From Fibrobacter sp. UWR3 (GTDB lineage Bacteria; Fibrobacterota; Fibrobacteria; Fibrobacterales; Fibrobacteraceae): a stretch of DNA of 64,000 bases. The number at the start of each line of letters is the position of its first letter. Position 1 is the stretch's first letter. The position numbers and the translations under genes were made by a program. The notes under the pieces were generated by a model. That model did no database searches, was not told where the DNA came from, and saw nothing but the letters and a program-made list of their open reading frames with translations. Shown in pieces: positions 1-64,000 of the stretch. The DNA is taken from contig NZ_FRCW01000015.1 of NCBI RefSeq assembly GCF_900143055.1, positions 1 through 64,000 of the forward strand. Direction: 5' to 3'.

Positions 1-138
1 CAAAATATAGATTATTCCGCTGTCAAAAGGTGACGCCACGCCCGGAAGGCAAGAAAAAAGCAAAAAAACGCAGAATTCAACCGCCTGCAGGGGTCGATTT
101 TCCTCAAAATTGCCAAAATTTCCGCGAAAATCGCCGAT

Positions 139-153
139 TGTCATAATATGACA
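139..153. promoter_or_regulatory. 15-bp palindrome, operator candidate
   Basis: The sequence TGTCATAATATGACA is a perfect inverted repeat (6-bp arms, 3-bp centre). It lies just upstream of a TATATTTT promoter-like box at 165-172 that precedes the acetyltransferase gene. A repressor bound here would block the promoter. The bound protein is unknown; self-regulation by one of the two following genes is only a guess. Confidence 0.4.
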
Positions 154-164
154 TACGAGGAATG

Positions 165-170
165 TATATT
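165..170 (+). promoter_or_regulatory. -10-like box TATATT for the GNAT-like gene
   Basis: TATATT sits about 58 nt before the ATG at 229, so this transcript would have a leader. That fits the clear ribosome binding site AAGGAG at 218-223. It is the same hexamer that recurs upstream of many genes in the window. Confidence 0.4.
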
Positions 171-228
171 TTAAGCGTGAATTCAAAAGACCCGCAATTT
201 TAAGCTTGTTTGCGGGAAGGAGTAGAAG

Positions 229-786
229 ATGTATAGCGATGCAAAAATCGGTGGTGTCGGAATTTGGCTGGACGAGATTGTTCCTTGCCTTAAGGACAAC
301 GAAACCGGAGAAATCAAGGAAACCGTGGTGTTCAGGATTGAGAGTCGCTCGTTCCTGAAAAAGTTCAACGAAAAGAACGGCTGGGGGATCGATTGGATTG
401 AGGTCCCTAACGATGTTGAAGTGTTCGCTCTCGCCTTGAAGGAAAATAACGAAATTCAGGGGCTGGTCGGGGTGAAAAATGATGAAGGGCCTAAGGCGGC
501 GTACTTGCACTGGGCCTGCACTGCTCCGCACAACAATAAACGTGTATATGGCTCACAGCGCTATAGCGGCGTTGGTGGGCATCTTTTTGCCATTGCCGTT
601 GATAAATCTGTACAATGGGGTTACGATGGCGTTATTTTCGGTTTTGCCCTTAACAAAGAACTGCTAAATCACTATATTGGCGTATTAGGGTGTGCGCATA
701 TCGGCGCGCTTCATCCGTATCATTTCATTTTGGGGCCGATTGCTGCAAAAAAAATGTTGGAGACGTACACTTATGAATGGAACTAA
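229..786 (+). CDS. GNAT-like N-acetyltransferase
   Basis: This 185-residue protein probably transfers an acyl group from acyl-CoA. Residues 111-117 (RYSGVGG) match the GNAT acyl-CoA pyrophosphate loop R/Q-x-x-G-x-G/A, and are followed by a helix and a hydrophobic strand (GVIFGFA, about 134-140), as in GNAT motif A. The central region 64-98 looks like the beta strands that precede that motif. The start is supported by AAGGAG about 6 nt upstream. The stop lies 14 nt inside the next small gene, which suggests translational coupling. The pairing with a tiny downstream ORF and an upstream palindrome recalls toxin-antitoxin layouts, but nothing in the sequence identifies the substrate. The GNAT call is fairly safe; the role is unknown. 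Confidence 0.6.
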   Translation: MYSDAKIGGVGIWLDEIVPCLKDNETGEIKETVVFRIESRSFLKKFNEKNGWGIDWIEVPNDVEVFALALKENNEIQGLVGVKNDEGPKAAYLHWACTAPHNNKRVYGSQRYSGVGGHLFAIAVDKSVQWGYDGVIFGFALNKELLNHYIGVLGCAHIGALHPYHFILGPIAAKKMLETYTYEWN

Positions 787-961
787 GAAGGTTGAGGACA
801 TTCTGTCCGATGTACGGATTCCGTTTTCGGCGGTTCCCGACCCGTACAGGAATGCTCCTCCCTGCAAGTTGAACCTGCTAGAACTGGCTCGGTATGCAGA
901 CAGGAATGGCAAGGACATCAGTAGTCTTTCTCAAGAAGAAATAGCCCAGTTCAAGATATAA
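773..961 (+). CDS. small protein overlapping the GNAT-like gene
   Basis: A 62-residue protein begins at ATG 773, 14 nt before the end of the upstream acetyltransferase gene, in a different frame. The C-terminal half is Leu/Ala/Glu rich and ends in SLSQEEIAQFKI, likely helical; the middle (VPDPYRNAPPCK) is Pro rich. There is no signal peptide or recognisable domain. The overlap implies co-expression with the GNAT-like protein. It could be a partner, substrate or antidote, and I do not recognise the family. A longer in-frame start at 692 would lie deep in the upstream gene and is unlikely. Confidence 0.5.
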   Translation: MNGTKKVEDILSDVRIPFSAVPDPYRNAPPCKLNLLELARYADRNGKDISSLSQEEIAQFKI

Positions 962-974
962 GGTTAGTTAAAGC

Positions 975-1002
975 AAAAAACGCAGGCTCGATTGAGTCTG
1001 CG
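975..1002 (-). terminator. intrinsic terminator of the car operon
   Basis: A 9-bp stem (981-989 with 994-1002, one G-U pair, loop of 4) is followed on the minus strand by six U residues (complement of 975-980). It lies about 90 nt past the carB stop and points the right way to end the carA-pyrG-carB transcript. Confidence 0.6.
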
Positions 1003-1015
1003 CTTAATGCTTTAG

Positions 1016-1089
1016 ATCCTTCGACTTCGAGGCTTATGCCTCTCCGCTCAGGATGACACTGAGCCTGCCCTGAGTTGGTCGAATGGGTG

Positions 1090-1090
<1 letters not shown>
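1016..1090. repeat. palindromic dispersed repeat between the small ORF and carB
   Basis: The stretch holds two related copies of an element with the core TCAGGATGAC / GGTGTCA and internal palindromes (GAGGCttatGCCTC). It belongs to the same GTCAT-headed intergenic class found at 14568, 43534, 47712, 47797 and 53228. The carB stop codon (minus, 1090-1092) directly abuts its end. Confidence 0.5.
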
Positions 1091-7283
<6,193 letters not shown>

Positions 7284-7786
7284 ATATTGCTCGCTGTGTA
7301 ATGAAAATCCAGATAAAAATAAAGGCAAAAGCCAGAAGCTTTTGCCAAACGATTGAAAAATTTAAAGACAGGAATGAAAATCAGATGCCCGGGGAGAGTC
7401 GCCTGGTTCCGTTGCGAGTGGCTTGCAACGGCGGTACTCATGTGTGCCTCGATGGATTCCGATTTTTTCATCGGAACCAAAAACTAGCATTCTGCCAAGG
7501 CGTTGGTAAGGCATAAAAAAAGAAAAATTTTTGCGAAATTCGCCCGAAATGGGCAATTCTTTTACAATTTTTGTAGTTTTGCGATTTTGCATTACACAAA
7601 ATGTAAAACCATTTCTCGGGCCAAAATCCATTCTTGCGCAACAATGCCACCTCGTGCGCCATTTACCCCTCGAACCATAAAATGGCACGATTTTTGCATG
7701 CCAAAAACGTCCGTTTCCCTGCTTGCATCCGAACGGGTGGGCTGTGACCTTCGAGGTAGGGGAAACATAAATTTCAGAGAGGCGTT
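7284..7786. other. 503-bp divergent region between carA and purF
   Basis: I see no gene here. Read toward carA, it holds three hairpins: TTCCGAT/ATCGGAA (7457-7476), CCGTTGC/GCAACGG (7409-7431) and a terminator-like stem (7324-7346). Toward purF there is a TAAATT box at 7768-7773 and GAGAGG just before the ATG at 7787. The region presumably carries both promoters. Confidence 0.6.
7311..7346 (-). terminator. terminator-like hairpin in the carA leader (attenuator candidate)
   Basis: GGCAAAAG (7324-7331) pairs with CTTTTGCC (7339-7346). On the minus strand the stem is followed by a U-rich run (complement of 7311-7323). It lies only about 40 nt before the carA start and in the same orientation. 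With no other minus-strand gene upstream, it would act on the car transcript itself. I could not match the upstream sequence to a known riboswitch or PyrR site. Confidence 0.45.
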
Positions 7787-9172
7787 ATGCTCGACGAATT
7801 ACACGAAGAATGCGGCGTCATCGGCATTTACAATGGCGATACCGTCGTGAGGAATATAACCATGGGGCTTTACGCCCTGCAGCACCGCGGTCAGGAAAGC
7901 GCCGGATTCGCGGTCACCGACGGAGACAAGGTTCGCGTCCGCAAGTCCATGGGGCTTGTATCCACCCTCCTCCGGGAACACAACATCGACGAATTTGACG
8001 GCTTTGCTGGCATTGGCCACGTGCGTTACAGCACTACCGGGGCATCTACCCTTGCCAACGCCCAGCCGATTCTGGTGAGCTGCAAGTGGGGGCAGCTCGC
8101 GGTGGCCCACAACGGAAACATCACCAACGCCACCGAACTCCGCGCCGAAATGGAAAGCGAAGGGCACATTTTCCAGACCACCTCCGATTCCGAAATTCTC
8201 CTGCACGAAATCGCCCGCACCGAGGCGGACTCCCTGGGAGAGGCCATCAAGAAAGCCATCACGAAATTCACGGGCAGTTTCTGCCTCGTGTTTATCAGCA
8301 AGGACACCATGTTCGTGGCCCGTGACGGCTTCGGGTTCCGCCCGCTTTCTATCGCGCGGATGGGCAAGGCGTGGTGTGTCGCGAGCGAAACCTGCGCATT
8401 TGACCTGCTGGGTGCAAACTACGTGCGCGATATCCAGCCCGGCGAGTTCCTGACCATCACCCAGAACGGGCTGCACTCCGAGCGCTTTACCCACAAGGAC
8501 AGGCTGGCCCATTGCATTTTCGAGTACATCTACTTCAGTCGCCCGGATTCCAAGATTTTCGAACAAAGTTGTGACAAGATTCGCCGCAAGATGGGAAAGC
8601 AACTGGCGAAGGAATGCCCTGTAGATGCGGATATCGTGATTTCTGTACCCGACAGCGCCACCACGGCTGCGTTAGGTTATTCGCAAGCCAGCGGCATCCG
8701 CTTTGAAATCGGGCTTCTCCGTAACCATTACGTGGGCCGCACCTTCATTGACCCCACGCAGAACGTGCGCGAGCAGAAGGTCAAACTCAAGTTCAACCCC
8801 ATAGAGGGTGTGCTCAAGAACAAGCGCGTGTGCGTGGTGGAAGATTCCATCGTTCGCGGCACGACGCTCAAGATTCTTTCCCGAATGTTGCGCGACGCGG
8901 GCGCTCTCGAAGTCCACATCCGCATAGCATCGCCTCCGGTGGCGCACCCCTGCTTCTTTGGCATGGATTTCCCGAGCCAGGGCGAACTGGCCGCAAGTTC
9001 CATGACTCCCGACGAAATCGCCAAGATGCTGGGCGTCGAAAGCCTCGGCTACCTGAGCGTCGAAGGCATGAAGGAATGCACCGGCGAGGGCGAGCATTAC
9101 TGCGCCGCCTGTTTCGACAACGACTATCCCGACTACATCGGAAGTGATTTGACGAAGACCCGGTGCGGGTAA
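7787..9172 (+). CDS. purF: amidophosphoribosyltransferase
   Basis: PurF (461 aa) catalyses the first committed step of purine synthesis: PRPP plus glutamine gives phosphoribosylamine. A short propeptide (MLDELHEE) precedes the N-terminal nucleophile Cys9, so it belongs to the B. subtilis-like, self-processed class. Several cysteines (HCIFEY, HPCFFG, HYCAACF) fit the iron-sulfur ligands of that class. The PRPP-binding loop is VCVVEDSIVRGTT (about residues 346-358). GAGAGG lies just upstream of the ATG. A GGCAAAC/GTTTGCC hairpin (9181-9197) follows the stop without a U-run. Confidence 0.97.
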   Translation: MLDELHEECGVIGIYNGDTVVRNITMGLYALQHRGQESAGFAVTDGDKVRVRKSMGLVSTLLREHNIDEFDGFAGIGHVRYSTTGASTLANAQPILVSCKWGQLAVAHNGNITNATELRAEMESEGHIFQTTSDSEILLHEIARTEADSLGEAIKKAITKFTGSFCLVFISKDTMFVARDGFGFRPLSIARMGKAWCVASETCAFDLLGANYVRDIQPGEFLTITQNGLHSERFTHKDRLAHCIFEYIYFSRPDSKIFEQSCDKIRRKMGKQLAKECPVDADIVISVPDSATTAALGYSQASGIRFEIGLLRNHYVGRTFIDPTQNVREQKVKLKFNPIEGVLKNKRVCVVEDSIVRGTTLKILSRMLRDAGALEVHIRIASPPVAHPCFFGMDFPSQGELAASSMTPDEIAKMLGVESLGYLSVEGMKECTGEGEHYCAACFDNDYPDYIGSDLTKTRCG

Positions 9173-9203
9173 GTGTGCGAGGCAAACTTCGTTTGCCGAA
9201 GGA

Positions 9204-10211
9204 TTACTTGTATTCCGCGCCGAAGGTAAACGTGCGTTTTTCGCCGGGCGGGATTACGATGAGTCCGCGGTGGTGATTCAGCGCGTCGGGCTCCGATGTC
9301 ATGGGCTCGATGGCGATGCTCTCGCGGGTCGGGGGCGTGTATATCTGGATGGCGTTGTACTGCCCGAGGCGTGCATCCTGCCAAATGGTGAGCTTGCCGT
9401 TCTTGCCTTCGAGCGTAACGACGCCTCTTCCTGTTTCTCCCGGCTTGCTGTTGTCAACAAGGCAAAAACAGTCGTTGATGAACTCGTCGTTAATCTTGCG
9501 GCCTGCAGTAAAGCGCGTGTCCGCATGGAAGTTGCCTGTCGGAAGGTCGGCGCTGTCAAGTTCCGCAAGGAGCGATTCGGGGAGTGTCATTACCAGGTCG
9601 TTGATTTTTTCACCCAGCATGTAGTACGGGTGCCAGCCTTCGGAATAGGGCATATCCGTGTTGCCCATGTTCTCGACGGTCGATTCGACCATGTACGCGT
9701 TCCCGGAGAACGTTATTTTGTTTGTAGCACGAAACGGGAAGGGGAATCCCGCGAAGGCACCCGGCCAGTCGCAGGTAAAAACGGCAGAGCAACTTTTGCT
9801 GTCGGCTTCAAAACGCTCGAATTTCCATTCCTGGTTCTGCAAAAAACCGTGCAGGGCGTGCGGGGCCCAGCTTACGTTGTTGATGAGCTGGTAGGTCTTG
9901 CCGTTCCAGGTAAACTTCGCGTAGGCGGTGCGCCCGGGGTAGGGGGCTAGCCTGCAGCCCGCGTTGGTGTCGGGGCCCATCTTGAAGATGTCGTCGCCTT
10001 CGCGGTAGCCGTAGAGCAGGTCGAGCGTTTTTTTGCCGGCGCTAGCCTCGGGTGAGTTGCCCGCGGAGGCATAGTTTGCGACAGGGATGCGCCAGGCGTT
10101 GAGCCCGCTGCCGTAGCCCGAAAGGATTTCGAATTCAGCGCCGTCGTCGCGCTGGAGGACAAAACACTGCACTGTGCCGATAGGGCGGGAAATCAGTTTG
10201 AAGTTGCTCAT
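9204..10211 (-). CDS. aldose 1-epimerase family protein
   Basis: This 335-residue protein interconverts alpha and beta anomers of a hexose, or of a related sugar derivative. Conserved points visible are the His in PHALHGFLQ (about residue 100), the catalytic-type His in SEGWHPYYML (about 180), and the late Glu region SIAIEPMTSEPDALN (about 300-314). It has no signal peptide and is probably cytoplasmic. I start it at 10211 because an in-frame ATG at 10244 lies within a TAATGAC-type repeat. There is no Shine-Dalgarno sequence, but a TATCTT box ends exactly 7 nt before this ATG. Substrate specificity (galactose or other) cannot be read. Confidence 0.85.
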   Translation of the reverse strand: MSNFKLISRPIGTVQCFVLQRDDGAEFEILSGYGSGLNAWRIPVANYASAGNSPEASAGKKTLDLLYGYREGDDIFKMGPDTNAGCRLAPYPGRTAYAKFTWNGKTYQLINNVSWAPHALHGFLQNQEWKFERFEADSKSCSAVFTCDWPGAFAGFPFPFRATNKITFSGNAYMVESTVENMGNTDMPYSEGWHPYYMLGEKINDLVMTLPESLLAELDSADLPTGNFHADTRFTAGRKINDEFINDCFCLVDNSKPGETGRGVVTLEGKNGKLTIWQDARLGQYNAIQIYTPPTRESIAIEPMTSEPDALNHHRGLIVIPPGEKRTFTFGAEYK

Positions 10212-10218
10212 ATTTTTT

Positions 10219-10224
10219 AAGATA
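10219..10224 (-). promoter_or_regulatory. leaderless promoter box TATCTT for the epimerase gene
   Basis: TATCTT (minus) ends 7 nt before the ATG at 10211, placing the expected transcription start at or next to the start codon. The upstream flank on this strand is T-rich. Confidence 0.45.
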
Positions 10225-10233
10225 GAAAAAAGG

Positions 10234-10325
10234 TCACTAGTCATTGGTCAATAGTTGCTGGTTCTTATGGTCGCGCCGAAGGCGCCATTTTTTTTACTAA
10301 TGACTAAGGACTAACTACTAATAAC
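10234..10325. repeat. TAATGAC-type composite element
   Basis: A left arm reading TCATTGGTCAATAG is followed by a GC hairpin (GCGCCgaaGGCGC, then TTTTTTTT on the plus strand). A right arm of TAATGAC/TAATAAC words comes next. The same plan (left arm, GC stem with a 3-nt loop, right arm) recurs at 48901-49003. Confidence 0.5.
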
Positions 10326-10331
10326 TATCTT
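10326..10331 (+). promoter_or_regulatory. leaderless promoter box TATCTT for mnmE
   Basis: TATCTT ends 7 nt before the ATG at 10339 but only 1 nt before the ATG at 10333. The constant 6-7 nt spacing seen elsewhere in the window favours 10339 as the start. Confidence 0.45.
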
Positions 10332-10338
10332 TATGAGC

Positions 10339-11874
10339 ATGGATTCCCAGACGATAGTCGCTCCGATGACCCCCTCCGGCGTGAGTGCCGTGGCCGCGCT
10401 CCGCGTGAGCGGAGCCCACGTCCGTGACGTGGTCGCGCGCCTGTTCGGGAACGAGCGTCTAGAGAATTTGAAGGCGCGCGAGGCGTGCCTCGGGACTGCG
10501 CGTGACCCGCAGTCGGGCAAGCTTATCGATAGCCTATTGTACATCTTCTTCGAGGGCCCGAATTCCTATACCGGCGAAGACGTGCTGGAACTCTACCCGC
10601 ACGGGAACCCGCTTATCGTACGCGACCTGCTGCAGGCAATCCGCGGGCTCGATGGCGTGCGCCTTGCCGAACCCGGGGAATTCACGCGACGCGCCTTCCT
10701 GAACGGCAAGATGGACTTGACGCAGGCCGAATCCGTGGCCGACGTGATTCACAGTGCGAACCGCGCAGAACTCGAGAACGCTCACCGCCTTCTGGGGGGC
10801 GCCCTCTCGAAAAAGATTGCGGCACTCGCTTCGCAGGTCAAGGACATCTCGGCGCGCCTCGAACTCGATGTGGATTTCGCGGAAGAGGAGGCCGATCCGG
10901 ACTTTGCAGGCTGGGAGGCGCGGTTTGTTGCTGTCCGCGAATCCATCCAGCAAATTTTAAACAGCTTCCACGGGAAGGCTTCGCTTAGCAGGCTCCCGCT
11001 GGCCGTGCTCTACGGCGCGCCGAATGCGGGCAAGTCAAGCCTCGTGAATGCCCTCCTGGGCGAAGACCGCGTGCTCGTGAGCAACGTTCCGGGCACTACG
11101 CGCGACTTTGTGGAAGTGCGCCTGTTCTTGCCCGGTGGCGAAATCCGGCTGGTCGATACCGCGGGCATCGCGGCGCAGGCGACGGATGAGCTTGACGCTC
11201 TCAGCCAGAAGAAGAGCAGGGAAATTCTCGAAGAAGCCGACATGAAGATTCTCGTGCTGGACGGGGCTTTGCGGAAGTGTCGTTCTCGCGAAGGCGAATT
11301 AGCATCTCGTCATTCTCGCGAAGGCAAAATTGCTTCTCGTCGTTCTCGCGACGGCGAATTAGCATCTCGTCATTCTCGCGAAGGTGAATTAGCACCTCGT
11401 CATTCTCGCGAAGGCGAATTAGCATCTCGTCATTCTCGCGAAGGCGAGAATCTTAGAACGTCCACCTTCGCGGACATGGCAAATAACGCGGACCTTGTCG
11501 TTTATTCCAAGAGCGACCTGCGTGCATCCCCCGACAGGAACGGCGCATCCCCGATTCCCGATGGCGGACTGAGTGTTTCTTCCAAGACGGGCGAGGGGCT
11601 CGACGCTCTCCGACAGGCGATGAACGCCACCCTGTTCAAACAATCTGCGGACGCAGAAGACCTCTGGATTACGAGCGAGCGCGAGAAGGCCTGCCTCGAA
11701 GACGCCCTTGCGGGTATCGACCGCGCGCTCGACCTGCTCCGGAACAATCCTGCAGTCGAACTTTTGGCTTTTGAAATGCAGGTGGTGCGTCGTGCACTCC
11801 AGAGCATAACGGGCGAAATCTCGTCCGAAGACATTCTACAATCTATTTTCGCGGGGTTCTGCATTGGCAAGTAG
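10339..11874 (+). CDS. mnmE: tRNA modification GTPase MnmE with an internal repeat insertion
   Basis: MnmE, with MnmG, builds the 5-carboxymethylaminomethyl group on wobble uridine 34. The N-terminal folate-binding domain starts DTIVAP-like (DSQTIVAPMTP). The G domain shows GAPNAGKSS, GTTRD, DTAG and SKSD, and the protein ends in the hallmark CIGK. At 511 residues it is about 57 longer than E. coli MnmE (454). The excess is residues 315-374: six 10-residue units of the form (H/R)SREGELASR, encoded by 30-bp tandem repeats. They sit between the strand ILVLDGA and the G4 motif, on a surface loop. The other motifs are intact, so it is probably functional. The 3' end overlaps the next gene by 11 nt. 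Confidence 0.95.
   Translation: MDSQTIVAPMTPSGVSAVAALRVSGAHVRDVVARLFGNERLENLKAREACLGTARDPQSGKLIDSLLYIFFEGPNSYTGEDVLELYPHGNPLIVRDLLQAIRGLDGVRLAEPGEFTRRAFLNGKMDLTQAESVADVIHSANRAELENAHRLLGGALSKKIAALASQVKDISARLELDVDFAEEEADPDFAGWEARFVAVRESIQQILNSFHGKASLSRLPLAVLYGAPNAGKSSLVNALLGEDRVLVSNVPGTTRDFVEVRLFLPGGEIRLVDTAGIAAQATDELDALSQKKSREILEEADMKILVLDGALRKCRSREGELASRHSREGKIASRRSRDGELASRHSREGELAPRHSREGELASRHSREGENLRTSTFADMANNADLVVYSKSDLRASPDRNGASPIPDGGLSVSSKTGEGLDALRQAMNATLFKQSADAEDLWITSEREKACLEDALAGIDRALDLLRNNPAVELLAFEMQVVRRALQSITGEISSEDILQSIFAGFCIGK
11281..11460. repeat. six 30-bp tandem repeats inside mnmE
   Basis: Units start at 11281, 11311, 11341, 11371, 11401 and 11431. Each keeps the reading frame (10 codons). 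The last unit retains the full palindrome ATTCTCGCgaagGCGAGAAT. This is the core of an intergenic element of the GTCATTCTCGCGAAGGCGAGAATCT type, seen as a GC-rich version at 43534-43558. An insertion followed by tandem expansion is the simplest history. Confidence 0.9.
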
Positions 11875-12727
11875 CACGCTCAGTTTAATCGGTGTCCTCA
11901 TCGGGATTTTTGCTTTCGGGACCTACATGGTTCCCCTGAAAAAGTACCCGAACTATTCTTCGTGGGCGTTCCTCGCCGTGATGGCGGTGGGCGCGCTCTT
12001 CTGTTCCACCGTTATCGCGGGAGTAACCGGGCAATTCAACTTGGCGCCGGTCGGTATTTTCTGCGGGCTTCTCTGGGTTATCGGCGGCGCGCTCTGCTTC
12101 TGGGCGGTGCAGGCCGAACAGGACCTCGCGGGTACGGGGCTTCGGTCCATGAGCGTGAGCATCTTGCTCTCGTTCTTCAGCGGCGTGGTCATATTCCAGG
12201 AACCGACCCTTCTGTACTTCTCCGTTCCGGCGATTGCCTGCATGGTTATCGGCATCTGGATTCCTGCAAGCAAGACCAAGTCCGTGTGGAAAAACTGGCG
12301 CTCGCTCCTTTCGGGCGCGATTTTCGGTACGTACCTGATTCCGTACAAGTTCAGTTCCCTCGGTGATATGGAATTCCTGTTCCCCTTCTCGGTGGGCGTG
12401 TGCGTAGGCAGCGTATTGCTTGTCGCCATTATGACGCTCAAGCGCAAGAAAAGTTTCGGTTATCCTAAAATTCCTACTTTGTTCGCTTTTGCGTCCGGCA
12501 TCCTCTGGATGCTCGGTACCCTCGCCATCTTCTGGGCCATCGCCGACGACGGCATGTTCGGCTACGCAGTGGGCTACCCGCTTCTGCAGCTCAATCTCGT
12601 GGTGAACCAGATGTGGGGCGTGTTCGTGTTCGGCGAATACGCAAGCCGTCATGGCCGCATAAAGCTTACGCTCTCGACCATCGTCATATTGGTTGGAGCG
12701 GTGCTCCTTACACTTTCAAAGATGTAA
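11864..12727 (+). CDS. GRP/EamA-type membrane transporter
   Basis: A 287-residue integral membrane protein with about ten hydrophobic segments in two homologous halves, as in the drug/metabolite transporter superfamily. The pattern (TYMVPLKKYP near the N-terminus, QAEQDLAGTGLRSMSV, then GTYLIPYKFS repeated in the second half) resembles the glucose/ribose porter (GRP) subgroup. Sugar uptake is therefore the best guess, not proven. The start is TTG 11864, inside the last codons of mnmE (11-nt overlap). The 3' end overlaps the convergent downstream gene by 20 nt. Confidence 0.7.
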   Translation: MASSTLSLIGVLIGIFAFGTYMVPLKKYPNYSSWAFLAVMAVGALFCSTVIAGVTGQFNLAPVGIFCGLLWVIGGALCFWAVQAEQDLAGTGLRSMSVSILLSFFSGVVIFQEPTLLYFSVPAIACMVIGIWIPASKTKSVWKNWRSLLSGAIFGTYLIPYKFSSLGDMEFLFPFSVGVCVGSVLLVAIMTLKRKKSFGYPKIPTLFAFASGILWMLGTLAIFWAIADDGMFGYAVGYPLLQLNLVVNQMWGVFVFGEYASRHGRIKLTLSTIVILVGAVLLTLSKM

Positions 12728-13619
12728 TTTCAGCCTCGAATGTTTCGGCAGCTTTTGCGTCCTCGTTGTAGAGGGCGCAGATTTTTTTTGTGCTCAGTTC
12801 CAGCACCTTGCGGGCAAGTTCGTTGTTGCCCTCTTCGCGCAGCATGCGGAGCGATGCGTCGATGCGCTTCACGTCCAGCGGCTCGGGGTAGTCCTTCATG
12901 AACTTGTACAGCAGTTTCACCTGACGGTCGTAATCCTCGTCGGTTTCGCAGGCGAGCAGGAAGGGTATCACCTTCACGTTCAAAAGGTTCCCGAGGTCGC
13001 CCACGAACGTGTTCAGCGATGCTCCTTCGGGGAACAGCTCCACCGTGTCGCTCATGATGTCTTCGTTGTCGAGGAACTGCCCGTTCTCGAACTGCGAGAG
13101 CATATCGTTCAGGAGCTCCATCTCGTGCTTCTTCGTCTGCTCGCGGTAACGCGCCTGGTAGTAGATGGGGAGCGTCGTGAGGCAGAAGTGCGCCTGGTTC
13201 GCGCCGATGAATTCCCCGACAAAGTAAATGTCGGCTTCTTCCTTGAGAATGTCTTCTTCTTTGGTGAAGTTGCCGATGCGCGCCGGGATGGGGATGACTT
13301 CCATGTTCGAAAGTTCGTGCAGGCGGTCGCGCACCGTTTCCACGTCAAGGTTCTCGGGCAGTTCGACGCCGTTCTCCTCCATCGTTTCGAGGAGCTCGTT
13401 CAGGCGCTCGTCCATCACCTGGTTCCTGCGGCGGCGCGAGGGCACGGTCGGGTTGAACTTGCGGAAATCGCCTTCAAGCGTCAAGAGTCCGTTCTTGATC
13501 ATGTCGTCGAACGGCGTGTTGCTTTCTTCGGCGTCTGGCGTGGGCAAAATCCTTGCGTAGGCAATCATCCTGCCGCAGAGCCTGTCGTCGTTTCCTTTTT
13601 TCTGTTCAATACCGAGCAT
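12708..13619 (-). CDS. conserved hypothetical protein
   Basis: A 303-residue soluble, acidic protein that I do not recognise. It is rich in charged helical stretches such as DERLNELLETMEENG and has no signal peptide or membrane segment. Its C-terminal half has a helical-repeat look (YDRQVKLLYKFMKDYPEPL, then IDASLRMLREEG). I start it at 13619 (MLGIEQ) because a TATATT box ends exactly 6 nt upstream; the in-frame ATG at 13625 would touch that box. It overlaps the convergent transporter gene by 20 nt. Confidence 0.7.
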   Translation of the reverse strand: MLGIEQKKGNDDRLCGRMIAYARILPTPDAEESNTPFDDMIKNGLLTLEGDFRKFNPTVPSRRRRNQVMDERLNELLETMEENGVELPENLDVETVRDRLHELSNMEVIPIPARIGNFTKEEDILKEEADIYFVGEFIGANQAHFCLTTLPIYYQARYREQTKKHEMELLNDMLSQFENGQFLDNEDIMSDTVELFPEGASLNTFVGDLGNLLNVKVIPFLLACETDEDYDRQVKLLYKFMKDYPEPLDVKRIDASLRMLREEGNNELARKVLELSTKKICALYNEDAKAAETFEAEITSLKV

Positions 13620-13625
13620 GCGCAT

Positions 13626-13631
13626 AATATA
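13626..13631 (-). promoter_or_regulatory. leaderless promoter box TATATT
   Basis: TATATT on the minus strand ends 6 nt before the ATG at 13619. There is no Shine-Dalgarno sequence. Confidence 0.45.
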
Positions 13632-13636
13632 GCAAA

Positions 13637-13716
13637 TAGTCATTGGTCATTAGTCATTGGTCATTAGTTGCTGGTTATTATTCATTCCACATTTCACATT
13701 CCACATTCCACATTAT
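13637..13716. repeat. TCATTGGTCATTAG array followed by a TTCCACATT array
   Basis: Repeated words GTCATTGGTCATTA are followed by three copies of (A)CATTCCACA-like words. This is a left-arm-only relative of the element at 10234. It fills the divergent gap between two genes and abuts both of their promoter-like boxes. Confidence 0.5.
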
Positions 13717-13717
13717 C

Positions 13718-13723
13718 TATCTT
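13718..13723 (+). promoter_or_regulatory. leaderless promoter box TATCTT for the NAT-like gene
   Basis: TATCTT ends 7 nt before the ATG at 13731, with no Shine-Dalgarno sequence in between. Confidence 0.4.
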
Positions 13724-13730
13724 TTCCCTT

Positions 13731-14549
13731 ATGGAACCGGCCCTCTGGCAAAAGATTCTCGACCTGTGCAACAGGCTCTCGAACGTCACGTACGAGAACC
13801 TCACGAAAATCATACGCCTGGAATCTACCGGCAGCGCTACTGCCGCGCGCAACCTCGACGACAGCGACCAGAACGATATCGACACCTGGATGGGTGGCGG
13901 CACCTGCTTCAGCATGACGTGGCACCTGTACCAGAGCCTGCGCGACATGGGATTAAACCCGCGGCTCGTGATGGGCCACAAGCGCAAGGAACGGAACATC
14001 CACTGCGCGCTGATTTTACCGGATGCGGATACTAACGCGTCATCGCGAGCCGAAGGCGTGGCGATCCACTCAGAATTTTTATTCGATCCCGGCTACCTGA
14101 TTTTTGACCCGTTGCCGATTCCGCTCCCGAAGCCCTTCGGTGCAGGTGAGGCGCTCTTCCCGCTGGTGCCGAACAGCGTGCGCCTCGTGCGGCCCGACAT
14201 GGATTCCATGGAACTCTGGACCGGCGGCGCCCTCCGTACCGACGGCTCGATTTCTTCGCCCATGAAGTTGCGGTTCGAATACCCGGTGGCAGGCGTGAGC
14301 GTCGAGGAATTTAAACAGCACTGGTCCGAAAGTTTCTACCGCGAGATGATGACCTACCCGGTGTTGAACCGCCTCGACCGCGAGCGCGGCGTGCAGTACT
14401 ATTACCAGAAGGGCAACCTCGTGACCCGCGACGCAAACGGCAGCCGCATGGAACGCATCGCCGAACCCGAAAGGGTCGAGAAATTGAGCGAAATCTTCAG
14501 GCTTTCGCCCGAACTCGTGTCCAGGGCGCTTGGTATCCTCTCGAAATAA
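13731..14549 (+). CDS. arylamine N-acetyltransferase/transglutaminase-like protein
   Basis: This 272-residue protein shows a possible Cys-His-Asp triad in the order of the NAT fold: Cys in GGGTCFSMTWHLYQ (about residue 60), His in NIHCALILPD (about 90), and Asp in FDPGYLIFDP (about 117). Members move acetyl or acyl groups from CoA or a carrier to an amine or hydroxyl; some act in secondary metabolism. It has no signal peptide. Residues about 103-114 (SSRAEGVAIHSE), between the His and the Asp, come from a palindromic repeat read in frame (14037-14070). A longer start at 13668 would translate only the upstream repeat array. Confidence 0.6.
   Translation: MEPALWQKILDLCNRLSNVTYENLTKIIRLESTGSATAARNLDDSDQNDIDTWMGGGTCFSMTWHLYQSLRDMGLNPRLVMGHKRKERNIHCALILPDADTNASSRAEGVAIHSEFLFDPGYLIFDPLPIPLPKPFGAGEALFPLVPNSVRLVRPDMDSMELWTGGALRTDGSISSPMKLRFEYPVAGVSVEEFKQHWSESFYREMMTYPVLNRLDRERGVQYYYQKGNLVTRDANGSRMERIAEPERVEKLSEIFRLSPELVSRALGILSK
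14037..14070. repeat. palindromic repeat translated inside the NAT-like gene
   Basis: GCGTCATCGCGAGCC...GGCGTGGCGATCC has the GTCAT(C/T)GCGAG...GCGATCC form of a palindromic element commonly found between genes. Here it sits in frame between two predicted catalytic residues. Confidence 0.6.
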
Positions 14550-14552
14550 GTA

Positions 14553-14558
14553 TATATT
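14553..14558 (+). promoter_or_regulatory. -10-like box TATATT upstream of the lipoprotein gene
   Basis: TATATTTG directly follows the preceding stop codon. The transcript would run through the dispersed repeat at 14568-14616 before reaching the gene at 14648. Confidence 0.35.
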
Positions 14559-14567
14559 TGTTTCATC

Positions 14568-14616
14568 GTCATCCCCGCGACCTGTGGTGAGCGTCGCCGA
14601 ACCAAGGCGGGGATCT
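14568..14616. repeat. intergenic palindromic repeat
   Basis: A 49-bp element beginning GTCATCCCCGCGACC and ending GGCGGGGATCT, with complementary ends. It is nearly identical to 47712-47760 and to the copy inside pyrG. Confidence 0.75.
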
Positions 14617-14647
14617 TTAAGCATCACAGGAACATAAGGAGTCCTAT

Positions 14648-15133
14648 ATGAAAAAGATTCTGGCCGCTTTCGCCATCCTCGCTTCCGCAGCTCTCATTGC
14701 CTGCGGTCCCTCCAAGCTAGAAATTCAGGAAATGTCGTCTTCGTGCGACGTGTCCGTCGAAGTGGGCAAGGTGCTCGACGATACCATCAGCCTCTACGTG
14801 GGCAACATGTTCTTCCTGAACGCGAAGCAGACCGTGAACGAGGACCTGTTCCCGCTTTCGGCCAGCATCCGTGACCCGATGAACATCGAAGTGAAGGGCC
14901 GTACCGACGTGATTGCATCCGCCGCCGACTTCATCGCCTACCTCCGCCGTTCCGCCCCGAACGCCGTGAACTTCGGCATAGTCGTGAACGAAGCCGCGAA
15001 GAACGAAATCGGCTTTGACGAGGCAAAGACCGTCAACCGCCTGGTCGAAGTCTTCAAGACCCTCGAGGGCGGCTCCGTCATCCTCTTCCACGAGAAGGAC
15101 GGCCAGCTGACCGACGCGAAGAAACTGTTCTAG
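14648..15133 (+). CDS. predicted lipoprotein
   Basis: A 161-residue exported protein of unknown function. The N-terminus MKKILAAFAILASAALIAC is a lipoprotein signal peptide with lipobox LIAC, so Cys19 should be lipidated and the protein membrane-anchored. The mature part is small and alpha/beta-like, with no family I recognise. AAGGAG lies 7 nt before the ATG. The next gene also encodes a secreted protein but has its own promoter-like box (TATATT, 15164-15169). Confidence 0.75.
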   Translation: MKKILAAFAILASAALIACGPSKLEIQEMSSSCDVSVEVGKVLDDTISLYVGNMFFLNAKQTVNEDLFPLSASIRDPMNIEVKGRTDVIASAADFIAYLRRSAPNAVNFGIVVNEAAKNEIGFDEAKTVNRLVEVFKTLEGGSVILFHEKDGQLTDAKKLF

Positions 15134-15205
15134 TCCGCAAAGAACAGTTGATAGAATTTATACTATATTTTTAGTGTAAATTAAATTCTTTGGATAGGAG
15201 GAAAT

Positions 15206-17263
15206 ATGAAATTTTTGAAAATTCTGTTGTCTGCGGTTGCGATTGCGGGCGTGCAGAATGCCCTTGCAAAATGCGAAGGCACGCTCTATCTGATGCCGCA
15301 GGAAGGCTGGACGGGTCGGTTCTACGTCATGACGGATTCCACGTCGACCGAGGCGAGCCCTCGCTACGATGCTGAAACGCGTTATTTTAAGGTTGACCTG
15401 GCCCAGGCGAAGAGCGGTGAAATGGATTCGACCTTTGCCTTGGTGAATCATCTGTATGCTCCAATGAAGTATATCGTCCAGGCAGAATGGAACAACGCTG
15501 TGAATGAGGATTTCCGTTACCTCAAAGGAAAAACAGACATCAAGTGCCCTGGGGCCGGAAACAGCGTATTTGTTCTCGAGGACCCGGAACAGCCGGGCAA
15601 GACCCTTGTTGCCTCGGAAAAACCGAAAATCAAGTATCTCTATTTCTTGCCTCCCGATAAGGAAGAATGGTGGGTGACCCCGCCCATGTGGTCGGGCGAC
15701 GGAAAGTATGCGAGTGGCAAGCCGCTCAAACCTGCCGAAGACAGGTGCGGTTGGTTCTATACGTCGTGGGTCTACAGAAATGTTCCAAGCAATTTCATCA
15801 TCTTCAAAAAATCCGATGAATCCCTGAAGGAAGCCATCGGAATGAATGGGTTGGGAGCCGCCCTCGAACCGATTGCATTGGATATGGTATTCGAGGTCTA
15901 CGAAAAGGACACGCTATTTTTCTTTGCCGACCCTGATGTATCCCCGACAGGTAGCGGATCGTTTGCGACATCTGACAATGATGCCAGTGGCAATTGTTCC
16001 TACTTCTTGCAGATGACGTTCTACGATACCGATGCAAGCCTGCACGGCGCGTTTACCTGCGATGATTACCCGAATATGGGTGCCAACGCGTGCTATTCCG
16101 CAAACGCCAAGTACAACTATCCTGGCGAGGGTGCGAAGAATACAGTCCCCTGCATTGGCGTGACTCCGGGAATCGTTGCCGATCTGCTTGACCCGCAGAC
16201 GAAGAAGCCGACCTACAATGCTGCAAGCGGCTGCTTCGTGAGCGCGGAAGCATTCAACGCGATGTTCAAGGCGACTCCGGATGTGAACGTGGTCCACGAG
16301 CTCGGTTCGCGCGGTGTGTATTTTTACATGAACCAAAACGGCCTGTGGCAATACGACAGCTATTGGAGCACGAATCCTTCGCAGGCATTCACTCCCTTGA
16401 ACGACCTTGCGGATTCTGTCAAGAACGATAAGTGCACAGGAACGTGCGCAACAGCCGCTACCCTGAGGGAAGAATACGGTGCAGTGCGTTACGGCATGGG
16501 TGGCAGCAACGATGCCGCGAAAAATTTCATTTCCGACAAGGCGCAGCAGGCGCTTGGCGATGTTTACGACTGGTCCCTGACAGAACCCAAGACCGGGCTT
16601 CCGTATATTGACTTGTATCCGGTAACGGCGGGCGAGTTCGCCGATGGGGATAAGCCCAATGTCTACGATGTCCTTTCGTGGGATGACCGCGTCAAGAGCG
16701 AGGGTAACCAGCATTTCTGCCTGGAAACGCACTCGATGTTCACTTACCGGCCGGGAGCGTTCCTTGCGGTTCGCGGTGACGACGACATCTGGGTGTATAT
16801 CGACAACAAACTGGCGATTGACTTGGGCGGTCTCCACATGCCTGCACCCGCTTACGTAAACCTGGACGAGTTTGCAGGTGCTTCTGGCGAGCTTGTAGCG
16901 GGGGAAGTTTACGATTTCGACATGTTCCTCTGCGATCGCCGTACGACAATGAGCAACTTGCATATTCTGACGAACCTGATCCTTGCTGGGTTGGACAAGC
17001 CGGGTAATACGGATGCCGTCAGTAAGCCTGCCGTGCGTGTTGCTGGAAATGTTTCGGGCTTTACTGTCCGCAACAGTTTCCGCTCGACGCTCTCCATTGT
17101 TACTTCGGATGCGTCCGCGAAAACGTATGCGGTTATGGATTTGCAGGGCCGCATCGTGCGTCGGGGAGCCATTGCCGGCACCGAAACTCTCGTGCAGAAT
17201 TTGCGCGCTGGTTCCTACATCGTGAAGGTCGGCCTCGGCCACCGCCGCGTGAACGTCCGCTAA
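15206..17263 (+). CDS. fibro-slime domain protein with a T9SS-like C-terminal domain
   Basis: A 685-residue secreted protein with signal peptide MKFLKILLSAVAIAGVQNALA. Residues about 260-600 form a fibro-slime/PA14-like region with the hallmark cluster AVRGDDDIWVYIDNKLAIDL followed by FLCDRRTTMSN. The last 65 residues (SFRSTLSI..., then VMDLQGRIVRRG..., LRAGSYIVKV) resemble a type A sorting domain of type IX secretion substrates: a short beta-sandwich with D-x-x-G-R/K. This suggests outer-membrane transport and surface attachment or release. AGGAGG precedes the ATG. Members in cellulose degraders are linked with adhesion to plant fibre; the ligand here is unknown. The stop directly abuts the convergent MATE gene. 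Confidence 0.85.
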   Translation: MKFLKILLSAVAIAGVQNALAKCEGTLYLMPQEGWTGRFYVMTDSTSTEASPRYDAETRYFKVDLAQAKSGEMDSTFALVNHLYAPMKYIVQAEWNNAVNEDFRYLKGKTDIKCPGAGNSVFVLEDPEQPGKTLVASEKPKIKYLYFLPPDKEEWWVTPPMWSGDGKYASGKPLKPAEDRCGWFYTSWVYRNVPSNFIIFKKSDESLKEAIGMNGLGAALEPIALDMVFEVYEKDTLFFFADPDVSPTGSGSFATSDNDASGNCSYFLQMTFYDTDASLHGAFTCDDYPNMGANACYSANAKYNYPGEGAKNTVPCIGVTPGIVADLLDPQTKKPTYNAASGCFVSAEAFNAMFKATPDVNVVHELGSRGVYFYMNQNGLWQYDSYWSTNPSQAFTPLNDLADSVKNDKCTGTCATAATLREEYGAVRYGMGGSNDAAKNFISDKAQQALGDVYDWSLTEPKTGLPYIDLYPVTAGEFADGDKPNVYDVLSWDDRVKSEGNQHFCLETHSMFTYRPGAFLAVRGDDDIWVYIDNKLAIDLGGLHMPAPAYVNLDEFAGASGELVAGEVYDFDMFLCDRRTTMSNLHILTNLILAGLDKPGNTDAVSKPAVRVAGNVSGFTVRNSFRSTLSIVTSDASAKTYAVMDLQGRIVRRGAIAGTETLVQNLRAGSYIVKVGLGHRRVNVR

Positions 17264-18649
17264 TTATTTCAGCTTTTTCAGTTCGTGCCGGAGCATGAGC
17301 ACGCCGATGATGGCCGCACCCGTGTCGGCGATGGGCTGCGCCATGAACACGCCCTTCAGTTCAAAGAAGTGCGGGAGCACGAGCAAAAAGGGAATTAGCA
17401 GAATCACTTGCCTGCAGGCGTTCAGGAACATGGACCTGAGCGCCTTTCCCGTACCCTGGAAAAAACTGCCCGAAACGAGCCCGAGCGGAATCATGAAGAA
17501 TGCCGCCCCGAAAATACGCATGGCCCACGCGGCGACTTCCTGCAGCTTGAGGTCGGTGGGTGCGAAGGGGGCCACGAACACTTCGGTCTTCCACATCAGT
17601 ATCGCCCACGCCACGAGCATAAAGCTCCCCGCGTAGATGAACGTGAACTTGAGGGTCGCCTTCACGCGTGCGTTGAGGCGCGCGCCGAAGTTGTACCCGA
17701 TAATCGGTTGCGTGCCGTGTACAAAGCCGAGCAGCGGGAGCAATATGAACGAGGCGATGCTGTTCACGATGCCGAATGCAGAAATTGCGAGGTCGCCGCC
17801 CGAGAGGGCACCCGTGTTGTGCAGGCTGATTGCCCCGTAGGTGGTGAGGCTCCAGTTGAGGATGGCGTTCATCAGGCTGTTGCACACCTGCATTATGGAA
17901 GGCGGAATGCCGAGGATGATAATCTTCCTCACATACGCGAAGCGCAGCTTCATGTGGCGCCAGCGGATGCGGATGGGGGTATCTTTCTTCACGAAGAACT
18001 GCGTGATGAGCGATGCTGCCACCAGCTGTGAACCGATGGTCGCCCATGCGGCTCCCTCTATGCCCCAGCGGAATTGCACTATAAACAGCCAGTCGAGCGC
18101 GATGTTCGTGACGGCGCCGATGACTTCGCGGAACATGGCCGTCTTGGGGTGGCCCATGCTACGGATAAAGTGGTTCATGCCCGGGGCGACCGTCTGGAAT
18201 ACCGCACCGCAAAGCAATATGCGCATGTAGCTGCTGGCAACGGGGAGTGTCTGGTCGCTCGTGCCGAACAGGCGGAGTAGGGGCTCCATGAATATCTCGC
18301 CGAGCGTGAACGTGGTGGCGGCCATCAGCAACAGGAGCGAGAACGAGTTGTTCAGAATGATGCTGGCCTGGATGTACTTCTTTTGCCCGAGGCGGATGGC
18401 GAACAGCGTGTTGCCGCCTACGCCAATCATCATCGACATCGCCATGATGAACAGCATGATGGGGAAGCACAGCGTGATGCCCGCGATGCCTAGGCTTCCG
18501 ACTTCCTGGCCCACGAAGAGGCGGTCTACTATATTGTAGAGCGCGTTCACCAGCATGCTCACGATGGAAGGCACCGAGAACTGCAATACCAGTTTCGGGA
18601 TGCTTGCTGTACCAAAGGAATTGAGGCGCTCGGAATTCAGTTTCGACAT
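17264..18649 (-). CDS. MATE family efflux transporter
   Basis: A 461-residue membrane protein with about 12 transmembrane segments in two halves. The MATE signature is clear: PSIVSMLVNALYNIVDRLFV near residues 28-47 and the corresponding second-half region FVHGTQPIIGYNFGAR. It exports cationic compounds or metabolites in exchange for Na+ or H+. The start is ATG 18649; an upstream TTG (18661) lies inside a TAAATTTG promoter-like box. It ends base-to-base with the fibro-slime gene, with no terminator hairpin between. Confidence 0.93.
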   Translation of the reverse strand: MSKLNSERLNSFGTASIPKLVLQFSVPSIVSMLVNALYNIVDRLFVGQEVGSLGIAGITLCFPIMLFIMAMSMMIGVGGNTLFAIRLGQKKYIQASIILNNSFSLLLLMAATTFTLGEIFMEPLLRLFGTSDQTLPVASSYMRILLCGAVFQTVAPGMNHFIRSMGHPKTAMFREVIGAVTNIALDWLFIVQFRWGIEGAAWATIGSQLVAASLITQFFVKKDTPIRIRWRHMKLRFAYVRKIIILGIPPSIMQVCNSLMNAILNWSLTTYGAISLHNTGALSGGDLAISAFGIVNSIASFILLPLLGFVHGTQPIIGYNFGARLNARVKATLKFTFIYAGSFMLVAWAILMWKTEVFVAPFAPTDLKLQEVAAWAMRIFGAAFFMIPLGLVSGSFFQGTGKALRSMFLNACRQVILLIPFLLVLPHFFELKGVFMAQPIADTGAAIIGVLMLRHELKKLK

Positions 18650-18660
18650 TTCGGCGCGCA

Positions 18661-18666
18661 AATTTA
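18661..18666 (-). promoter_or_regulatory. -10-like box TAAATT for the MATE gene
   Basis: TAAATTTG on the minus strand. The hexamer ends 11 nt before the ATG at 18649, so the 5' leader would be only a few nucleotides. Confidence 0.4.
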
Positions 18667-18753
18667 GAAAATTATTAATTCGGATTTCGGATGTCGGAAT
18701 TGTTTTTGGGGTGAATTTCCTAATTCTTACTTCCTAATTCCGCATTTGCGAAG

Positions 18754-19641
18754 TTACACTTCGCAAGCTACCTGGTTCCTGCCGCCTTCCTTGGCCACAT
18801 ACAGCAGGCGGTCGCATTCGGCAATCAGTTCCTCGACCTTCCCGATGTTTTCGCCCTGGCGGCTGCACAACCCGAGGGAAATCGTCACGGGAATGACCGT
18901 GTCCTTCCACGAGAACTTGTGGCTTTCTACTGCCTTGCGGAGGCGTTCGGCGCTCTTCCGTGCGTCTTCGGGGCTTATCCCCGCGAGCAGCAGCAAAAAT
19001 TCTTCACCGCCGTAACGGGCGAGCAGGTCGGCCTCCCGCTTTTCCTCGTTCAGGATCCTCGCAATCTCTTTCAGCACCATGTCGCCGCACTGGTGGCCCC
19101 AGGTGTCGTTCACGCGCTTAAAATGGTCCGCGTCCACCATGATGGTGTGTACAAAGTAATTGTTGCGGCGTGCGAGTGCGAGTTCGCCGAGGCTACGGTC
19201 AAAGAAGTTCCTGCGGTTGCTTATCTTGGTGAGCGGGTCTATTGTTGCCGCCTCGTAGAGGGCCTTGTCTATCGCCTCTTCGCTCTTGTCCTTGAATTCC
19301 ACCTTCATCACCATCTTGCCAATCTGCAGGCGGTTGTCGGAATCGAGGACCTTCTCCTCCACGAATTCCCCGTCCACGAAGGTGCCGTTCGTGCTCCCGA
19401 GGTCCTTGACGGTCACGCGGATTCCGTCGAACGTGATGGCGCAATGCCTGCGGCTCACGAGCTCGTCGTCGAGGCGCACGTCGGCATCTTGACCGCGCCC
19501 GAGGGTAATCGTCCCCTTCGGGAGGGGAATCTGCTTGAACTGGGTCTGGGGGTACAGGATTATAAGGTGCGGACGCAGCTCGATTTTCTCGAATTTGATT
19601 GTCTTGCCCGGGGTAACGATGGTCTGGTCTAAATCCTGCAT
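18754..19641 (-). CDS. FHA-GGDEF diguanylate cyclase
   Basis: A 295-residue soluble protein that should make cyclic di-GMP. An N-terminal FHA phosphothreonine-binding domain (GRGQDADVRLDDELVSRRHC, then DLGSTNGTFV) is followed by a GGDEF domain with DPLTKISNRRNF, D in VDADHFKRVND and the active loop GGEEF. An inhibitory I-site (READ, five residues before GGEEF) is present, so product inhibition is expected. The FHA domain suggests control by a Ser/Thr kinase. GGAG lies about 7 nt before the start, and a TATATTTA box lies further upstream. It is divergent from the large fibro-slime genes, which could be c-di-GMP targets; that link is inference. Confidence 0.95.
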   Translation of the reverse strand: MQDLDQTIVTPGKTIKFEKIELRPHLIILYPQTQFKQIPLPKGTITLGRGQDADVRLDDELVSRRHCAITFDGIRVTVKDLGSTNGTFVDGEFVEEKVLDSDNRLQIGKMVMKVEFKDKSEEAIDKALYEAATIDPLTKISNRRNFFDRSLGELALARRNNYFVHTIMVDADHFKRVNDTWGHQCGDMVLKEIARILNEEKREADLLARYGGEEFLLLLAGISPEDARKSAERLRKAVESHKFSWKDTVIPVTISLGLCSRQGENIGKVEELIAECDRLLYVAKEGGRNQVACEV

Positions 19642-19956
19642 AAAAGTCTCCGCACAGCCTATTATAAATATAGTCTGAAATTTACGGCATGCGCCTGCAT
19701 GACATTATAGAAAAATAGTGAACAAAAGGACCCTAAAAACGCTCATCAAGACCTAAAAAAGAACGAAAGGGCTGGCTGTAACCTAAAATTTACAATACGA
19801 CCCGCAAAATACGCGAAAAAATCACAAGAAAGGTCCCCTTTTCAAATATTTTCAAAAAAAATTACCCTTTTTCGTAAAAAAAGGATAAATTTCAAGGCGG
19901 TGTGGCATCGCAAGAGGCCGCTGTCTTTTTGCTATGCTATTGGCTGGAGAACCAAA
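19642..19956. other. 315-bp intergenic region before the first large fibro-slime gene
   Basis: AT-rich. Toward the cyclase it has a TATATTTA box. Toward the fibro-slime gene it has TAAATTTC (19886-19893) and the conserved leader described separately. I see no other gene. Confidence 0.6.
19886..19942 (+). promoter_or_regulatory. conserved promoter/leader, first copy
   Basis: TAAATTTC (19886) is followed by GTGTGGCAT (19900-19908) and TATGCTAT (19933-19940). TGGCAT and ATGCTA can pair to form a stem. The same three words occur in the same order before the paralogous gene at 24609-24654, although the bases between them differ. Confidence 0.45.
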
Positions 19957-22900
19957 ATGGATAAAAAAATTATGAAAGAACATAAGTCCTCTCTCATAGG
20001 GTGTGTATTGGGTATCGCGATGTTCCTTGCAGGGGTGCAGGGTACGTGGGCACAGAATCCCGTGTGCCAGGGAACCGTCTTTTTCAAGGCGCCTGATGAT
20101 TGGGATGCTGCCTATATCGGTGGCTTCAATGTCAATACGCTTAAGGCGATGACAAAGAATGATGAGGGCTACTACGTATATGATTTGGGCCTGCTTGGTA
20201 TTAAGGATAAACTGTTTTTCGCAATAGGAAATGGTTCTCCTGCAACCAAGATTGTGACATCGACCAAGTTTAATGGTCCGACAGCTAATGCGAATGATGC
20301 GAACTGGCCTACGAACGAGGCGTCCATTGCGTGTCCCGGCAACGGTAAGGTCATTTACGTTTCCGAAAATCCGCTTGTTCCGGGCCGCACCTATACCGGT
20401 GAGAATCCCTCTGATGCAAAGTATTTCTATGTGCTTGTTCCTGAAGAAAAGACTTGGCAGTCCGATGACATGATGATTCATTATGTGATGCCGAATGGGA
20501 CTGCAAAAGATACTGCCATGACTCCGGCAAAGAATCTCTGTGGATGGTACAGCATGGTGTTTGGCCAGGCACCGACGGGTGTATACATGTACCTGAAGAA
20601 TTTCCCAGATATGCAATTGGGTGCGAACGGCCTGTGGGGTGAAGAAGATGTCGCTACTCCGGTAGACCTAAGCCTCCTTTACGAAGCCTATGGCACGAAT
20701 ACTCTTTACTTTATTCCTGACGATGGCGACTGGCCCGGTGAAGATGATGGTGGCTGGTATGTGACCGACCCGGGTGTTCCTGAACCGGGCAACAACAGCC
20801 GTTGTTCCTTCAGCCTTGCCGCTGTTATTTATGATACTGACCAAGACCTTAATGGCTTGTTCTCTTCGGACGGGGATGCTGTAAAGAACCATACGAACGG
20901 GTGTGTGGGTGTCCACCCTGGTCTTGTTCTGCCGGATTTGGGACCTGACAACAAGCCTGTTTTCTCGGGTTCTGCTGATGCAATTAAGTGCTTTGGCAAC
21001 GCGGCTCAGTTCAACACGTTGTTTAATCATGTTCCGACTTTGAATGAAGTGCAGTGCTACGACATGCCGTTCCGCCATTATGGTAATGATACCCGTTGGG
21101 GCTACGATTCCGATTCCACGCATTACAGCAATAAGGGGCAGGAGTTGGACAAGTGTCCTGGCAATAAGAATTCGACTACTTGCCAAATCGGTGGATTCTC
21201 TCCGCTGGAATATTTTGGTGATGAATTTGATAATGCCGGCAATTGGACTTCGGGAACGGTTGCTCTGGCCAATCTCGTTTCGTTGGATGGGGGCGCTCCA
21301 CAGCCTGTTCCTGGGGCTCGTAAAAAGCGCAAAGCTGCAGGGCCTGTTCCCGTGTTACCGACGGTATTCCCTATGACTGTTCCCGGTGTTGGCAAAATTG
21401 CCGACTTTGACCATTACTGCAATACTCCGGGTTGGTTTGGAGGTGTGGATTGCCAATACCAGTTTGAAAATGGTGACAATCCGGCAGACTTCTGGTGCTG
21501 GGGTAGCTATTGCGAATCGAGCTTCAATCGCTGGGGTGAAGGTGATGACTGGGGGGCTAACCCGACGATTATGCGAAACCAGCAGTTCTGCTTCGAATCG
21601 CATGCAACGTTCACCTACAATGAATCCCAGGAATTTACCTTCCGCGGTGACGACGACATCTGGGTGTTCATCAACAGGAAAATTGCCGTGGATAACGGCG
21701 GTGCGCACCTTGCCGCCCCGGGCCACGTGGTGCTGAAGAACCTGAACACCACCTACGGTGCAGGCTTCCTTGTGCCGGGCAACGATTACCCGATTGACAT
21801 CTTCTTCTGTGACCGCCGAACCACGATGAGTAACGTGATTATCAAGACGAACATGTACATCAAGCAGTCTACGGGTGTTACGCTTTCTTCGAAGAAGGAC
21901 GCTGCCTCAGGTGATATCGCGGTGAATATCTGCGTGGAAACCTCGGGTGGCGGCGACTGTGCCTCTGTGGCTCTCGGTGGCGGCACCGGGCCGGAAAAGA
22001 CTATTAAGTGCGGTGACGAAATCGACAAGCCCATTACATACTCTATTACCACCCGCAAGGGCGAAACGCCTGCCGGCTGTGCCGACTGTGCTGCGCTCCC
22101 GTTCGGCCCGACTGCCGGTAACAACGGCTGGGTACACGGCGGTATCAACCTCGCAGATCCGAGAAACCCTGTTGTCAACCCCGACAAGATTACCGGGCTT
22201 GCTCCCGGTACTTACTTACTGAACGTGGAAGTCAACGGCAGCAACGAAAAGTTCAAGTTCCGCGTGAAGGGTAACCTGGGTATCGTTTCTAACGATGTCA
22301 AGTTCGATAACGTCGATGGCGACGATGCCGCTTATGCTAGCGGTACTACCTGGAAGTTTGTCGGTGAAGGTATGGCGGGTACGCGCGTGCCGATATACGT
22401 GTCTGCTCCCGATGAGCAGGGCGGTATCGACCTGATTTCTGCTCCGGGCCAGAGCTACACGCTTACGCTTACCGCGGGTGCAACGCTTTACAAGACGAAC
22501 GACCCCGCCGATCCGAATTACGGAATCCCGCTCGTGACCCCGCTGGCGTCGTCTGTGAACCCGACGGGTATCGACACGTTCTGGCTCGAAGTTCCGCTTG
22601 CAGGGCTTTCTGCCGGTTCCATGCCGGTCACCGCCTCCGTGGGTAACACTTCGGCTACCATTACGTTCTATGCTCCGGCAATCTCGTTTGCCGAACCTGC
22701 GACGAAGGATTCCCTGGGCAATGTGCTTACCTGGAACCCGGTCACGCAGGACCCGGACTTCGAGGAGGACGGCGTTACGGAATACTTCCACTGGGTGGGT
22801 TCCGACGTGGACTTCTTCGTGATTATTTCGAACCCGGTTACCGGTGCCCTCTGCACGGAATGTACGTTTGATATCGATGTACTCGATGCCTCGAATGGTA

Positions 22901-24516
22901 TTACTTCGCAGATAGGCAAGTATGCCGATGGCGTGTACCTGGTGCGTATCCGCAGCAATCTAGAATACTCGGTCGAGGCTGCCTCCATGGTTGTCGGTTC
23001 TATCGAGAACAACGCGATTGCCGCTCCCTATGGCAACATGCACTTCTACAAGCCGCCTGCACCGATGCCGCTCATTGTCGACCTGTTCGACGTGAAGGGC
23101 GCCCCGCTTGGCGAAATGAACATCTATCATGACTTCCATAGCGAAAGCCAGGAATACCTCGACGGTAAGGCCGACTCCATGGCCATTATCTACGACCGCA
23201 AGATTGACAAGGATTCCATCCCGACCTACATCTGCTTGAATTTCGACGAATCGAACCTCGAGAAGATTAATCCCTATGAAATGGGCATTTCGAACAACAA
23301 TAAGGATACGGAGATGAAGTGCTCCGCCCAGTTCGATACTGTCGCTATCCGTAAGGCGTTCGAAAAGAGCCCGGACGGTGGCCAGACGCTCGTGTTCGCT
23401 GTTGACGAACCGCTCAGTAAGGATGTGAAGACGCTCGTGAACCCGGACAACAAGATTGCCTCGTTCACGGTGTACAAGTGGAAGGGCAAGGAAGCGCGTA
23501 CCTTCTTCGAGAAGGGACTTACCGACCGCATGGCTCCGGTGATTCTCTCGGCTCGCGCGTCTAACGAAGGTGATGGTGCCGTTTACGACCAGGTGAGGAT
23601 TATTGTTTCCGAACCGGTGACCATGATGGATGCGAACTATGGCGCCCAGGCGTTCAGCTACTACCTGAACTCCGCCATTGATATCGTGAGCGAGTCTGCC
23701 CGTTACATGCACTCGACGGCGGGTAACGTGCCGCAGCCGAAGAAGGATACCATCAACCTTCGCTACTACAACGCCGACCCGAACAACCCGACCCCGCACG
23801 TGGGCGACTACATCCGCTTCCGTGCCGATGCCGTGATTTGGGCCGATACCTCGAACGGTGTTGCTCCGGGTATGGATACGCTCCGCCAGGCGACAGACCC
23901 CGATTGGCACTGGAATTCGCCGACGAACTACAATGCGACGAACCGTCTGCCTTCCCCGTGGGTGCAGGTCGTGGGTGACGCAAAGATTGACGTGTCTACG
24001 ATTTCGTACAACGTTGCTGACCCGTCGAGGGTGACTCCCGACATGCCGGTGGGCGAGATATTCCCCGTGAAGACGAACGAGAACATGGACAAGGTGAAGG
24101 CTGACCATCCGGGTACGCTCGGTCACTTTGTGCAGTCCGACATGGGTTCCATCATCGGGTCCAAGGACGAATATGCCTCGCTGGACAAGAGCGAAGTTTA
24201 CTTCCAGTACGAGGTGGACTACTTCACCAACCTGGGTGCCTTCGTTGCTCACCAGAGCGGCAGGCTCTACTGCAACGACAAGTTCTTCTCGCCCGACCCG
24301 AGCACCACTCCGGATGGCATGGGTGACTGCGTGAAGAACCCGCGCAACTTCTACGTGGCCTGGAACATGCTTTCGGACAAGCACCGTCTGGTGGGTACCG
24401 GCGCCTACATCACCAAGTACACTTCGTTCGTGAAGCTTGCCGACAAGGGCAAGGTCGCGAAGAAGGAACTGACCGAAGTGTGGGGCGTGAAGCGCGGCAA
24501 GGGCGTGGTCAAGTAA
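19957..24516 (+). CDS. large fibro-slime domain surface protein, paralog 1
   Basis: A 1519-residue secreted protein. The signal peptide has a hydrophobic core in SLIGCVLGIAMFLAGVQG and probably cleaves after TWA. An N-terminal module starting CQGTVFFKAPDDW resembles a small beta-sandwich carbohydrate-binding unit. The fibro-slime region (about 285-640) has FRGDDDIWVFINRKIAVDNG and FFCDRRTTMSN. A basic linker (ARKKRKA, about residue 454) falls inside it. The next 850 residues look like stacked Ig-like/cadherin-like domains. There is no T9SS-type C-terminus; the protein ends in Lys-rich KRGKGVVK. GGAG precedes ATG 19957. It is the first of a tandem pair. A role in cell-surface adhesion to plant polymer is inferred from the family. 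Confidence 0.85.
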   Translation: MDKKIMKEHKSSLIGCVLGIAMFLAGVQGTWAQNPVCQGTVFFKAPDDWDAAYIGGFNVNTLKAMTKNDEGYYVYDLGLLGIKDKLFFAIGNGSPATKIVTSTKFNGPTANANDANWPTNEASIACPGNGKVIYVSENPLVPGRTYTGENPSDAKYFYVLVPEEKTWQSDDMMIHYVMPNGTAKDTAMTPAKNLCGWYSMVFGQAPTGVYMYLKNFPDMQLGANGLWGEEDVATPVDLSLLYEAYGTNTLYFIPDDGDWPGEDDGGWYVTDPGVPEPGNNSRCSFSLAAVIYDTDQDLNGLFSSDGDAVKNHTNGCVGVHPGLVLPDLGPDNKPVFSGSADAIKCFGNAAQFNTLFNHVPTLNEVQCYDMPFRHYGNDTRWGYDSDSTHYSNKGQELDKCPGNKNSTTCQIGGFSPLEYFGDEFDNAGNWTSGTVALANLVSLDGGAPQPVPGARKKRKAAGPVPVLPTVFPMTVPGVGKIADFDHYCNTPGWFGGVDCQYQFENGDNPADFWCWGSYCESSFNRWGEGDDWGANPTIMRNQQFCFESHATFTYNESQEFTFRGDDDIWVFINRKIAVDNGGAHLAAPGHVVLKNLNTTYGAGFLVPGNDYPIDIFFCDRRTTMSNVIIKTNMYIKQSTGVTLSSKKDAASGDIAVNICVETSGGGDCASVALGGGTGPEKTIKCGDEIDKPITYSITTRKGETPAGCADCAALPFGPTAGNNGWVHGGINLADPRNPVVNPDKITGLAPGTYLLNVEVNGSNEKFKFRVKGNLGIVSNDVKFDNVDGDDAAYASGTTWKFVGEGMAGTRVPIYVSAPDEQGGIDLISAPGQSYTLTLTAGATLYKTNDPADPNYGIPLVTPLASSVNPTGIDTFWLEVPLAGLSAGSMPVTASVGNTSATITFYAPAISFAEPATKDSLGNVLTWNPVTQDPDFEEDGVTEYFHWVGSDVDFFVIISNPVTGALCTECTFDIDVLDASNGITSQIGKYADGVYLVRIRSNLEYSVEAASMVVGSIENNAIAAPYGNMHFYKPPAPMPLIVDLFDVKGAPLGEMNIYHDFHSESQEYLDGKADSMAIIYDRKIDKDSIPTYICLNFDESNLEKINPYEMGISNNNKDTEMKCSAQFDTVAIRKAFEKSPDGGQTLVFAVDEPLSKDVKTLVNPDNKIASFTVYKWKGKEARTFFEKGLTDRMAPVILSARASNEGDGAVYDQVRIIVSEPVTMMDANYGAQAFSYYLNSAIDIVSESARYMHSTAGNVPQPKKDTINLRYYNADPNNPTPHVGDYIRFRADAVIWADTSNGVAPGMDTLRQATDPDWHWNSPTNYNATNRLPSPWVQVVGDAKIDVSTISYNVADPSRVTPDMPVGEIFPVKTNENMDKVKADHPGTLGHFVQSDMGSIIGSKDEYASLDKSEVYFQYEVDYFTNLGAFVAHQSGRLYCNDKFFSPDPSTTPDGMGDCVKNPRNFYVAWNMLSDKHRLVGTGAYITKYTSFVKLADKGKVAKKELTEVWGVKRGKGVVK

Positions 24517-24568
24517 CCGCGAAACACACAAAAAACTTACATCGCTGAAATTGAGTGATTTTACTTAA

Positions 24569-24594
24569 GTCTCCCGAAAGGGAGGCTTTTTTTT
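24569..24594 (+). terminator. terminator between the two fibro-slime paralogs
   Basis: Stem GTCTCCC/GGGAGGC (one G-U pair) with a GAAA tetraloop, followed by eight Ts. It should separate the two transcripts, so each paralog depends on its own promoter. Confidence 0.85.
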
Positions 24595-24608
24595 GCGCGA
24601 AAAAAAAG

Positions 24609-24656
24609 TAAATTTCCCCGCAAGTGTGGCATGTTGGGTTGTCCCGTATGCTATAG
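24609..24656 (+). promoter_or_regulatory. conserved promoter/leader, second copy
   Basis: TAAATTTC (24609-24616), GTGTGGCAT (24624-24632) and TATGCTAT (24647-24654) mirror the arrangement before paralog 1. The distance between the last two words is 10 nt shorter here. Confidence 0.45.
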
Positions 24657-24682
24657 GTTTGAAGCAGTTATGGATAAAAGGT

Positions 24683-27600
24683 ATGAAACATAATAAGACC
24701 TCCATCTTAGGGATTGTATTGGGTATCATGGGGCTCCTTGCAGGGGTGCAGGGCGTTTTTGCTTCGTGCGTGGGAAACGTCTACTTCAGGGCGCCTAGCG
24801 ACTGGACTCAGGCGGTGTTCTTCGTGGAAAACGGCACAATGCCAAAGACCGTTACCACCAAGGACGAAAACGGGTTTTTCTCCGTTGACCTTTCCACCAT
24901 AACGCAAGAACCTTACATGGCGAAGTTCGGCATAGCGAACTCCACGACCAACGGTGCGAACAACATCGTGGTGCTGGATTCTGTATGGGCTTTCCAGAAC
25001 ATGTACAACCAGATTAGCAACCTTGCTACCATCCCGTGCCCGAACAGTGCGACAGCCCAGGTGTATGTGGCAGAAGACGCTCTCCATCCGGGTTCGACCT
25101 ACGTGGGTTCCGCTCCCCCCGATGCGAAGTTCTTCTACATATTGCTGCCCGAAGAAAAGGAATGGCAGTCCGATGACCTGATGATTAGCTATACCACTGC
25201 GCAGGGAGTAAAGAAGGATACTGCCATGCTTCCTTCGCCGGACTATTGCGGTTGGCACTATATGGTGTTCGATACTCCGCCTTCCGATGCTGTGCTGTAC
25301 CTGAAGAACAACAAGGATGTGCAGTTGGGCATCAACGGCCTGTGGGACGATGATGGCGAAGCTGACCCGATAGACTTGGGTACCGTTTTTGAAGCATACG
25401 GTGTGGAACAGCTGTTCTTTATCCCCGACGACGCCTTGTGGCCCGATGACGGTTCGGGTGGTTGGTACGTGGAATACCCCAATGTGGAAGGTACGTGCAC
25501 TTTCTCTCTCGCCGCAATCATCTACGATAGCGACCAGGACTTGCTGAACGTGTTTACTTCTGACCCTGATGCGAGTGGGTTTGGCGCCTGCGTGGGCGTG
25601 CATACGGGTATTGTCAACGAGGACCTCGGCCCGGACGGCAAGCCCGTGTTCTCGGGTTCTCCGAATGCGGTGAAATGCTTTGGTACTGCACAGAACTTCA
25701 ATATGCTGTTCAACTACACGCCGGGCGTTAACGAGATGCAGTGCTACGATATGCCCTTCCGTCATTACGGCATGGATACCCGCTGGGGGTTCGATTCCGA
25801 TTCCACGCACTACGATGCGGATGGCAACGAGCTTGCTAAGGGTGGCTTTACGGGCGGGTTCTACCCGCTGGAAAATTCCACGGATGCCTCTGTAGTCGTT
25901 ATAAACGGTGTGCCGCAGGGTCCGACTCCGAAAGCCCGTAAGAAGCGCAAGGCCGATGCTCCGGTGGGTATCAAGATTGAATATGCCGACCTTGACCATT
26001 ACTGCAATACTCCGGGCTGGTTTGGCGGTATAGACTGCGGTGCCACGAACGAGTTCAGCAGTGGCGAGAATCCTTCGGCCTGGGATTGGGGTGTTCGTGA
26101 AGACTGGGCGAAGATGAATAGCAATGTGGCCCTGGAACGTAACCAGCAGTACTGCTTCCAGTCGCATGCGACGTTCACCTACAACGAGGACCAGGAATTC
26201 ACGTTCCGTGGTGACGATGACATCTGGGTGTTCATCAACAAGAAACTTGCCGTGGATAACGGCGGTGCCCACCTTGCCGCTCCGGGTCACGTGGTGCTGA
26301 AGAACTTGAACACGACCTACGGTGCGGGCTTCCTTGTGCCGGGCCAGGACTATGACCTGGATATCTTCTTCTGTGACCGTCGCACCACGATGACGAACGT
26401 CATCATCAAGACGAACATGTACATCAAGCAGTCTACCGGTCTTGACTTCTCGACCCAGCAGACGAGCACGGGTGGCCTGCAGATGAATATCTGCGTGGAA
26501 ACCTCCGGCGGTGGCGACTGCGCCTCCGTGGCTCTCGGTACCGCTGGGCAGGCGGGCCAGCAAGTTACTAAGGAATGCGGTGGCGATATATCGGTGCCGA
26601 TTGCTTACTCCATTTCTACCCGCAAGGGCGAAATTCCGGCTAACTGCAGCGACTGTGCGGCGCTCCCGCTCGGTACAATCAGCCACGGCGGTATCGACCT
26701 GACCAACCCGAAGGTGCCTGTTGTGTACCCGGATAAGATTGGCGGCCTCGCTCCCGGCTCTTACCGCCTTGTCATCGAAGTCAATGGCAAGAAGACTTAC
26801 TACTCCTTCCGCATCAAGGGTAACCTCGGTATTGTTTCCCGCGACGTGGTGTTCGATAACGTCGACAAGGAAGCTTCGGTCTACAATTCCGGAACCAAGT
26901 GGAAGTTTATTGACAAGGCTATGGCGGGTACGCGCATTCCGGTGTATATCTCCGCTCCCGATGACCAGGGCGGTGTTGACCTGATTTCGGCTCCGGGCCA
27001 GAACTACTCGCTATCCCTTACTGCGGGCGCAGCGCTCTACAAGACGAACGACCCTGCCGACCAGACCCCGCTGACAACGCCCTACTCCGGAACGGTGAAT
27101 CCGACGGGTATCGATACCCTCTGGGTGGAAGTCCCGCTGGCAGGCCTTGCAAGCGGTACGCAGGAGGTGACCGCTTCCGTGGGCAACACTTCGGCTAAGC
27201 TTACGTTCTATGCACCGACAATCACGTTTGCGGAACCCGCTACCAAGGATTCCTTGGGTAACGTGCTTACCTGGAACCCGGTTACGCAGGACCCGGATAC
27301 GGATGCGGACGGTGATGAGTACTTCCACTGGGTAAGCGCCGACGTGGACTTCTACGTTATCGCGATGAACCCGATAACCAACAGCGTGTGCAAGGAATGC
27401 TCGTTCGTGCTTGACGTCATCGACGCATCGAACGGTATTGTTTCGCAGGTGTCGCCGTTTAACGAGGGCGTGGCTCTCGTGCGTATCCGTAGCAACGTGG
27501 AGTATTCTACTACTGCGGCCTCGATGGTCGTTGCTGCCCTCGACAACAACGCGATTGCTGCCCCCTATGGCAACATGCACTTCTACAAGCCGCCTGCACC

Positions 27601-29053
27601 GATGCCGCTCATTGTCGACATGTTCGACGTGAAGGGCGCTCCGCTTGGCGAAATGAACATTTACCATGACTTCCATAGCGAAAGCCAGGAATACCTCGAC
27701 GGTAAGGCGGATTCGATGGCGATTATCTACGACCGTGCGATTCATGCGGACTCCGTCCCGACGTACATCTGCCTGCATTTTGACGAGAGCAACCTCGACA
27801 AGATTAACCCGTACGATATGGGCATTTCGAACAACTCTCGCGACACCGAGATGTATTGTTCTACGCAGTTTGACTCCGCGACTGTCAGGAAGGCCTACGA
27901 CCGTAGCCCGGATGGTGGCCAGACGCTCGTGTTTGCCGTGGATGACGCGTTTACGAAGGACGTGAAGACCAAGGTGAACCCCGACAACAAGATTGCCTCG
28001 TTCACGAAGTACGAATGGAAGGGCAAGGAAGTGAAGACCTTCTTCGAGAAGGGCCTTACTGACCGCATGGCTCCGGTGATTCTTGCGGCCCGCGTGTCTA
28101 ACGAAGGTGACGGCGCCGTTTATGACCAGGTGAGGATTATCATTTCTGAACCGGTGACTGTACTGGATGCGGGCTTTGGCGCGCAGGCGTTCAGCTATTA
28201 CCTGAACTCCGCCATCGATATCGCGAGCGAGTCTGCCCGTTACATGCACTCGACGGCGGGTAACGTGCCGCAGCCGAAGAAAGATACCATCAATCTTCGC
28301 TACTACAACGCCGACCCGAACAACCCGACTCCGCACGTGGGCGACTACATCCGCTTCCGTGCCGATGCCCTGATTTGGGCCGATACCTCGAACGGTTTTG
28401 CTCCGGGTGCCGATACGCTGCGTTCTGCGGATGATGCTTCTTGGACCTGGAATTCCCCGACGAACTACAACTCCACCAAGCGCTTGCCTTCTCCGTGGGT
28501 GCAGGTCGTGGGTGATGCCAAGATTACTGTGACCACGATTTCGTACAACATTGCCGATCCGTCGAGGGTGACGCCCGACATGCCGGTGGGCGAGATATTC
28601 CCCGTGAAGACGAACGAGAACATGGACAAGGTAAAGGCTGACCATCCGGGTACGCTCGGTCATTTTGTGCAGTCCGACATGGGCTCCATTATCGGGTCTA
28701 AGGATGAATATGCCTCGGTGGACAAGAGCGAAGTGTACTTCCAGTACGAAGTGGACTACTTTACCAACCTGGGAACGTTTGTTGCACACCAGAGCGGTAA
28801 GCTCTACTGCAACGACAAGTTCTTCTCGCCCGACCCGAAGACCACTCCGGATGGCATGGGTGACTGCGTGAAGAACCCGCGCAACTTCTACGTGGCCTGG
28901 AACATGCTTTCGGACAAGCACCGCCTGGTGGGTACCGGCGCCTACATCACCAAGTACAGTTCGTTTGTGAAGCTTGCCGACAAGGGCAAGAAGGCCAAGA
29001 AGGAACTGACCGAAGTCTGGGGCGTGAAGCGCGGCAAGGGCGTGGTCAAGTAA
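24683..29053 (+). CDS. large fibro-slime domain surface protein, paralog 2
   Basis: A 1456-residue secreted paralog of the preceding gene with the same order: signal peptide (hydrophobic SILGIVLGIMGLLAGVQG), N-terminal module starting CVGNVYFRAPSDW, fibro-slime region with FRGDDDIWVFINKKLAVDNG, basic linker KARKKRKA (about residue 420), a long multi-domain C-terminus and a Lys-rich end. The last 480 residues are almost identical to paralog 1, including at DNA level, while the N-terminal 400 have drifted. AAAGG lies close before ATG 24683. The duplication suggests either dosage or two ligand specificities carried on one scaffold. Confidence 0.85.
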   Translation: MKHNKTSILGIVLGIMGLLAGVQGVFASCVGNVYFRAPSDWTQAVFFVENGTMPKTVTTKDENGFFSVDLSTITQEPYMAKFGIANSTTNGANNIVVLDSVWAFQNMYNQISNLATIPCPNSATAQVYVAEDALHPGSTYVGSAPPDAKFFYILLPEEKEWQSDDLMISYTTAQGVKKDTAMLPSPDYCGWHYMVFDTPPSDAVLYLKNNKDVQLGINGLWDDDGEADPIDLGTVFEAYGVEQLFFIPDDALWPDDGSGGWYVEYPNVEGTCTFSLAAIIYDSDQDLLNVFTSDPDASGFGACVGVHTGIVNEDLGPDGKPVFSGSPNAVKCFGTAQNFNMLFNYTPGVNEMQCYDMPFRHYGMDTRWGFDSDSTHYDADGNELAKGGFTGGFYPLENSTDASVVVINGVPQGPTPKARKKRKADAPVGIKIEYADLDHYCNTPGWFGGIDCGATNEFSSGENPSAWDWGVREDWAKMNSNVALERNQQYCFQSHATFTYNEDQEFTFRGDDDIWVFINKKLAVDNGGAHLAAPGHVVLKNLNTTYGAGFLVPGQDYDLDIFFCDRRTTMTNVIIKTNMYIKQSTGLDFSTQQTSTGGLQMNICVETSGGGDCASVALGTAGQAGQQVTKECGGDISVPIAYSISTRKGEIPANCSDCAALPLGTISHGGIDLTNPKVPVVYPDKIGGLAPGSYRLVIEVNGKKTYYSFRIKGNLGIVSRDVVFDNVDKEASVYNSGTKWKFIDKAMAGTRIPVYISAPDDQGGVDLISAPGQNYSLSLTAGAALYKTNDPADQTPLTTPYSGTVNPTGIDTLWVEVPLAGLASGTQEVTASVGNTSAKLTFYAPTITFAEPATKDSLGNVLTWNPVTQDPDTDADGDEYFHWVSADVDFYVIAMNPITNSVCKECSFVLDVIDASNGIVSQVSPFNEGVALVRIRSNVEYSTTAASMVVAALDNNAIAAPYGNMHFYKPPAPMPLIVDMFDVKGAPLGEMNIYHDFHSESQEYLDGKADSMAIIYDRAIHADSVPTYICLHFDESNLDKINPYDMGISNNSRDTEMYCSTQFDSATVRKAYDRSPDGGQTLVFAVDDAFTKDVKTKVNPDNKIASFTKYEWKGKEVKTFFEKGLTDRMAPVILAARVSNEGDGAVYDQVRIIISEPVTVLDAGFGAQAFSYYLNSAIDIASESARYMHSTAGNVPQPKKDTINLRYYNADPNNPTPHVGDYIRFRADALIWADTSNGFAPGADTLRSADDASWTWNSPTNYNSTKRLPSPWVQVVGDAKITVTTISYNIADPSRVTPDMPVGEIFPVKTNENMDKVKADHPGTLGHFVQSDMGSIIGSKDEYASVDKSEVYFQYEVDYFTNLGTFVAHQSGKLYCNDKFFSPDPKTTPDGMGDCVKNPRNFYVAWNMLSDKHRLVGTGAYITKYSSFVKLADKGKKAKKELTEVWGVKRGKGVVK

Positions 29054-29083
29054 AGTGTCACACCGAAGCTGGGGTCTTTTTTC

Positions 29084-29089
29084 TAAATT
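29084..29089 (+). promoter_or_regulatory. leaderless promoter box TAAATT for the SPOR gene
   Basis: TAAATT preceded by TTTTTTC ends 6 nt before the ATG at 29096. There is no Shine-Dalgarno sequence. Confidence 0.5.
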
Positions 29090-29095
29090 ATTGAT

Positions 29096-29509
29096 ATGCG
29101 AAAGATTGCTATAAGCCTGTTTGCGTGCGCCCTCTCTACCCTCGTGTGGGCGGGCGAACCTACCGATATCGATTCCCTCTTCCGTGGCAAGGAATACAAG
29201 CCCGAACTCAGCGCATCGCTCCGCGATACGACCAACGTGAATTCGGCGGTTCCGGGCAAGAAGGACTCGAAGGATTCGAAGGGCAATGGGCTCTACGTGC
29301 TCCAGTTCGAAGCCGTGGGTGACTTTGATGCCGCCCAGCGCCGCAGGGCGCAGATTTCTGCAGCGACTGGCTACAACATCAACGTGGTGTTCGACGCGCC
29401 GTTCTACAAGCTGCGTGGCGGTGGCTGGACCACGAAGAAGGCCGCCGACGACAAGGCTCGCGAACTTTCCGTTTATAACATCAACGCTCTGGTTGTTAAA
29501 CTGCGCTAG
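29096..29509 (+). CDS. exported SPOR-like domain protein
   Basis: A 137-residue protein with signal peptide MRKIAISLFACALSTLVWA. The C-terminal 70 residues (LYVLQFEAVGDFDAAQRRRA..., then FYKLRGGGWTTKKAADDKA) have the beta-alpha-beta pattern of SPOR domains, which bind denuded peptidoglycan glycan strands. A short charged linker (KKDSKDSKGNG) connects the two parts. It may be a periplasmic peptidoglycan-binding protein. It follows the fibro-slime paralog by 42 nt but has its own promoter-like box. Confidence 0.75.
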   Translation: MRKIAISLFACALSTLVWAGEPTDIDSLFRGKEYKPELSASLRDTTNVNSAVPGKKDSKDSKGNGLYVLQFEAVGDFDAAQRRRAQISAATGYNINVVFDAPFYKLRGGGWTTKKAADDKARELSVYNINALVVKLR

Positions 29510-29668
29510 TCACCTTCTTATTGCTTCAATCGAATTTCGCTTGCAAGGATGTTGCGGAGCGAGTTTGGCTTCTTTGTGAGCAACAAGCGCCTCGTATTGA
29601 CGAGGCGTGGTTGCGAGAGCACGTGAGGAACCGGAGGTTCTGCTCCTGAAACGACGAGCGTGCGGTCT
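29510..29668. other. 159-bp convergent gap with a hairpin
   Basis: The gap contains the perfect stem CGCCTCGT (29588-29595) / ACGAGGCG (29600-29607) without a clear U-run. No gene is evident. Confidence 0.45.
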
Positions 29669-32600
29669 CTACAGCAATCCTAGTAACTGCTTTACGGCGA
29701 AGTCGTCCAGGTTCGTCGGTATGAGGGCGCGTTCTTCGGGCGAAACGTAGGTGAACCTGCGCTCGCTATCGGGGCGCATGCTCCTGTCGCGTAGCACTAC
29801 GGGCAGGTTCTTCGTAGAATAGAAGAACTTGCCGGTCTTGATGAACTTGTGCCTCTGGCAACCCTGCTTGATGGCGTCGTTCAATGCCTGCAGAATCTTC
29901 GGGCCTGCGCGGTCCACGTGGTGGAGCTCCAGCAGGCGGGAAAGCAGCATCTCTTCGTGAATAGGCGCCTCGTGGTCCACGTAGAACTTCATCTGCACAA
30001 TAAGCGCAATGCAGTCAAGTTCGGCAATCGGCTTGTCGTGTGCCGTCCCTTCGTTTTTCGGGTGAACGGCCTGGTACGGGACTGCCGTTACCTCGGGCTC
30101 GTTGCCGTCGTTTGTCGCATCGCCCGTTTCGGATTCTTCGGGTGGCGGCGGGGCCACGCTCTGCTCAATCGCGATGGTCGTTACGATGTGGCTTGTCTCG
30201 TCGTTGTACGAGAGGTACCAGAATGGAGTCCAGATAGAAATAACCTTCCAGCCCAGCTGGCGGAGTATTATCGGGCGGATGTATTCGCGGTCTTCCACGG
30301 ATTCGCGGAACCGCTCGCTGGTACAGTCGTCCTCGATGACGGCGAGGAAGCGGTTCGCGTTGTTCGCGTCCACCACGACGGGCCCGACCGGGATGCCGCC
30401 TTCGGAGAAACTTTCCTCCGCATTGATGTTCTCGCGCTTCAGCAAGTCCATGACCTGTTCGCGGAGTTCTGAATCTGCGATGTGCGATTCGGCGGGTGCG
30501 TCATCCGATTTGCCCTGCAGGTAGCTGATCCAGTCCCAGAAAATCGAGGGCTTTGCCGTTTTTTGCATGGCGAGGTCTTGCTTCGTTATGAAGGTAACCG
30601 TCTCGTTGCGGGCGAGTGTCGTGCATACGGCGAACTTGCGGTCTGCCGTAATCTTGTCTATGCCCTCGTTTTCGGCGCAAATGAATATCACGTCGCGGTA
30701 GCGGTCTACGGCGCGGTCGGGAGTCTTCACGTAGAAACTGATGGGCATCTCCGACTGCACGAAGAACGATTTCTTTGCGGACTTTTCGGCGAGCGTGCTG
30801 ATTGCCGTTTCGATTTCGTGGCAGCGGTCCTCGCTGAAAGCGATGATTCCGAGGGTCTGGCCCGGGTGCTTTTCGGCATGCTGGACGGCTGCCTTCGCGA
30901 TATCGAGAACCTTGTCTGCGGTAACCTTCAGCTGGCAGTTCTTGGCCTTGCTTTTGAACGGGAGCGGGAACTGCTTGATGCCGCCGTTGTAGATATGCGA
31001 GTTCGCGAACTGGAAGAGCGTGGGGTTTGTGTAGAATTCCGAGTGCCAGAGTTCGCGCGTGGGAATACCGCGACGGAGCGTTGCCGTCATGATATTTTCC
31101 ATAAAGAACGTCGTGTGCGGGGGAGCCACGTCGAGGAACGCGTCGTAGGTGTGCTGCTCGATGGTGGGCACGTGCGGGTTCCCGACCAGGATGGTCTTTT
31201 TTGCAAGAAGCACGAGCGGGATTGCCTCTGCGACCGAGATGCAGTCCGCGTCGAGCAGAATCACGGTATCGAACTGCCTGTCCTTGCTGAGCGAGAACGC
31301 CTCGTCGATACTGAGTATGGCGAGCTTGCCCGTGTCGGCAATGGCATGGACTTCGCGGAAGTTCGCGTTGCAGAACTGGTCGAGCAATGAGCGGTACTGC
31401 TTGCTCAGCTGGGAATGGGCCTTGGGCGATTTCGCGAACAGTTCTGGGTTCGCCTTGCCAATCTTCTGTATCTGCGTGCCTGCCCAGTTGTAGGTGCAGG
31501 CCTTCACGATTTCTTCGTTGATGGCGCCCGGGTTCTGCAGGTAGCGTACGAGGCTCGTGCACCCGAGTTCTGCGACCTTCTGGAACAGTACGGAAAGTTC
31601 AATGTGAGAATCGATGCTGTTCCAGTTTTCGCGCCAGGTGGCAATCTGCGCAAGCCATTTTTCGAAGGTGAGGCTCTCGAGCGGAGTCGTGAGGTTCAAT
31701 GCCTGCGAAAGCGAACGCGTTGTAGAAAGCAGTTCCTGGAGGGTGTTCCCGTATTCGTCTAATTGCGGGAGAATCGCCTTGATCTTGTGCCAGTGCCCGA
31801 GAACGGTGAGCATCAGGTCGAACTGCGGTGCATCCTTGAATTTTTCCCGGAATTCGTAGAGGTAGGTAATCTTCTTGTTCAGGCTTACCCAGTTTGATTT
31901 CTCGTAGAGCCAGTCTTTGCCGAGCAGGTGGTTCCCGAGGACCGCCGTATCCTTGTAGGCGCGCTTGTTGTCTTGCAGCTCGAGGAGTGTGTCGATAAGG
32001 TCGAGCAGGTGCGCGTCCGACGTGACTTCTTTCGGGTTCTTGAGCACCTTCATGAGGCGCCTTCTGGAACTGCGGTAACGGTCCGAAAGCCCCTTGAGCG
32101 TTGTCTTCAGGCTTTCTGCAAATTCGTCGCGGAACGAGAGGATGTTCTCGTCGATGGCATCTTCGGTGTAGATGTCGGATGTCTGCCTGTGGTAGCGCAC
32201 CCAGCTGTCACCTGCTTCGGGGAGCGCGCGGAGAGTATCCTGGTAGGCACTCCAGCTGGAGGACTTGAGGTCCCAGTCTTCAAATTCGGGAGTCTGCGCG
32301 TCGAAGTTGTTGCGGATGAGTTCGATGACATCGGCAAGAACGTTGAGGTAGACGCCCGTGGGGAAGAATTTTTCTTTCTCGAAAAGTTCAATCAGCGGGC
32401 CGAGCGCGCGAGCCTTCTCTTCGGCAGTCTGGAGTATGGCTTCGATCTCGGCCTTCTTTTCGGGAGTGAGGTCTGCGACTTTCACGTTTTCAAAAGTCTT
32501 GCGCGCGGTGATGCCGTTCTGGCTGAAGTACAGGGCGACAATCTGTTCGAGCGTGTTGCGCAACTGGTTGAAGCGTTCGTAGTCGAGCGCGCTCGATTCC

Positions 32601-33760
32601 TGGAATATGGAATCAACGAACTTGGCCCGCACTTTCGGCGTGAAGGCGAATTCCTTGAGCACGTTCGTGAGGCTCGTATTGCTGGGCTCGACAACCTGGT
32701 TTATGGACTTGTAGTAAGAGCGGAAGTAGTTCCTCGCCTCGTTCACCTGTTCGACCAGCGTGTCGCGTTCCGGTCCGCTGAACTGGCGGAACTGCGGGTC
32801 CCATTCCTGCAAGAATGCCTGCCTGCTCAGGTTGCGGCGGGTAACGACCAGCGTGCTCTTGCCCTGTGCGAGTGTTTCGGCGACGATGTTCGCGGCGACT
32901 CGCATCTTTTGCGTGCCGGGCAGCGTCTGTATGGCATAGCCGAGCGTGCTTTCTTGCAGGGCGTCTATCGTTACCTTCGTGGTATGCGAGTCCGTCGTGT
33001 AGAGGAAGTGGTGCTCGGTCGGGTTGAATATCTGGTCAAAATCTGCATCGTCGAATACGGATTCCTTGATCTGGAACCCTTCGTCGTTGAGGAGGGAATT
33101 CAGGAAGGAGTTCGCCGCAATGCGTTTTTCGCTGTGGAAATCCTCCATGCATTTCTTGAGCCTGAGCCTGCTCGAGTTGAGGAAGGCAAGGCAGATGCCG
33201 TGGCGGGTGAATTTCCAGTTGCGCTCGGTCGAGACGGCCTTTTCGAAAAGCGAAAAGTAGAGCGATATGCTGAACTGCCCGTTGACTATCGCGTCTTCGG
33301 CGCTCGGGAGCCCGATATCGGGCATGCGTTCGCGCAACACGATGTTTTCCATCGGGAGCGTCTTGGAAAGCGTGAGCGACTTGCCTTTGGCATCCACATC
33401 GATAGGGACAAGCAGGCTCGGTGCGAGCGCGTTGCCGTCCCACTTGAGGAACCCGAGGAGCAGGTAGAGGTCGGACTTCCCGAAATCCTGGCGCTTTTCC
33501 CGGAACACGGAGGAAAGGATTTGCTCGCGTTCCTGTTTCTGCTTCGCGGTGAATGTCTGCGATTCGGGAAGGAACGTATCCAGCGGGATAGGCGTACCGG
33601 AATGGAGCCACCTGTCGTAGAAGGCGTCTCCGGCTTCAAGCAGCAGGGGTGTCTGGAATTCGTTCTTGATAGAAAAATGCAACAGCCTGTCCTTGTTTTC
33701 GAAAAGGGCGGCTTCCTCGCATATCTTCTTCACGGTAGACACTTGTGTTGCTTGCGGCAT
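29669..33760 (-). CDS. DUF4011/DUF3320-type large helicase-nuclease homolog with degenerate ATPase motifs
   Basis: A 1363-residue cytoplasmic protein with the order of large SF1 helicase-nuclease proteins: N-terminal DUF4011-like region (about 1-270), helicase core (about 270-1080), Vsr-like endonuclease region (about 1120-1185, with LRQLGWKVISIWTPFWY) and a DUF3320-like winged helix (about 1258-1345). The usual Walker A (GPPGTGKS/T) reads TLPGTQKM (residues 279-286), losing the Gly-Lys-Ser/Thr. Walker B reads LLDAD instead of a DEA form, and the following GDxxQLPP block reads GNPHVPT. ATP hydrolysis is therefore doubtful. Relatives occur in phage-defence systems. A TATATT box ends 6 nt before the ATG, and gluQ lies 36 nt upstream on the same strand. 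Confidence 0.7.
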   Translation of the reverse strand: MPQATQVSTVKKICEEAALFENKDRLLHFSIKNEFQTPLLLEAGDAFYDRWLHSGTPIPLDTFLPESQTFTAKQKQEREQILSSVFREKRQDFGKSDLYLLLGFLKWDGNALAPSLLVPIDVDAKGKSLTLSKTLPMENIVLRERMPDIGLPSAEDAIVNGQFSISLYFSLFEKAVSTERNWKFTRHGICLAFLNSSRLRLKKCMEDFHSEKRIAANSFLNSLLNDEGFQIKESVFDDADFDQIFNPTEHHFLYTTDSHTTKVTIDALQESTLGYAIQTLPGTQKMRVAANIVAETLAQGKSTLVVTRRNLSRQAFLQEWDPQFRQFSGPERDTLVEQVNEARNYFRSYYKSINQVVEPSNTSLTNVLKEFAFTPKVRAKFVDSIFQESSALDYERFNQLRNTLEQIVALYFSQNGITARKTFENVKVADLTPEKKAEIEAILQTAEEKARALGPLIELFEKEKFFPTGVYLNVLADVIELIRNNFDAQTPEFEDWDLKSSSWSAYQDTLRALPEAGDSWVRYHRQTSDIYTEDAIDENILSFRDEFAESLKTTLKGLSDRYRSSRRRLMKVLKNPKEVTSDAHLLDLIDTLLELQDNKRAYKDTAVLGNHLLGKDWLYEKSNWVSLNKKITYLYEFREKFKDAPQFDLMLTVLGHWHKIKAILPQLDEYGNTLQELLSTTRSLSQALNLTTPLESLTFEKWLAQIATWRENWNSIDSHIELSVLFQKVAELGCTSLVRYLQNPGAINEEIVKACTYNWAGTQIQKIGKANPELFAKSPKAHSQLSKQYRSLLDQFCNANFREVHAIADTGKLAILSIDEAFSLSKDRQFDTVILLDADCISVAEAIPLVLLAKKTILVGNPHVPTIEQHTYDAFLDVAPPHTTFFMENIMTATLRRGIPTRELWHSEFYTNPTLFQFANSHIYNGGIKQFPLPFKSKAKNCQLKVTADKVLDIAKAAVQHAEKHPGQTLGIIAFSEDRCHEIETAISTLAEKSAKKSFFVQSEMPISFYVKTPDRAVDRYRDVIFICAENEGIDKITADRKFAVCTTLARNETVTFITKQDLAMQKTAKPSIFWDWISYLQGKSDDAPAESHIADSELREQVMDLLKRENINAEESFSEGGIPVGPVVVDANNANRFLAVIEDDCTSERFRESVEDREYIRPIILRQLGWKVISIWTPFWYLSYNDETSHIVTTIAIEQSVAPPPPEESETGDATNDGNEPEVTAVPYQAVHPKNEGTAHDKPIAELDCIALIVQMKFYVDHEAPIHEEMLLSRLLELHHVDRAGPKILQALNDAIKQGCQRHKFIKTGKFFYSTKNLPVVLRDRSMRPDSERRFTYVSPEERALIPTNLDDFAVKQLLGLL

Positions 33761-33766
33761 ATTAAG

Positions 33767-33772
33767 AATATA
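33767..33772 (-). promoter_or_regulatory. leaderless promoter box TATATT for the DUF4011-type gene
   Basis: TATATT on the minus strand, preceded by T-rich sequence, ends exactly 6 nt before the ATG at 33760. Confidence 0.5.
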
Positions 33773-33796
33773 AGATTTTTTGCTGTTTAGGCAAGT

Positions 33797-34747
33797 TTAC
33801 AGGGATTGTTCTACAATCGAAATGGCATTTTCAAGGTTCAGGGGGGTGCTGTTCGGCAGAAAACCCGCCTTGTGGCACACCCTGCCCAGCAGTTCGCTGG
33901 CGGTAATGCCCGCATCGCGGTCTTGGCGCAGGCTGTGGGCGCGTTCCCGCTTGGAAAGTTTTTTGCCTGCGGGGTCCACGATAAGCGGGTGGTGCAGGTA
34001 CAGCGGTGGGGTTTCGCGCCCGAGCAGGCGCATGAGGGCGATTTGCCTTGCGGTTGAACTGCGAATGTCCTCGCCGCGCACGATATGGGTGATTCCTTCC
34101 TCGATGTCGTCGACGCAGACGGCGAACTGGTATGTCCATTGCCCCTCGCGGTCACGGATGGGGAAGTCGCCGCATTGCAGTTTCGGATTCTCATTGAAGT
34201 CGCCGAGGCGCATGTCGTGCCAGTGTATTACTTTGTCAGGAATTACGATGCGCAGGTTGTGCGGTTGCTCGTCACACCGTAGAAAGTCTTGCCGGAGATC
34301 GTCACACCGCAGTCGCGAAGCGACAAGTGTGTCCATGGAGTTTTTTGCCTTGCTGCGCAAGGCTTCGGTATGACGCAGGAAACACTTCCCGCGATAAACG
34401 ATTTCGCCGGTCTCGCTCTTGGGGTTTTCTGCTTCCAGCTGCTTGCGGCTGCAGTAGCACGGGTACACGAGTCCCCTTTTCTGCAGGCCTTCGAGCGCGG
34501 CTTCGTAGAGGGCTGTTCGCGCACTCTGGATACTTTGGGAATCCCACTGGAATCCAAACCATTCCAGGTCTTCGTAAATGCTGTCGATGTATTCGGGGCG
34601 GGCGCGACCCCGGTCGTGGTCCTCGATGCGCAGGTGTATTTGCAGGCCCCATTTGCGAGCGGCCGCCCACACATAGAGTGCCGAAAGCAGGTGGCCTTCG
34701 TGCAGGTAGCCCGTGGGGCTCGGCGCAAATCGTATTTTTCCTTCCAT
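33797..34747 (-). CDS. gluQ: glutamyl-Q tRNA(Asp) synthetase with a repeat-derived insert
   Basis: GluQ-RS (316 aa) is a GluRS paralog without an anticodon-binding domain; it attaches glutamate to queuosine in tRNA-Asp. It shows RFAPSPTGYLHEGH (HIGH-type motif, residues 5-18), the zinc-type YPCYCSR (about 98-104) and the KMSKS-type GKKLSKRERA (about 256). Residues about 121-160, between YRGKC and LRIVIPD, are extra and come from palindromic repeats (34265-34385). The start at 34747 is chosen because similarity begins there and a TACATT box ends 7 nt upstream. The queF and yhhQ genes of this window are in the same queuosine pathway. Confidence 0.9.
   Translation of the reverse strand: MEGKIRFAPSPTGYLHEGHLLSALYVWAAARKWGLQIHLRIEDHDRGRARPEYIDSIYEDLEWFGFQWDSQSIQSARTALYEAALEGLQKRGLVYPCYCSRKQLEAENPKSETGEIVYRGKCFLRHTEALRSKAKNSMDTLVASRLRCDDLRQDFLRCDEQPHNLRIVIPDKVIHWHDMRLGDFNENPKLQCGDFPIRDREGQWTYQFAVCVDDIEEGITHIVRGEDIRSSTARQIALMRLLGRETPPLYLHHPLIVDPAGKKLSKRERAHSLRQDRDAGITASELLGRVCHKAGFLPNSTPLNLENAISIVEQSL
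34265..34385. repeat. palindromic repeats translated inside gluQ
   Basis: Two direct copies of TCGTCACACCG followed by AG (34270 and about 34300) are followed by the perfect palindrome GCCTTGCtgcGCAAGGC with TTCGGTATGAC. Read on the minus strand, this is a GTCATACCGAAGCC-headed element. The frame is kept. Confidence 0.6.
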
Positions 34748-34754
34748 GCAGGGA

Positions 34755-34760
34755 AATGTA
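34755..34760 (-). promoter_or_regulatory. leaderless promoter box TACATT for gluQ
   Basis: TACATT on the minus strand ends 7 nt before the ATG at 34747. There is no Shine-Dalgarno sequence. Confidence 0.4.
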
Positions 34761-34903
34761 ACAAATGTGGCGGTTTTAGGGGGCGATAAATGCAATTTTT
34801 ACTTTTTTGTGCTTTTAAGGCGTCAAAAACGGCGCAGAATCCACTTTTTTTATTTATATTCAGAACGTGAGGGCGTTTGTGCCCGCAAACAGGATTTTGG
34901 GTA

Positions 34904-35494
34904 ATGCAAATGAATTTTACGCGCGCTTTTAGGATTGCCGTCGTCGCAGTGGCGGTCTGCATGGTGTTCTCCTTTGCAGAAGATATCGTCGCGAAGACCT
35001 CGAACGGCTCGACCGTGATTCTGCACGACAACGGCCGCTGGGAATACTACCAGAACAATGCAAACATTCGTGACGTGCGCGAATCCGCCGTACCGAAGGA
35101 CGCCCGCTTCGAGGTTTCCGTGCTGTACGAGAGTCCGGACAAGGTAAAGAAGAACGTGCGCATGGCGATGGAGGCGGACTTCGCTACCGAAGAAGAAATC
35201 AAGGACAGCCTCCGCAAGGTGCCGAAGGGCGGCTACGTGTACTTCCAGGTACCCACGAAGCAGATCAAGCCCGGGCTTACGCGTGAACTCACGTACTCGC
35301 TGTACGATGGCGGCAAGAAGGCGATATTCACGAAGACGGTCCGTGATTCCGAGGCAACCCCGAGCGAGGATGCCGGTATATCGAACCTGCTGGTGGTGCC
35401 TGTTTACGGTCGCCCGAAGTCGAAGGTGATGCAGGCGAAGGTCGAGGACCGCGCGAACCACGCCACGCTCGATATCGAAATCCCGATACGCTGA
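34904..35494 (+). CDS. exported hypothetical protein
   Basis: A 196-residue protein with signal peptide (hydrophobic AFRIAVVAVAVCMVFSFA). The mature start KTSNGSTVILHDNGRWEYY matches a short motif found at the start of many exported proteins of unknown function (DUF3157-like: a hydrophobic strand, then DG.W.Y). The rest looks beta-rich. ATG 34904 is followed by another ATG at 34910, and either could be used. A TATATT box lies at 34855-34860. The stop overlaps the exonuclease start (ATGA), so they form an operon. Confidence 0.7.
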   Translation: MQMNFTRAFRIAVVAVAVCMVFSFAEDIVAKTSNGSTVILHDNGRWEYYQNNANIRDVRESAVPKDARFEVSVLYESPDKVKKNVRMAMEADFATEEEIKDSLRKVPKGGYVYFQVPTKQIKPGLTRELTYSLYDGGKKAIFTKTVRDSEATPSEDAGISNLLVVPVYGRPKSKVMQAKVEDRANHATLDIEIPIR

Positions 35495-36090
35495 TGACCG
35501 CCCCGCAGCCTGAATTACTGAAATTCGCAGTCGTGGATGTGGAAACGACCGGCGGTGCGGGAGATGCGAACCGCATTACCGAAATAGGGATTGCCCTGCT
35601 GGATGGCGACGAGCAGGTAGGGGAGTTCCATAGCCTTGTGGACCCGGGCGTGCCCATAACGCCGTTTGTCAAGAACCTGACCGGCATTACCGACGAGATG
35701 GTAAGCGGTCAGCCGCAGTTCCAGGCGCTTGCCGAAAAGATTGCGGAACTCCTGGACGGGCGCATCTTCGTGGCGCACAACGTGCAGTTCGATTGCCGGA
35801 TGGTGCGCACGGAACTCAAGCGTTGCTGTGTGAAGTTTGACCCGCCGAGGCTATGCACCGTGAAGACTTCGCGCAAGTTTTTCCCGGGATTGCCTAGCTA
35901 CAGCCTGCACAACCTGACGGAATCGCTCGGGCTGAGCGACTTTAGGCATCACCGCGCGATGGACGATACACTTGCCTGTGCAGAAATCCTGAAACTTGCC
36001 TACAGGAAGGTCGGGCCGGAACGTATTTTGAAAGAGGTGAAGAACCTTTCCACCCCCAAGAAGGCGCGTGTCTTGAGCCCCAAAGTCTAA
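35494..36090 (+). CDS. DnaQ-like 3'-5' exonuclease
   Basis: A 198-residue DEDDh exonuclease related to the DNA polymerase III epsilon subunit. Metal ligands are visible: D and E in VVDVETTGG (residues 9-17), D in NVQFDCRM (about 95) and the H-x4-D pair in HHRAMDDT (about 151-158). It could be the proofreading subunit or a separate repair/RNA-processing exonuclease; it lacks the C-terminal polymerase-binding segment of E. coli epsilon. It is translationally coupled to the upstream exported-protein gene by a 1-nt ATGA overlap. Confidence 0.88.
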   Translation: MTAPQPELLKFAVVDVETTGGAGDANRITEIGIALLDGDEQVGEFHSLVDPGVPITPFVKNLTGITDEMVSGQPQFQALAEKIAELLDGRIFVAHNVQFDCRMVRTELKRCCVKFDPPRLCTVKTSRKFFPGLPSYSLHNLTESLGLSDFRHHRAMDDTLACAEILKLAYRKVGPERILKEVKNLSTPKKARVLSPKV

Positions 36091-36112
36091 TTTGCAATAA
36101 ACATTGCCCAAC

Positions 36113-36200
36113 CCGAACCAACCAGCAACCAATAACCATTGACTAATAACTAACAACCAACAACTAATGACTAATGACCAATAACTAATGACTAGTCAAT
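36113..36200. repeat. TAATGAC/TAATAAC word array
   Basis: The array has about ten 7-nt words (CAATAAC, TAATAAC, TAATGAC, CAATGAC and CAACAAC variants). Its end is read in frame as the last residues (LLTSH) of the GH3 gene on the minus strand. Confidence 0.6.
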
Positions 36201-37309
36201 AGTCTGGCCCGGAACTTCATCTTCAATATGCGGGCGACAGACTTCTCGATACGTACAAGGTAATCGTCGCTTTGCCGGGCGAGTTCAAGCAGGGTGTTCT
36301 TCATGTCTACCGCTTTTGTGGGGTAGGTCGTCATGAACATATCGTTGCCGGCATCGAGTGCCGCCTTCACCACCTTCTTGAATTCCGATGCGGGGTAGGG
36401 GTTCGGGAGCGGAGCTTCGGGACCGCTTATCCATGCGCGCAGATTCGTTCCCCAGAGGTCGTCGGTAAGCACCACGATATCGTCGTCGATGTCGTGGGCC
36501 ATCTTCACGATTTTCGGTTCAAAGACCGCGGGTGCATCAGAAATTTTCGTGTATCGCACGCTGCTCATCATGATGACGGGGGCATCCGGGGCGAGCGCCT
36601 TGAATGGCGCCACATTCTCGCGGATTTTATCTTCGGTCGCATCGCTTTCTGCCATCTGCAGGTCGCTATTGGTTTCGCTGTCATAGCCCGGGAAATGCTT
36701 TGCGGCGCTGATGATTCCGCTAGCCTTCATTCCCTTCACGAACGCGCGGGCCTTCTCGATATTCTCGATGCCACCCCAGGAACGTCCATGGAGTTCCATG
36801 AAGGTTTCCCTGCCGTTTATATCGGAGGGCGGGTCGATAGCCGGGGCGAGGTTCAGGTTGATTCCCGTCTTCTTGAGGGTGGCGCCGATTTCACGTGCGG
36901 TTCGCTCGATTTTTTCGGGCGCCATCTCGCGCATTTCCTTCGCACTCGGGGCCTTTTCCCACTTGCGGTCAAGACTTCGTATGCGGTTCACGTGGCCACC
37001 TTCTTGGTCGATGGTAACAAGAAGCGGAATTTTTGCCCTCGAGGCGATGTTCTTGAGGTTCTTCTGGAGCTGGTTCCTGGTCGAGAGATGCGCGCCCATC
37101 ACGAGTACGCCGCCAAGGTTATTCTCGATGACAAAATCCGGGGGCGACATGTACACCATGATCATCTGCCCGACCTTTTCTTCGAGAGTCATTGAATCCC
37201 ACAGCGGCTGGAGTTCTTGGGGGAGTCCCTGTGGTGCTGCCGTCGCAAGCCCGCAGTGCATCAATGCCATTGCAACGATAAAGAGGATTCTTTTTCTCGC
37301 AACAAACAT
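36185..37309 (-). CDS. exported glycoside hydrolase family 3 protein (NagZ-like fold)
   Basis: A 374-residue GH3 catalytic-domain protein with a signal peptide (hydrophobic ILFIVAMALMHCGLATA). It has LLVTIDQEGGHVNR (residues about 97-110), NLAPAIDP, AAKHFPG (about 205) and a nucleophile-type Asp in VVLTDDLWGTN. NagZ enzymes use a His-Asp dyad in a KH(F/I)PGHG...DSH loop. Here the loop reads KHFPGYDSETNSD, so that His is missing and the acid/base must differ or activity is altered. Likely substrates are beta-linked N-acetylglucosamine or glucosides. The last residues are encoded by the TAATGAC array. Confidence 0.82.
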   Translation of the reverse strand: MFVARKRILFIVAMALMHCGLATAAPQGLPQELQPLWDSMTLEEKVGQMIMVYMSPPDFVIENNLGGVLVMGAHLSTRNQLQKNLKNIASRAKIPLLVTIDQEGGHVNRIRSLDRKWEKAPSAKEMREMAPEKIERTAREIGATLKKTGINLNLAPAIDPPSDINGRETFMELHGRSWGGIENIEKARAFVKGMKASGIISAAKHFPGYDSETNSDLQMAESDATEDKIRENVAPFKALAPDAPVIMMSSVRYTKISDAPAVFEPKIVKMAHDIDDDIVVLTDDLWGTNLRAWISGPEAPLPNPYPASEFKKVVKAALDAGNDMFMTTYPTKAVDMKNTLLELARQSDDYLVRIEKSVARILKMKFRARLLTSH

Positions 37310-37320
37310 CTCGCAACCCT

Positions 37321-37427
37321 AGCCAACCAGCAACCAATAACTAATAACCAGCAACTAATAACTAATAACTAATAACTATTGACCAATGACCAATGACCAA
37401 TGACCAATGACCAATGACCAATGATCA
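37321..37427. repeat. long TAATAAC/CAATGAC tandem array
   Basis: About fourteen consecutive 7-nt words: first CAATAAC/TAATAAC, then six or more exact CAATGAC. It fills the gap between the GH3 start and the topB stop and has no coding potential. Confidence 0.75.
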
Positions 37428-37432
37428 ACCAA

Positions 37433-39964
37433 CTACCCTTCGCTTTTTGCGGCACTCTTCTTGAAGAACCTGCGCGGCTTGAACTCGCGCGGCGGGAAGT
37501 CGAACTTGAGCTTGCCCTTTTCGAGCGTGAGGTAGGCGTCAAATAGCCTGCGCGTCTTGTTGCTGCGGAAGCCCTTGATGAGTTCGGTCTTTTCGCCCGC
37601 GAGGAGCTTCTGGATGGCTTCCATCGGGATTTCCTTGCCGAGCAGCACCTTGGGCAGGTTCAGGCCCGAGGGCTTCTTGTCGATGTAGCTCTGGCTCACG
37701 TAGCCGGTGAGCGTCTCGAACACGTCGGTGTTGTCGATGGGCGACTTGCCCACCTTCTCGCCGATTTCGATTTCCTCGGGTTTTTCCTCGAACTTGAACT
37801 CGATTTTGTTCTGGTCGTTGATGATGAGCACCGCGGTGAATTCCGCGCCGCGCTTGCTGCGGAACCCGGGCAGCGGGCCAATCTTACGCTTGGTGAGGAG
37901 TTCCACGATTTCTTCGTCGGAGAGGTGCTTGCCGCCAATCATCTTGCGGATGACGATACCATCTTCGGTAGTGTAGCGGCTCACGGTCTCGAACACCTTC
38001 TTGCCGTTTACCGGGCTAAACTTTGCCTCGCCGGTGGTGTTCTCTTCCTTGAATCCCTTGATGTTTTTGACCATGGCCTTCGTCATGTCGACGATGCCCT
38101 TCATGAAGTTCTCGCGGGATTCCTTGCCCTTGCTGATGAGGTCCATCTTGTATTCCCACTCGCCGGTGAGTTCCGGGCTCGTGAGCGCCTCGCAGTTCAT
38201 GGCCGAGAGCACCTTGATAAGGTCGAATGCCTTCGCCGTCGGGATCATTTCCTTCCCGTCACGGACAACATACTTGTCGCTCACCAGTTTCTCGATAATG
38301 GCGGCGCGTGTCGCAGGCGTACCAAGCCCGCGCTCCTTCATGGCGTCGCGCAGCTCGTCGTCCTCGACGAGCTTGCCTGCGCTTTCCATCATGGAAAGGA
38401 GCGTGCTTTCGGTGTAGTGCGCAGGCGGCTTGGTAAAGTCCTCGTTGCTGCGCATATCAAGCGTCTTCGCGTCGGCTCCCTTCAGGGGCGGCACGTTCGA
38501 TTCGTCATCGCTGTCCTTGCCGTAGACCGCCTTGAAACCCGGGTCCACGAGAATCTTGCCTTCGGTAATGAACGTCTCACCTTCGACGGTCGTGATGCGC
38601 GTCGTGTTCAGGTACTGTGCCGGCGGGAAGAATACCGCGATAAAACGCTGGCACACCATCGTGTAGATTTTCTCTTCGGCTTCGGAGAGTCCCTTCGGGG
38701 TGACTCCCGTAGGGATGATGGCGAAGTGGTCCGAAATCTTCGTGTTGTCAAAGACCTTCGGGGTGCGCTTCACGTAGTTCTTGTCGAGCGCCTCCTGCGC
38801 GAACTTGGCGAGCGGGCCTTCGATTTTCCCGAGGGTAGCCTTCACGGGGGCCACGTAGTCTTCGGGCAGGCAGCGGCTGTCGGTACGCGGGTAGGTCGTT
38901 ACCTTGTGGCGTTCGTACAGGGCCTGCGCAATCGAGAGCGTAGTCTTAGCGCTAAAGCCGAAGCGGTTGTTCGCTTCGCGCTGGAGCGTGGTGAGGTCGT
39001 AGAGCTGCCCGCACTTCTGCTGGGAGGGCGCGGTCGATTCCTCAATCTTGCCGGGCTTGCCCTTGCACTTCTTGAGAATCTCGTTCGCCTTCTTCTCGTC
39101 AAAAATCTGCTTCTTGCGGTCCTTGCCGTCGCCCTCGAACCATTTGCCCTGGTAGTTCACGCCGCCGTTGTCGAAGTCCGCATCGATGGTCCAGAACTTT
39201 TCGGGCTTGAACTGCTGGCGTTCTTCCTCGCGCTTCACGATGATGGCGAGCGTCGGGGTCTGCACGCGCCCGCACGGCGTAATCTGGAACCCGCCCATGC
39301 TGCTGTTGTAGGCGGTGAGCCCGCGGCTCCCGTTCATGCCCACGAGCCAGTCGGCTTCGCTGCGGCAGAGGGCAGCGTTTTTCAGGTTTTCCATCTCTTC
39401 GGCGGTGCGCAGGTGCTCGAACGCGTCCTTGATGGCGGTAGGGGTCATGCTCTGCATCCACAGGCGCTTGATGGTCTTGCCCGTGAACTTGCCCTTGAGT
39501 ACGTAGTCGAGGATGTAGAAGAAAATCAGTTCACCTTCGCGGCCCGCATCGCATGCGTTCACGATGGTCGTCACGTCCTTACGCTTGATGAGCTTGCTGA
39601 CGATGGAAAGCTGCGACTTGGTGGCGGGGGTGGCAACGAGCGGGAATTTTTCGGGGAGCATCGGGAGCGTCTTCATGTCCCATGCCTTGTAGCGCTCGTC
39701 GATATCCTTGGGGTCGGCGATGGTTACCAGGTGGCCGATGGCGTGGCTCACGATGGTCGTGTCGCTTTCGTAATAACCGTTATTCTTCTTGAACGACTTG
39801 GCGCCGAGTACCTTCACGAGGTCGGCCGCAACGCTCGGTTTTTCTGCGATGATGAGGGTTATGCCCTCGCTGGCGGGTTTTGTCGCCTTCTTTGTCGTGG
39901 CGGTCTTTGCCGCAGTCTTTGCTGTAGATTCTGTCTTTGTCGTTTTCTTTGTCGTAGTTGCCAT
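37433..39964 (-). CDS. topB: DNA topoisomerase III
   Basis: A type IA topoisomerase (843 aa) that cuts one strand and decatenates DNA. After a Lys/Thr/Ala-rich N-terminal tail (residues 1-33) comes the Toprim domain (TLIIAEKPSVAADL; acidic pair in NACDAGREGELIF). The active Tyr is in TTYPRTDSRCL (about residue 335). The C-terminus holds Toprim-C-terminal repeats (GKHLSDEEIVELLTKRKIG and GKEIPMEAIQKLLAGEKTE, each followed by a GFRS block) rather than zinc fingers. I start it at 39964, 2 nt after the upstream glycosyltransferase stop; a longer reading would extend back into that gene. The two are probably one operon. Confidence 0.93.
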   Translation of the reverse strand: MATTTKKTTKTESTAKTAAKTATTKKATKPASEGITLIIAEKPSVAADLVKVLGAKSFKKNNGYYESDTTIVSHAIGHLVTIADPKDIDERYKAWDMKTLPMLPEKFPLVATPATKSQLSIVSKLIKRKDVTTIVNACDAGREGELIFFYILDYVLKGKFTGKTIKRLWMQSMTPTAIKDAFEHLRTAEEMENLKNAALCRSEADWLVGMNGSRGLTAYNSSMGGFQITPCGRVQTPTLAIIVKREEERQQFKPEKFWTIDADFDNGGVNYQGKWFEGDGKDRKKQIFDEKKANEILKKCKGKPGKIEESTAPSQQKCGQLYDLTTLQREANNRFGFSAKTTLSIAQALYERHKVTTYPRTDSRCLPEDYVAPVKATLGKIEGPLAKFAQEALDKNYVKRTPKVFDNTKISDHFAIIPTGVTPKGLSEAEEKIYTMVCQRFIAVFFPPAQYLNTTRITTVEGETFITEGKILVDPGFKAVYGKDSDDESNVPPLKGADAKTLDMRSNEDFTKPPAHYTESTLLSMMESAGKLVEDDELRDAMKERGLGTPATRAAIIEKLVSDKYVVRDGKEMIPTAKAFDLIKVLSAMNCEALTSPELTGEWEYKMDLISKGKESRENFMKGIVDMTKAMVKNIKGFKEENTTGEAKFSPVNGKKVFETVSRYTTEDGIVIRKMIGGKHLSDEEIVELLTKRKIGPLPGFRSKRGAEFTAVLIINDQNKIEFKFEEKPEEIEIGEKVGKSPIDNTDVFETLTGYVSQSYIDKKPSGLNLPKVLLGKEIPMEAIQKLLAGEKTELIKGFRSNKTRRLFDAYLTLEKGKLKFDFPPREFKPRRFFKKSAAKSEG

Positions 39965-39966
39965 CG

Positions 39967-41100
39967 TTATTTCCACTTGAAGCGTCCGAACAGGCCGAAG
40001 AGTACGGCCAGCACGGTGAAGGGGGCGTGGATGAATTCCACAGGGATGCACCACTTTAGCAGGTGCTCCTGCCGGAATATCCTAAGCCCGCGGAGTATTA
40101 AAACCAGGTCGCCGACGCACTTTGCCACGAATGTGGCCGCGAAGGCTATGAAAATTTCGAAACTGAAGGGCGAGAGTGCCGCCGCGACGCACTGCATCAC
40201 GAGGAACAGGAACACCATGCTGAGCACGAACACGATTTTTGGCGTGTAGTAGATGGTCTTCGAAGCCCAGCGCTTGCGCTGTTCCCAGAGTTCCTTGAGG
40301 GTTTCCTTGCCGTTCGTCGTCACGAAGGTCGATTCGGCGATGCAGTAGCGCATGGCCCAGGGGCGGTCGGCGGCGAGTTTCTGCATCAGCAGGTCGTCAT
40401 CGCCGCTCTGGATCTTGAGCACGCTTTCGAACCCGTGCACGCTCTTGAAGAAACTCTTGCGGTAGGCGAGGTTGTTGCCGGTGCTCGTGAGCGGCAGGTG
40501 CATGGCGAGGCCTGCGGTACCCGCGACGCGGTAGATGAGGGTCTCTACGGCCTGCATGCAGATAAGCACGCTCGACTTGCCGGGAACGGTCGGAATGTAC
40601 GAATGCCCCGCCACGAGCTCGATGCCCGGTTCAAATTCTGCCACGATTCCGGCGACCCAGGTGGGCTTCACGATGCAGTCGGCGTCGGTAAGGCAGAGAA
40701 TCTCGCCCTCGCAGGCGTCGATAAGCTGGCTGAGGGCGTGCTTCTTGGGGCTTACCCCTTCGGGAATCTCCCGGATGGTCAAAATGTGCAGCCGCGGGTT
40801 CTTGGCGGCGTATTCCTCGAGGATTTTCGGCGTATCGTCGTCGCTCCGGTCGTCGGCGACCCACACGTCCCACTTGCCGGCGTAGTCCTGGGCGAGAACG
40901 GAATCGAGCGTCGCCCGGATACCCGCCGACTCGTTGCGGGCGGAAATCAGCACGCTCACGCGCGGTTTTGGTTCCACGTCGGACTGCCCGAGGCGCACCG
41001 TGCCCAGCGCGCGGTAAAAACGCGCCTCCAGGGCTATGTAGAATAGCCCGAAAATGGCAATGAGGCCGATTACCAGGTATGTGAGCACAGTAAAGATCAT
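39967..41100 (-). CDS. membrane-anchored family 2 glycosyltransferase
   Basis: A 377-residue inverting glycosyltransferase. An N-terminal membrane segment (residues 1-25) is followed by a GT-A domain with SVLISARNES, the acidic VADDRSDDDTP, the DxD-type LTDADCIV, SGDDDLL and QRKRW, as in processive or polysaccharide GT2 enzymes. Two or three C-terminal membrane helices follow (about 285-370). It builds a surface glycan or glycolipid; the donor is unknown. A TAAATT box (41112-41117) lies 11 nt before the ATG, giving an almost leaderless mRNA. topB follows 2 nt after the stop. Confidence 0.88.
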   Translation of the reverse strand: MIFTVLTYLVIGLIAIFGLFYIALEARFYRALGTVRLGQSDVEPKPRVSVLISARNESAGIRATLDSVLAQDYAGKWDVWVADDRSDDDTPKILEEYAAKNPRLHILTIREIPEGVSPKKHALSQLIDACEGEILCLTDADCIVKPTWVAGIVAEFEPGIELVAGHSYIPTVPGKSSVLICMQAVETLIYRVAGTAGLAMHLPLTSTGNNLAYRKSFFKSVHGFESVLKIQSGDDDLLMQKLAADRPWAMRYCIAESTFVTTNGKETLKELWEQRKRWASKTIYYTPKIVFVLSMVFLFLVMQCVAAALSPFSFEIFIAFAATFVAKCVGDLVLILRGLRIFRQEHLLKWCIPVEFIHAPFTVLAVLFGLFGRFKWK

Positions 41101-41111
41101 TTTTCGGGCAA

Positions 41112-41117
41112 AATTTA
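41112..41117 (-). promoter_or_regulatory. -10-like box TAAATT for the glycosyltransferase-topB pair
   Basis: TAAATTTT on the minus strand. The hexamer ends 11 nt before the ATG at 41100, and no ribosome binding site is visible. Confidence 0.4.
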
Positions 41118-41256
41118 GTTCATCGAATCTGAATCTTGGACTGCGGGTGCCGGAACGGGGCGGTGATTTTTCGATACATATATATATGTTAATGTATCGG
41201 ATGGAAGCGAAATTTCGCGAATTCGGTGAAAAAACGCGTTTTTTTGGGGGTGGACG

Positions 41257-41967
41257 CTATTCTTTCACGAGTTCGGGGTGCTTGTCGGCGATGCGTCGGG
41301 CGAGGTACACGAACGGTGTATCCATCAGGGAGGTCACGATGAAGATACCGTACCCGAAGACGAGGATTTCGCCGATGGTGTTCCACGGGAATACGCCCGC
41401 GAAGGCAAGCAGGTTGAACACCACCACGTTGATAAGCTGGCTTACGAGGGTGGAACCGTTGTTGCGGAGCCACAGGAACCCGTGCTTGTCACCGAACTTC
41501 TTTTCGGTCCATTTCCACCAGGCGTGGTAGGCCCACACGTCGAACATCTCGCAGACGGCATAGGCGAACAGGCTTGCGAGCATCACGCGCGGGGTATTCG
41601 CGAACACGGTGCGGATGGGTTCGGCCATCGTGTCGCCCTCGGCGGGAATGTACAGGAACCAGCTCTGTGAAATCAAAATGAATGTGATGTTCGCGAGGAT
41701 GCCGATTTTCACGCAGCGGCTGGCCTCTTTTTTGCCGAAGATCTCGCTCATGATGTCGGTCGCGAGGAAGGTCGAGGCGAAAATGACGTTACCGAGCGTG
41801 GTGTCGAGCCCGAAGGCGTGCACCAGGATAAGCACCTCGATGTTTGCCGCGATGGTGCAGATGACGGTCCAGGCGAAGATGCCCTGCTTACCGAAGAAGC
41901 GGAAAAAGCCGACGAGGCCGCCGAAGAACGCGAAGATGGAGGCGACGAGAATGATTTCGTTCTGCAT
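41257..41967 (-). CDS. yhhQ: queuosine precursor transporter (VUT/YhhQ family)
   Basis: A 236-residue membrane protein with about six transmembrane helices. Family motifs include FASTFLATDIMSEIFGKKEA (residues about 64-83), WFLYIPA and the C-terminal NNGSTLVSQLINVVVF. YhhQ-type proteins import queuosine precursors such as preQ0 and preQ1. It is downstream of queF with a 2-nt gap, and AGGAGG lies inside the queF end. This context supports the assignment. Apart from a T-rich patch, the 156 bp between its stop and the next gene hold nothing recognisable. Confidence 0.92.
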   Translation of the reverse strand: MQNEIILVASIFAFFGGLVGFFRFFGKQGIFAWTVICTIAANIEVLILVHAFGLDTTLGNVIFASTFLATDIMSEIFGKKEASRCVKIGILANITFILISQSWFLYIPAEGDTMAEPIRTVFANTPRVMLASLFAYAVCEMFDVWAYHAWWKWTEKKFGDKHGFLWLRNNGSTLVSQLINVVVFNLLAFAGVFPWNTIGEILVFGYGIFIVTSLMDTPFVYLARRIADKHPELVKE

Positions 41968-41969
41968 GC

Positions 41970-42446
41970 TTATTTCCTCCTGTCGATGGCAGTGAACAGG
42001 CGGGTCTTGGCGAGCGATTCGAATTCGGTGCCGGGCTTGCCGTAGTTCGCGAACGGGTAGAGCGAGATGCCCCCGCGCGGCATGAAGATGCCTTCGACTT
42101 CAAGGTACTTGGGGTCGAGCAACTTCACTAGGTCCTTCATGATGATGTTCACGCAGTCCTCGTGGAAATCGCCGTGATTGCGGAACGAGAACAGATACAG
42201 CTTGAGGGACTTGGATTCCACCAGGAACTGGTCCGGGATGTAGTTTATCTTGATCTCGGCAAAGTCGGGCTGGCCCGTCTTGGGACACAGGCTCGTGAAT
42301 TCCGGGCAGTTGAAGGTGACCATGTAGTCGTTTCCCGGGTGCTTGTTCGGGAACTTCTCGAGCACTTCGGGGCTGTATGTGGTCTTGTACTGTGTCTTGT
42401 TGTTGCCGAGCAGCGTGACGCCCTCGAGTTCTGCTTCAGAACGCAT
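41970..42446 (-). CDS. queF: NADPH-dependent 7-cyano-7-deazaguanine reductase
   Basis: QueF (158 aa, short type I) reduces the nitrile preQ0 to the amine preQ1 in queuosine synthesis. It has the catalytic Cys in [14 protein letters not shown] (about residue 54), the QueF motif region [20 protein letters not shown] (about 77-96) with the catalytic-type Glu and His, and the C-terminal [15 protein letters not shown] lies 6 nt before the ATG. Together with yhhQ downstream and gluQ elsewhere in the window, this indicates an active queuosine pathway. The 5' leader resembles the 3' half of a preQ1 riboswitch. Confidence 0.95.
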
Positions 42447-42452
42447 GCAAAT

Positions 42453-42512
42453 CTCCTAGTTTTGGTTTATAGGCTGGCGAGGCATCTTGTATACTGATGT
42501 TGCCGCCTAAAG
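42453..42512 (-). promoter_or_regulatory. preQ1 riboswitch candidate in the queF leader
   Basis: On the minus strand, TAGGC (42508-42504) can pair with GCCTA (42474-42470). The second arm runs straight into an A-rich strand, ACTA and the GGAG ribosome site (CCTATAAACCAAAACTAGGAG, split at the GG). This matches the 3' part of class I preQ1 aptamers, which end CUAUAAAAAACUAAGGAG. The loop (about 29 nt) is longer than in classical members and holds its own small stems (GGCG/CGCC, CATC/GATG). Candidate only. Confidence 0.4.
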
Positions 42513-42553
42513 TCAGGATGGAATTTCGAACTGACTGGCCCAAAGATAGAAAA

Positions 42554-43414
42554 TTAAAGCGTGCCGATGCCTGCCCTCCAGGCATCCACTGCCGCACTCG
42601 ACGTGTCGAGCGCCCAGTCCGCCTCGAAGCTCTTGCTCTGGTTGAACCACATGACGGCGGAAATCCTCGGGAATTCCACGGGCAGCACCCTGAACATGTC
42701 GGTTATCCATTCAGCCTTGTTCCCGCCCGATTCCGTGCACGACGTCTCGGCGATAAACATCGGCTTGTCGATGCCCGCGAGCGCGTTGTACGACTTCCGG
42801 AATACCTCCGAGAAGCTCTTCCAGCGGGACCAGCATTTCTTGTCGCCCCAGTTGTAGCCGTCGATGGAGATGTAGTCCACGAAATTGTCGCCGGGGTAGG
42901 TTCCCGTGAAGGTCGTGTTTTCTCCCACGTTCGAGGAATTTGTCGTCCACACCCACTTGACGTTCTTGACGGATTCCTCGCGGAATATCCTTACGATGTG
43001 CCGGAAGGCTTCGGCGACGTCCGCGTCGGTGTTGCCTGCGCCGAGCTTGCCCACGCCCCAGTCGTACCAGTCCCCGTTCGCCTCGTGCAGCGGGCGGAGC
43101 CAGATTTCGTAGCCGTAGTTCTTTACGCCCTTTGCGAAATGGCGTATGTAGGGGTCGGCTTCCCCGTAGATGATTTTGCGTGCACTGTAGCCGTTCGGCA
43201 TCCACGTGATAACGAGCGTTGAACCGTTCTTGCGTGCCGTTTCGGCGAATGGCTCTACCCAGTCCCATGTGTTTATATCGAACAGTGCGAACAGGCTCAA
43301 GAGTTCTGCACGACCTCCCTGGAGAGCCTGAAATGCCTGGATGTTGCCTGCCGTGGGTTGCGGATACTGTCCGTTTCCGCCAACCCATGCCCCTATCTGG
43401 ATTGTTTTTTGCAT
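42554..43414 (-). CDS. GH26-like beta-mannanase/glycanase
   Basis: A 286-residue (beta/alpha)8 glycoside hydrolase of clan A type. The acid/base Glu is in WLRPLHEANGDWYDW (about residue 110) and the nucleophile-type Glu is in PMFIAETSCTE (about 222), the order and spacing of GH26 (beta-mannanase; some act on mixed-linkage glucan). There is no signal peptide. A catalytic domain alone without a secretion signal is odd for a polymer-degrading enzyme, so it may act on imported oligosaccharides. GGAGG lies 5 nt before the ATG. It is divergent from a regulator with a sugar-binding-like domain. Confidence 0.83.
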   Translation of the reverse strand: MQKTIQIGAWVGGNGQYPQPTAGNIQAFQALQGGRAELLSLFALFDINTWDWVEPFAETARKNGSTLVITWMPNGYSARKIIYGEADPYIRHFAKGVKNYGYEIWLRPLHEANGDWYDWGVGKLGAGNTDADVAEAFRHIVRIFREESVKNVKWVWTTNSSNVGENTTFTGTYPGDNFVDYISIDGYNWGDKKCWSRWKSFSEVFRKSYNALAGIDKPMFIAETSCTESGGNKAEWITDMFRVLPVEFPRISAVMWFNQSKSFEADWALDTSSAAVDAWRAGIGTL

Positions 43415-43507
43415 GTAACCTCCGGTGTTAGGGTAAAGATATTTTTTCGTTTGCTGTTGGCGAAGGACGCGTTTTTTTATTATTTTCCAAAGTGTATCTA
43501 GTGTTTT

Positions 43508-43517
43508 ACACCGGTGT
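43508..43517. promoter_or_regulatory. operator candidate between GH26 and the regulator
   Basis: ACACCGGTGT is a perfect 10-bp palindrome (extended TACACCGGTGTG) in the divergent promoter region. A CCGGTGT half-site lies at about 43427-43433, next to the GH26 ribosome binding site. Confidence 0.4.
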
Positions 43518-43533
43518 GATGCGACGCACTTTT

Positions 43534-43558
43534 GTCATCCCCGCGAAGGCGGGGATCT
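43534..43558. repeat. intergenic palindromic repeat
   Basis: GTCATCCCCGCGAAGGCGGGGATCT has the arms ATCCCCGC / GCGGGGAT. It is the GC-rich counterpart of the unit expanded in mnmE. Confidence 0.75.
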
Positions 43559-43589
43559 CCGTACACGTTTCGAGTCCCGGGAGGTTGAA

Positions 43590-44906
43590 ATGACAGTAGA
43601 AGAAATCTGCAAGTGGCTGGAGTCCTCGAACTTCAGGGATGGCGATAGGCTCCCATCGGTGCGCAGCGTGTCGGAACAGCTTTCGACGTCTACCTGCACG
43701 GTGTTCCGTGCCTACCGCAAGCTCATCGACAAGAAGAAGGTTTATGGCGAGCAGGGCAACGGCTATTTCTGGGGTGCCGTCAAGGTCGCCTTGCCGGAAC
43801 CTCCCGTGCGAGAACAGGTGGTTGAACGGCTGGAACGATTGCTCCAGGAAGACTGGAAATCCGGCAGGCTTTCGGCGGACGCCCCTCTCCCGACCATCAA
43901 GGAACTTTGTATGCAGTACGAAACTTCGGTCGGTTCCATGAGACGCACTCTCGAAAAATTGCAGGCGGCGGGTATCCTTTCGCGCCGCGGTCGCGGGCGG
44001 TTCTTTTTCCGTACGGCGCATGCCCCGAAGGCGAAGGAGATATTGCTGGTAATGCGCGCCAACCCGACGGGGGATTTCTACTGCCTGGGGGAGCGTGAAC
44101 TGGAATTTATGCAGAAGGTGTACGCCGAGGCCGAGAAGCGAAAGTTACGTGTGCACGTTCTTGGGTACCATGAGGATTCGGGCCGGTTCCTCGACAGTGC
44201 GGGCAAGGCCGTTGCGCCGGAAACGTTCCGCGATGCCTTCGGGGCGATACTTTCCACGATGCTCGTCTTTAAACCGGGCCGCCTCTTTATGCATTTTGCA
44301 AGGACTCGGTTCCCCATATCGGTCTGGTGGGAACACCCGCTTTCTGAAATCCCGCGCGCCCTCAAGAAAGAACCGCGGTACGCCTTCTTCAACCTTGCCT
44401 TCGGTGAGTTCCCGGGAAGGGCGGTGGGGCGATTCTTGCGTGAACGCGGCTGCTCGAACGTTGCCTACATCTCTCCCTATCATTTGAGTTCCTGGTCCAT
44501 CGACCGCCTGAACGGGCTCAAGAAATCGGGCCTGAATGTTTTCGAGGCGGTGGATGCCGAACATGCGAGCCCTTACGATTTCAGGGACAAGACGCAGGAG
44601 GAATTTGAGCAGATCCTGGCGCGCCTCATAGCGGATATCCCGCACGATGTTGATGCCTGGGTGCTCGTGAACGATGAAGTCGGGAATGCTCTCCACCGCA
44701 TGTTCATGCGCGGGGAACTTGCACGCCCGCCCTATGTGGTCTCGTTCGACAATACGGTGGACAGCTACCGCATCCGTCTGGATTCCTTCAGGTTCAACCT
44801 CGATACGCTTGCCGAGCAGTCGGTGTTCCACATCGTGTCGCCCGGGGTGACGCTCTACAAGAAGGACGACTTCCGCGAACTCTCGGGCAACGTCGTGGAG
44901 AAATAA
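43590..44906 (+). CDS. double-GntR winged-helix / LacI-like regulator
   Basis: A 438-residue transcription factor with an unusual layout. The first winged helix (residues 1-65: GDRLPSVRSVSEQLSTSTCT, then VFRAYRKL) and the second (about 75-150: LPTIKELCMQYETSVGSMRR, then RGRGRFFF) are both GntR-type. About 285 residues follow, resembling a LacI/periplasmic-binding-type effector domain (ISVWWEHP, CSNVAYISPYH, WSIDRLNGLKKSG, VDAWVLVNDEVGNALH). Two DNA-binding domains in one chain could bind a full operator as a monomer. GGGAGG precedes the ATG. It is divergent from the GH26 gene, its likely target, and the ligand is probably a sugar. Confidence 0.8.
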   Translation: MTVEEICKWLESSNFRDGDRLPSVRSVSEQLSTSTCTVFRAYRKLIDKKKVYGEQGNGYFWGAVKVALPEPPVREQVVERLERLLQEDWKSGRLSADAPLPTIKELCMQYETSVGSMRRTLEKLQAAGILSRRGRGRFFFRTAHAPKAKEILLVMRANPTGDFYCLGERELEFMQKVYAEAEKRKLRVHVLGYHEDSGRFLDSAGKAVAPETFRDAFGAILSTMLVFKPGRLFMHFARTRFPISVWWEHPLSEIPRALKKEPRYAFFNLAFGEFPGRAVGRFLRERGCSNVAYISPYHLSSWSIDRLNGLKKSGLNVFEAVDAEHASPYDFRDKTQEEFEQILARLIADIPHDVDAWVLVNDEVGNALHRMFMRGELARPPYVVSFDNTVDSYRIRLDSFRFNLDTLAEQSVFHIVSPGVTLYKKDDFRELSGNVVEK

Positions 44907-44908
44907 TT

Positions 44909-44914
44909 TATATT
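44909..44914 (+). promoter_or_regulatory. leaderless promoter box TATATT for the lipoprotein gene
   Basis: TATATT, located just after the regulator stop codon, ends 7 nt before the ATG at 44922. Confidence 0.45.
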
Positions 44915-44921
44915 GAAGTCT

Positions 44922-45290
44922 ATGAATTTGTTCGTTCGCTGTGGTTTTATGGCTATGCTGCTTTGCGCCGCAATGCTTTGCGGGTGTTCCAAGGTGTACA
45001 TGCCCCCGGTGCAAGTAGAAGGAGTACACCCGGATTACGGCGAGCGCCTGCGCGTGCTGACCAAGCAGTATGTAATCATCGATGACAACGTGACGCTGGT
45101 CGAGGACGAACAGCAGAGCAACCGGAAACTGCAACTGCAGCTGGTCCGCGATACGGCGGGCGTCGTTGTCGTGTTCGAGATGCGCAAGTCGAAGGACAAT
45201 TCCCTTATATGGGTTTACCGCCACATTGCGTACGACCCGAACGAATTCATCCCCATAGTGAGTCGCGTCTCGAAGGAGAAAATCCGATGA
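44922..45290 (+). CDS. small predicted lipoprotein
   Basis: A 122-residue protein with signal peptide and lipobox MLCGC (Cys about residue 22). The mature part (RVLTKQYVIIDDNVTLVED, then KLQLQLVRDTAGVVVVFEMR) looks like a small beta-sandwich. It resembles YcfL/DUF1425-type lipoproteins in size and strand pattern, with low certainty. A TTG at 44913 would give a three-residue longer start but lies inside the promoter-like box. The last codons overlap the next lipoprotein start (ATGA), so the two are co-expressed. Confidence 0.7.
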   Translation: MNLFVRCGFMAMLLCAAMLCGCSKVYMPPVQVEGVHPDYGERLRVLTKQYVIIDDNVTLVEDEQQSNRKLQLQLVRDTAGVVVVFEMRKSKDNSLIWVYRHIAYDPNEFIPIVSRVSKEKIR

Positions 45291-45754
45291 AGAAGATTCT
45301 CCTTGTGGCGGCGTGTGGCGTTGTGCCCGCGATGCTTGCCGGCTGTGCGACCGTGAAGGTCGAGGTGGACGATGCCCGCGAGGGGTATGCCATATACTGT
45401 AACGGCAAGAAGGTTTGCGACGACTCTAGGAACTGCAATGTCCCGGTTGCCGGAGGCGACGAGATGTACTTCGAGGCCGAAAAGAACGGCGTCGTGTATG
45501 GGGAGGCGGTAATACACCGTGGCGATGGCGGGTATAGCACGCAGACCATTTTGCGCAAGGGGACGACCGAGGGCGCGACCAAGGTCGCGGTCAAGGCGTT
45601 GGGGACGCCGATGGGCATTGCTGCCGGAGCGTTGCTGCCTCTGGAATACATCACCACGACTACGGAATACTTCCCGACTGAGGTCATGATACCCGTGATG
45701 CCGCCCGAAACCGGCGAAAAGTACCCCTGGGACCAGCCCGACCCGAGCAAATAG
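45287..45754 (+). CDS. predicted lipoprotein
   Basis: A 155-residue protein with signal peptide MKKILLVAACGVVPAMLAGC (lipobox LAGC, Cys20). The mature N-terminus KVEVDDAREGYAIYCNGKKV resembles PEGA-like or surface lipoprotein domains with small Cys pairs (C...C at YCNGKKVCDDSRNC). A glycine-rich hydrophobic segment (GTPMGIAAGALLPLEY) might insert into membrane. AAGGAG lies 8 nt before the ATG, inside the upstream gene's 3' end. The function is unknown; pairing with the upstream lipoprotein suggests a shared complex. Confidence 0.7.
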   Translation: MKKILLVAACGVVPAMLAGCATVKVEVDDAREGYAIYCNGKKVCDDSRNCNVPVAGGDEMYFEAEKNGVVYGEAVIHRGDGGYSTQTILRKGTTEGATKVAVKALGTPMGIAAGALLPLEYITTTTEYFPTEVMIPVMPPETGEKYPWDQPDPSK

Positions 45755-45845
45755 AACGGCTAAAACTCCGAGCTGGGGCCCCTCCCGCATGTTGTTTAAG
45801 CCCGAATGTAACATTCAGAATATTGAAATCAAGTCTAGTTTTTAT

Positions 45846-45851
45846 TAAATT
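45846..45851 (+). promoter_or_regulatory. -10-like box TAAATT for the DUF177-rpmF operon
   Basis: TAAATTTG preceded by a T-run. The hexamer ends 9 nt before the TTG at 45861. Confidence 0.4.
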
Positions 45852-45860
45852 TGGGCCACT

Positions 45861-46391
45861 TTGAGAATCGATATCGCACAGAAACTTACTGAACCCGAAG
45901 ACCGCCGAGCAGTCTGGTCCCATGCCGACGCTCCCGAAATCTTCGACGAACTGCACCTCAAGGGCGATCTGGTAGCCGAGGTGCTGGTGAGCCCCGAAGG
46001 CCCCGGTAAGTGTCTCGTGACCGGTACGCTCTCCGGAGTGCAAACTCTGACCTGTTCCAGGACGCTGGACTTGTTCGACCGCCCGTTTACGACCGAAATC
46101 GTGGCGGAGGTCGAGAGGCTCCCCATCGCAAAGCAGGAGCTGGACGAGGACGATGCAGATGTCTTCGCCTACAAGATTCCCCAGGGGCAGGACTTCGTAG
46201 ATGTATCCGAGTGCATCCGACAGCTGGTTTTACTGCAAGAACCGGTCGCGCCCGTGAAAAATCCTGACGAAGATTTTATCTTTGTATCAAACAATCCGCC
46301 CGACGAAGGTTCCGACGAGGCCACAAAGCCCATGGACCCGCGCTGGGAGAAACTCAAGGCTCTAAAGAGCAAAATGGAAAATAGGAGTTAA
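45861..46391 (+). CDS. DUF177/YceD family protein
   Basis: A 176-residue protein of the YceD/DUF177 family, which is nearly always encoded directly upstream of rpmF and is linked to 23S rRNA or ribosome maturation. It has [16 protein letters not shown], then [20 protein letters not shown], matching the conserved G.v...C.RCL region in the family. The usual RC pair reads CSR here. The start is TTG 45861, close after the promoter-like box, so the mRNA would be almost leaderless. rpmF follows 2 nt later with AGGAG. Confidence 0.8.
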
Positions 46392-46393
46392 AA

Positions 46394-46582
46394 ATGGCAG
46401 TACCTAAAAGAAAAACCTCGACCGCCCGTCGTGACAAGCGCCGCACCCATTGGAAGATGGAAGTGCCCGCGATGGCTACCTGCGACCACTGCGGTTCTGC
46501 AAAGCGCCCGCACCGCGTGTGCCCGGTTTGTGGCTACTACAATGGTGTCGAAGTTGTCAACATGAAGGACGCCGAAGCCTAA
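46394..46582 (+). CDS. rpmF: 50S ribosomal protein L32
   Basis: L32 (62 aa) is a small zinc-type ribosomal protein. The start [17 protein letters not shown] is characteristic. Four cysteines in two CxxC pairs (CDHCGS and CPVCGYYNG) form a zinc ribbon, so this is the Cys-plus rather than the zinc-free paralog. It is translated from AGGAG 5 nt upstream and sits between DUF177 and plsX, the classical order. Confidence 0.97.
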
Positions 46583-46618
46583 TTTGTTGATGCAGCGTTC
46601 AGTTGCAAGGAGATGTTC

Positions 46619-47602
46619 ATGGTAAAAGTTGCTCTTGATGCTCTGGGTGGCGATTTCGCCCCCGACGTCGTTGTTGAAGGTGCGGTAAACGCAGTCAATA
46701 AGAACGCCAACCTGCACGTGGTCCTGTGCGGACCGGAGGCCGTGGTCAAGGCTAAGCTCGAAAAGCTTGGCTATGCTGGCAAAGGCATTTCCGTGGTCGA
46801 TGCACCGGATCCGGTCGCCATGGACGAACACCCCGTTCAGGTTCTCAAGACCAAGCCGCACTCCGGCCTGGTGACCTGTGTGGCCCTGCAGAAGAAGGGC
46901 ATGGTCGATGCTTCCGTGAGTGCCGGTAACTCCGGCGCCATGATGGCTAGCTGCCTCATGCTTCTGGGCCGTACGACCGACAAGTTCAGCCGTCCGCCTA
47001 TCGGCTGCGTCATCCCGACCGCCGACCGTCCGATCATCTTGGTCGATGCCGGTGCGAACGTCGATGAACGCGCCTCCACGCTGGTGGATTTCGCCATCGC
47101 GGGTTCCGCCTTCGCCGAGACCTACTTCGGTTACGAGAAGCCGAAGGTCGGCCTCCTCAACATGGGCGAAGAAGAACACAAGGGTCCGGCAGTGCTCCAG
47201 GAAGCGCACCAGCTGTTGAAGTCCGCCCCGGTGAACTTCATCGGCAACATCGAAGGCGAAACGCTTATCGAAGGTGTCGCCGACGTGGTGGTTACCTCCG
47301 GCTTTACGGGCAACGTTGTCTTGAAGATGCTTGAAGGCTTCTACGAACTGCACAAGAAGATGTTCGGTGTCATCGATACTCCCAACGGACGCCGTTTCGA
47401 CGAGATGTGGGACTACCGCATGACGGGTGGCGCCCTGCTCCTCGGCCTCAACGGTACGGGCATCATCGCCCACGGCCGCTCCGACGCTCTCGCTATCGAG
47501 AAGGCTGTGGAAGTTGCCGCCAAGTACGCCGAGAAGGGTGTCTCGAAGAACGTCAACGAACGCTTGCTCGCCATCAAGGACGAACCCGCCGAAGCCAAGT
47601 AA
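46619..47602 (+). CDS. plsX: phosphate acyltransferase PlsX
   Basis: PlsX (327 aa) converts acyl-ACP to acyl-phosphate for phospholipid synthesis. Motifs include VALDALGGDFAPD at the start, SAGNSGAMMA (about residue 103), a substrate-loop region in LVDAGANVDER, and the C-terminal GLNGTGIIAHGRSD. AAGGAG lies 6 nt before ATG 46619; an ATG at 46613 is too close to it. A strong terminator follows the stop. In many genomes fabH comes next, but here it is absent. Confidence 0.96.
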   Translation: MVKVALDALGGDFAPDVVVEGAVNAVNKNANLHVVLCGPEAVVKAKLEKLGYAGKGISVVDAPDPVAMDEHPVQVLKTKPHSGLVTCVALQKKGMVDASVSAGNSGAMMASCLMLLGRTTDKFSRPPIGCVIPTADRPIILVDAGANVDERASTLVDFAIAGSAFAETYFGYEKPKVGLLNMGEEEHKGPAVLQEAHQLLKSAPVNFIGNIEGETLIEGVADVVVTSGFTGNVVLKMLEGFYELHKKMFGVIDTPNGRRFDEMWDYRMTGGALLLGLNGTGIIAHGRSDALAIEKAVEVAAKYAEKGVSKNVNERLLAIKDEPAEAK

Positions 47603-47636
47603 TCGGCTTTCGTTAGTTTGTCTGCAAAAGGCTTTT

Positions 47637-47672
47637 AGGGACGGAACCGCAAGGTTCCGTTCCTGTTTTTTT
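47637..47672 (+). terminator. terminator after plsX
   Basis: A 12-bp stem (AGGGACGGAACC with GGTTCCGTTCCT, one G-U pair) with GCAA tetraloop, followed by GTTTTTTT. Strong intrinsic terminator. Confidence 0.92.
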
Positions 47673-47711
47673 GACTAGGGAGGGGCTTAGGGCTAGGGAA
47701 GAGTTCACGCT

Positions 47712-47760
47712 GTCATCCCCGCGACCTGTGGTGAGCGTCGCCGAACCAAGGCGGGGATCT
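47712..47760. repeat. intergenic palindromic repeat
   Basis: A 49-bp copy nearly identical to 14568-14616 (GTCATCCCCGCGACC...GGCGGGGATCT). Confidence 0.8.
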
Positions 47761-47796
47761 CGGCACTATGTCGAAGGCTTAATTATGGATCCTACT

Positions 47797-47821
47797 GTCA
47801 TCCCCGCGCAGGCGGGGATCT
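47797..47821. repeat. short intergenic palindromic repeat
   Basis: GTCATCCCCGCGCAGGCGGGGATCT, a one-base variant of the element at 43534. Confidence 0.75.
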
Positions 47822-47977
47822 CCCTGCCAATCCGTCTCCTTGTTACAAAAACATTCTATTTTCCTTTCATTTGCGGGGATTGCACGGTTTTTGCCCGGCG
47901 GCTCTAGAAATCCCCCCGTTCTTTTTTAAATTTGGGGGAAACAAAAATTGCGGGCTAACCGCAGAGGTATGTATATA

Positions 47978-48898
47978 ATGTCTAAGACGATTTTGCTTTT
48001 CCCGGGTCAGGGCGCCCAGTACGTGGGCATGGGCCAGACCCTCGCTTCCACGTTCGAACCGGCCAAGAAGCTCATGATGCAGGCCGACGAAATTCTCGGT
48101 TTCTCACTCTCGAAGCTCATGGCCGAAGGTCCCGAAGAAGTTCTGAAGAGCACCGACAATACGCAGCCGGCCCTCTTTACAGTCTCTGCAATGGTGATGG
48201 AACTCCTTAAGTCCGAAGGTTTCGCGTTCGACTACGTGGCAGGGCATTCCCTCGGTGAATATTCCGCCATCTATGCTGCCGGCGGTTTCAGTTTTGAAGA
48301 CGGCCTCCGCCTGGTGCGTACCCGTGGCGAACTTATGGCTAGCGCCGGTAGCAAGAACCCGGGCGCCATGGCTGCCATCATGGGCCAGGACGAAGCCAAG
48401 ATTCTTGAACTTTGCGAAGCCGTGAAGGCCGAAGGTGTCGTGGTTCCGGCAAACATCAACTGCCCGGGCCAGATCGTGGTGTCCGGTGCGGTCGCCGGCG
48501 TGAACAAGCTCGTTGAAAACTGCGCTGCTGCAGGCATCAAGGCCATTCCGCTCGCCGTGTCTGGCGCCTTCCACAGCCCGCTCATGCAGTTCGCACAGGC
48601 TGGCCTTGCCGAAGCGATTGCCAAGACCAAGTTCAACGATGTCGAAAAGCCGGTCATTGCCAACGTGATTGCCGAACCGGTCACGAAGGGTTCCGAAATT
48701 GCCGACCTGCTGGTGCGCCAACTGGTGTCTCCGGTCCGCTGGAACGATTGCATGAACAAGGCCATCTCCCTCGGGGTTACCCAGGGCGTGGAAGTGGGCT
48801 CGGGCAAGGTGCTCATGGGCCTCATGCGCAAGATTAGCCGCGACGTGAAGGTCACTCCGGTAGAAACCATCGAGGCGTTCCAGGCACTTAAGGGATAA
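47978..48898 (+). CDS. fabD: malonyl-CoA:ACP transacylase
   Basis: FabD (306 aa) loads malonate from CoA onto acyl carrier protein to supply fatty-acid elongation. It has ILLFPGQGAQYVGMG at the start, the catalytic Ser in VAGHSLGEYSA (about residue 92) and the catalytic His in SGAFHSPLM (about 201). ATG 47978 is preceded by GAGG with a roughly 10-nt spacer and by a TAAATTTG box at 47927. It has its own promoter because a terminator separates it from plsX. Confidence 0.97.
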   Translation: MSKTILLFPGQGAQYVGMGQTLASTFEPAKKLMMQADEILGFSLSKLMAEGPEEVLKSTDNTQPALFTVSAMVMELLKSEGFAFDYVAGHSLGEYSAIYAAGGFSFEDGLRLVRTRGELMASAGSKNPGAMAAIMGQDEAKILELCEAVKAEGVVVPANINCPGQIVVSGAVAGVNKLVENCAAAGIKAIPLAVSGAFHSPLMQFAQAGLAEAIAKTKFNDVEKPVIANVIAEPVTKGSEIADLLVRQLVSPVRWNDCMNKAISLGVTQGVEVGSGKVLMGLMRKISRDVKVTPVETIEAFQALKG

Positions 48899-48900
48899 AT

Positions 48901-49003
48901 TAATGGCTATTGGTCATTGGTCAATGGTCATTAGCCTTTTATAATCGCGGCTGTGCCGCCAAACATGAAACTAATAACTAACAACTAATGACTAGGGACT
49001 ATT
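48901..49003. repeat. TAATGAC-type composite element between fabD and fabG
   Basis: A left arm of GTCATTGGTCAATGG words, a central GCGGCtgtGCCGC stem, then a right arm of TAATAAC/TAACAAC/TAATGAC words ending at the fabG start. It has the same architecture as 10234-10325. Confidence 0.6.
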
Positions 49004-49744
49004 ATGGGTAAACTTACAGGTAAAAAAGCCATCGTGACTGGCGCTTCCCGCGGTATCGGTCTTGCCATTGCAACCAAGCTCGCCAGCGAAGGTGCTGACG
49101 TCGCCATCCTTTCCACCTCGGTCAAGGAAGAATTGGCCGCCAAACTTTCCGCCGAACTTGGGGTGCAGGTCAAGAGCTACGCATGCAACGTGGCCGACTC
49201 CGAAACGGTGCAGAACGTGTTCAAGCAGATTATTGCCGACATGGGTACGGTCGATATCCTGGTGAACAACGCCGGTATTACCCGTGACGGCCTCCTGATG
49301 CGCATGAAGGACGAGGAATTTGACGCCGTGATTGCCACGAACCTGCGTTCCGTGTTCCTTTGCACCCGCGCGGTCGCCCGCACCATGATGGGCAAGCGCA
49401 CCGGCCGAATCATCAATATTTCGAGCATCAATGCCCTGCGTGGCCAGGCCGGACAGGCGAACTACGCCGCCGCCAAGGCGGGTATCATCGGCATGACCCG
49501 CTCGAATTCCAGGGAATTTGCCTCCCGCGGTATTACGGTGAACGCCATCGCCCCCGGCTTTATCGGGACGGACATGACTGCCGCCATGGACGATGCCACC
49601 AAGGAAAAATATGCAGCCCAGATCCCCCTCGGACGTATCGGAAAGCCCGAAGATGTGGCCAATGCGGTCGCTTTTTTGGCTTCTGACGATGCCTGCTACA
49701 TCACAGGCCAGATTCTGGGGGTTGACGGGGGGTTGAACGCCTAG
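49004..49744 (+). CDS. fabG: 3-oxoacyl-ACP reductase
   Basis: FabG (246 aa) reduces 3-oxoacyl-ACP with NADPH in each elongation cycle. It is a short-chain dehydrogenase: cofactor loop TGASRGIG (residues 12-19), NNAGITRDGLLMRM (about 88-101), catalytic Ser in INISSINAL, YAAAK (Tyr-Lys) and the C-terminal ITGQILGVDGGLNA. The repeat element upstream ends directly before ATG 49004, and there is no strong ribosome site. acpP follows with its own box. Confidence 0.97.
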   Translation: MGKLTGKKAIVTGASRGIGLAIATKLASEGADVAILSTSVKEELAAKLSAELGVQVKSYACNVADSETVQNVFKQIIADMGTVDILVNNAGITRDGLLMRMKDEEFDAVIATNLRSVFLCTRAVARTMMGKRTGRIINISSINALRGQAGQANYAAAKAGIIGMTRSNSREFASRGITVNAIAPGFIGTDMTAAMDDATKEKYAAQIPLGRIGKPEDVANAVAFLASDDACYITGQILGVDGGLNA

Positions 49745-49795
49745 GCGTTTTTTACTAAATTTTAAGTCAAACAATCAATCCAAATGGAGATTACA

Positions 49796-50035
49796 ATGAA
49801 CGAAGAAATTTTCAAGAAGGTCACCGCTGTTATCGTTGACAAGCTGGGCGTTAAGGCCGAAGACGTGAAGCCCGAATCCGAATTCGGCAACGATCTCGGT
49901 GCTGACTCTCTCGATCGCGTCGAACTCGTGATGGCTATCGAAGACGAATTCGAAGTCGAAATCCTCGATTCTGACGCCGAAAAGTTCCAGAAGGTTGCTG
50001 ACGTGGTCGCCTTCATCGAAGCCAAGAAGGCTTAA
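49796..50035 (+). CDS. acpP: acyl carrier protein
   Basis: ACP (79 aa) carries growing acyl chains on a phosphopantetheine arm attached to the Ser of GADSLD (about residue 37). It is an acidic four-helix protein and ends EAKKA. ATG 49796 is chosen over 49784 because GGAG (49786-49789) lies 6 nt before it, inside the longer reading. A TAAATTTT box (49756-49763) suggests its own strong promoter. A terminator follows. fabF, the usual neighbour, is not here. Confidence 0.97.
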   Translation: MNEEIFKKVTAVIVDKLGVKAEDVKPESEFGNDLGADSLDRVELVMAIEDEFEVEILDSDAEKFQKVADVVAFIEAKKA

Positions 50036-50066
50036 TTAGCCGGGTTCTTCGAAAACAGGACTAAAT

Positions 50067-50095
50067 AGGGTGACCCCGGACGGGTTGCCCTTTTT
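50067..50095 (+). terminator. terminator between acpP and rnc
   Basis: A 10-bp stem (AGGGTGACCC with GGGTTGCCCT, two G-U pairs), 5-nt loop, then TTTTT. It ends about 12 nt before the rnc start, so rnc expression must come from read-through or a promoter inside this stem region. Confidence 0.8.
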
Positions 50096-50106
50096 CTTTA
50101 CCGCCT

Positions 50107-50925
50107 ATGGAAAATCAAACTCTTTTGCATAAAGTCTTAAAACTCTGGTTTCGCCAGAAGTCCGGTGACGGGCTTGAGGCGAAGCTCGGGTACCGGTTCC
50201 GCGAACCGGAACTGCTGGCCCACGCCCTGGTCCACCGGTCCTACCTGATGGGGAAGGACATCTCGTACACGAGCAACAACGAACGGCTCGAGTTTTTGGG
50301 CGATTCCGTGCTGAACATGCTCACCACGGAGTACCTGTACAAGGCCTTCCCGAACGACCCGGAGGGCGAACTCTCAAAGCGGAAGAGCGCCATCGTCTCG
50401 GGGCACGCCTGCGCGCAGTCCTCGAAGGAATGGGATTTGGGCGAGTACGTCAAGATAGGCAAGTCCGAGGCCAAGATGGGCGGTCGGGGCAAGGAAAGCA
50501 TCCTGGCCGACGCCTACGAGGCGGTTCTCGGGGCGGTTTACCTGGATGGCGGGCTCGACGAGGTCCGGGCGATTCTCAACCGGTTCCATTTCCCGCGGGT
50601 GGCGGAAATCATGAGCGCCGAGGACTTTGTGAACTACAAGAGCGCCCTGCTGGAATACACCCAGGGGAGCTCTATTCACGTGGCGCCGGAATACAAGATT
50701 GTGGACGAGTCGGGGCCGGAACACGAGAAGGTGTTCACTGCCGAGGTCCATGTGAACGGCAAGGTCTACGGCCGCGGGACGGGCCCGAACAAGAAGAAGG
50801 CCGAACAGGAAGCGGCCCGCACGACGCTCGAAATGCTCAAGGCTGAGGAGGCGGAGCGCGAGAAGAACGCCCCGCAGCCCTCCGGCGAGAAACCGGTCAA
50901 GCCGAAAAGGTATTTTAGACCGTAG
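50107..50925 (+). CDS. rnc: ribonuclease III
   Basis: RNase III (272 aa) cleaves double-stranded RNA in rRNA and mRNA processing. The signature NERLEFLGDSVLNML is at about residues 58-72, with further acidic ligands in ADAYEAVLGAVYLD. A dsRNA-binding domain (YKSALLEYTQGSSI..., then GPNKKKAEQEAARTTLEML) occupies about 175-250. A Pro/Lys-rich tail follows, making it longer than E. coli's 226 residues. It comes just after an acpP terminator and has no clear ribosome binding site. Confidence 0.96.
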   Translation: MENQTLLHKVLKLWFRQKSGDGLEAKLGYRFREPELLAHALVHRSYLMGKDISYTSNNERLEFLGDSVLNMLTTEYLYKAFPNDPEGELSKRKSAIVSGHACAQSSKEWDLGEYVKIGKSEAKMGGRGKESILADAYEAVLGAVYLDGGLDEVRAILNRFHFPRVAEIMSAEDFVNYKSALLEYTQGSSIHVAPEYKIVDESGPEHEKVFTAEVHVNGKVYGRGTGPNKKKAEQEAARTTLEMLKAEEAEREKNAPQPSGEKPVKPKRYFRP

Positions 50926-50935
50926 ATTATCCAGA

Positions 50936-50964
50936 ATGTCACCCCGGCCCCAGTGCCGGGGTCG
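50936..50964. repeat. GTCACCCCGGC palindromic repeat
   Basis: ACCCCGGC pairs with GCCGGGGT around a 6-nt loop. It lies between rnc and the GIY-YIG gene, with no U-run. Confidence 0.55.
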
Positions 50965-51012
50965 TCGTTTCTATGCCTGCGTTAGGCATTTGTTTTTTAA
51001 AGCCGTTTTGTG

Positions 51013-51018
51013 TATATT
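51013..51018 (+). promoter_or_regulatory. leaderless promoter box TATATT for the GIY-YIG gene
   Basis: TATATT ends exactly 6 nt before ATG 51025. An upstream GTG (51010) would place this box inside the gene, so ATG 51025 is preferred. Confidence 0.5.
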
Positions 51019-51024
51019 CGTCGT

Positions 51025-51390
51025 ATGCGGTTTCATAACTACTATGTCTACCTTCTAACTACAAGTGACAATTCCGTCTTTTATACGGGAGTTACAAATG
51101 ATCTTGTCCGTAGAATCGTAGAACATAAAGTCCATTTAAACAAGGGATTTACAGACAAATACAACATCACAAAACTTGTTTATTATGAACTGTTTCATAA
51201 TGTTGATGAAGCCATCAAAAGGGAAAAGCAACTAAAACGTTACCCACGTACATGGAAGGCTCATCTTATTGCGTCGATGAATGCTGAATGGAATGACCTG
51301 TCGGAATCTATTGGCGTTACAAAGAAGATAATTGAGTCTGCTCGTAATGGAATCGGCGTTCCCGGGACAAGCCCGGGAAGACAATGCTAG
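51025..51390 (+). CDS. GIY-YIG domain protein
   Basis: A 121-residue single-domain GIY-YIG nuclease-fold protein (YhbQ/UPF0213-like size). It has YYVYLL (GIY position), FYTGVTNDLVRRIVEH (YIG position plus catalytic-type Arg; residues about 24-39) and AIKREKQLKRYPRTWKAHLI, with the Glu-containing helix, at about 71-90. Possible roles are structure-specific DNA cleavage or repair. The base composition is more AT-rich than its neighbours. The C-terminal residues GVPGTSPG come from a palindromic repeat (51359-51379). A deleted relative lies at 53315. Both are flanked by palindromic repeats. Confidence 0.85.
   Translation: MRFHNYYVYLLTTSDNSVFYTGVTNDLVRRIVEHKVHLNKGFTDKYNITKLVYYELFHNVDEAIKREKQLKRYPRTWKAHLIASMNAEWNDLSESIGVTKKIIESARNGIGVPGTSPGRQC
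51359..51379. repeat. palindromic repeat encoding the GIY-YIG C-terminus
   Basis: TTCCCGGGacaagCCCGGGAA is a perfect 8-bp-arm palindrome of the type usually found between genes. It is translated as residues 112-118 of the GIY-YIG protein. Confidence 0.7.
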
Positions 51391-51397
51391 TTTTATC

Positions 51398-51403
51398 TAT
51401 CTT
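51398..51403 (+). promoter_or_regulatory. leaderless promoter box TATCTT for the peptide-binding protein
   Basis: TATCTT ends 7 nt before ATG 51411, with no Shine-Dalgarno sequence in the spacer. Confidence 0.45.
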
Positions 51404-51410
51404 TCGTAGC

Positions 51411-53219
51411 ATGAAGAAGTATTCTATTGTTCGCATTTGCGCCGTGTCTTTGACTGCGGCATTGACTTTATTCCTTACCGCCTGCAACGAGCAGGGCTCT
51501 GCGGGCGCGAAGCCTGCGGGCAAGAACGCCGAGTTGAACTGCCCGGAACTGCCGGTCGATTCCACCGCCACAGGCGAGTTCGACCCGGTCGCTTCTAAGG
51601 ATGCACGCCCCTGCGGAACGATTACGCTCTGGGGCTCTGCGATGCCGAAGTCGTTCAACATGTGGGAAGACTACAACAGCTTCTCTGCCGAGCTCATGGG
51701 CATGATGTTCGAACCGCTCGTGAGTCTGCACTCCACCGAGGACCGCGAAGTGGGCATTCTCGCCGACAGCTGGAGCGTATCGGAAGACGGCAAGACGTTC
51801 ACCTTCCACGTAGATGCGCGGGCCCGGTGGAGCGACGGCAAGCCCGTCACCGCCGAGGACGTGCAGTACTACTACGACGTCATCATGGACGAGAAGAACC
51901 TCACGCCGATTTTCAAGGTCGGGCTTAGCCGTTTCGACCGCCCGGAGGTGGTCGACAGCCTCACGGTGAAGATGACCGCGAAGGAATCGCACTGGGGTAA
52001 CTTCTGGGAAGCCGCGGGCATGCTCGCTTTCCCGAAGCACGCCTGGGCAGGGAAGGACTTCAACCAGATCCGCTACGAGTTCCCGGTCGTCTCGGGCCCG
52101 TACAAGATCAAGACCTTCCGCGAAGACCGCTATGTGGAACTGGAACGTCGCGCCGACTGGTGGGGCTTCCATAAGAACTGGAACCGCGGCAAGTACAACT
52201 TCCAGAAAATCCGCTACCGCTTCATGAACGACCAGACGAAGGCGCTCGAAGCCTTCAAGAAGCAGGATTTCAACGCCTACGCCATCTACACCAGCAGTAT
52301 TTGGATGAAGCAGACTGACTTCGACGCCGTGAAGAAGGGATGGGCCGTGAAGCAGCGTATCTTTAACAAGGAGCCCATCGGATTCCAGGGCATGGCCATC
52401 AACCTGCGCAAGCCGCAGTTCCAGGATGTGCGCGTCCGCCGCGCCCTTTCGATGCTCCTGAACCGCGAGGCGATGAACGAGAAGTACATGTTTGGCCAGT
52501 ACTTCTTGCTGAACAGCTACTACCCCGACTTGTGGGAAGGCAACAAGAACCCGACGGCGCCGCTCTACACGTTCAACCCGGATAGCGCCCGCGCCCTCTT
52601 TGCTGAGGCGGGCTACAAGGTGAACGACCAGGGGGTGCTCGAGAAGGATGGCAAGCCGTTTGCGATTAACTTCATCACGAGCCAGGAAGACCTGCGCCAC
52701 CTCACGCTGTTCCAGGAAGACCTGAAGAAGGTGGGCGTGGTGGCGACCATTGAGCAGATGAGCCAGAGCACCTTGCGCAAGCGTCTGGACGATGCCGACT
52801 TTGACCTTTACTGGGTGAACTGGGGCGCTGGCCGCCTCCGCGACCCCGAAGCGAGCTGGCATTCTGCGACCGCTCTCCAGAAGGGCACGAACAACTTGGC
52901 CGGCGTGCAAGACAAGGTGGTCGATAGCTTAATCAACTTGCAGAAGACGGAATTCGATTTGGCCAAGCGCAACGAAATCCTGAAGGCGCTCGATAACCGC
53001 CTCGCAGAAATCGTGCCGTACGTGCTCATGTGGCAGTGCGACCACCACCGCATCCTCTACTGGAACCGCTATGGCACTCCCGAGAAGGTGTTGGACCATT
53101 TCAACCGCGAAGACGCCATTCCCGTCTACTGGTGGCTTGACCCGGAGAAGTCCAAAAAACTTGACGCCGCGATGAAGGCTGGCGAGAGTTTGCCGGTCCC
53201 GGTGTATGACGTGAGATAA
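51411..53219 (+). CDS. peptide/oligopeptide ABC transporter substrate-binding lipoprotein
   Basis: A 602-residue SBP_bac_5 (DppA/OppA-type) protein with lipoprotein signal peptide (lipobox LTAC, Cys25). It has the family signature pattern: FEPLVSL...REVGILADSWSVSEDGKTFTFHV near residues 105-135, RWSDGKPVTAEDVQYYYD, and the late DLYWVNWGAG. It would bind a peptide or similar ligand in the periplasm and deliver it to a permease. No permease or ATPase genes are adjacent, so it is an orphan here. ATG 51411 is supported by the TATCTT box 7 nt upstream. Confidence 0.9.
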   Translation: MKKYSIVRICAVSLTAALTLFLTACNEQGSAGAKPAGKNAELNCPELPVDSTATGEFDPVASKDARPCGTITLWGSAMPKSFNMWEDYNSFSAELMGMMFEPLVSLHSTEDREVGILADSWSVSEDGKTFTFHVDARARWSDGKPVTAEDVQYYYDVIMDEKNLTPIFKVGLSRFDRPEVVDSLTVKMTAKESHWGNFWEAAGMLAFPKHAWAGKDFNQIRYEFPVVSGPYKIKTFREDRYVELERRADWWGFHKNWNRGKYNFQKIRYRFMNDQTKALEAFKKQDFNAYAIYTSSIWMKQTDFDAVKKGWAVKQRIFNKEPIGFQGMAINLRKPQFQDVRVRRALSMLLNREAMNEKYMFGQYFLLNSYYPDLWEGNKNPTAPLYTFNPDSARALFAEAGYKVNDQGVLEKDGKPFAINFITSQEDLRHLTLFQEDLKKVGVVATIEQMSQSTLRKRLDDADFDLYWVNWGAGRLRDPEASWHSATALQKGTNNLAGVQDKVVDSLINLQKTEFDLAKRNEILKALDNRLAEIVPYVLMWQCDHHRILYWNRYGTPEKVLDHFNREDAIPVYWWLDPEKSKKLDAAMKAGESLPVPVYDVR

Positions 53220-53227
53220 CCTTCTTG

Positions 53228-53265
53228 TCATTCTGGAGGCCCCTTCGGGGCCGATAGAATCCATG
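53228..53265. repeat. GTCATTCTGGAG palindromic repeat
   Basis: GTCATTCTGGAGGCCCCttcGGGGCC...GAATCC has a GGCCCC/GGGGCC core. It lies just after the peptide-binding gene. Confidence 0.6.
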
Positions 53266-53275
53266 CCATTTAAAG

Positions 53276-53298
53276 CCATTGTTTTTCAATGGTCTTTT
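53276..53298 (+). terminator. terminator after the peptide-binding protein gene
   Basis: CCATTG/CAATGG stem with a 5-T loop, then TC and six Ts. Confidence 0.65.
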
Positions 53299-53314
53299 TT
53301 GTACTTTCCCGCTT

Positions 53315-53452
53315 ATGCAGAAGAAAGGATATACGGATATGCGGCATGCTATAGAACGTGAAAAGTCAATGAAGAATTTACTCCGAGAAAAGAAGATTGA
53401 CCTGATACAGTCGATGAATCCTGAATGGGATGACTTGTTCTTTAAATTGTAA
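53315..53452 (+). pseudogene. GIY-YIG protein remnant (internally deleted)
   Basis: A 45-codon frame (MQKKGYTD, then HAIEREKSMKN, then LIQSMNPEWDDLF) matches two separated parts of the GIY-YIG protein at 51025: NKGFTD (about residues 46-51) and EAIKREKQLK...IASMNAEWNDL (about 70-98). The N-terminal catalytic half and about 18 internal residues are missing. It is probably a decayed copy, although the frame is open and ends with a proper stop. A palindromic repeat follows directly (53453-53510). Confidence 0.7.
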
Positions 53453-53515
53453 TGGATCCTATCGCCCTTGACAGGGCTCCAGGATGACAGCATTGGCCTG
53501 CGCGAGGGTGACAAT
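53453..53515. repeat. palindromic repeat cluster after the GIY-YIG remnant
   Basis: GGATCCTATCGCCC...GGGCT...AGGATGACA plus GGTGACAATG belong to the GTCATCCTGGAG-type repeat class, here in reverse orientation. Confidence 0.5.
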
Positions 53516-53528
53516 GAGCAAATAAAAG

Positions 53529-53554
53529 AGACGTGCATCGCTGCACGTCTTTTT
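53529..53554. terminator. bidirectional terminator between convergent genes
   Basis: Stem AGACGTGCA/TGCACGTCT with a TCGC loop, followed by TTTTT on the plus strand and by a U-rich run on the minus strand. It separates the plus-strand genes from the outer-membrane protein gene. Confidence 0.85.
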
Positions 53555-53579
53555 AAATGCTATGCGCTAGCAGTTTCGA

Positions 53580-54158
53580 CTAGAACCAGTAGGTTGCGCC
53601 GAGCATGAACTGCATGTTCGAAACATCGAGCGGATCGCCAATCTCCGGGTCGGCAAGGAAGTTGGTCATGCCGAGAACCACGCGGAAGTCGATGTCGACC
53701 AGCGGGACGATGCCGGTACCGACACCGAACACCAGGTCAAATTCGAAGGTATTGAAGTCCATCCAGTCTGCGATAGAGGTTCCACCAACCTTTTCGGAAT
53801 CAGTGCTTAGGTTGAAAGCGAACTGCGGGCCACCTTCGAGGTAGAGGATGGGGAGCAGGGAGAAACGGACGAGAACCGGAATATCCAGGGCCCAGGTCGT
53901 CACGCCCAGGTCTTCACCGGATCTTTCGATGCTGAAGTTACGCATGTCGATCAACACTTCCGGGGCAAGCGTAATCGGGAGCAACGGGAGAGAAATCTTC
54001 ATACCGACACCGGCATTGAAACCGACGCTGGTACCGAAATCTTCGGCGTCGTCGCCCCAGAGGGTGTTCATGTCGACGCCAGCATGGACACCGAAGTTAA
54101 TCTGTGCGAAAGAGGCTGTTGCCGCGAGGACTGCAGCCAGGAGGATTTTCTTGAACAT
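53580..54158 (-). CDS. outer-membrane beta-barrel protein
   Basis: A 192-residue protein with signal peptide MFKKILLAAVLAATASFA. The mature part has alternating strands (INFGVHAGVDMNTLW, VGFNAGVGMKISLPL, ILYLEGGPQFAFNLS) and ends LGATYWF, with a terminal Phe as in outer-membrane barrels (PorT/OMP_b-brl type, about 8 strands). The role is unknown. AAAGGAA precedes the ATG. The next upstream gene on the same strand encodes a protein with a similar signal peptide (MFKKII), but a terminator separates them. Confidence 0.8.
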   Translation of the reverse strand: MFKKILLAAVLAATASFAQINFGVHAGVDMNTLWGDDAEDFGTSVGFNAGVGMKISLPLLPITLAPEVLIDMRNFSIERSGEDLGVTTWALDIPVLVRFSLLPILYLEGGPQFAFNLSTDSEKVGGTSIADWMDFNTFEFDLVFGVGTGIVPLVDIDFRVVLGMTNFLADPEIGDPLDVSNMQFMLGATYWF

Positions 54159-54256
54159 TGTGATTCCTTTGTTGAGGGTTTTATACTAAGATAATATAAA
54201 AAACGCACGTTTGCAACAAAAAAGTGTGCAGGTTCCGAAAAATGTGATTTTCCCCA

Positions 54257-54290
54257 AAAATAAAAACGACGCGGATTTTGCCCGCGTCGT
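54257..54290 (-). terminator. terminator of the upstream outer-membrane protein gene
   Basis: ACGACGCGG (54266-54274) pairs perfectly with CCGCGTCGT (54282-54290). On the minus strand a TTTTTATTTTT run follows. It ends the transcript of the gene at 54343-55173. Confidence 0.9.
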
Positions 54291-54342
54291 CCTAATACTT
54301 TCTAAATAATTCGTAGTTCGCTGTTAAATTGTGCGAAAAGGG

Positions 54343-55173
54343 CTAGAAATTGAAGACTGCCGCCATGTAGAGCCCGTTGGCGTCGCCGCCAAGGTGGTGC
54401 GGGTTCCCGTCAGTCCAAACGCCCTTATACTTCTCGTTGCGGAAGATAAACTGTCCCTTCACGGTAATCATCGGCGTGATGTCGTAGGCGATGCCCATCC
54501 AGAGGTTGTATTGGCGGGACCTGCGATCGGCATAGCCGTGTTCGGTATCGTTGCCATCGTACCATACGCTCTCGCTGAGGCGGAACTTGAGGAGCATGCC
54601 GATATAGGGAGTAAGGCCGACTTTCGGGATGGTGTAACCCACTTCGGCGCCCACATGGATGTCGAGCCCGCGTTCGTGGTTGTCGTGCTCGAAACCCCAG
54701 AGGAAGCCCGCTTCCGTGCCGAACAGGAGCCCGTCCATCTTGGTCGGGGCCGAGAACTGCGCACCTGCGTAGATGGAGAATTCTCCGTTGGAGGGCGGGT
54801 TCGTGCCCGCACCGTCGTACTCGTCGTCACCTACGGGGAGGTTGAAGTCGAGGAAGGCGGTAATCATCGGGGCGATTTCGAAACGCCCGCCGATGGTGAG
54901 GTCGCGAAGTCCGTCGCCGCCGTTCACGCAGCCCGAGCAGTCTTCCTCGTTCCAGAATTGGTAGCCCCAGCTGGTCAGGGCGATTTCGAGACCCTTGATC
55001 ATGGTAAAGCGTGCGCCCATCTTGAGGCCGGCCTGAGACCAGCGGTGGTCCTTGTCGTAGTAGAGGCCCGCTTCTGCGCCTCCGTTCTTGTTTTGCGGGA
55101 TGGGATAGTAGTCCCATGTGGCAAAACTTGCACAGGCGAGCACTGCGAGCGCGAGAATAATTTTCTTGAACAT
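54343..55173 (-). CDS. outer-membrane beta-barrel protein
   Basis: A 276-residue protein with signal peptide MFKKIILALAVLACASFA. Amphipathic strands recur (AGLKMGARFTMIKGLEIALT, FEIAPMITAFLDFNLPVG, FGTEAGFLWGFEHDN), and the C-terminus is LYMAAVFNF, typical of an outer-membrane barrel of about 12 strands. A Cys pair (EDCSGC) lies on a predicted loop. The function is unknown (channel or structural). AAGGAG lies about 7 nt before ATG 55173, which fixes the start. A TAAATTTT box lies further upstream on this strand (about 55205-55212). Confidence 0.78.
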   Translation of the reverse strand: MFKKIILALAVLACASFATWDYYPIPQNKNGGAEAGLYYDKDHRWSQAGLKMGARFTMIKGLEIALTSWGYQFWNEEDCSGCVNGGDGLRDLTIGGRFEIAPMITAFLDFNLPVGDDEYDGAGTNPPSNGEFSIYAGAQFSAPTKMDGLLFGTEAGFLWGFEHDNHERGLDIHVGAEVGYTIPKVGLTPYIGMLLKFRLSESVWYDGNDTEHGYADRRSRQYNLWMGIAYDITPMITVKGQFIFRNEKYKGVWTDGNPHHLGGDANGLYMAAVFNF

Positions 55174-55367
55174 CCTGACTCCTTGGAAATGGTTCAAAAC
55201 CGCCGAAAATTTAGAAAAATGGGACGTCCTTGCCTGGTTGTCGGGGCAAAATGTGCGCTTTAACACTTTATTGGAGGCTTTGAATGTGAATTCGGGCACA
55301 ACGGCAAAAGAATTTTTACCGAGCTGTCTTTTTTTTATTTATCTTGTTAGAAAAAAGCGAGGCATCT

Positions 55368-58300
55368 ATGAAGTTGAACTCGAGTTCTTTAGTATTGGTG
55401 GCATTTTTTGCCTTTGCCACAACGGTCGAATCGTTTGCCGCGATTAAACCGGTGGCATTTCGCTGTTCCCAATATATTCCGGAACCTGATCCGGATGATC
55501 CTGTTTATATTCAAAATGGTCCCTACATTTGTAAAATTAGCCAGTTCGATGATGTGGACGAAGCTGTTGCCCATAACTATACTGATTCAGAAATCTTTGA
55601 TTCGTGGAGTGATCTTGTTGCGCAACTGACTGGTAGCCTTGTGACTAGTGCTCAGAATTGTGAAATGGATCCGAATTCCTGCACTGGCATTAGCATTGAT
55701 TTTGAAACCTCTATAGACTTGGGCGGTTTCGAAGTCTCTAACGGTGATACGGTATGCGTGAACACTTTTGACCCGGTGCTTATTCCTGTAGACTATGTCT
55801 TGAAGATAAATGGCAATGGCAATACAATCAAGGGCTATTGTGATATCGGTGAAGGGAATAAATCGTTTTTCAAGGGGGTTGAAAACTTTGGAAGAACTGG
55901 TGAAAGTATTGTTGCCGTTCAGAATGCTCAGTTCAACGACCTCCATTTTGATGGGGCCTATGTAAAGGCGACGGGTGATGGTGCGCGTGCGGCGGTGCTT
56001 GCGGAACAGTCGTATGGAATTGCTTTTAACAATGTCTCGGTTGCTAATTCCGTTATAAGTGCTTCACATACTGCTGGTGGACTTGTCGGTAATTACGAGA
56101 CTGCATACGATGATATAACATCTGTGCATGTGGATGCCGTCTTGCGAGGTGTGCATGTCGGTGGCCTGTTCGGGGAAGCCATTTTTGCTAGTGCAGAAAT
56201 GGCTAGCTCTGTTTCAAATATTTCTGTCGATATAGAAGTATACGCTGTGGGCGAGGATTCAGTAGCTGCTGGTGGCTTTGCGGGGCAATTTACCATGAGA
56301 GATGCGAATATCGTGTTCAGCAACGATACCGTTACGCTTGTGATGCCGAATGGAGCAACCACTGTTGTAGCGGGTGGCCTTGTTGGAAATTTCCTGTATG
56401 ATGCGAGCCGGTCTGTTGAAATGCTTAACCTGGGCAATATAATCGACATCTCCGTAAATTCGACGGGGTATATCGCCTATGCGGGTGGCCTAGTCGGGAT
56501 GGGGTCGTTTGAGAATGTCGCTGTTACGGATTCATTGAATAAGATTCATGCGGTTATTGCTGCGAAGGGCTCAGGCGACGGCGTCGTTGCAGCGGGTGGC
56601 GAGTTCGGATTAGCGCAAAATGCCAAAAGTATGCGGTTCGCAAACGAGACCGTCGATGCGCGTCTTGTTGCCGCCGGTAGCCGGCGCCAGCGCCTCGGTG
56701 GTGTTATCGGCGATGTTCAGGGAATTCCTTCGGATGCACCTACCATAGTGAGAAGTGATGTAAATGCGTCTATTGCTAGTTCGGGAACTGACGAGATAGA
56801 AGTGGCCATGGGTGGATTGGTGGCATCAGCTGCTACGACTAGTGGAGGTACGTACTATGGAATCGTCTATGCCGATTCGGGTAGTGTAACGGTTTCGATG
56901 GAGGCCGCATCTTCTGGAACCGTTTATGCGGGTGGTGTCGTTGGCTATATCAATGCCGAAACTGAGGAACTCGACTATATCGGCGGACTGCGCTCGTTCT
57001 CGATGCAGGTCAAGGCTCCTGCCGGAAAGGATCTCATAAGGCTGTCCTCCAAGAATATGAAGCTTGTCTATGCTGGAGGGTGCGCCGGAAAAATCGTGTC
57101 TCCGAAGGCTACCAATGAAATCCGCAGGTATCTGGTCGAAGGCGATATAGATATTGTTGCAGAACGGTATGCGGATTCTAGTGCCGTGGGTGGGCTGATT
57201 GGCGATGTAATTGCCTCGAGAACGATCGTTTATGATAACCTAAGCCGTGGTGACATGCTTTCGAATGTCGAAAATACGGGCTTTGTTGTGGGTAGGCACG
57301 TTGGTACAAGGGACGATACCTATGGCATGAAAATTATTGCGAATGTCCATTATGGTTCGCAGGATGCGGACGCGAAATCGCCTTTAGGTTTGATGCAAAT
57401 ACTTAATCAGGGGGTGTATACTCAAGTAACGGACTGGAATCAGGGTCCATCTGAGTTCGAGGGATTCAAGTATAGTGTCATTTACAACTACCGTAATTCT
57501 ATTGAATCGGGAAATATCGTGCTTCAGCCTACGGGAACATTCGATGAATCCCTGCTCGATGGCGTTCTGGATGACAAAACGATAAAGTCGAGACAGCTTG
57601 CGTATGTCATGAACGAAATGCCTGGCTGCTCACAACAGGATCGGGGCTTACTTGATACGGGTCTTGTATGCTGGGAAAATGGTGCCGACTCCGTTTTGCG
57701 GATGTGTGATGACGGAGAGGAACGTACCGCGTACAAGGTGGAACTTGATGTAACTGAACTCTACTCCAAGTTTACCGATGCGGACAAGGAATCCCTGGAG
57801 GGCATCCTGGATTCAGTCTATGCCCCCGAAGACGATTATACGGAGTACAGGCTTGTTACCTACACGGAAAAGGACCGCCGCGTGAGCCCTGATTTTGTAA
57901 AGCGCATCCGGGCGCTGAGCGTTGATTTTGGCGTGTTCGAGGAAACCAATGAAATAGACCTTGAAACTTACACGATGTTGCAAAACGAGCTTTACCAAAC
58001 GGAAGAAAACAGCAGTTTCGTCGTCGTCTACGAGACGGCGATAGTTGTTGTGGATCAACCTGCAACATCGTATGGAAACCTGGACGAAACCTTGCCGTAC
58101 CCGGTGTATCTCTGGCCGAAGGTAACGAAGGTACGCCGTTATAACGAACATGCCGTTATCCCTCCCGTGTTCGTGATGAATGACGGTAAAAAAGTTGAGT
58201 TCGGCATAGATAGTTACTACATAAATTGTAGGGAAGGCGGGAACTGTGATGCTGATAAAATTGAAGGCGAACTTGGTGAGACTAGGAATTTTGCACGGAT

Positions 58301-61300
58301 AATGGAAAATATTGCTGGCCGTTACGGTCCGGAGTACAGCGATACCATTCACTTGATTTATGCCCCGATTGGGGGAATTTCCGAGACTCCGACCATGGCT
58401 CTCGGCGTGAGCGGTAACCATGCAATCATGTATACTGCGTATGGTTACAAGGATGGCCTGTTGGCACAATTTGATACGGCAAGTGCGGGGTATTTTAACA
58501 ATCCGTTTGTCCCGATGGCTTCCAAGTACAGCATTGCCGCCGATGCGGGATTTATCCTGAAAAAATGGAAGGCAGATTTCTGGGCGCACATGACAGGCTC
58601 CCGAAACATAGAGGAGTGCTACGAAGAAGGTCAGGCATCGGAAGAATGCTCCAAGGCGGTTACTTTTGAAACAACGAAAAACTATTTCGCGGAACCGTCG
58701 TCAATCAAGGCCGCCTTTATGGACAACATGGAGAACAGGTCGTTCTTGAAGTGGAGTGCGGAATTCGATGCCGACGGCGTTGTCGATATGGATAGCGTTA
58801 TTGCCGCTATTGTGGAAATGGGTGATATGTTGACCAGTAATTTCCATTACTACTACCTCCTGCACGCGATTCCCGAACTCGAGGCGATTCCTTATGCAAT
58901 CTCGTTCGATGTGAATGCCGCTGATATGGACGTGTTTGTGGCCGGCTATACGGATACGCTCGCAATCTATTCAAGGGATAACGACATGACGGCCAAGTTG
59001 CCGACGCTGTATACGACAGACACAACGAGGTGTTTTGGTGGCTGGAGCGTCAGTCCCGATAAGCAGGATTTCCTTGCGAGAGAACTGGATGCGAACTTGC
59101 TCAATGCGGTTGAACCCGTAGACAATGTGTTTAGTTTGTACGGAGCCTGGAATAATTCTCTTGTAACAGAAGCGGATGGTCAGCCCGGTAAGGAAACTTA
59201 TGAAATGGGTGGCTGCGACAATATAGAGAATTCGCAGATTTTGCTGCACTACCAAGGCGATGTCGGCTCAGAGGGGGGCAAGATCTACCTATGGCAGAAG
59301 CTCGTTAACCCGGTGGACACTTTGACGTTCAGGCACGATTTTGAAGATTCCACGATGGCGATTCCTGGAGCGTGGACGTTCTTCCGGTTCCACGTGGGTG
59401 CCGAACCCGAGCCGGGCTATGCGCTTTCGCACGTGAAATTGGTCCGTGGCATTATGGAAAACGCGGACGCACCTTCGGGCGAAGCCGATACAATCGATGT
59501 CGCCATGCAAGATGGCGATGGCGTGATTGAATTTTATAGCGGCTCCCGCTCGCCGGAACTTCTTGTCGAGTTCTCGAAGTTCATCTCTGTGGCGTTTGAC
59601 CTGAACACGAAACAGGAAGACGTGTTCTATGATCTGGATTTTGTCCAGGGCGATTCCCTGAAGGTCTTGAACAACGATGACCAGGTGCTTTTGCCTGCAT
59701 GGATATACACGGCGAATTCGTGCGTGCTCGGTTGGTCTGCCGAGAAGGATGCGGAAAAATACGATTACCGTGTCATGACCTATGGCGGCGAGCTGTATGA
59801 AAAACTCCAGGATACCCAGAAACTGTATGCCGTGTGGGGCGATGCTGACCTGTGTGTGGATAGCGCCCGCTATGCGCGTGTCAAGGCAGTTGCCGAGAAC
59901 GGGAGCATAGAGCTGCTTGAAGGCGAGGGTGAACCGCGCGTGCACTGGTTCGGTACCGACGGAAGCATTATCCTGCCTCCTGAACAATACACGGGCGGTT
60001 TCAGGGTGCGCGCTATCCCGGATGATGGCTACGTGCTCGAAAAGATTCTGCTTATCCAGGATGGCGACACCTTCCCGTTTGAAAACGGCGAATGGCTCGA
60101 GGGCCTTGTTGATGGTGCCGAAATCCGCGCCTACTTTATCGAAAGCGCAGAACCTGTCGTGACGGACGGTGCCAAGTTCTATCAGTCGGGCAATGCAGTC
60201 CGCTTCACGTTCCACAAGGATGGCTTCGTGAAGGATGGCAAGGCATCGATCCGCATTTCGCTTGAAAACGATGACGGGAAGGAGCTTGACGGCAATGAGT
60301 ACAAGTGTACCACGGATGCCTGTGACTTGGAATGGGAACGTTTCCCGCTTGCTGCCGGATTCTACCTGTTTACCGCCAGCGTGGTGCGCGATGGCCACGA
60401 CTCTCTCTTGCGTGAACAGGATTTCGAGGTCGTTGCCGAAATCGCGATTGCCGGTGAAAAATCCTGGCAGATGATTTCGCTTGCCAATGTGGACATGGAC
60501 AAGTTGTCGTGGGACGGCGACGAGACGTTCTACTGGTGGGCCGAGGACAGGAACTATGGCAAGTATTGGCAGTATCAGGAATTGGTCAAGTCGCAGACGC
60601 CCGAAAAGGAACGCGGCTACTGGTACAGCTCTATCGAGGGGCGCCCGCTCGTGCTGAAGGACTCTGCGTTCGCGGATGACATTACGTGGAACCTCACGAA
60701 CGAGAACGGTGGCTGGAACCTTGTCGCGAACCCCTACGGCTGGCAAATAGACCTGGTTGTGGATGAGTACGACCTGGATGAACCCGAGGAAAAGTCCGAG
60801 GACAATCGCAAGAAGAGGGTTCCACTCGTGGAGTACAACCGCTGGAATCCGGAAGAGGGTCAGTACGTGCCTGTAAGCAAGCTCGGTCCCTACCAGGCGG
60901 TGTGGGCGCAACTGAACCGCTCCATGAGCACGACGATTGAGATTGCAGCGAGACCGTCGTTCGATAAAGACATGAATGTCGACGCGAATGCAGAAATGGA
61001 CAGGACGCTCAACCGCAGGTTTGCAAAGATTGGTGACGTATCGGGCTGGGCGTTGCAGGCTATGCTGAGTGACGGGAAAGGCAAGAAGGACAGCTGGAAC
61101 GTGCTCGGCGTAGGTGATTTTGCAAGGCAGTCCGAGGAACCGCCTGCCGGTATGGGCGACCACGTGAACCTCTCGATACTTGATGGTGGCAAGAGGCTCA
61201 TGAAGAGCGTGAAGGCGGCGGGCGAGGGCGCTTCGTATGAATGGAACATCGACCTCACGGCGACGAGCCCGCGCACGGGTTACCTGTCGTTTGCGGGTAT

Positions 61301-61709
61301 TGACGGTTTGGAATTCCGTGGGCTTTCCGTGTACGTGACCGTGGACGGGAATACGACGCGCGTGCGGGAAGGCGAACCGCTGAAGGTCGCGCTTTCTTCC
61401 GAAGCGAAGGTCGCGACCGTGTTCGTGGGTTCTGCCCCGAAGGTCGCGCTGGTCAAGACGCTTGCCGGCCTCAAGGCGGTGCAGGCGGGCGCGACCCTCC
61501 AGGTGGACTTCGATGCGGGTGCGGGCCTTGCGGGCAGTGCAGTGCGCGTGGACGTGCTCGACCTGAAGGGGAACGTTGTCCGGAGTGTGGCTTCGAGTGC
61601 CCTTGCCGGCGTGAACCGCGTGACCCTCGATGCCCCGAAGCCGGGCATCTACATGCTCCGCGTGCGTGCGGGTAGCCAGATGAAGGCCGGTCGTATTCTT
61701 GTGAAATAG
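55368..61709 (+). CDS. giant GLUG-like surface protein with a T9SS-like sorting domain
   Basis: A 2113-residue secreted protein with signal peptide (SSSLVLVAFFAFATTVESFA). Residues about 230-620 contain many AGGLVGN/GGLFGE/AGGVVGY motifs spaced 40-60 residues apart, typical of GLUG repeats in adhesins and IgA-peptidase-like proteins, and probably form a beta-helix. Residues about 930-1500 hold repeat domains with Cys-Gly-Gly-Trp units (RCFGGWSV, CVLGWSAE, YAVWGD) reminiscent of InlB B-repeats. The last 90 residues (VDVLDLKGNVVRSV..., then KPGIYMLRVRAG) look like a type A sorting domain. GAGG lies 6 nt before ATG 55368. It is probably a cell-surface adhesin; the ligand is unknown. Confidence 0.8.
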   Translation: MKLNSSSLVLVAFFAFATTVESFAAIKPVAFRCSQYIPEPDPDDPVYIQNGPYICKISQFDDVDEAVAHNYTDSEIFDSWSDLVAQLTGSLVTSAQNCEMDPNSCTGISIDFETSIDLGGFEVSNGDTVCVNTFDPVLIPVDYVLKINGNGNTIKGYCDIGEGNKSFFKGVENFGRTGESIVAVQNAQFNDLHFDGAYVKATGDGARAAVLAEQSYGIAFNNVSVANSVISASHTAGGLVGNYETAYDDITSVHVDAVLRGVHVGGLFGEAIFASAEMASSVSNISVDIEVYAVGEDSVAAGGFAGQFTMRDANIVFSNDTVTLVMPNGATTVVAGGLVGNFLYDASRSVEMLNLGNIIDISVNSTGYIAYAGGLVGMGSFENVAVTDSLNKIHAVIAAKGSGDGVVAAGGEFGLAQNAKSMRFANETVDARLVAAGSRRQRLGGVIGDVQGIPSDAPTIVRSDVNASIASSGTDEIEVAMGGLVASAATTSGGTYYGIVYADSGSVTVSMEAASSGTVYAGGVVGYINAETEELDYIGGLRSFSMQVKAPAGKDLIRLSSKNMKLVYAGGCAGKIVSPKATNEIRRYLVEGDIDIVAERYADSSAVGGLIGDVIASRTIVYDNLSRGDMLSNVENTGFVVGRHVGTRDDTYGMKIIANVHYGSQDADAKSPLGLMQILNQGVYTQVTDWNQGPSEFEGFKYSVIYNYRNSIESGNIVLQPTGTFDESLLDGVLDDKTIKSRQLAYVMNEMPGCSQQDRGLLDTGLVCWENGADSVLRMCDDGEERTAYKVELDVTELYSKFTDADKESLEGILDSVYAPEDDYTEYRLVTYTEKDRRVSPDFVKRIRALSVDFGVFEETNEIDLETYTMLQNELYQTEENSSFVVVYETAIVVVDQPATSYGNLDETLPYPVYLWPKVTKVRRYNEHAVIPPVFVMNDGKKVEFGIDSYYINCREGGNCDADKIEGELGETRNFARIMENIAGRYGPEYSDTIHLIYAPIGGISETPTMALGVSGNHAIMYTAYGYKDGLLAQFDTASAGYFNNPFVPMASKYSIAADAGFILKKWKADFWAHMTGSRNIEECYEEGQASEECSKAVTFETTKNYFAEPSSIKAAFMDNMENRSFLKWSAEFDADGVVDMDSVIAAIVEMGDMLTSNFHYYYLLHAIPELEAIPYAISFDVNAADMDVFVAGYTDTLAIYSRDNDMTAKLPTLYTTDTTRCFGGWSVSPDKQDFLARELDANLLNAVEPVDNVFSLYGAWNNSLVTEADGQPGKETYEMGGCDNIENSQILLHYQGDVGSEGGKIYLWQKLVNPVDTLTFRHDFEDSTMAIPGAWTFFRFHVGAEPEPGYALSHVKLVRGIMENADAPSGEADTIDVAMQDGDGVIEFYSGSRSPELLVEFSKFISVAFDLNTKQEDVFYDLDFVQGDSLKVLNNDDQVLLPAWIYTANSCVLGWSAEKDAEKYDYRVMTYGGELYEKLQDTQKLYAVWGDADLCVDSARYARVKAVAENGSIELLEGEGEPRVHWFGTDGSIILPPEQYTGGFRVRAIPDDGYVLEKILLIQDGDTFPFENGEWLEGLVDGAEIRAYFIESAEPVVTDGAKFYQSGNAVRFTFHKDGFVKDGKASIRISLENDDGKELDGNEYKCTTDACDLEWERFPLAAGFYLFTASVVRDGHDSLLREQDFEVVAEIAIAGEKSWQMISLANVDMDKLSWDGDETFYWWAEDRNYGKYWQYQELVKSQTPEKERGYWYSSIEGRPLVLKDSAFADDITWNLTNENGGWNLVANPYGWQIDLVVDEYDLDEPEEKSEDNRKKRVPLVEYNRWNPEEGQYVPVSKLGPYQAVWAQLNRSMSTTIEIAARPSFDKDMNVDANAEMDRTLNRRFAKIGDVSGWALQAMLSDGKGKKDSWNVLGVGDFARQSEEPPAGMGDHVNLSILDGGKRLMKSVKAAGEGASYEWNIDLTATSPRTGYLSFAGIDGLEFRGLSVYVTVDGNTTRVREGEPLKVALSSEAKVATVFVGSAPKVALVKTLAGLKAVQAGATLQVDFDAGAGLAGSAVRVDVLDLKGNVVRSVASSALAGVNRVTLDAPKPGIYMLRVRAGSQMKAGRILVK

Positions 61710-61820
61710 CCCCAAAAACGGCGAAAATCGCCCGAAATTGTCGGAATTACCTGAGGTCCGCTACCCCTGGCGGGCCTTCTTGTAACGGACTTTTTCGTTG
61801 CCATGCCTACGGCCTTTTTC

Positions 61821-61826
61821 TAGATT
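61821..61826 (+). promoter_or_regulatory. -10-like box TAGATT for the DASS transporter
   Basis: TAGATTTG preceded by TTTTTC. The hexamer ends 10 nt before ATG 61837. No ribosome binding site is seen. Confidence 0.4.
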
Positions 61827-61836
61827 TGGGCGCACT

Positions 61837-64000
61837 ATGACAAAGGCTAAATTCATCAAATTCATTATTGCGTCGGTGCTCGCCATCGCCGCTCTCTTCT
61901 TGCCCTACGAATCCCTCGGATTCGATGCAGCAAGCCCCATGGGACCCCTGAACCCGCTCGAAATCCGCGTCATCGGCGTTTTCGTCATGGCCGCTCTTTT
62001 CTGGATCCTGCAACCGTTCCCGATCTGGTCCACCTCGATGCTTGTCATCGTGCTCATGATTGTCACGATGTCCGATTCGTCGCTCGCCCCGTTCCGCGTG
62101 GACGGTGTGACGATGATTAGCCACAAGTCCATCATGGCGACCTTTGCAAACCCCATCATCATGCTCTTCCTGGGTGGGTTCTTCCTTGCTGCCGCCGCCA
62201 CCAAGTACAAGATGGACTTGAACTTGGCCCGCGTGCTCCTGAAGCCCTTCGGCAAGAACCCGAAGTTCGTGCTCCTCGGCCTCATGCTCATTACGGCTGT
62301 GTTCTCGATGTTCATGAGCAATACCGCTACCGCAGCCATGATGCTTGCCATCCTCGCCCCGGTGCTCAAGCTCTTTGACGAAGACGATCGCGGTAAGGCT
62401 GCTTTTGCCCTTGCTATTCCGCTCGGTGCCAACATCGGTGGTATGGGTACCCCGATCGGCACGCCTCCTAACGCCATCGCCCTTGGTGCCCTGAACGATG
62501 CCGTTGCCCGTGGTGACCTTGTCGCGAACCCGGTGACCTTCGGCCAGTGGATGGCCTTCGGTATTCCGTACGTGATTATTTTGATGGTGGTTGCTTGGCT
62601 CCTGCTCGTGAAGATTTACCCGATCAAGATGAAGCAGATGGTCCTGAATATTGAAGGTGCCGGCAAGTTCGATACGAGCCCCAAGGCTATCATCGTTTAC
62701 ATTACCTTTGTCGTGTGTGTGCTTTTGTGGGTGACGGGCAAGAACGTTCACGGTATTAACGATAACGCGATTGCAATGATCCCGATGGCCGTGTTTGCCC
62801 TTACCGGCGTGATTACCAAGAAGGATTTGAATGCGATGAGCTGGGACGTGCTCTGGCTCGTGGCTGGTGGTTTTGCCCTGGGTGTTGGCCTCAATGCGAC
62901 TGGCCTTGCCGCTCACCTTATCAAGACGATCCCGTTTGCAACCTGGTCTCCGCTTGCTCTCATGGTCGGCTGCGGTATCATTTGCTTGTTCATGGCGAAC
63001 TTCATGAGCCATACCTCTACGGCTACGCTTTTGGTCCCGATTCTTTGTGCTGTGGGCATCGCTTGCCAGGACAACCTCGTTGGCCTCGGTGGCGTGACCG
63101 CTCTCCTCGTTTCCGTTGCGTTTGCTAGCTCTCTCGGCATGAGCCTCCCGATTTCGACTCCGCCTAACGCCCTTGCGCATGCGACGGGCTATACGGATAC
63201 GCGCGGTATGGCGATTACGGGTGTTGTCATGGGACTGGTCGGTCTGGTTCTCTCTTGGGGAATGATGATTTTCCTCGCCCATGTGAACTTCTTTGGTACG
63301 CCGGCGCCGAAGGCTGCTGATAAGGTCGCAGAGCCTGCCGCAGTGACCAAGGTTGTGGAACAGCCTGCTCCGGAAGCACCTGCTGCCGTAGTCGCAGATT
63401 CTTCTGTTGTTGATACTACTGCTGTTGATAGCGCGGCTGTCGATTCTGCCGCTGTTGCCGATTCTGCAGTTGTTGATAGCAACGCTGCTGTCGTGGATAG
63501 CGCCGCTGCCGCTCAGGTTGCTGCAGATAGTGCTGCCGCGAAGGCCGCTGCTGATAGTGCCGCTGCCGCCCAGGCTACCGCCGATAGTATTGCTGCTGCA
63601 AAGGCTACTGCTGATTCCATTGAACAGGTAAAGGCTGCTGAAGCCGCTGCTCTCGTTGCTGCTGCCGAAGCCAAGAAGGCTCGCCAGGATAGCATTGCCG
63701 CTGTGAAGAAAGCCAAGGCCGACAGCGTTGCTGCCGCCAAGAAGGCCGCTGCCGAAGCCAAGAAGGCTCGCCAGGATAGCATCGCCGCCGCCAAGAAGGC
63801 CGCTGCCGAAGCCAAGAAGGCAGAAGCAGAAAAGAAGAAGGCAGAAGCCGCTGAAGCCAAGAAGAAGGCTGCCGAAGAAAAGAAGGCTGCCGCAGCCGCG
63901 AAGAAGGCTCAGCAGGATAGCATCGCCGCCGTGAAGAAGGCCAAGGCCGACAGCGTTGCCGCCGCCAAGAAGGCTGCTGCCGAAGCCAAGAAGGCAGAAG
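61837..64000 (+). CDS. DASS (SLC13-like) anion:Na+ symporter with a long Ala/Lys-rich tail, partial
   Basis: The gene runs off the window (721 codons visible, no stop). Residues 1 to about 485 form a DASS-family permease with 11 or so membrane segments. Motifs include FMSNTATAAMML (first SNT site), GGMGTPIGTPPNAIALGAL and the second-half SLPISTPPNALAHATG. The second SNT position reads FMSHTSTATLL, with His in place of Asn. Substrates in the family are di- and tricarboxylates or sulfate. From about 488 on there is a soluble tail of more than 230 residues made almost only of Ala, Lys, Asp, Ser and Glu in roughly 11-residue units (QDSIAAVKKAKADSVAAAKK), probably one long helix. What follows is unknown. 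Confidence 0.85.
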   Translation, partial: MTKAKFIKFIIASVLAIAALFLPYESLGFDAASPMGPLNPLEIRVIGVFVMAALFWILQPFPIWSTSMLVIVLMIVTMSDSSLAPFRVDGVTMISHKSIMATFANPIIMLFLGGFFLAAAATKYKMDLNLARVLLKPFGKNPKFVLLGLMLITAVFSMFMSNTATAAMMLAILAPVLKLFDEDDRGKAAFALAIPLGANIGGMGTPIGTPPNAIALGALNDAVARGDLVANPVTFGQWMAFGIPYVIILMVVAWLLLVKIYPIKMKQMVLNIEGAGKFDTSPKAIIVYITFVVCVLLWVTGKNVHGINDNAIAMIPMAVFALTGVITKKDLNAMSWDVLWLVAGGFALGVGLNATGLAAHLIKTIPFATWSPLALMVGCGIICLFMANFMSHTSTATLLVPILCAVGIACQDNLVGLGGVTALLVSVAFASSLGMSLPISTPPNALAHATGYTDTRGMAITGVVMGLVGLVLSWGMMIFLAHVNFFGTPAPKAADKVAEPAAVTKVVEQPAPEAPAAVVADSSVVDTTAVDSAAVDSAAVADSAVVDSNAAVVDSAAAAQVAADSAAAKAAADSAAAAQATADSIAAAKATADSIEQVKAAEAAALVAAAEAKKARQDSIAAVKKAKADSVAAAKKAAAEAKKARQDSIAAAKKAAAEAKKAEAEKKKAEAAEAKKKAAEEKKAAAAAKKAQQDSIAAVKKAKADSVAAAKKAAAEAKKAE
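63688..63995. repeat. direct repeats in the transporter tail
   Basis: An about 80-bp segment at 63688-63767 recurs at 63916-63995 with a few synonymous changes. Both copies encode QDSIAAVKKAKADSVAAAKK and the following Ala/Lys stretch. Similar shorter units lie between them. Confidence 0.8.

Follow-up and report, generated by a model that had tools for sequence, protein, structure and literature searches.

An in-frame array of CGTC-type palindromic repeats in a hypervariable loop of the Fibrobacter tRNA-modification GTPase MnmE

The mnmE Gene and Its Repeat Array

The window, which is the whole 64,000-nucleotide stretch of Fibrobacter sp. UWR3 DNA analysed here, harbors on its forward strand an mnmE gene (10333-11874) encoding a tRNA U34 modification GTPase of 513 aa, and the ORF listing revealed no stop codon anywhere in this frame, repeat array included. 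The protein matched the Pfam domains TrmE_N (intact), MnmE_helical, and MMR_HSR1; it scored 288.8 bits with the NCBIfam equivalog TIGR00450, exceeding the cut-off of 252.6, and 337.7 with NF003661, below that model's own cut-off of 380. The G1 motif GAPNAGKSS, the DTAG motif, and a C-terminal CIGK were also present. By TIGR00450, the G motifs, and the C-terminal C(I/L)GK, the gene is identified as mnmE, and both GTPase and tRNA-modifying activity are predicted for its product. The G4 motif (11506-11517, +) reads SKSD, the canonical form being NKxD. Among the Fibrobacteria examined (L031-L060, L171-L184), [ST]K[SCAQ]D takes the place of NKxD in every Fibrobacter and in most of the others, and two genomes of the same order (G037 and G038) carry RTRxD. 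Outside the two variable sites described below, protein identity was 83-92% and dN/dS was 0.07-0.13, which indicates purifying selection. A second mnmE of comparable score was not found in the same genome. Two differing mnmE genes were seen in another assembly (G032; L077, L078), possibly reflecting contamination, which is reported at 5%. A single-sequence AlphaFold model of the protein had a mean pLDDT of 40, and no reading given here rests on it.

Between the strand ILVLDG and G4, TRF detected an array of period 30 at 11279-11447 (5.6 copies, 87% matches, score 275), and a repeat search of the window recovered copies in register at a spacing of 30. Together with the codon listing, these searches delimited five 30-bp half units (11278-11427, +), each composed of the left half of a palindrome plus a spacer, and encoding in frame CRSREGELAS, RHSREGKIAS, RRSRDGELAS, RHSREGELAP, and RHSREGELAS, in this order. 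The sixth unit, which continues in codons as RHSREGENLR, contains a full CGTC-type REP (11428-11454, +) encoding RHSREGENL and consisting of the tag CGTC (11428-11431), the stem arm ATTCTCGC (11432-11439), the loop GAAG, the second arm GCGAGAAT (11444-11451), and the tail CTT. This unit folds into an 8-bp stem with a 4-nt loop at -11.6 kcal/mol, a stability reached by only one of 200 shuffles; many shuffles folded equally well in the case of the two half units so tested. The 24-mer GTCATTCTCGCGAAGGCGAGAATC had one match in the window at three or fewer mismatches, with none expected. The first-pass annotation had described an in-frame, six-copy repeat of ten codons within the G domain, in which the last unit alone keeps the full palindrome, and TRF, the open frame, the MMR_HSR1 match, and the fold agree with it on these points.

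The full palindrome is adjoined by a second palindrome, inverted and degraded (AGAACGTCCACCTTCGCGGACATGGC; 11455-11480, -), recognised by alignment with an intergenic copy (L002) and with the mnmE of another species (L107), so that the element-derived stretch extends to about 11480. The extent previously proposed (11281-11460) falls short at its end. The insert amounts to 76 aa, 30 of them charged (39%), a figure that replaces the earlier estimate of about 60 charged residues. The element sequence is open in five of the six reading frames. Relative to the unit shared with Fibrobacter sp. UBA7003, the half units show 0-4 differences per 30 bases and are not conspicuously recent. Eight of the 10 base changes involved alter the amino acid (one at the flank junction) and two are silent, which gives no sign of conservation in the units.

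A Dispersed Family of CGTC-Type Palindromes

The palindrome is not private to mnmE. Its degenerate form, GTCATNCNCGCNNAGGCGNGNATCT, had 105 exact matches in the 3.55-Mb genome, in which the reversed pattern used as a control had none, and the family was present in 35 of the 37 genomes of the genus. A second repeat class, GTCATCCTGAGC...GAAGGATCT, had 28 copies in the same genome and was likewise found in 35 of 37. When one genome per species was scanned for the exact 25-mer, 18 stretches were recovered, of which 14 belonged to Fibrobacter, two to Acidocella, one to Gracilibacterium, and one to Wocania.

Several features place these elements with the CGTC REPs. The tag at 11428-11431 lies unpaired outside the stem in the predicted fold; the 8-bp stem and 4-nt loop fall within the 8-9 bp (beginning with AT) and 4-5 nt typical of the class; and the 105 copies are dispersed, 85 of the 101 inspected not being in frame within coding sequence. 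Most copies end in CTT or CTA in place of the usual, non-obligatory CCA tail. Among 30 copies inspected in the genome, additional GTCAT-side units of the same orientation were found upstream in 22 and downstream in six, counts that are not fully independent since some loci overlap. These counts indicate that half units plus a full palindrome are a common build.

A profile search found no Y1 transposase (PF01797) in the UWR3 genome (G000), which rules out a RAYT/Y1 enzyme of its own as the mover of the elements there. Such a transposase occurs in seven of the 23 genomes of the genus searched, and neither a transposase nor an insertion intermediate was identified for these elements.

Further CGTC-type REPs were noticed in the window at 4373-4421, 14568-14616, 43534-43558, 47712-47760, and 47797-47821; in three of these, the arms are separated by a longer insert (e.g., CGACCTGTGGTGAGCGTCGCCGAACCAAGG) resembling a nested element. 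The window also contains arrays of 7-bp units at 13637-13714, 36127-36194, and 37325-37428 (CATTCCA, AACTAAT, and TGACCAA).

Palindromes Inside Other Genes

In the survey of 101 exact palindromes of the genome, 16 were located in frame within genes and were flanked on either side by sequence with coding signal. The coding calls relied on a simple home-made dicodon score, with Pfam or NCBIfam support for most, and the gene counts were taken from this survey; a restricted palindrome scan of 344 kb undercounts intragenic elements. The genes concerned encode BirA, TilS, UvrB (two elements), HrpA (two), a CobA-HemD fusion, and a U32 peptidase, in addition to a glycosyltransferase (L285:829-1785, -) and a Gfo/Idh oxidoreductase (L293:3-1757, -), both of which possess half-unit arrays of their own (CHPREFT-CHPREFN-SHPREFN-CHPREGGDL in the former and AGMTSGAEC repeats in the latter). 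The occurrence of intragenic REPs in several frames and in both orientations is expected, because all but one of the six frames of the element are open.

Some additional cases were observed. The CobA-HemD fusion (L288:144-1901, -) apparently received several repeat-derived insertions from differing classes. In another Fibrobacter, a DusB-like tRNA dihydrouridine synthase (L103:2-1219, +) carries RHSREGENL in frame, bringing to three the tRNA-modifying enzymes with a REP (MnmE, TilS, and the DusB-like protein). In a lipoprotein-like gene with a Fib_succ_major domain (L024:1440-1554, -), the N-terminal stretch CHPGLLSSSRRRGSIHF preceding the hydrophobic segment is made of REP sequence.

Hypervariable Sites in MnmE and HrpA

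The comparison of MnmE from 34 Fibrobacter species revealed two hypervariable sites. Site 1 (11263-11496, +; 78 aa here) begins at the G of LDG and ends immediately ahead of VVYSKSDL, and site 2 (11521-11568, +; 16 aa here) lies between G4 and SSKTGEG. Across these species, site 1 measured 13-78 aa and site 2 measured 8-98 aa, while the distance from G1 to site 1 (83 aa) and that from site 2 to the C terminus (101 aa) were the same in 34 of 34 species. All inserts had lengths that are multiples of three and were free of stops. In the other families of the class, site 1 comprised 13-36 aa and site 2 comprised 8-13 aa.

The occupants of these sites varied and included HPERNEVESKDL, VIARSEATKQS, DGGSGAAMT, DERRETRDER, and EFGVRNSEFGV, among others; in some species, the loop was occupied by tandem repeats of the heptamer or GACGAGA type. 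The loop of one genome (G024), for instance, is filled by a unit (GAACAATTAAC...) comparable to the 7-bp type of the window. The REP tags GTCAT/ATGAC numbered 36 in 4.6 kb of site DNA versus 51 in 41 kb of flank, i.e., they were 6.4 times denser in the sites (Fisher, 2e-14). A recognisable repeat was found in at least 23 of the 34 species; the remaining 11, in which the patterns used recognised none, suggest that part of the variability may correspond to ordinary indels or decayed elements. A constant copy number and a loop of the same sequence in distant MnmE proteins were both looked for and not seen. Judging from these comparisons, the tolerant MnmE loop is apparently being rewritten by selfish-looking DNA, since most related species examined carry other repeats in the equivalent loop.

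A comparable situation was found in HrpA, whose loop between motifs I and Ia measured 6-53 aa in 27 species with constant flanks. Differing repeats occupied this loop, near-empty forms existed in some species, and near-empty and occupied loops (L123, L120) differed by a bounded element.

Origin and Growth of the Array

The structure in mnmE is a composite of half unit(s), a full palindrome, and a degraded inverted second palindrome. An equal composite lies at the equivalent place in the mnmE of Fibrobacter sp. UBA7003 (L107, G064), where the locus is syntenic and the flanks share 90-92% DNA identity with those of the window; in this species, a single half unit precedes the full palindrome, which gives two units versus six and an MnmE of 478 versus 513 aa. 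In the UWR3 genome itself, the intergenic copy C12 (L002) consists of half units, a full palindrome, and a second, inverted palindrome that is intact, folds into two hairpins, each with an 8-bp stem and a 4-nt loop, and is 84% identical to the mnmE composite over 170 bp. C12 has four half units in this genome and one in each of two others (G030 and G079). The only half unit of G079 is equal to the outermost and most diverged one of the UWR3 copy, which indicates that growth happened adjoining the full palindrome.

The two-unit form of UBA7003 and the comparison with C12 support one insertion followed by tandem growth, as the first-pass annotation had suggested. These alignments show growth at two loci in the lineage of the window, one coding and one non-coding, and a unit number that varies from species to species; at first reading, such variation had been proposed between strains. 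An assembly artefact was ruled out, because in-frame inserts occur in dozens of independent genomes and a sister array exists elsewhere.

Interpretation and Alternative Explanations

We consider it highly probable that the array results from the nearly neutral, selection-filtered insertion and slippage of a CGTC-tagged REP composite in a permissive MnmE loop. A composite of half unit, full palindrome, and inverted second palindrome, belonging to the family scattered over the chromosome, would have entered the G-domain loop in frame before the window species and UBA7003 separated. The left-half unit adjoining the full palindrome would then have multiplied from one to five in the lineage of the window, with replication slippage at the hairpin as the probable mechanism. 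The insert, which would be translated, falls where other MnmE proteins have helix alpha-3, in a loop that is presumably exposed and may be nearly neutral. Its persistence would be due to the tolerance of the loop, to a unit length of ten codons, and to an element sequence with five open frames out of six. Frame-breaking insertions would be removed by selection, and the same filter could account for the in-frame REPs of HrpA, UvrB, TilS, BirA, and other genes.

It had been proposed earlier that the unit number tunes MnmE, with GTPase or tRNA-modification activity being adjusted through selection or phase variation of the repeat number. The copy number does differ (two versus six) between related species, the array keeps the frame, and the loop adjoins G4. 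However, the loops of sister species hold sequences that are unrelated and differ in frame and orientation, some as short as 13 aa, most changes among the half units (8/10) alter the amino acid, equal growth took place at the intergenic C12, and the elements are also present in many unrelated proteins, so that tuning is left unsupported and is regarded as quite unlikely. DNA slippage alone in a low-constraint loop, the resemblance to dispersed repeats being secondary and no element having been inserted, would agree with the heptamer-type and GACGAGA-type repeats that fill the loop in some species. This is even less probable, given that the palindrome, the half units, and the inverted partner recur together at C12 (84% identity over 170 bp) and that a bounded element separates near-empty from occupied HrpA loops.

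Ribosome skipping at hairpins is known from mitochondrial bypassing elements, and the insert, which forms a hairpin within a conserved gene, might similarly be skipped by the ribosome or removed post-transcriptionally. Skipping would not need inserts that are multiples of three and stop-free, as all those of the 34 species are, and this makes such an explanation very improbable. A decaying pseudogene tolerating any insertion could also be imagined, considering the large insert within a conserved domain and the replaced asparagine of G4. This reading, the least credible here, is already for the most part refuted, since dozens of species show purifying selection and unbroken frames: the frame is open, the flanks retain 83-92% protein identity with dN/dS of 0.07-0.13 and invariant lengths in 34 species, S or T at G4 occurs across the class, and the genome has no second mnmE of comparable score.

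Beyond the selection-filtered insertion of a REP composite into mnmE, it is tentatively suggested, as a possibility on which we lean slightly to the doubtful side, that short repeats, the CGTC-type REPs among them, remain mobile in Fibrobacter, repeatedly entering or replacing each other in the same few protein loops (MnmE and HrpA) without a Y1 transposase, and thereby giving conserved enzymes new, species-specific peptides at a fixed address.

Comparison with Known Systems

In-frame palindromic elements were already known from the Rickettsia RPEs and from the CGTC and GTAG REPs of other bacteria, UvrB included, and differing REPs were reported at about one site in recB of Xanthomonas. In the literature searched, whose coverage is incomplete, no description was found of Fibrobacter palindromic repeats or of CGTC REPs in Fibrobacterota. 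Within these bounds, and with priority not certain, the CGTC REPs of Fibrobacter, the tandem half-unit arrays within genes, and the genus-wide turnover of differing repeat families at one MnmE and one HrpA loop would be new. These findings extend CGTC-type REPs and in-frame protein insertion to another phylum, and they provide a natural series, spanning over 30 species, of unrelated peptides that refill a single loop in a conserved GTPase at fixed flank lengths. In Fibrobacter protein annotation and structure work, such segments should be masked.

In its predicted anatomy, the mnmE palindrome matches a CGTC-tagged REP, CGTC-1 in particular, apart from the tail. Like the CGTC REPs described by Di Nocera et al. 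(2013, PMC3733652), the Fibrobacter elements present a CGTC (or TGTC) end tag, an 8-bp stem beginning with AT, and a 4-nt loop; they form inverted dimers and are mostly intergenic, with a minority in genes, among them those for UvrB and for tRNA-modifying enzymes. No dedicated transposase is associated with CGTC REPs, a published remark with which the lack of a Y1 transposase in the UWR3 genome agrees. They differ in the CTT tail, that of CGTC REPs being usually CCA, and in the tandem same-orientation half-unit arrays common in Fibrobacter. The dRS3 repeats of Neisseria are also palindromes of the CGTC-1 type (PMC3733652), although they mostly occur in large clusters. The RAYT-associated REPs and REPINs of the GTAG type are likewise short palindromes, often in inverted pairs; in Fibrobacter, however, the tag is CGTC, GTAG is absent, and the UWR3 genome has no PF01797 transposase.

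The closest parallel in behavior is offered by RPE-4, RPE-6, and RPE-7 of Rickettsia (Ogata et al.; PMC3767692), which are palindromic, contain the ATGAC motif, and lie in frame in conserved proteins, and whose orthologous sites may carry differing elements. Conserved proteins with palindromic insertions in frame were equally found here (MnmE, HrpA, UvrB, TilS, BirA, and others). By this likeness, drawn from published descriptions, the Fibrobacter elements would work like RPEs, and they are not filed as RPE-1 to RPE-7. Two differences stand out, namely that the occupants of the Fibrobacter MnmE loop clearly come from differing repeat families and that one Fibrobacter lineage expanded the unit in tandem. 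Every Rickettsia ortholog examined has an insert at the equivalent site, which may represent a single old insertion that diverged (PMC3767692). Because the occupants in Fibrobacter clearly differ in repeat family, this genus makes it possible to test the question raised by the Rickettsia RPEs, whether such a site is an insertion hot spot or reflects a single old insertion that diverged.
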